Positions 1 to 10,142 of a stretch of 10,142 nt of DNA are shown here, in pieces. The notes beneath the pieces were generated by a model. The model made no database searches and was not told the origin of the DNA. It saw only the letters and a list, made by a program, of their open reading frames with translations. How positions within the stretch are numbered: the stretch's first letter is position 1; every line of letters starts with the position of its first letter. This stretch comes from Candidatus Nomurabacteria bacterium (GTDB lineage: Bacteria > Patescibacteriota > Saccharimonadia > Saccharimonadales > Saccharimonadaceae): NCBI GenBank assembly GCA_031262565.1, contig JAISHL010000086.1, forward strand, positions 1 to 10,142. The letters are read 5' to 3'. The translations under genes were made by a program, and so were the position numbers.

Positions 1-132
1 CAGAGTTTGTCAGGCAAGTTGAAACTGAAACCAGCGCAAATTACGCAAAAGACCACAGCTCATGGCGGTCAGATCATCATTAAGTTTTCTGACGATAAAG
101 AACTAGAAAGGATTCGCAAAATACTAGTCTAG
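1..132 (+). CDS. parB: ParB chromosome-partitioning protein, C-terminal end (partial)
   Basis: Frame 1 is open from the window edge to a TAG at 130-132 and gives the last 43 residues of a protein. The tail reads GGQIIIKFSDDKELERIRKIL, which has the pattern of the ParB C-terminal dimerisation domain: a Gly-rich turn, a beta strand of alternating hydrophobics (IIIKF), then an acidic helix ELERIRKIL. In ParB/Spo0J proteins this segment mediates dimerisation on DNA. The N-terminal CTPase domain and the parS-binding helix-turn-helix lie outside the window, so the call rests on the tail alone. The gene ends 29 nt before the signal peptidase gene on the same strand with no terminator between, so the two are probably cotranscribed. 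Confidence 0.72.
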   Translation, partial: QSLSGKLKLKPAQITQKTTAHGGQIIIKFSDDKELERIRKILV

Positions 133-161
133 TCCGCAGACTTCTAGCGTGAAAAAATACC

Positions 162-1019
162 ATGGATCCAAAACAGCAGTTGAATAATAATTCGGGCGGA
201 CAGTTAGTGTCTGATATTAAGCCTCCACCGTCGACGCAACAATCTCAATCTCCCGTACAGTCGCCGCAGCAACAAGTTTCACAACCTCAAAATCAAGCGA
301 CTCAGCAGAGCGGCGCAAATGTAGCTAAGAGTGCGCCAATGACCAAGTCGAAGATTGAAAAACCAAGCCCGAAAGCGAAAGGTTCGGGCGTGTCGTGGCT
401 ACGCGATTTTATGGGGCTGGGGATTTTCGTGGTCGTCGTTTTGGTGGGTGCTTTTCTGATAAATACGTTCATTTTTCGTAGTTTCAACGTGGTTGGACCG
501 AGTATGGAGCCGACACTGGATGGCGGTTACGGCGGACTACCAAACGATCGGTTGATTATAAATCTAATGCCGCGGACTTGGGCTGGAATTTGGGGTGGAA
601 ATTGGGTGCCCGAGCGTGGCGACATTGTCGTTTTTCATAACCCGAGTTGGCGCGCTGGCGAAGAAGATGAATATGTCGTGAAGCGCGTGATCGGCCTGCC
701 AGGTGAGCGCGTAACAGTTAACGATTGCGTATTGAAAGTTTACAACGAAGAGAATCCTGACGGTTTTGATCCATATCCAACTTTTGAAAATATGGAAGAA
801 GATGATAAAAAAGTTAACACTTGCGTAGCAGGCAATGGGACAGATCGAACTGTTTCGGAAGATAGCATTTTTGTAGTGGGCGATCACCGTGTTGATAATT
901 ATTCAATGGATTCGCGTAATGGTGACGGTCGCGCTTCGCTTGGGCTTGTGCCTCTGAAAAATATCGTTGGCAAAGTTGCAGTGCGGATTTGGCCGTTTGA
1001 TAGGTTTAAGTTTTTCTAA
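162..1019 (+). CDS. lepB: Signal peptidase I (S26 family) with Gln/Pro/Ser-rich cytoplasmic extension
   Basis: A 285-residue membrane protease that removes signal peptides from exported proteins. Residues 1-75 are low-complexity (Q, P, S, N, then Lys-rich) and should be cytoplasmic. One membrane helix spans about 84-104 (GLGIFVVVVLVGAFLI). The S26 boxes follow in order: catalytic Ser114 in VVGPSMEPTL, catalytic Lys174 in EYVVKRVIGLPGE, and the last box at about 240-265 (VVGDHRVDNYSMDSR, then SLGLVPL). Ser/Lys spacing and the single N-terminal helix match Gram-positive-type SipS enzymes more than E. coli LepB. The ATG at 162 has no clear Shine-Dalgarno, so translation may be coupled to parB. 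A start at Met60 cannot be excluded but would remove only the low-complexity region. The enzyme could process exported proteins of this cell, though the anchored proteins in this window may keep their N-terminal helix. Confidence 0.95.
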   Translation: MDPKQQLNNNSGGQLVSDIKPPPSTQQSQSPVQSPQQQVSQPQNQATQQSGANVAKSAPMTKSKIEKPSPKAKGSGVSWLRDFMGLGIFVVVVLVGAFLINTFIFRSFNVVGPSMEPTLDGGYGGLPNDRLIINLMPRTWAGIWGGNWVPERGDIVVFHNPSWRAGEEDEYVVKRVIGLPGERVTVNDCVLKVYNEENPDGFDPYPTFENMEEDDKKVNTCVAGNGTDRTVSEDSIFVVGDHRVDNYSMDSRNGDGRASLGLVPLKNIVGKVAVRIWPFDRFKFF

Positions 1020-1027
1020 AACCCTCC

Positions 1028-1057
1028 TTGACTCAACCACAACCTTTATGCTAAACT
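1028..1057 (+). promoter_or_regulatory. Promoter of the surface-protein gene
   Basis: TTGACT (1028-1033) and TAAACT (1052-1057) are separated by 18 nt. A TG sits one base before the -10 (1049-1050), giving an extended -10. Transcription should start near 1064, leaving a leader of about 44 nt. The site is in the only gap between lepB and the surface gene. Confidence 0.6.
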
Positions 1058-1091
1058 ATTTATATAAAGGCGCATGAGAGCGCATAAAAGC

Positions 1092-1096
1092 GGAGG
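1092..1096 (+). promoter_or_regulatory. Shine-Dalgarno site for the surface-protein gene
   Basis: GGAGG lies 11 nt before the ATG at 1108 and fixes that start, which places the GA tract inside the coding region. This is one of the few strong Shine-Dalgarno sites in the window. Confidence 0.7.
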
Positions 1097-1107
1097 GATA
1101 TAAGGCG

Positions 1108-3585
1108 ATGAGATTCGGAGTTTTTCGAGAGAGAGAGAGAGAGAGAGTAAAGAAGCGCAACTCTCTCACATTAGGTAAGCATAGAAATAAATCAAAAAAC
1201 ACACTCTTCAAGCTACCGAGAATAATAGGCGGCAGCTTAATTGTTGTTTTAGCCGCCATAGGTTTTATCAGTATAGCTATCGGCAATACCCCAAAACTCA
1301 ACTCCGACCTCTCCTACACCCCCTCCCAATCCTCTGATTTTAATGTAGCTCTTGCCGTCGGCGCTGGCGTTAACGCCAGTATTGCTATGACCAATACAGA
1401 CAGCGAAACAGAAGGAGATAGCACAAGTTGTGATCTCACTCCAACATATCTTACATATAACGGAACAATAATAACCTGCAAAGCTACCGTTACGGTCAGC
1501 ACTACGTCGGGCTATGGCTATGCTGTTACGCTAGCTAGTAGTAATACAGAAACCAGACTGGTTGGCACGGGTGATGCAGTTGGTTCATATATAGATGCTA
1601 ATACAGGCACATATGTAACCCCAAGTTCGCTAGGTAATGGTAAATGGGGATATGCATTGCCAAACAGTCAGGCTACAATAAATAATGTAGCAAGTAGTGG
1701 TTTTAGCTCCTCGTATATAGTCGCCGAGAAAGACACCAGCAGTAACACGACTACTAATCCAAACTATGACCCAGACTTCGTATCGGCTAAATATGCTCCC
1801 ATAGTTAGCTCAGCCAGTCCAACTATGGTCAGGCGAACTAGGGTTATGGCTAATAGTGATACTTTCGACATTTATTTTGCCACTCGTCTTAATAGTAGTC
1901 AGAGTATGGGCAATTATGGTGGTAGCGTTACTATTAAGATAGATGCCAATCAGCCACCAATAGCTACATCTACATGGGTTAAATCCGTCACTGCGCTCCA
2001 AGGTCCATCCGCATCAAGCATCACCATAGATAAAGACGTTAACATGATTCCAATCGTTAATCAATTCAGCGACGGCTCATCCACAGCTGGTAATGAATGG
2101 GCTAATTATGATGATACTAAATGGGCAAATGCCGTAACTTTGAAAAATGATATAGATAAATATGCAACAGACGGCTCTACTACTGCTCCGACTTTGACTC
2201 CGCTAGAATATTTCAGAGATTACGCGTCGGTTGGATCTACTATTCCCGAAGAAGACATATTGGGTTACTGGGTTTATGTGCCGAGGTATGCTTACGAAGT
2301 GCAACGCCGTGATGCAGTAGATATATTTGTTCCTGCGAATAACTTTAATATTAGATTTGAAAAATCCACAACTGATAAAAAGTTCCCAGTCGCTACTTGC
2401 TCAATCCTTGGCACAGGCAACGCCATCGTTTCCGCCAGTGGAGCTACCAACAAAGACTACTCTGGTTACGCTACCCCAGCAAATCCAAATGACGACTGTA
2501 ACACTACCGCCGCTAAAACCTACCCAACCTCCGCTCCATACAACCAATCCACTTGGGCGACACATCCAGCGTTTACTTTTGGCTCAACTGATCTTAACGG
2601 CATCTGGATAGCTAAGTTTGAAACCACAGGTTCAGTAACTGCTCCAACCGTTAAACCTAACCTCAAATCTCAAACAGCCCAAGTCATAGGTGTCCAATAT
2701 GACATAGCTGCAAGTATAGGTGTTCTAGATCCTAATAAAACGGGTGGAAATAATACAACCGTAAGCCAAAACTCACATAGTCTTAATACTTTCAAATCCC
2801 GCATGATTAAAAACAGCGACTGGGGTGCGGCAGCTTATCTTTCCGCCAGTAAATATGGGGCGGGAGTTAATAATGTCCAGATAAATTCCGCATCCACTAG
2901 CATGCGCGATGGTAATGGAACTGCTTCCGCTAGTGGTATCACTGGTTGCGGTCCGAGCAACAATGGAAATACAGCTACTTATGCTGATGCTGATATCACA
3001 GGGACTACTAATTATGACCAAGTAGCTACCACATGCTCAAAAGGCAATGCTCAGCGTAACTACTATGGCACACTAGGACAACTAGCTTCTACTACCAATA
3101 ATGTTTATGGCATCTACGATATGAGCGGTGGCGCATGGGACTATGTAATGAGTAACCGCACAACCTCTGGCAGTCAAACCACAACATCTGGCACTACATA
3201 CCTAGCTACCCCAATAACCAACTCTGCTTACTACGACGCATATAAAACCACAGCCGCTCTTGGTGACACTAGCCAAAACCGTTTCGGAACACAGCCAACA
3301 GGCTCAAATACAAACGAACACCTCTACAACAACGACGTCTGTGTCTTTGAAACCTGTGGCGGTCAAGCCCTACACGAAACCAAGACCATCCAGACCGTTT
3401 CGGAGAACAATCAGTCGTGGGGCTCGGATGGTGCAATATTCGTGAGTTCGGGTAGTCCGTGGTTCGATCGTGGCGGTAGCTCAAACCGCGGCAACGATAC
3501 TGGCGTATTCATGTCAGCTGGATACACGGGTAACACCACGACGGACAACCTCATCAGTTTCCGCGCCTCCCTGAGCAAGTTTTAG
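1108..3585 (+). CDS. Large membrane-anchored surface protein with C-terminal FGE/C-type-lectin-like domain, probably phase-variable
   Basis: An 825-residue protein. Residues 1-38 are strongly basic and include an Arg-Glu repeat encoded by a (GA)10G tract. A single hydrophobic helix at about 39-58 (IIGGSLIVVLAAIGFISIAI) is an uncleaved anchor or signal peptide. Residues 60-290 are Ser/Thr/Asn-rich and predicted beta (for example GNGKWGYALPN, YGGSVTIKI), a texture I associate with CPR/TM7 exported proteins. From about 384 the sequence resembles a family found in Firmicutes and CPR surface proteins: GYWVYVPRYAYEV, IWIAKFETTG (about 498), RMIKNSDWGAAAYLSASKYG (about 564), ITGCG, VYGIYDMSGGAWDYVMSN (about 665) and the C-terminal SPWFDRGGSS...SFRASL (from about 783). 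That last part has the layout of the formylglycine-generating-enzyme/C-type lectin fold. Paired cysteines suggest disulfides. I infer adhesion or host-cell contact, with no proof of ligand. The start is set by GGAGG at 1092. Its neighbour lepB is on the same strand. Confidence 0.85.
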   Translation: MRFGVFRERERERVKKRNSLTLGKHRNKSKNTLFKLPRIIGGSLIVVLAAIGFISIAIGNTPKLNSDLSYTPSQSSDFNVALAVGAGVNASIAMTNTDSETEGDSTSCDLTPTYLTYNGTIITCKATVTVSTTSGYGYAVTLASSNTETRLVGTGDAVGSYIDANTGTYVTPSSLGNGKWGYALPNSQATINNVASSGFSSSYIVAEKDTSSNTTTNPNYDPDFVSAKYAPIVSSASPTMVRRTRVMANSDTFDIYFATRLNSSQSMGNYGGSVTIKIDANQPPIATSTWVKSVTALQGPSASSITIDKDVNMIPIVNQFSDGSSTAGNEWANYDDTKWANAVTLKNDIDKYATDGSTTAPTLTPLEYFRDYASVGSTIPEEDILGYWVYVPRYAYEVQRRDAVDIFVPANNFNIRFEKSTTDKKFPVATCSILGTGNAIVSASGATNKDYSGYATPANPNDDCNTTAAKTYPTSAPYNQSTWATHPAFTFGSTDLNGIWIAKFETTGSVTAPTVKPNLKSQTAQVIGVQYDIAASIGVLDPNKTGGNNTTVSQNSHSLNTFKSRMIKNSDWGAAAYLSASKYGAGVNNVQINSASTSMRDGNGTASASGITGCGPSNNGNTATYADADITGTTNYDQVATTCSKGNAQRNYYGTLGQLASTTNNVYGIYDMSGGAWDYVMSNRTTSGSQTTTSGTTYLATPITNSAYYDAYKTTAALGDTSQNRFGTQPTGSNTNEHLYNNDVCVFETCGGQALHETKTIQTVSENNQSWGSDGAIFVSSGSPWFDRGGSSNRGNDTGVFMSAGYTGNTTTDNLISFRASLSKF
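1127..1147 (+). repeat. (GA)10G dinucleotide tract inside the 5' coding region
   Basis: Ten GA units plus a G, read in frame as alternating Arg and Glu just after codon 6. Loss of one unit moves the frame to a TAA at 1176-1178. Gain of one unit brings the TAA at 1148-1150 into frame immediately after the tract. Tracts of this length are prone to slipped-strand mispairing, so the tract should act as an on/off switch for the surface protein. The sequence given is in the ON state. Confidence 0.9.
1141..1167 (+). other. Hairpin between the GA tract and a CTCTCTC block
   Basis: GAGAGAG at the end of the tract (1141-1147) is perfectly complementary to CTCTCTC at 1161-1167 across a 13-nt loop. Because the left arm is repetitive, the pairing can slide along the tract in steps of 2 nt. 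It may affect translation early in the mRNA or promote replication slippage. The pairing is seen in the sequence; the role is inference. Confidence 0.5.
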
Positions 3586-3593
3586 AGCACAGT

Positions 3594-3662
3594 GTCATCC
3601 TGAACTTGTTTCAGGATCTATAATGCATAATAATGGAGATTCCGAAACAAGTTCGGAATGAC
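3594..3662. repeat. Inverted pair of a short dispersed palindromic repeat
   Basis: Two 26-bp copies (3594-3619 and, inverted, 3637-3662) flank a 17-nt spacer. Each copy is itself a hairpin: a 7-bp stem with loop ACTTGTT. The core of copy one is TCCTGAACTTGTTTCAGGA and that of copy two, read on the minus strand, is TTCCGAACTTGTTTCGGAA. The copies differ at four positions, which form two compensated base pairs within the small hairpin. The whole pair could fold as one long stem, and a T6 run follows at 3670-3675, so it may also end the surface-gene transcript. A third copy is at 6640-6665. Very similar palindromes occur in many bacterial genomes. Confidence 0.85.
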
Positions 3663-3685
3663 AAGTTGGTTTTTTCTGCTACAAT
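3658..3685 (+). promoter_or_regulatory. Promoter of the ABC-F gene, leaderless geometry
   Basis: ATGACA (3658-3663, one mismatch to TTGACA), 16-nt spacer, then TACAAT (3680-3685) preceded by TG-C, an extended -10. Only 7 nt (3686-3692) separate the -10 from the ATG at 3693, so transcription should begin at or next to the start codon. The -35 lies across the end of the palindromic repeat. Confidence 0.65.
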
Positions 3686-3692
3686 AGATGTG

Positions 3693-5324
3693 ATGTTATT
3701 ATCTGTTAATCTCACCGAGAAATCTTTTGGTCCGAAAAAACTTTTTTCGAGCTTGGAATTTTCGGTTGATGATGGCGAAAAAATTGGAATTGTCGGGCGA
3801 AATGGCATTGGCAAAACGACGCTTTTGAATATTTTGACTGGCAACGACAAGGATTTTACGGGCGATATTATTGCACGACGCGGGCTGGTCATGGTGGCGA
3901 CCGAGCAGGAATATCACAACGTCGGCGCGGCGACCACGCTGGAATATATCGTCGGCGGTCTGCCAGATTTTGCTCGCACAAATCACATCATTGAGAACTT
4001 TGCCAAAATTGAAAATCCGACCGCGCATCAGCTGAATCAATATGACGAAGCGTTGCAGATTTTTATGCGCGAGAATTATTTTAATGTCGTCAGCGAAGTG
4101 CGCGAAATGTTGAAAAGTTTTCAGCTGGAAGAGCAGGCGGATATGCGTTTTTCTGGACTGTCTGGCGGACAAAAACGCTTGGCGGAAGTGATAAAAATTA
4201 TGCGGTCAAACGCTCATCTGGCGCTGATTGACGAGCCGACGAATTACATGGATCATGTCGCGAAAAAGCAGTTCATTGAATGGGCAAAAAATACGCCGAC
4301 CGCTCTGTTGATTATCACGCACGACCGCGACGTTTTACATGAAGTTAATCGCGTGATTGAAGTGAAAGACGGCAGCGCGAAGAGTTACAAAGGTAATTAT
4401 GACGCGTATCTGGCGCAAAATTCCACGCGCACGACGACCGATATGCACAGCTATGAAACCACGCGCCGACAGATTGAAAATCTCAAAAAGCAGATGACTT
4501 ACGCGCGCAGTAAAAAAGCGGCGTGGGGCGGAACTGCCGACAAGAAAAATCCGTTCGTCGTCATGGAAGAACACGCCAAGCGCGAGATTGCCGAACTGGA
4601 AAAAATCGAGAAACCGAGCTTTTGGATTGACAAAGATAGCGCTGCAAATCTGGATTTCAAGGATTCGACGCGTTACGAAAAATACAAGGATCGCAATTTG
4701 CGCATAAATATGAAAAATGATAATAGCAAGTCGCGTCGCGTGCTGATTAGGGCAGAGGACTTGTCGATCGGATTCGCGACTCCCCTGTTTCATGGCAAGA
4801 ATTTTGAGTTGTCTGAGAATGATATTTTGGAGATTCATGGGCGAAATGGCGCGGGAAAAACCACATTGATCAAGGCGATTTTGGGCGACCCTGCCGTCAA
4901 GATTTTTCATGGCTCGGTCTTTCTCGATCCGCATGCGCGCGTCGGAATTTATCGCCAAGAGGTCGATAACTCGCTGTTTAATTTGAATTTACATGACGCG
5001 ATTGAGCAGATTTATACGGTGCAAAAACAGGACATTTCCGAAACAAAAGTTCGCAAACTCGCCAATGATTATCTGTTTAGCGAGTCAGATTTGGCGGTTT
5101 TGGTGAAAAATCTATCTGGCGGACAAAAAGCGCGGCTGCAAATTATCGCTATGTTATCGAACGACCCGAACTTGCTGATTTTAGACGAGCCAACTTCACA
5201 CCTTGATTTGCCGAGTATCGAAGAGCTAGAAACGGCGTTGGAAAAATATTCTGGCGCGGTTTTATATATTTCGCATGATGATTATTTTCGACGAATTTTG
5301 AGAGGGGAAGTTGTAGAGATTTGA
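3693..5324 (+). CDS. ABC-F family ATPase (ribosome-associated, duplicated ABC domains)
   Basis: A 543-residue soluble protein with two ABC domains and no membrane segment. Domain 1: Walker A GRNGIGKTT (35-43), signature LSGGQ (156-160), Walker B LALIDEP with catalytic Glu181, His210. An inter-domain linker of about 100 mostly charged residues (about 233-345, helical around 255-305) follows. Domain 2: Walker A GRNGAGKTT (383-391), LSGGQ (474-478), LLILDEP with Glu499, His528. ABC-F proteins bind the ribosomal E site and either assist stalled translation or protect against ribosome-targeting antibiotics; the sequence alone does not say which. I choose ATG 3693 because an extension to ATG 3633 would translate the palindromic repeat (IPKQVRND) and would start upstream of the promoter -10. 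There is no Shine-Dalgarno, in keeping with a leaderless mRNA. It converges on the small gene at 5353. Confidence 0.93.
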   Translation: MLLSVNLTEKSFGPKKLFSSLEFSVDDGEKIGIVGRNGIGKTTLLNILTGNDKDFTGDIIARRGLVMVATEQEYHNVGAATTLEYIVGGLPDFARTNHIIENFAKIENPTAHQLNQYDEALQIFMRENYFNVVSEVREMLKSFQLEEQADMRFSGLSGGQKRLAEVIKIMRSNAHLALIDEPTNYMDHVAKKQFIEWAKNTPTALLIITHDRDVLHEVNRVIEVKDGSAKSYKGNYDAYLAQNSTRTTTDMHSYETTRRQIENLKKQMTYARSKKAAWGGTADKKNPFVVMEEHAKREIAELEKIEKPSFWIDKDSAANLDFKDSTRYEKYKDRNLRINMKNDNSKSRRVLIRAEDLSIGFATPLFHGKNFELSENDILEIHGRNGAGKTTLIKAILGDPAVKIFHGSVFLDPHARVGIYRQEVDNSLFNLNLHDAIEQIYTVQKQDISETKVRKLANDYLFSESDLAVLVKNLSGGQKARLQIIAMLSNDPNLLILDEPTSHLDLPSIEELETALEKYSGAVLYISHDDYFRRILRGEVVEI

Positions 5325-5352
5325 GAATTACTATACCTCCAGAGTTTACTTT

Positions 5353-5580
5353 TTACTTCACTAACCAAAAGTATATAACATACAGCCAGCCAAGCAAACC
5401 GTGAAAAATCGCCCAGCCTATGCTTTGGTATGTCGTATAACTGATTACTATAGCAAGAACAGAACCAAAACCAATACCTGTTTTAACAGTTTTCTTGATA
5501 ACCGTCTTACCGCTCTTTTGCTCTTGCTTGATTTTCTCAATTTGAGCCAATTCAGCTTTGGTGTAAACAGTATTTTTCAT
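5353..5580 (-). CDS. Small two-helix membrane protein, function unknown
   Basis: A 75-residue protein. Residues 1-33 are charged and helical (KAELAQIEKIKQEQKSGK, then KKTVK) and probably cytoplasmic. Two hydrophobic helices follow at about 34-50 (TGIGFGSVLAIVISYTT) and 53-73 (SIGWAIFHGLLGWLYVIYF), rich in Gly, Trp and Tyr. I do not recognise the family. The ATG at 5580 is supported by an exact extended -10 (TGATATAAT) with 7 nt to the ATG and no Shine-Dalgarno, so the mRNA is probably leaderless. It is separated from the next minus-strand gene by a terminator and ends 28 nt from the convergent ABC-F gene. Confidence 0.75.
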   Translation of the reverse strand: MKNTVYTKAELAQIEKIKQEQKSGKTVIKKTVKTGIGFGSVLAIVISYTTYQSIGWAIFHGLLGWLYVIYFWLVK

Positions 5581-5587
5581 ATTTTTT

Positions 5588-5596
5588 ATTATATCA
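5588..5596 (-). promoter_or_regulatory. Extended -10 promoter of the 75-residue protein, leaderless geometry
   Basis: On the minus strand TGATATAAT is followed by 7 nt and then the ATG at 5580-5578. No good -35 is visible, which the TG extension can offset. A 17-nt block around it (5583-5599) is identical to the promoter at 6472-6488. Confidence 0.7.
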
Positions 5597-5627
5597 CAAA
5601 AAGGGATTATAAATTATTTGCATCAAT

Positions 5628-5657
5628 CAAAAATAACCCGAGATTATTCGGGCTATT
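5628..5657 (-). terminator. Rho-independent terminator of the 205-residue protein gene
   Basis: On the minus strand AATAGCCCGA and TCGGGTTATT form a 10-bp stem with one G-U pair and a 6-nt loop (stem 5632-5657), followed by T residues. It lies 25 nt past the stop of the 205-residue gene and before the promoter of the 75-residue gene. The plus strand also has a T-rich run after the stem, so it could work in both directions. Confidence 0.75.
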
Positions 5658-5681
5658 TTATTTCTTAGTGTAGCTAAATTA

Positions 5682-6299
5682 TTATTTTTTAACAAAGTTA
5701 AAGAAGTGATATACGTTTGTAGTAATAGCACCTACGCTATTAGGTGTATCATAATAATAGCATCGCTCTTCGGCGAACGCCTCTTTAAGTTCGTCTGTAT
5801 TATAATCTTCACATAGCGAATCGCTCTGGACTGATGCAAAATATTTCCATTCGCTATCGTTGCCTATCCTATAAAACATGGCAACTGCGTCATCAAATTC
5901 ACCAGCGCCAGTTCTAATATGCGTCTTTGCGCGCCAAATATCATTACCATTTGAACTCTCATTTGAATAATTAACACTTATAAGATCGCCTAATTTTTTA
6001 TCTGGAAAACTCGTCTTCAATTCACTCAACACATTTTTCAAATATTCAGCGCTATTGATAGTGGCAGTATCTTCGCCAGATTCGCTAGAAGAGGAGTCGT
6101 CGCTCGATTCCGCAGTCTTATCTTTTATTGCATTCAATTCCTCTTGTATCTCGTCATTTTTCAAACCCTGATCATAACTTTGTTTGGCGAATATTCCAGT
6201 AAATGTCAGCGACGTCACCAATAATACCGCAAAAATAATGCTTAATATTTTCCAAACATCAGTCTTCTTGGTGTTGACGTTTTTCTCTGGTTGTTCCAT
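5682..6299 (-). CDS. Membrane-anchored extracytoplasmic protein, function unknown
   Basis: A 205-residue protein. The short basic N-terminus is cytoplasmic, one hydrophobic helix lies at about 16-37 (WKILSIIFAVLLVTSLTFTGIF), a short coiled-coil-like helix at 44-63 (KNDEIQEELNAIKDK), and an acidic Ser-rich linker at 64-80. A mixed alpha/beta domain from about 82 to 205 follows, with aromatic-rich strands (MFYRIGNDSEWKYFASVQ) and two cysteines (163 and 180) that could pair outside the cell. I do not recognise the domain. The start is fixed by AGGAG 6 nt upstream. The gene has its own promoter at 6477-6485, a leader of about 170 nt with a candidate attenuator, and a terminator downstream, so it is monocistronic. 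Confidence 0.85.
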   Translation of the reverse strand: MEQPEKNVNTKKTDVWKILSIIFAVLLVTSLTFTGIFAKQSYDQGLKNDEIQEELNAIKDKTAESSDDSSSSESGEDTATINSAEYLKNVLSELKTSFPDKKLGDLISVNYSNESSNGNDIWRAKTHIRTGAGEFDDAVAMFYRIGNDSEWKYFASVQSDSLCEDYNTDELKEAFAEERCYYYDTPNSVGAITTNVYHFFNFVKK

Positions 6300-6305
6300 G
6301 ATCTT

Positions 6306-6310
6306 CTCCT
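6306..6310 (-). promoter_or_regulatory. Shine-Dalgarno site of the 205-residue protein gene
   Basis: On the minus strand AAAGGAGAAGATC precedes the ATG at 6299, with AGGAG 6 nt upstream of the start. This contrasts with the neighbouring leaderless genes. Confidence 0.75.
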
Positions 6311-6331
6311 TTCATTAAATGTTTTATATGT

Positions 6332-6471
6332 GTCGCCCGATCAAAAAAGCGACCATATGTTGTCGCTAAACGTTAACAAATCAGATTCCCGAATGGGCAA
6401 AATTTGTTGCATATGATCGCAACTCTTTGCTCATTCAGAATAAAAATATTCCGATCCAATAACGTTTAGCG
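6332..6471 (-). promoter_or_regulatory. Candidate structured leader RNA (attenuator or riboswitch-like) of the 205-residue protein gene
   Basis: Read on the minus strand from the predicted start near 6470. Stem P1 pairs CGCTAAACGTT (6471-6461) with AACGTTTAGCG (6374-6364), 11 bp perfect plus one more A-T pair (6375/6460). Inside it are a 5-bp hairpin GAATA/TATTC with a four-T loop (6451-6438) and an 11-bp arm GAATGAGCAAA/TTTGCCCATTC (6436-6426 with 6401-6391, one wobble) capped by GTTGC/GCAAC (6423-6406). This makes a three-branched fold. The last four bases of P1 are also the first bases of a terminator hairpin. A further GCGAC (6336-6332) can pair with the terminator's GTCGC instead. I cannot assign a known riboswitch class. 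A free-standing small RNA, including a 6S-like one, is an alternative. Confidence 0.55.
6343..6367 (-). terminator. Intrinsic terminator within the leader of the 205-residue protein gene
   Basis: On the minus strand AGCGAC and GTCGCT form a 6-bp stem with an 8-nt loop (6362-6367 with 6348-6353), followed at once by a run of T (6343-6348, partly shared with the stem's last pair). Its 5' arm overlaps four bases of stem P1, so the two structures exclude each other in part. It sits 43 nt before the start codon, where premature termination would turn the gene off. Confidence 0.6.
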
Positions 6472-6476
6472 TTTTT

Positions 6477-6485
6477 ATTATATCA
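6477..6485 (-). promoter_or_regulatory. Extended -10 promoter for the leader RNA and 205-residue protein gene
   Basis: TGATATAAT on the minus strand. Transcription would start near 6470, at the first bases of stem P1. A 17-nt segment (6472-6488) is identical to the promoter region at 5583-5599. No convincing -35 is visible. Confidence 0.65.
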
Positions 6486-6639
6486 CAAGTTCTCACAAAA
6501 CAACATTATTCCCGCTAAATGCATTTTTAATGAAAATACTCTGTTAAAATATTTTACGACATTAAGTTTTTATGAAAAAGATGATTGTGTATACGTCTTG
6601 CTTTAAGGAAAAAATCGCATTTCACCTCTATTAAATACT

Positions 6640-6665
6640 ATCATTCTAAACTTGTTTCAGAATCT
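6640..6665 (+). repeat. Third, degenerate copy of the palindromic repeat
   Basis: Core TTCTAAACTTGTTTCAGAA, 26 bp aligned to copy one with differences at positions 1, 6, 9 and 22. Positions 6 and 22 form a compensated pair (C-G in copy one, T-A here), while position 9 breaks one pair, so this copy looks partly decayed. It stands alone without an inverted partner. Confidence 0.8.
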
Positions 6666-7195
6666 ATAAAACATGACGAAAAAACATTGATTACAAAAAA
6701 TAGGCAAAAATGGTTTTTACCAAAAATCATTGTAAAAATGTCATGCAAAACACGGGCGAGTTGATCGGGCGAGAATTTAATTTTTTAATAATTAAATCAA
6801 AAATCACTAGACACTTTGAGATGAAGTTGAGACGCAGAAGAGAATTGATTTTTTGCGCGTTAGTTAACGTCGCACAATATATCTTTTACGTCGTTAAAGA
6901 AGACGTAACTGGGGTCGGATCTAGATTTTTCAAATCTAGCAAATCGCCGCGCCAACTGCTAATTTGAACCAAAAAAATAATTCTGTCGCTTTCGGGCAAG
7001 TGCGCCTCTTTCTCATTTATCATAATTCTATTATTAAAATCCAGCCATTTTATAAAACTTAGATTTACTGGGGTCAATCTGTTAGCTGATTAAAGGTCGA
7101 TCATAGTCCGATTCGTAGCCATACTCACAACAATTTGACGTTTTAGAATTTTTATTATTTTATAATATTTTTGACAATAACAATATTTTATTATT

Positions 7196-7215
7196 AAATA
7201 AATAATTATTTATTT
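7196..7215. repeat. Perfect 20-bp AT-only palindrome
   Basis: AAATAAATAA followed directly by its reverse complement TTATTTATTT. It lies in the most AT-rich part of the window. It could be a symmetric protein-binding site or simply AT-rich spacer; no function can be assigned. Confidence 0.7.
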
Positions 7216-7342
7216 GCTCACCATGAAGTTTTCCACAGCCTTCCCCACTACCACTGTAAAAATCAAATTCATTTGACAATTTACACATTTTATTATATTC
7301 TTACAAAACTCCCCTAACCCATCGAACAAACAATCTATTCCT

Positions 7343-7375
7343 CACCTCTGTTACGCGAAAAATCCACCTCTGTTA
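7343..7375. repeat. 11-bp direct repeat spanning the ftsQ stop codon
   Basis: CACCTCTGTTA occurs at 7343-7353 and 7365-7375, a period of 22 bp. On the minus strand each copy starts with TAA, the first being the ftsQ stop. It looks like a small local duplication of the gene end. Confidence 0.65.
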
Positions 7376-8281
7376 TTTCCAATACGCCTTCCCCATCACG
7401 CGACAATCCACATAGCTAGGTGTGATCTGATTTTGATCCAAATATTTTATCATGGTCGTCATATCGGCAGCCTGCGACGACGGATCGCGATCAATGTGCG
7501 CCATAAACGGATATTCCCTGTCCGCCAGATAGAAATTTACATAGCGAATCGCACCTGCTGGAATCTCAACTCGATTAACACTTTCGCCTTTTTTATCTAA
7601 TTCCGACGACACGCGCCCAACAAATTCCAAAAAATTCGTCGAAGTCATCGCGCCGTCGCTACTGCCAACACCGCTGTTATCTATAATCTGAATACTCGGC
7701 TCGGCAAAAAAGTTCTTCGCAAAAACTATACCGCTCTCATCAACATAATTCGTTTTATCGGCGACAGTAAACATCGCCAGCGGTTTGCGAAATTCAAGAT
7801 TAAGCTGACTATTCATAAGTCCACTTTTAGTGATCTCGGCAGTTTTTATCTCTGGCGCGCCTTGAATCAAAAACCGCACCATATCATCATCGCGACGCGC
7901 AAAATCAAATCGTTCAAGCGGATTTTTTCTGAAATATTCGGCTGCCAACTTTTGATATTTACCCACGTCCGACGAACTCAATTTTGAATCGCTGGAAATT
8001 TTATTGAGCGAACCATTAAACTCCGACAATAACAATAATCCCAACACGCAAATTACCGCCACGATCAACAAAATTCCGCCTAATTTTCGACGGCGCTGGC
8101 GCAAAGTTCGCTCTTTCTGGCGCTCGGTTTTTTGACGTTGCTCATCGTTAAGATTAGTTAAAGTTGTGCCGCGACGATAATTCTGAAAAACCGAATCTGT
8201 CGCCGTAAAATCGCTACGTCGTCGCGTCGGCTCATCTTTTTTCTTTTTTTCGCCACACCCAATCCCACCAAAAACTTTCAC
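7373..8281 (-). CDS. ftsQ: FtsQ/DivIB-like cell-division protein
   Basis: A 302-residue single-pass protein of the divisome, which links early and late division proteins at the septum. The N-terminal 66 residues are cytoplasmic and very basic (NDEQRQKTERQKERTLRQRR). The membrane helix spans about 67-86 (LGGILLIVAVICVLGLLLL). The extracytoplasmic part carries a divergent POTRA-like region and then the FtsQ pattern: APEIKTAEIT, a strand LNLEFRKPLAMF, and NYVDESGIVFAKNF. The last 15 residues, PSYVDCRVMGKAYWK, fit the FtsQ C-terminal strand (usually YVDxRxxGxxYxK). The start is a GTG at 8281 that shares one base with the murG TAG stop. AGGAG (8289-8293 on +) sits 7 nt upstream. The gene follows ftsW and murG in one operon, which supports the call despite low sequence conservation. 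Confidence 0.88.
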   Translation of the reverse strand: MKVFGGIGCGEKKKKDEPTRRRSDFTATDSVFQNYRRGTTLTNLNDEQRQKTERQKERTLRQRRRKLGGILLIVAVICVLGLLLLSEFNGSLNKISSDSKLSSSDVGKYQKLAAEYFRKNPLERFDFARRDDDMVRFLIQGAPEIKTAEITKSGLMNSQLNLEFRKPLAMFTVADKTNYVDESGIVFAKNFFAEPSIQIIDNSGVGSSDGAMTSTNFLEFVGRVSSELDKKGESVNRVEIPAGAIRYVNFYLADREYPFMAHIDRDPSSQAADMTTMIKYLDQNQITPSYVDCRVMGKAYWK

Positions 8282-9465
8282 TATTTTTCTCCTTTCTGCC
8301 TACTTTTTTGCGACTTTTTCGCCACATCAAAAATCATTTCAATAATTTCGTTCAGCGCGTTCGGACGAGCAAATTTTAACAAATTCGCACTGAATTTTTC
8401 GCGCAATTCCGAATCGCCAGCCAGTTTTTTAATCGCATTCAATAAAATCTCTGGCTTCTCGCTAAGATCATCCTGAATAAACATCATCGCCGCATCTGCA
8501 TTTTCATAAACTCGCGCATTTTTCGTCTGATGATCGCCCGACAGATGCGCATTCGGCACAATAATCACAGCCTTGCCAGCCGCCGCAAGTTCCGCCATCG
8601 TCGTCGCGCCAGCTCGTGTCACCACAATATCCGCCGCCGCAATCGCAGGAATATAATCATCAGTCAAAAACTCCACAACGCGAAAATCGGTTTTTTTCAG
8701 ATCTAGCGATTCAATTTTACTTATATCATTTTTGCCCGACATCAACAAAATCTGCATACCATTTTCAACAAGTTTTGGCGCAATTTTTGCCGTTACGCGA
8801 TTTAATCCGCGCGCGCCCTGACCACCGCCAGCCACAAAAATCAGCTTTTTCTCCATATCAAACCCCAGCTGTTTTTTTGCCTGATTCTGCTCCGCGTGAG
8901 AAAACCTATGCAAACCGTCGCGGATCGGCACGCCAACAAACCTAGTCTTGGATTTTGGATAATCTGGGTAATTTTCAACTGGCGAACCCGTCCCGATCGC
9001 CGTGGCAAATTTCGCCAAAATTTTATTCGTTAGTCCAGGTGTCGTATCACTATCATGAATCACTATCGGAATTTTCAAAATATATGCCGCCACGCCGACC
9101 GGTAAACAAACAAATCCGCCCTTCAAAAAAATCACATTCGGTCGCCAAATTATCAACTTTACAAAACTCTGCATCACGCCAAATGCAATCTTAAAAATAT
9201 CAATAAAATTGCGCAGATAAGTTTTGAAAATATGATAACGAATTTTCGTCCACAGCGACAAATTCGCATAACGTCGCCATTTTCCGCTGACAATAATATC
9301 AATTCGCGCCGATCCGCCCATCAATTCGCGCGCACGACCAGAGAATTTTCGATCACACCACACGCGAATGTCGACGTGTTTTTTCGGCTCGCGAACTTTT
9401 TTAACGACCGCTACGATTGGCGTAATATGACCGCCCGACCCGCCGCCCACGCAGAGGATTTTCAT
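8281..9465 (-). CDS. murG: MurG, UDP-GlcNAc:lipid I N-acetylglucosaminyltransferase
   Basis: A 394-residue GT-B enzyme on the inner face of the membrane that adds GlcNAc to lipid I to form lipid II. Visible motifs: the Gly-rich loop GGGSGGHITP (7-16), IVIHDSDTTPGLTNK (134-148), where the family usually has HEQN in place of HDSD, the second Gly-rich loop FVAGGGQGARGLN (210-222), and the UDP-GlcNAc site EFLTDDYIPAIAAADIVVTRAGATTMAE (265-292) followed by DHQTKNA (311-317). I chose ATG 9465 because the Gly loop must lie at the N-terminus; AGGAAGGGGG precedes it. An upstream in-frame ATG at 9570 would add 35 unrelated residues from within ftsW. It overlaps ftsW by 65 bp and ftsQ by 1 bp, so translation is probably coupled. 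The C-terminal tail is Lys-rich (KKSQKSRQKGEK). Confidence 0.97.
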   Translation of the reverse strand: MKILCVGGGSGGHITPIVAVVKKVREPKKHVDIRVWCDRKFSGRARELMGGSARIDIIVSGKWRRYANLSLWTKIRYHIFKTYLRNFIDIFKIAFGVMQSFVKLIIWRPNVIFLKGGFVCLPVGVAAYILKIPIVIHDSDTTPGLTNKILAKFATAIGTGSPVENYPDYPKSKTRFVGVPIRDGLHRFSHAEQNQAKKQLGFDMEKKLIFVAGGGQGARGLNRVTAKIAPKLVENGMQILLMSGKNDISKIESLDLKKTDFRVVEFLTDDYIPAIAAADIVVTRAGATTMAELAAAGKAVIIVPNAHLSGDHQTKNARVYENADAAMMFIQDDLSEKPEILLNAIKKLAGDSELREKFSANLLKFARPNALNEIIEMIFDVAKKSQKSRQKGEK

Positions 9466-10142
9466 GGTCGCCCCCTTCCTGCTCTTTAATTTTTCGATGA
9501 ACCGTATATCGCGACACACCAAAAACCAGCCCGAGTCCCGACATAATAAACAGCATTGATGTGCCGCCAAAGCTCACCAACGGCAACGTGATTCCAGTTA
9601 GCGGAATAATATGCGTCATTGCGCCAATATTCAAAACCACGTGCGCCGCTAACCAACCAAAAACGCCCGCCACAATCAATCGCAAATACGCATTTTCCAA
9701 AAAATCCACCTTGTCAATGATTCGTTTCAACAAAAATGCAATAAGTAAAATCAAAATAATTACCCCGAAAAATCCAAACATTTCACCAATGATTGCAAAA
9801 ATTGAATCGTGTATCGCCATCGGAAGCCAGCCAAAAGCCTGAATTGATTGTCCAAGTCCGCGCCCAAAAAATCCGCCCGACCCAAGCGCAATCGCCGCCT
9901 GTTCTATGTGATAATTTCCCGCTTCACTGCCGTCGCCCAAAAAAGTCGCCATGCGTGCCAAACGGTGTGGCGCAACTAAAATTGACATAACACCCAACGC
10001 CACAATCACCGCCACGATCGCAAATAATTTTCGCCCACTCACCCCTGCAATCACCAGTTGAGATAACACGATCGCGATCAACGCAACGCCAGTTCCCAGA
10101 TCTTTCTGCATGATAACGATAACAAACAACGACAAGAACAAA
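9401..10142 (-). CDS. ftsW: FtsW, SEDS-family peptidoglycan glycosyltransferase (3' part)
   Basis: About 246 C-terminal residues of a polytopic SEDS protein that polymerises lipid II at the septum; the 5' end is beyond the window. Hallmarks seen: QKDLGTGVALIAI (usually QPDLGT), HIEQAAIALGSGGFFGRGLGQS, AIHDSIFAIIGEMFGFFGV with the Asp that is essential in the family (usually TDFIFAVIGEE), several long hydrophobic helices, and the final IPLTGITLPLVSFGGTSM followed by a helix. FtsW rather than RodA is favoured by the adjacent murG and ftsQ. The cytoplasmic tail is basic (HRKIKEQEGG...ANRSGR), and its last 21 residues are encoded over the start of murG. The apparent TTG at 10141 is only the edge of the window, not a start. 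Confidence 0.95.
   Translation of the reverse strand, partial: LFLSLFVIVIMQKDLGTGVALIAIVLSQLVIAGVSGRKLFAIVAVIVALGVMSILVAPHRLARMATFLGDGSEAGNYHIEQAAIALGSGGFFGRGLGQSIQAFGWLPMAIHDSIFAIIGEMFGFFGVIILILLIAFLLKRIIDKVDFLENAYLRLIVAGVFGWLAAHVVLNIGAMTHIIPLTGITLPLVSFGGTSMLFIMSGLGLVFGVSRYTVHRKIKEQEGGDHENPLRGRRVGRSYYANRSGR

What the first reader, a model, noticed from the sequence alone, without database searches (positions are those of the whole stretch)
1108..1178. GA-repeat on/off switch at the start of a giant surface protein
A (GA)10G tract begins 19 nt after the start of the ATG and lies in the reading frame. I followed both slipped frames: removing one GA leads to TAA at 1176-1178, and adding one GA leads to TAA at 1148-1150, directly after the tract. 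Only one of three frames gives the 825-residue protein. Simple-sequence contingency loci are established in pathogens such as Neisseria, Haemophilus and Helicobacter. A comparable switch in a putative CPR epibiont surface protein would be notable, since these cells must attach to hosts.
Basis: partly seen in the sequence, partly recalled or inferred. Interest (0 to 1): 0.78.

Follow-up and report, generated by a model that had tools for sequence, protein, structure and literature searches.

The report
Slippage switch on symbiont surface protein
A stuttering GA repeat at the start of a large surface-protein gene of an uncultured, probably symbiotic ultra-small bacterium looks like a random on/off switch, and it is one of many such switches in this genome and in some relatives.

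Summary
In detail: (GA)10G at 1127-1147, 19 nt into an 825-codon ORF. The full protein results only when the unit number is 1 modulo 3; other lengths give 12-26 residues. The best reading is a slipped-strand (phase-variation) switch, here ON.

The own genome has two GA tracts of 7 or more units, both at the 5' end of paralogs of this one surface-protein family. It also has 13 poly-G tracts of 9-12. Six of these sit between the -35 and -10 boxes of promoters, two of them before further paralogs.

In seven genomes, 45 of 63 GA/CT tracts lie near the start of an ORF just before a hydrophobic segment (6.5% of random positions do). Of 31 GA-sense tracts with an ORF, 9 are ON and 15 OFF. One relative pair shares 11,565 bp that differ only by 4 nt in a CT tract and by 13 substitutions in the variable end of the same pilin-lectin gene.

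Homologs of the window protein are targets of diversity-generating retroelements in relatives, so these surface proteins can carry two diversifiers. The second was not found in the own, incomplete genome.

No allele of the window tract itself was seen; switching of this gene and its host-attachment role are inferred.

The parts
1028..1057 (+). promoter-like site TTGACT-18-TAAACT, TG before the second hexamer
   Evidence: the paralog on own contig C22 has TTGACT-18-TAAAAT upstream (sequence)
1092..1097 (+). Shine-Dalgarno-like GGAGGG, 10 nt before the ATG
   Evidence: sequence
1108..3585 (+). 825-aa surface protein, member of a multigene family (own C2, C17, C22, C38, C45, C57)
1127..1147 (+). 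(GA)10G tract, the proposed slippage switch; encodes RERERER; assembled copy is in the ON frame
1148..1150 (+). TAA met when one GA is added
   Evidence: position read
1176..1178 (+). TAA met when one GA is removed
   Evidence: position read
1231..1281 (+). hydrophobic membrane segment, about residues 42-58
   Evidence: hydropathy
3382..3573 (+). C-terminal stretch (residues about 759-822) homologous to the DGR template/variable repeats of relatives; no second copy found in own genome

Best explanation
The GA tract is a contingency locus. Replication slippage adds or removes GA units; only lengths of 1 modulo 3 keep the ATG at 1108 in frame with the membrane segment and the large outer domain, so descendants of one cell randomly make the protein (ON, as assembled) or a 12-26 residue stub (OFF). 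It is one switch of a set. Paralogs of the same surface protein in this genome carry the same kind of tract after the start (C22), a poly-G tract in the promoter spacer (C2, C17) or poly-G in the coding region (C38), so a cell would display a random subset of the family. SHOWN: the tract, the frame arithmetic, the paralog set, promoter-spacer placement, mixed ON/OFF frames across loci, tract-length differences between loci with homologous flanks, one polymorphism between near-identical blocks of two relatives. INFERRED: that this very tract varies, that OFF means no protein, that the proteins sit on the surface and bind host cells or other targets.
For: Tract and frames. Own genome: two GA tracts of 7 or more units, both at the start of paralogs (window; C22, L161). 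13 poly-G tracts, nine of 9 G, three of 10, one of 12, none of exactly 8, against 0.25 expected for 9 or more; 6 of 13 lie between TTGAC and TANNNT, 7 of 13 within ORFs. Pattern TTGAC-polyG-TANNNT: 6 hits in own genome against 0 for the reversed control; 77 against 3 over 61 genomes, some of the 77 being second matches at one tract. GA/CT tracts of 7 genomes: 47 of 63 are followed by an ORF of 85 aa or more (best of six frames) with a hydrophobic segment within 80 residues, against 8.4% of 2,520 random positions in the same stretches; 45 of 63 against 6.5% if the ORF is also open at most 60 codons upstream. The ORF alone proves little: 52 of 63 against 72.5%. 31 of the 52 are GA-sense: 9 ON, 15 OFF, 3 ambiguous, 4 without a Shine-Dalgarno-supported ATG. 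Out-of-frame stops come after 8.7 codons on average against 21 at control positions (0 of 5000 draws as low; paralogs are not independent). The peptide differs by sense (RE, LS, or G for poly-G), so selection on the peptide is unlikely. 80 of 85 tract pairs with homologous flanks differ in length. G140/G128: 28 against 24 nt, the only indel in 11,565 bp. MutS_I in 0 of 61 genomes over the cut-off, controls 11 of 14.
Against: No second allele of the window tract was available: among 120 listed homologs the nearest outside the own genome is 57% identical over 66% of the query. One assembly, 71% complete; no reads. 54 of 61 genomes have no GA tract of 8 units although none of the 61 passes the MutS_I cut-off, so lack of repair alone does not make tracts. 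6 of 17 genomes with strong homologs lack GA tracts of 9 units; the same-genus genome G001 has no homolog. Only 4 of 120 listed homologs matched the N-terminal repeat filter; P0004, 41% identical over the whole length, has no tract. None of 21 CT-sense tracts with an ORF was called ON: 3 OFF, 18 without a supported ATG within 75 nt. 11 of 63 tracts had no ORF of 85 aa or more. No expression data.
Confidence: 0.85

Rival explanations
1. The tract is a stable coding repeat: the alternating Arg-Glu tail is needed at the cytoplasmic end of the anchor.
For: It is in frame here and encodes a charged tail before the hydrophobic segment.
Against: Other loci have the tract out of frame (15 of 31 GA-sense), in the other sense as LSLSLS, as poly-G, or in promoter spacers and 5' leaders. 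The homolog P0004 lacks it.
Confidence: 0.05
2. Neutral microsatellite growth in a repair-poor genome, with no regulatory use.
For: No MutS_I domain over the cut-off in 61 genomes of the order; tract numbers differ widely between genomes.
Against: Placement is not random: 45 of 63 tracts near the start of an ORF just before a hydrophobic segment, against 6.5% of random positions (0 of 40 random sets reach it); both GA tracts of the own genome in one gene family; 6 of 13 poly-G tracts in promoter spacers against 0 for the control pattern; early out-of-frame stops.
Confidence: 0.07
3. Transcriptional slippage or programmed frameshifting at the tract gives every cell a fixed mixture of full and short products; no DNA-level switching.
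For: Repeats of this kind can also cause polymerase or ribosome slippage (general knowledge; not from a call).
Against: DNA tract lengths do differ; promoter-spacer tracts cannot work this way.
Confidence: 0.05
4. Assembly or sequencing artefact in the tract.
For: Low-complexity stretch in a fragmented assembly.
Against: A 21-nt tract is short for read-length problems; the same structure recurs in paralogs and in other genomes, one of them a single-contig 1.0-Mb genome (G015).
Confidence: 0.03

Closest known systems
Helicobacter pylori outer-membrane adhesin switches (sabA, oipA/hopH, hopZ, babB: CT-dinucleotide repeats in the 5' coding region; SabA also a promoter tract)
   Same: Dinucleotide tract at the start of a surface adhesin; one of three frames ON; multigene family; promoter and coding tracts side by side. 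SabA: start of the abstract seen in a search listing (PMC2715451); the CT unit and the other genes are recalled.
   Different: No homology found; different phylum and cell envelope; here the proteins are of the DGR-target kind and the cell is a probable episymbiont.
Neisseria meningitidis porA (poly-G tract in the promoter)
   Same: The six promoter-type poly-G tracts of the own genome have the same layout. PorA: start of the abstract seen in a search listing (PMC3639595); that its tract lies between -35 and -10 is recalled.
   Different: Several promoters per genome here; two drive paralogs of the window protein.
Campylobacter jejuni poly-G phasome (29 loci with 7 or more G/C in NCTC11168; start of the abstract seen in a listing, PMC4965091)
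   Same: Genome-wide set of poly-G tracts; recalled: C. jejuni also lacks MutSL repair.
   Different: Here 13 tracts of 9 or more in 588 kb, and 50-61 in three relatives of 0.7-0.9 Mb (G001, G020, G028).
Diversity-generating retroelement target proteins (C-type-lectin fold recalled; DGRs reported in CPR genomes: PMC10221324, passages)
   Same: Homologs of the window protein in G004 and G015 end in a variable repeat with adenine-specific changes from a template repeat next to a reverse transcriptase.
   Different: No template repeat and no DGR-like reverse transcriptase found in the own genome. A union with slippage tracts did not show in the listings; the two papers there with all three terms treat the two things apart in the passages shown (PMC5745447, PMC3072357).
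Gracilibacterium BD1-5 hypervariable PTD-repeat surface protein (PMC6851277, abstract and passages)
   Same: Repeat-associated variation in a CPR surface protein.
   Different: 9-mer coding repeat with synonymous variation; not described as an on/off frame switch in the passages seen.

Membership tests
SSR contingency locus (phase variation) | Long pure tract of short units in the 5' coding region or promoter spacer | tested here: met
   spacer cases
SSR contingency locus (phase variation) | Unit change shifts the frame to early stops | tested here: met
   across loci
SSR contingency locus (phase variation) | ON and OFF states coexist among loci or cells | tested here: met
   across loci: 9 ON, 15 OFF, 3 ambiguous, 4 without supported ATG, of 31 GA-sense; cells not testable
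SSR contingency locus (phase variation) | Tract length varies between close relatives at this locus | not testable with these tools
   no allele of the window locus found; seen at another locus, G140/G128
SSR contingency locus (phase variation) | Expression follows tract length | not testable with these tools
   needs RNA, protein or reporter data
DGR target protein | Variable repeat at the 3' end with adenine-specific differences from a nearby template repeat | tested here: inconclusive
   own genome: no second copy, genome 71% complete; homologs in G004 (16 of 16 substitutions) and G015 (23 of 24): met
DGR target protein | DGR-type reverse transcriptase nearby | tested here: not met
   the one own RVT_1 hit is on C37, a 4.1-kb contig with a restriction-like ORF (named by eye), not by a paralog; the genome is incomplete
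H. pylori Hop adhesins | Sequence homology to Hop outer-membrane proteins | tested here: not met
   no Pfam or NCBIfam match for the window protein; works alike only

The most novel reading that the evidence does not exclude
Some of these ultra-small symbionts run a two-layer diversity system on their surface lectins: slippage tracts decide at random which members of a lectin family are made, while a retroelement (DGR) rewrites the binding tip of the same proteins. Two genomes (G140, G128) share a near-identical block in which, over 11,565 bp, the only differences are the tract and the variable repeat of one type IV pilin-lectin gene. The window gene belongs to a family with both features, split over relatives.
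Probability: 0.6. Interest if true: 0.88.

Novelty: new variant of a known kind. Interest (0 to 1): 0.78.

Why it matters
How CPR episymbionts recognise and keep hosts is largely open. Reduced genomes that hold 13 (own) to 61 (G028) poly-G tracts of 9 or more, with lectins and pilins among the genes behind slippage tracts, suggest that random surface variation is a strategy of some of them, as in host-adapted pathogens, here perhaps aimed at bacterial hosts or their phages. It gives a testable list of surface genes, and it warns that annotations of such genomes may miss OFF-phase genes. Print: in the open-access library searched, 4 papers hold both 'Saccharibacteria' and 'phase variation'. All 4 were looked at by passages; in three the two words are unrelated, and in PMC6851277 the one use of 'phase variation' was not among the passages shown. 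'Patescibacteria' with 'phase variation' gave 1 paper, titled on archaea (not opened), and 'candidate phyla radiation' with 'phase-variable' none. Most subscription papers and bioRxiv preprints are not in that library.

Tried and rejected
Chance: rejected. DGR in the own genome: looked for with RVT_1 and with the window's C-terminal DNA; only an RT on a contig with a restriction-like ORF, and no second copy. Function by family: no Pfam, NCBIfam or PHROG match for the window protein and no PDB sequence match for its alignment. Strain alleles of the window gene: none among the 120 listed homologs. Orthologous poly-G tracts between own genome and G001: no DNA matches between the 13 own loci and the 9 G001 stretches compared. 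Mismatch-repair loss as sole cause: MutS_I passes the cut-off in none of the tract-free genomes either. Rfam: no match in the window at gathering scores. 'A long ORF follows the tract' as evidence by itself: rejected after a control, since 72.5% of random positions also have one. The spacer-length tally used 42 of the listed strings, chosen by eye, so it is not used as evidence.

Which lineage: labels of related records only; G012, G021 and G004 were equated with JAISOF, JAITGI and JAISBI by equal contig lengths. No marker-gene tree was made.

Full report
OBSERVATION. The tract is real: (GA)10G at 1127-1147, 19 nt after the ATG of an ORF of 825 aa at 1108-3585. With 7, 10 or 13 units the ORF is whole (823-827 aa); with 6, 8, 9, 11, 12, 14 or 15 units it ends after 12-26 residues. 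A first-order model expects 3.5e-9 such tracts in the whole 588-kb genome. Upstream are a promoter-like TTGACT-18-TAAACT and GGAGGG. The next in-frame start codon after the tract is 79 codons on, past the hydrophobic segment.

OWN GENOME. The window is contig C77 of an assembly of 587,657 bases in 89 contigs, 70.85% complete. The protein has paralogs on C2, C17, C22, C38, C45 and C57, several cut by contig ends. Searches for GA tracts of 7 or more units, split by first base, give two in the genome: the window's, and one on C22 at the start of a paralog. In the C22 gene the ATG nearest a Shine-Dalgarno site leads to a 12-residue stub and a second ATG touching the tract leads into the long ORF, so its state is ambiguous.

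POLY-G. The genome has 13 tracts of 9 or more G and none of exactly 8; 0.25 are expected. Read one by one: 6 of 13 lie between TTGAC and a -10-like hexamer (C2 and C17, both before paralogs of the window protein; C31, C49 and C75 before ORFs with a hydrophobic segment by eye, that on C75 only 89 codons; C65 before an ORF of at least 481 codons). 7 of 13 lie within ORFs, one of them a paralog (C38), one in a signal-peptide-like start (C31, second tract). Of the products, 8 of 13 were submitted to Pfam: one match over the cut-off (serine hydrolase, C13), two below it (NUDIX, C87; PsbP_2, C49), five none. A pattern scan for the promoter layout found 77 sites in 61 genomes against 3 for the same pattern read backwards, and 6 against 0 in the own genome (at least 7 of the 77 are second matches at the same tract).

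RELATIVES. (GA)8 occurs in 7 of 61 genomes, the own included, and (GA)9 in 47 of 394 genomes of the family. The two bounded searches count 31 tracts in G012 (one interrupted tract counted twice) and 22 in G004. Poly-G of 9 or more occurs in 21 of 61: 50 in the same-genus G001, 52 in G020, 61 in G028, none in 40. Genomes with a strong homolog of the window protein (E below 1e-40, 17 of 394) have (GA)9 more often: 11 of 17 against 36 of 377, Fisher p = 1.6e-7, not corrected for relatedness.

I read 63 GA/CT tracts of 7 genomes. 52 have an ORF of 85 aa or more directly behind them in the best of six frames. That alone says little: 72.5% of 2,520 random positions in the same stretches do too. But 47 of 63 also have a hydrophobic segment within 80 residues (random: 8.4%), and 45 of 63 have that and an ORF open for at most 60 codons upstream (random: 6.5%; 0 of 40 random sets reach 45). 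Among the 31 GA-sense ones of the 52, 9 are in frame with a Shine-Dalgarno-supported ATG, 15 out of frame, 3 ambiguous, 4 without such an ATG. Among the 21 CT-sense ones none was called ON by this rule: 3 OFF and 18 without a supported ATG within 75 nt, so for these the start is unknown. Out-of-frame stops follow the GA-sense tracts early (8.7 codons against 21 in control positions; 17 of 31 against 25% have a stop within one codon). Of 40 further stretches from other genera, several have tracts near secreted, membrane or prepilin-like ORFs, but others have no such ORF, lie by cytosolic-looking ORFs, or gave no tract in the stretch read (L265). This set was not tallied.

LENGTH VARIATION. 103 tracts were compared: 85 pairs have homologous flanks, and 80 of the 85 differ in length (75 within one genome, 5 between genomes; related pairs are not independent, and two entries are halves of one interrupted tract). 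Closest cases: G072, flanks 99.4% identical, 31 against 27 nt; G012, 97.4%, 30 against 24; G140 and G128, 100%, 28 against 24.

G140 AND G128. Over 11,565 aligned bases they differ by 13 substitutions and one 4-nt indel. The indel is in a CT tract 37 nt before the ATG of a 335-aa protein with an N-methylation (type IV pilin) motif and an FGE-sulfatase domain. All 13 substitutions are in codons 300-332 of that gene. A template repeat lies downstream: variable-repeat differences fall on template adenines in 12 of 12 (G140) and 10 of 11 (G128), and the template is identical in both. A reverse-transcriptase-like ORF with a YxDD motif and a 138-aa ORF lie between. Elsewhere the two genomes matched only at 76-82% in the three stretches of 1.1-1.9 kb that aligned, out of seven 20-kb pairs fetched; the near-identical block runs on for 3.9 kb on one side without change and for 4.4 kb on the other, with 10 mismatches at its outer end. 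So this is a shared block of about 20 kb in two genomes that are otherwise distant, probably moved recently, and the fast changes in its middle are the tract and the variable repeat of one gene. In G140 a GTG-started frame runs through the tract into the pilin, in G128 it does not; whether that GTG is used is unknown, and the tract may instead act in the 5' leader.

THE PROTEIN. The window protein has no Pfam, NCBIfam or PHROG match and its alignment no PDB sequence match. Its homologs in G004 and G015 are DGR targets: next to an RVT_1 gene, with template and variable repeats differing at template adenines in 16 of 16 and 23 of 24 substitutions. G200 shows a similar repeat pair beside an ORF with YxDD, not analysed base by base. 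In G015, a single-contig genome, the one GA tract found lies 43 nt before the ATG of the DGR target. In the own genome no template and no DGR-like RT was found; the genome is incomplete.

REPAIR. The MutS mismatch-recognition domain passes the cut-off in 0 of 61 genomes (one weak hit), while 11 of 14 control genomes ring. This fits unstable tracts but does not explain why most of these genomes have none.

LINEAGE. MurG homologs carry both CPR labels where names are given. I call it a CPR lineage without deciding further.

MECHANISM AND VERDICT. Replication slippage at the tract switches the frame; the assembled copy is ON. Paralogs use GA tracts after the start, poly-G in promoter spacers, or poly-G inside genes, which together would give random subsets of a lectin-like family. 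I hold the switch at 0.85; the control weakened one argument (ORF behind the tract) and strengthened another (placement before a hydrophobic segment), so the odds stay. The role in host attachment is inferred from surface placement and from the lectin/pilin kin. What is new is not slippage itself but its scale in ultra-small genomes, its target, and its union with retroelement diversification in kin.

Noticed in passing
L326 3103-5949 (G140:C1) and L327 (G128:C1): Block of about 20 kb shared almost unchanged by two otherwise distant genomes, with a type IV pilin-lectin gene whose CT tract and DGR variable repeat are the only differences over 11,565 bp; looks like a recently moved element.
   Followed up: partly
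L255 1020-1198 and 3098-3279; L256 2392-2580 and 3760-3948; L265 1809-1961 and 6696-6848: Template/variable repeat pairs of diversity-generating retroelements beside homologs of the window protein; the L265 pair was not checked for adenine specificity.
   Followed up: partly
L257 4821-4954 and 5261-5395 (G020:C6): Another repeat pair by an RVT_1 gene; read as minus strand, 18 of 22 substitutions fall on A of one copy; target gene not identified.
   Followed up: no
own genome C2, C17, C31, C49, C65, C75: Six promoters with G9-G12 between -35 and -10, before paralogs of the window protein and other ORFs.
   Followed up: partly
window 5682-6299, minus strand; L260 2562-3194: 205-aa ORF with a hydrophobic segment, 26% identical (1.3e-11) to a stretch behind the poly-G promoter on own contig C75; that C75 frame has a stop at codon 90 and the match runs past it.
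   Followed up: no
window 3593-3663 and 6641-6674: Dispersed palindrome-like element (TCATCCTGAACTTGTTTCAGGATCT and its inverted copy); the second place is 85% identical over 34 nt.
   Followed up: no
L254 2399-3802 (own C37): Reverse transcriptase ORF next to a restriction-like helicase ORF (by eye); perhaps a defence-type RT, not DGR-like.
   Followed up: no
L156, L157 (G020), L145, L159 (G021): GA tracts of 14-18 nt shortly after TTGAC and before TATT, as if in promoter spacers.
   Followed up: no
window 8281-10141, minus strand: MurG (Pfam PF04101, PF03033) and an FtsW-like ORF (named by eye) beside the finding; ordinary cell-wall genes.
   Followed up: no
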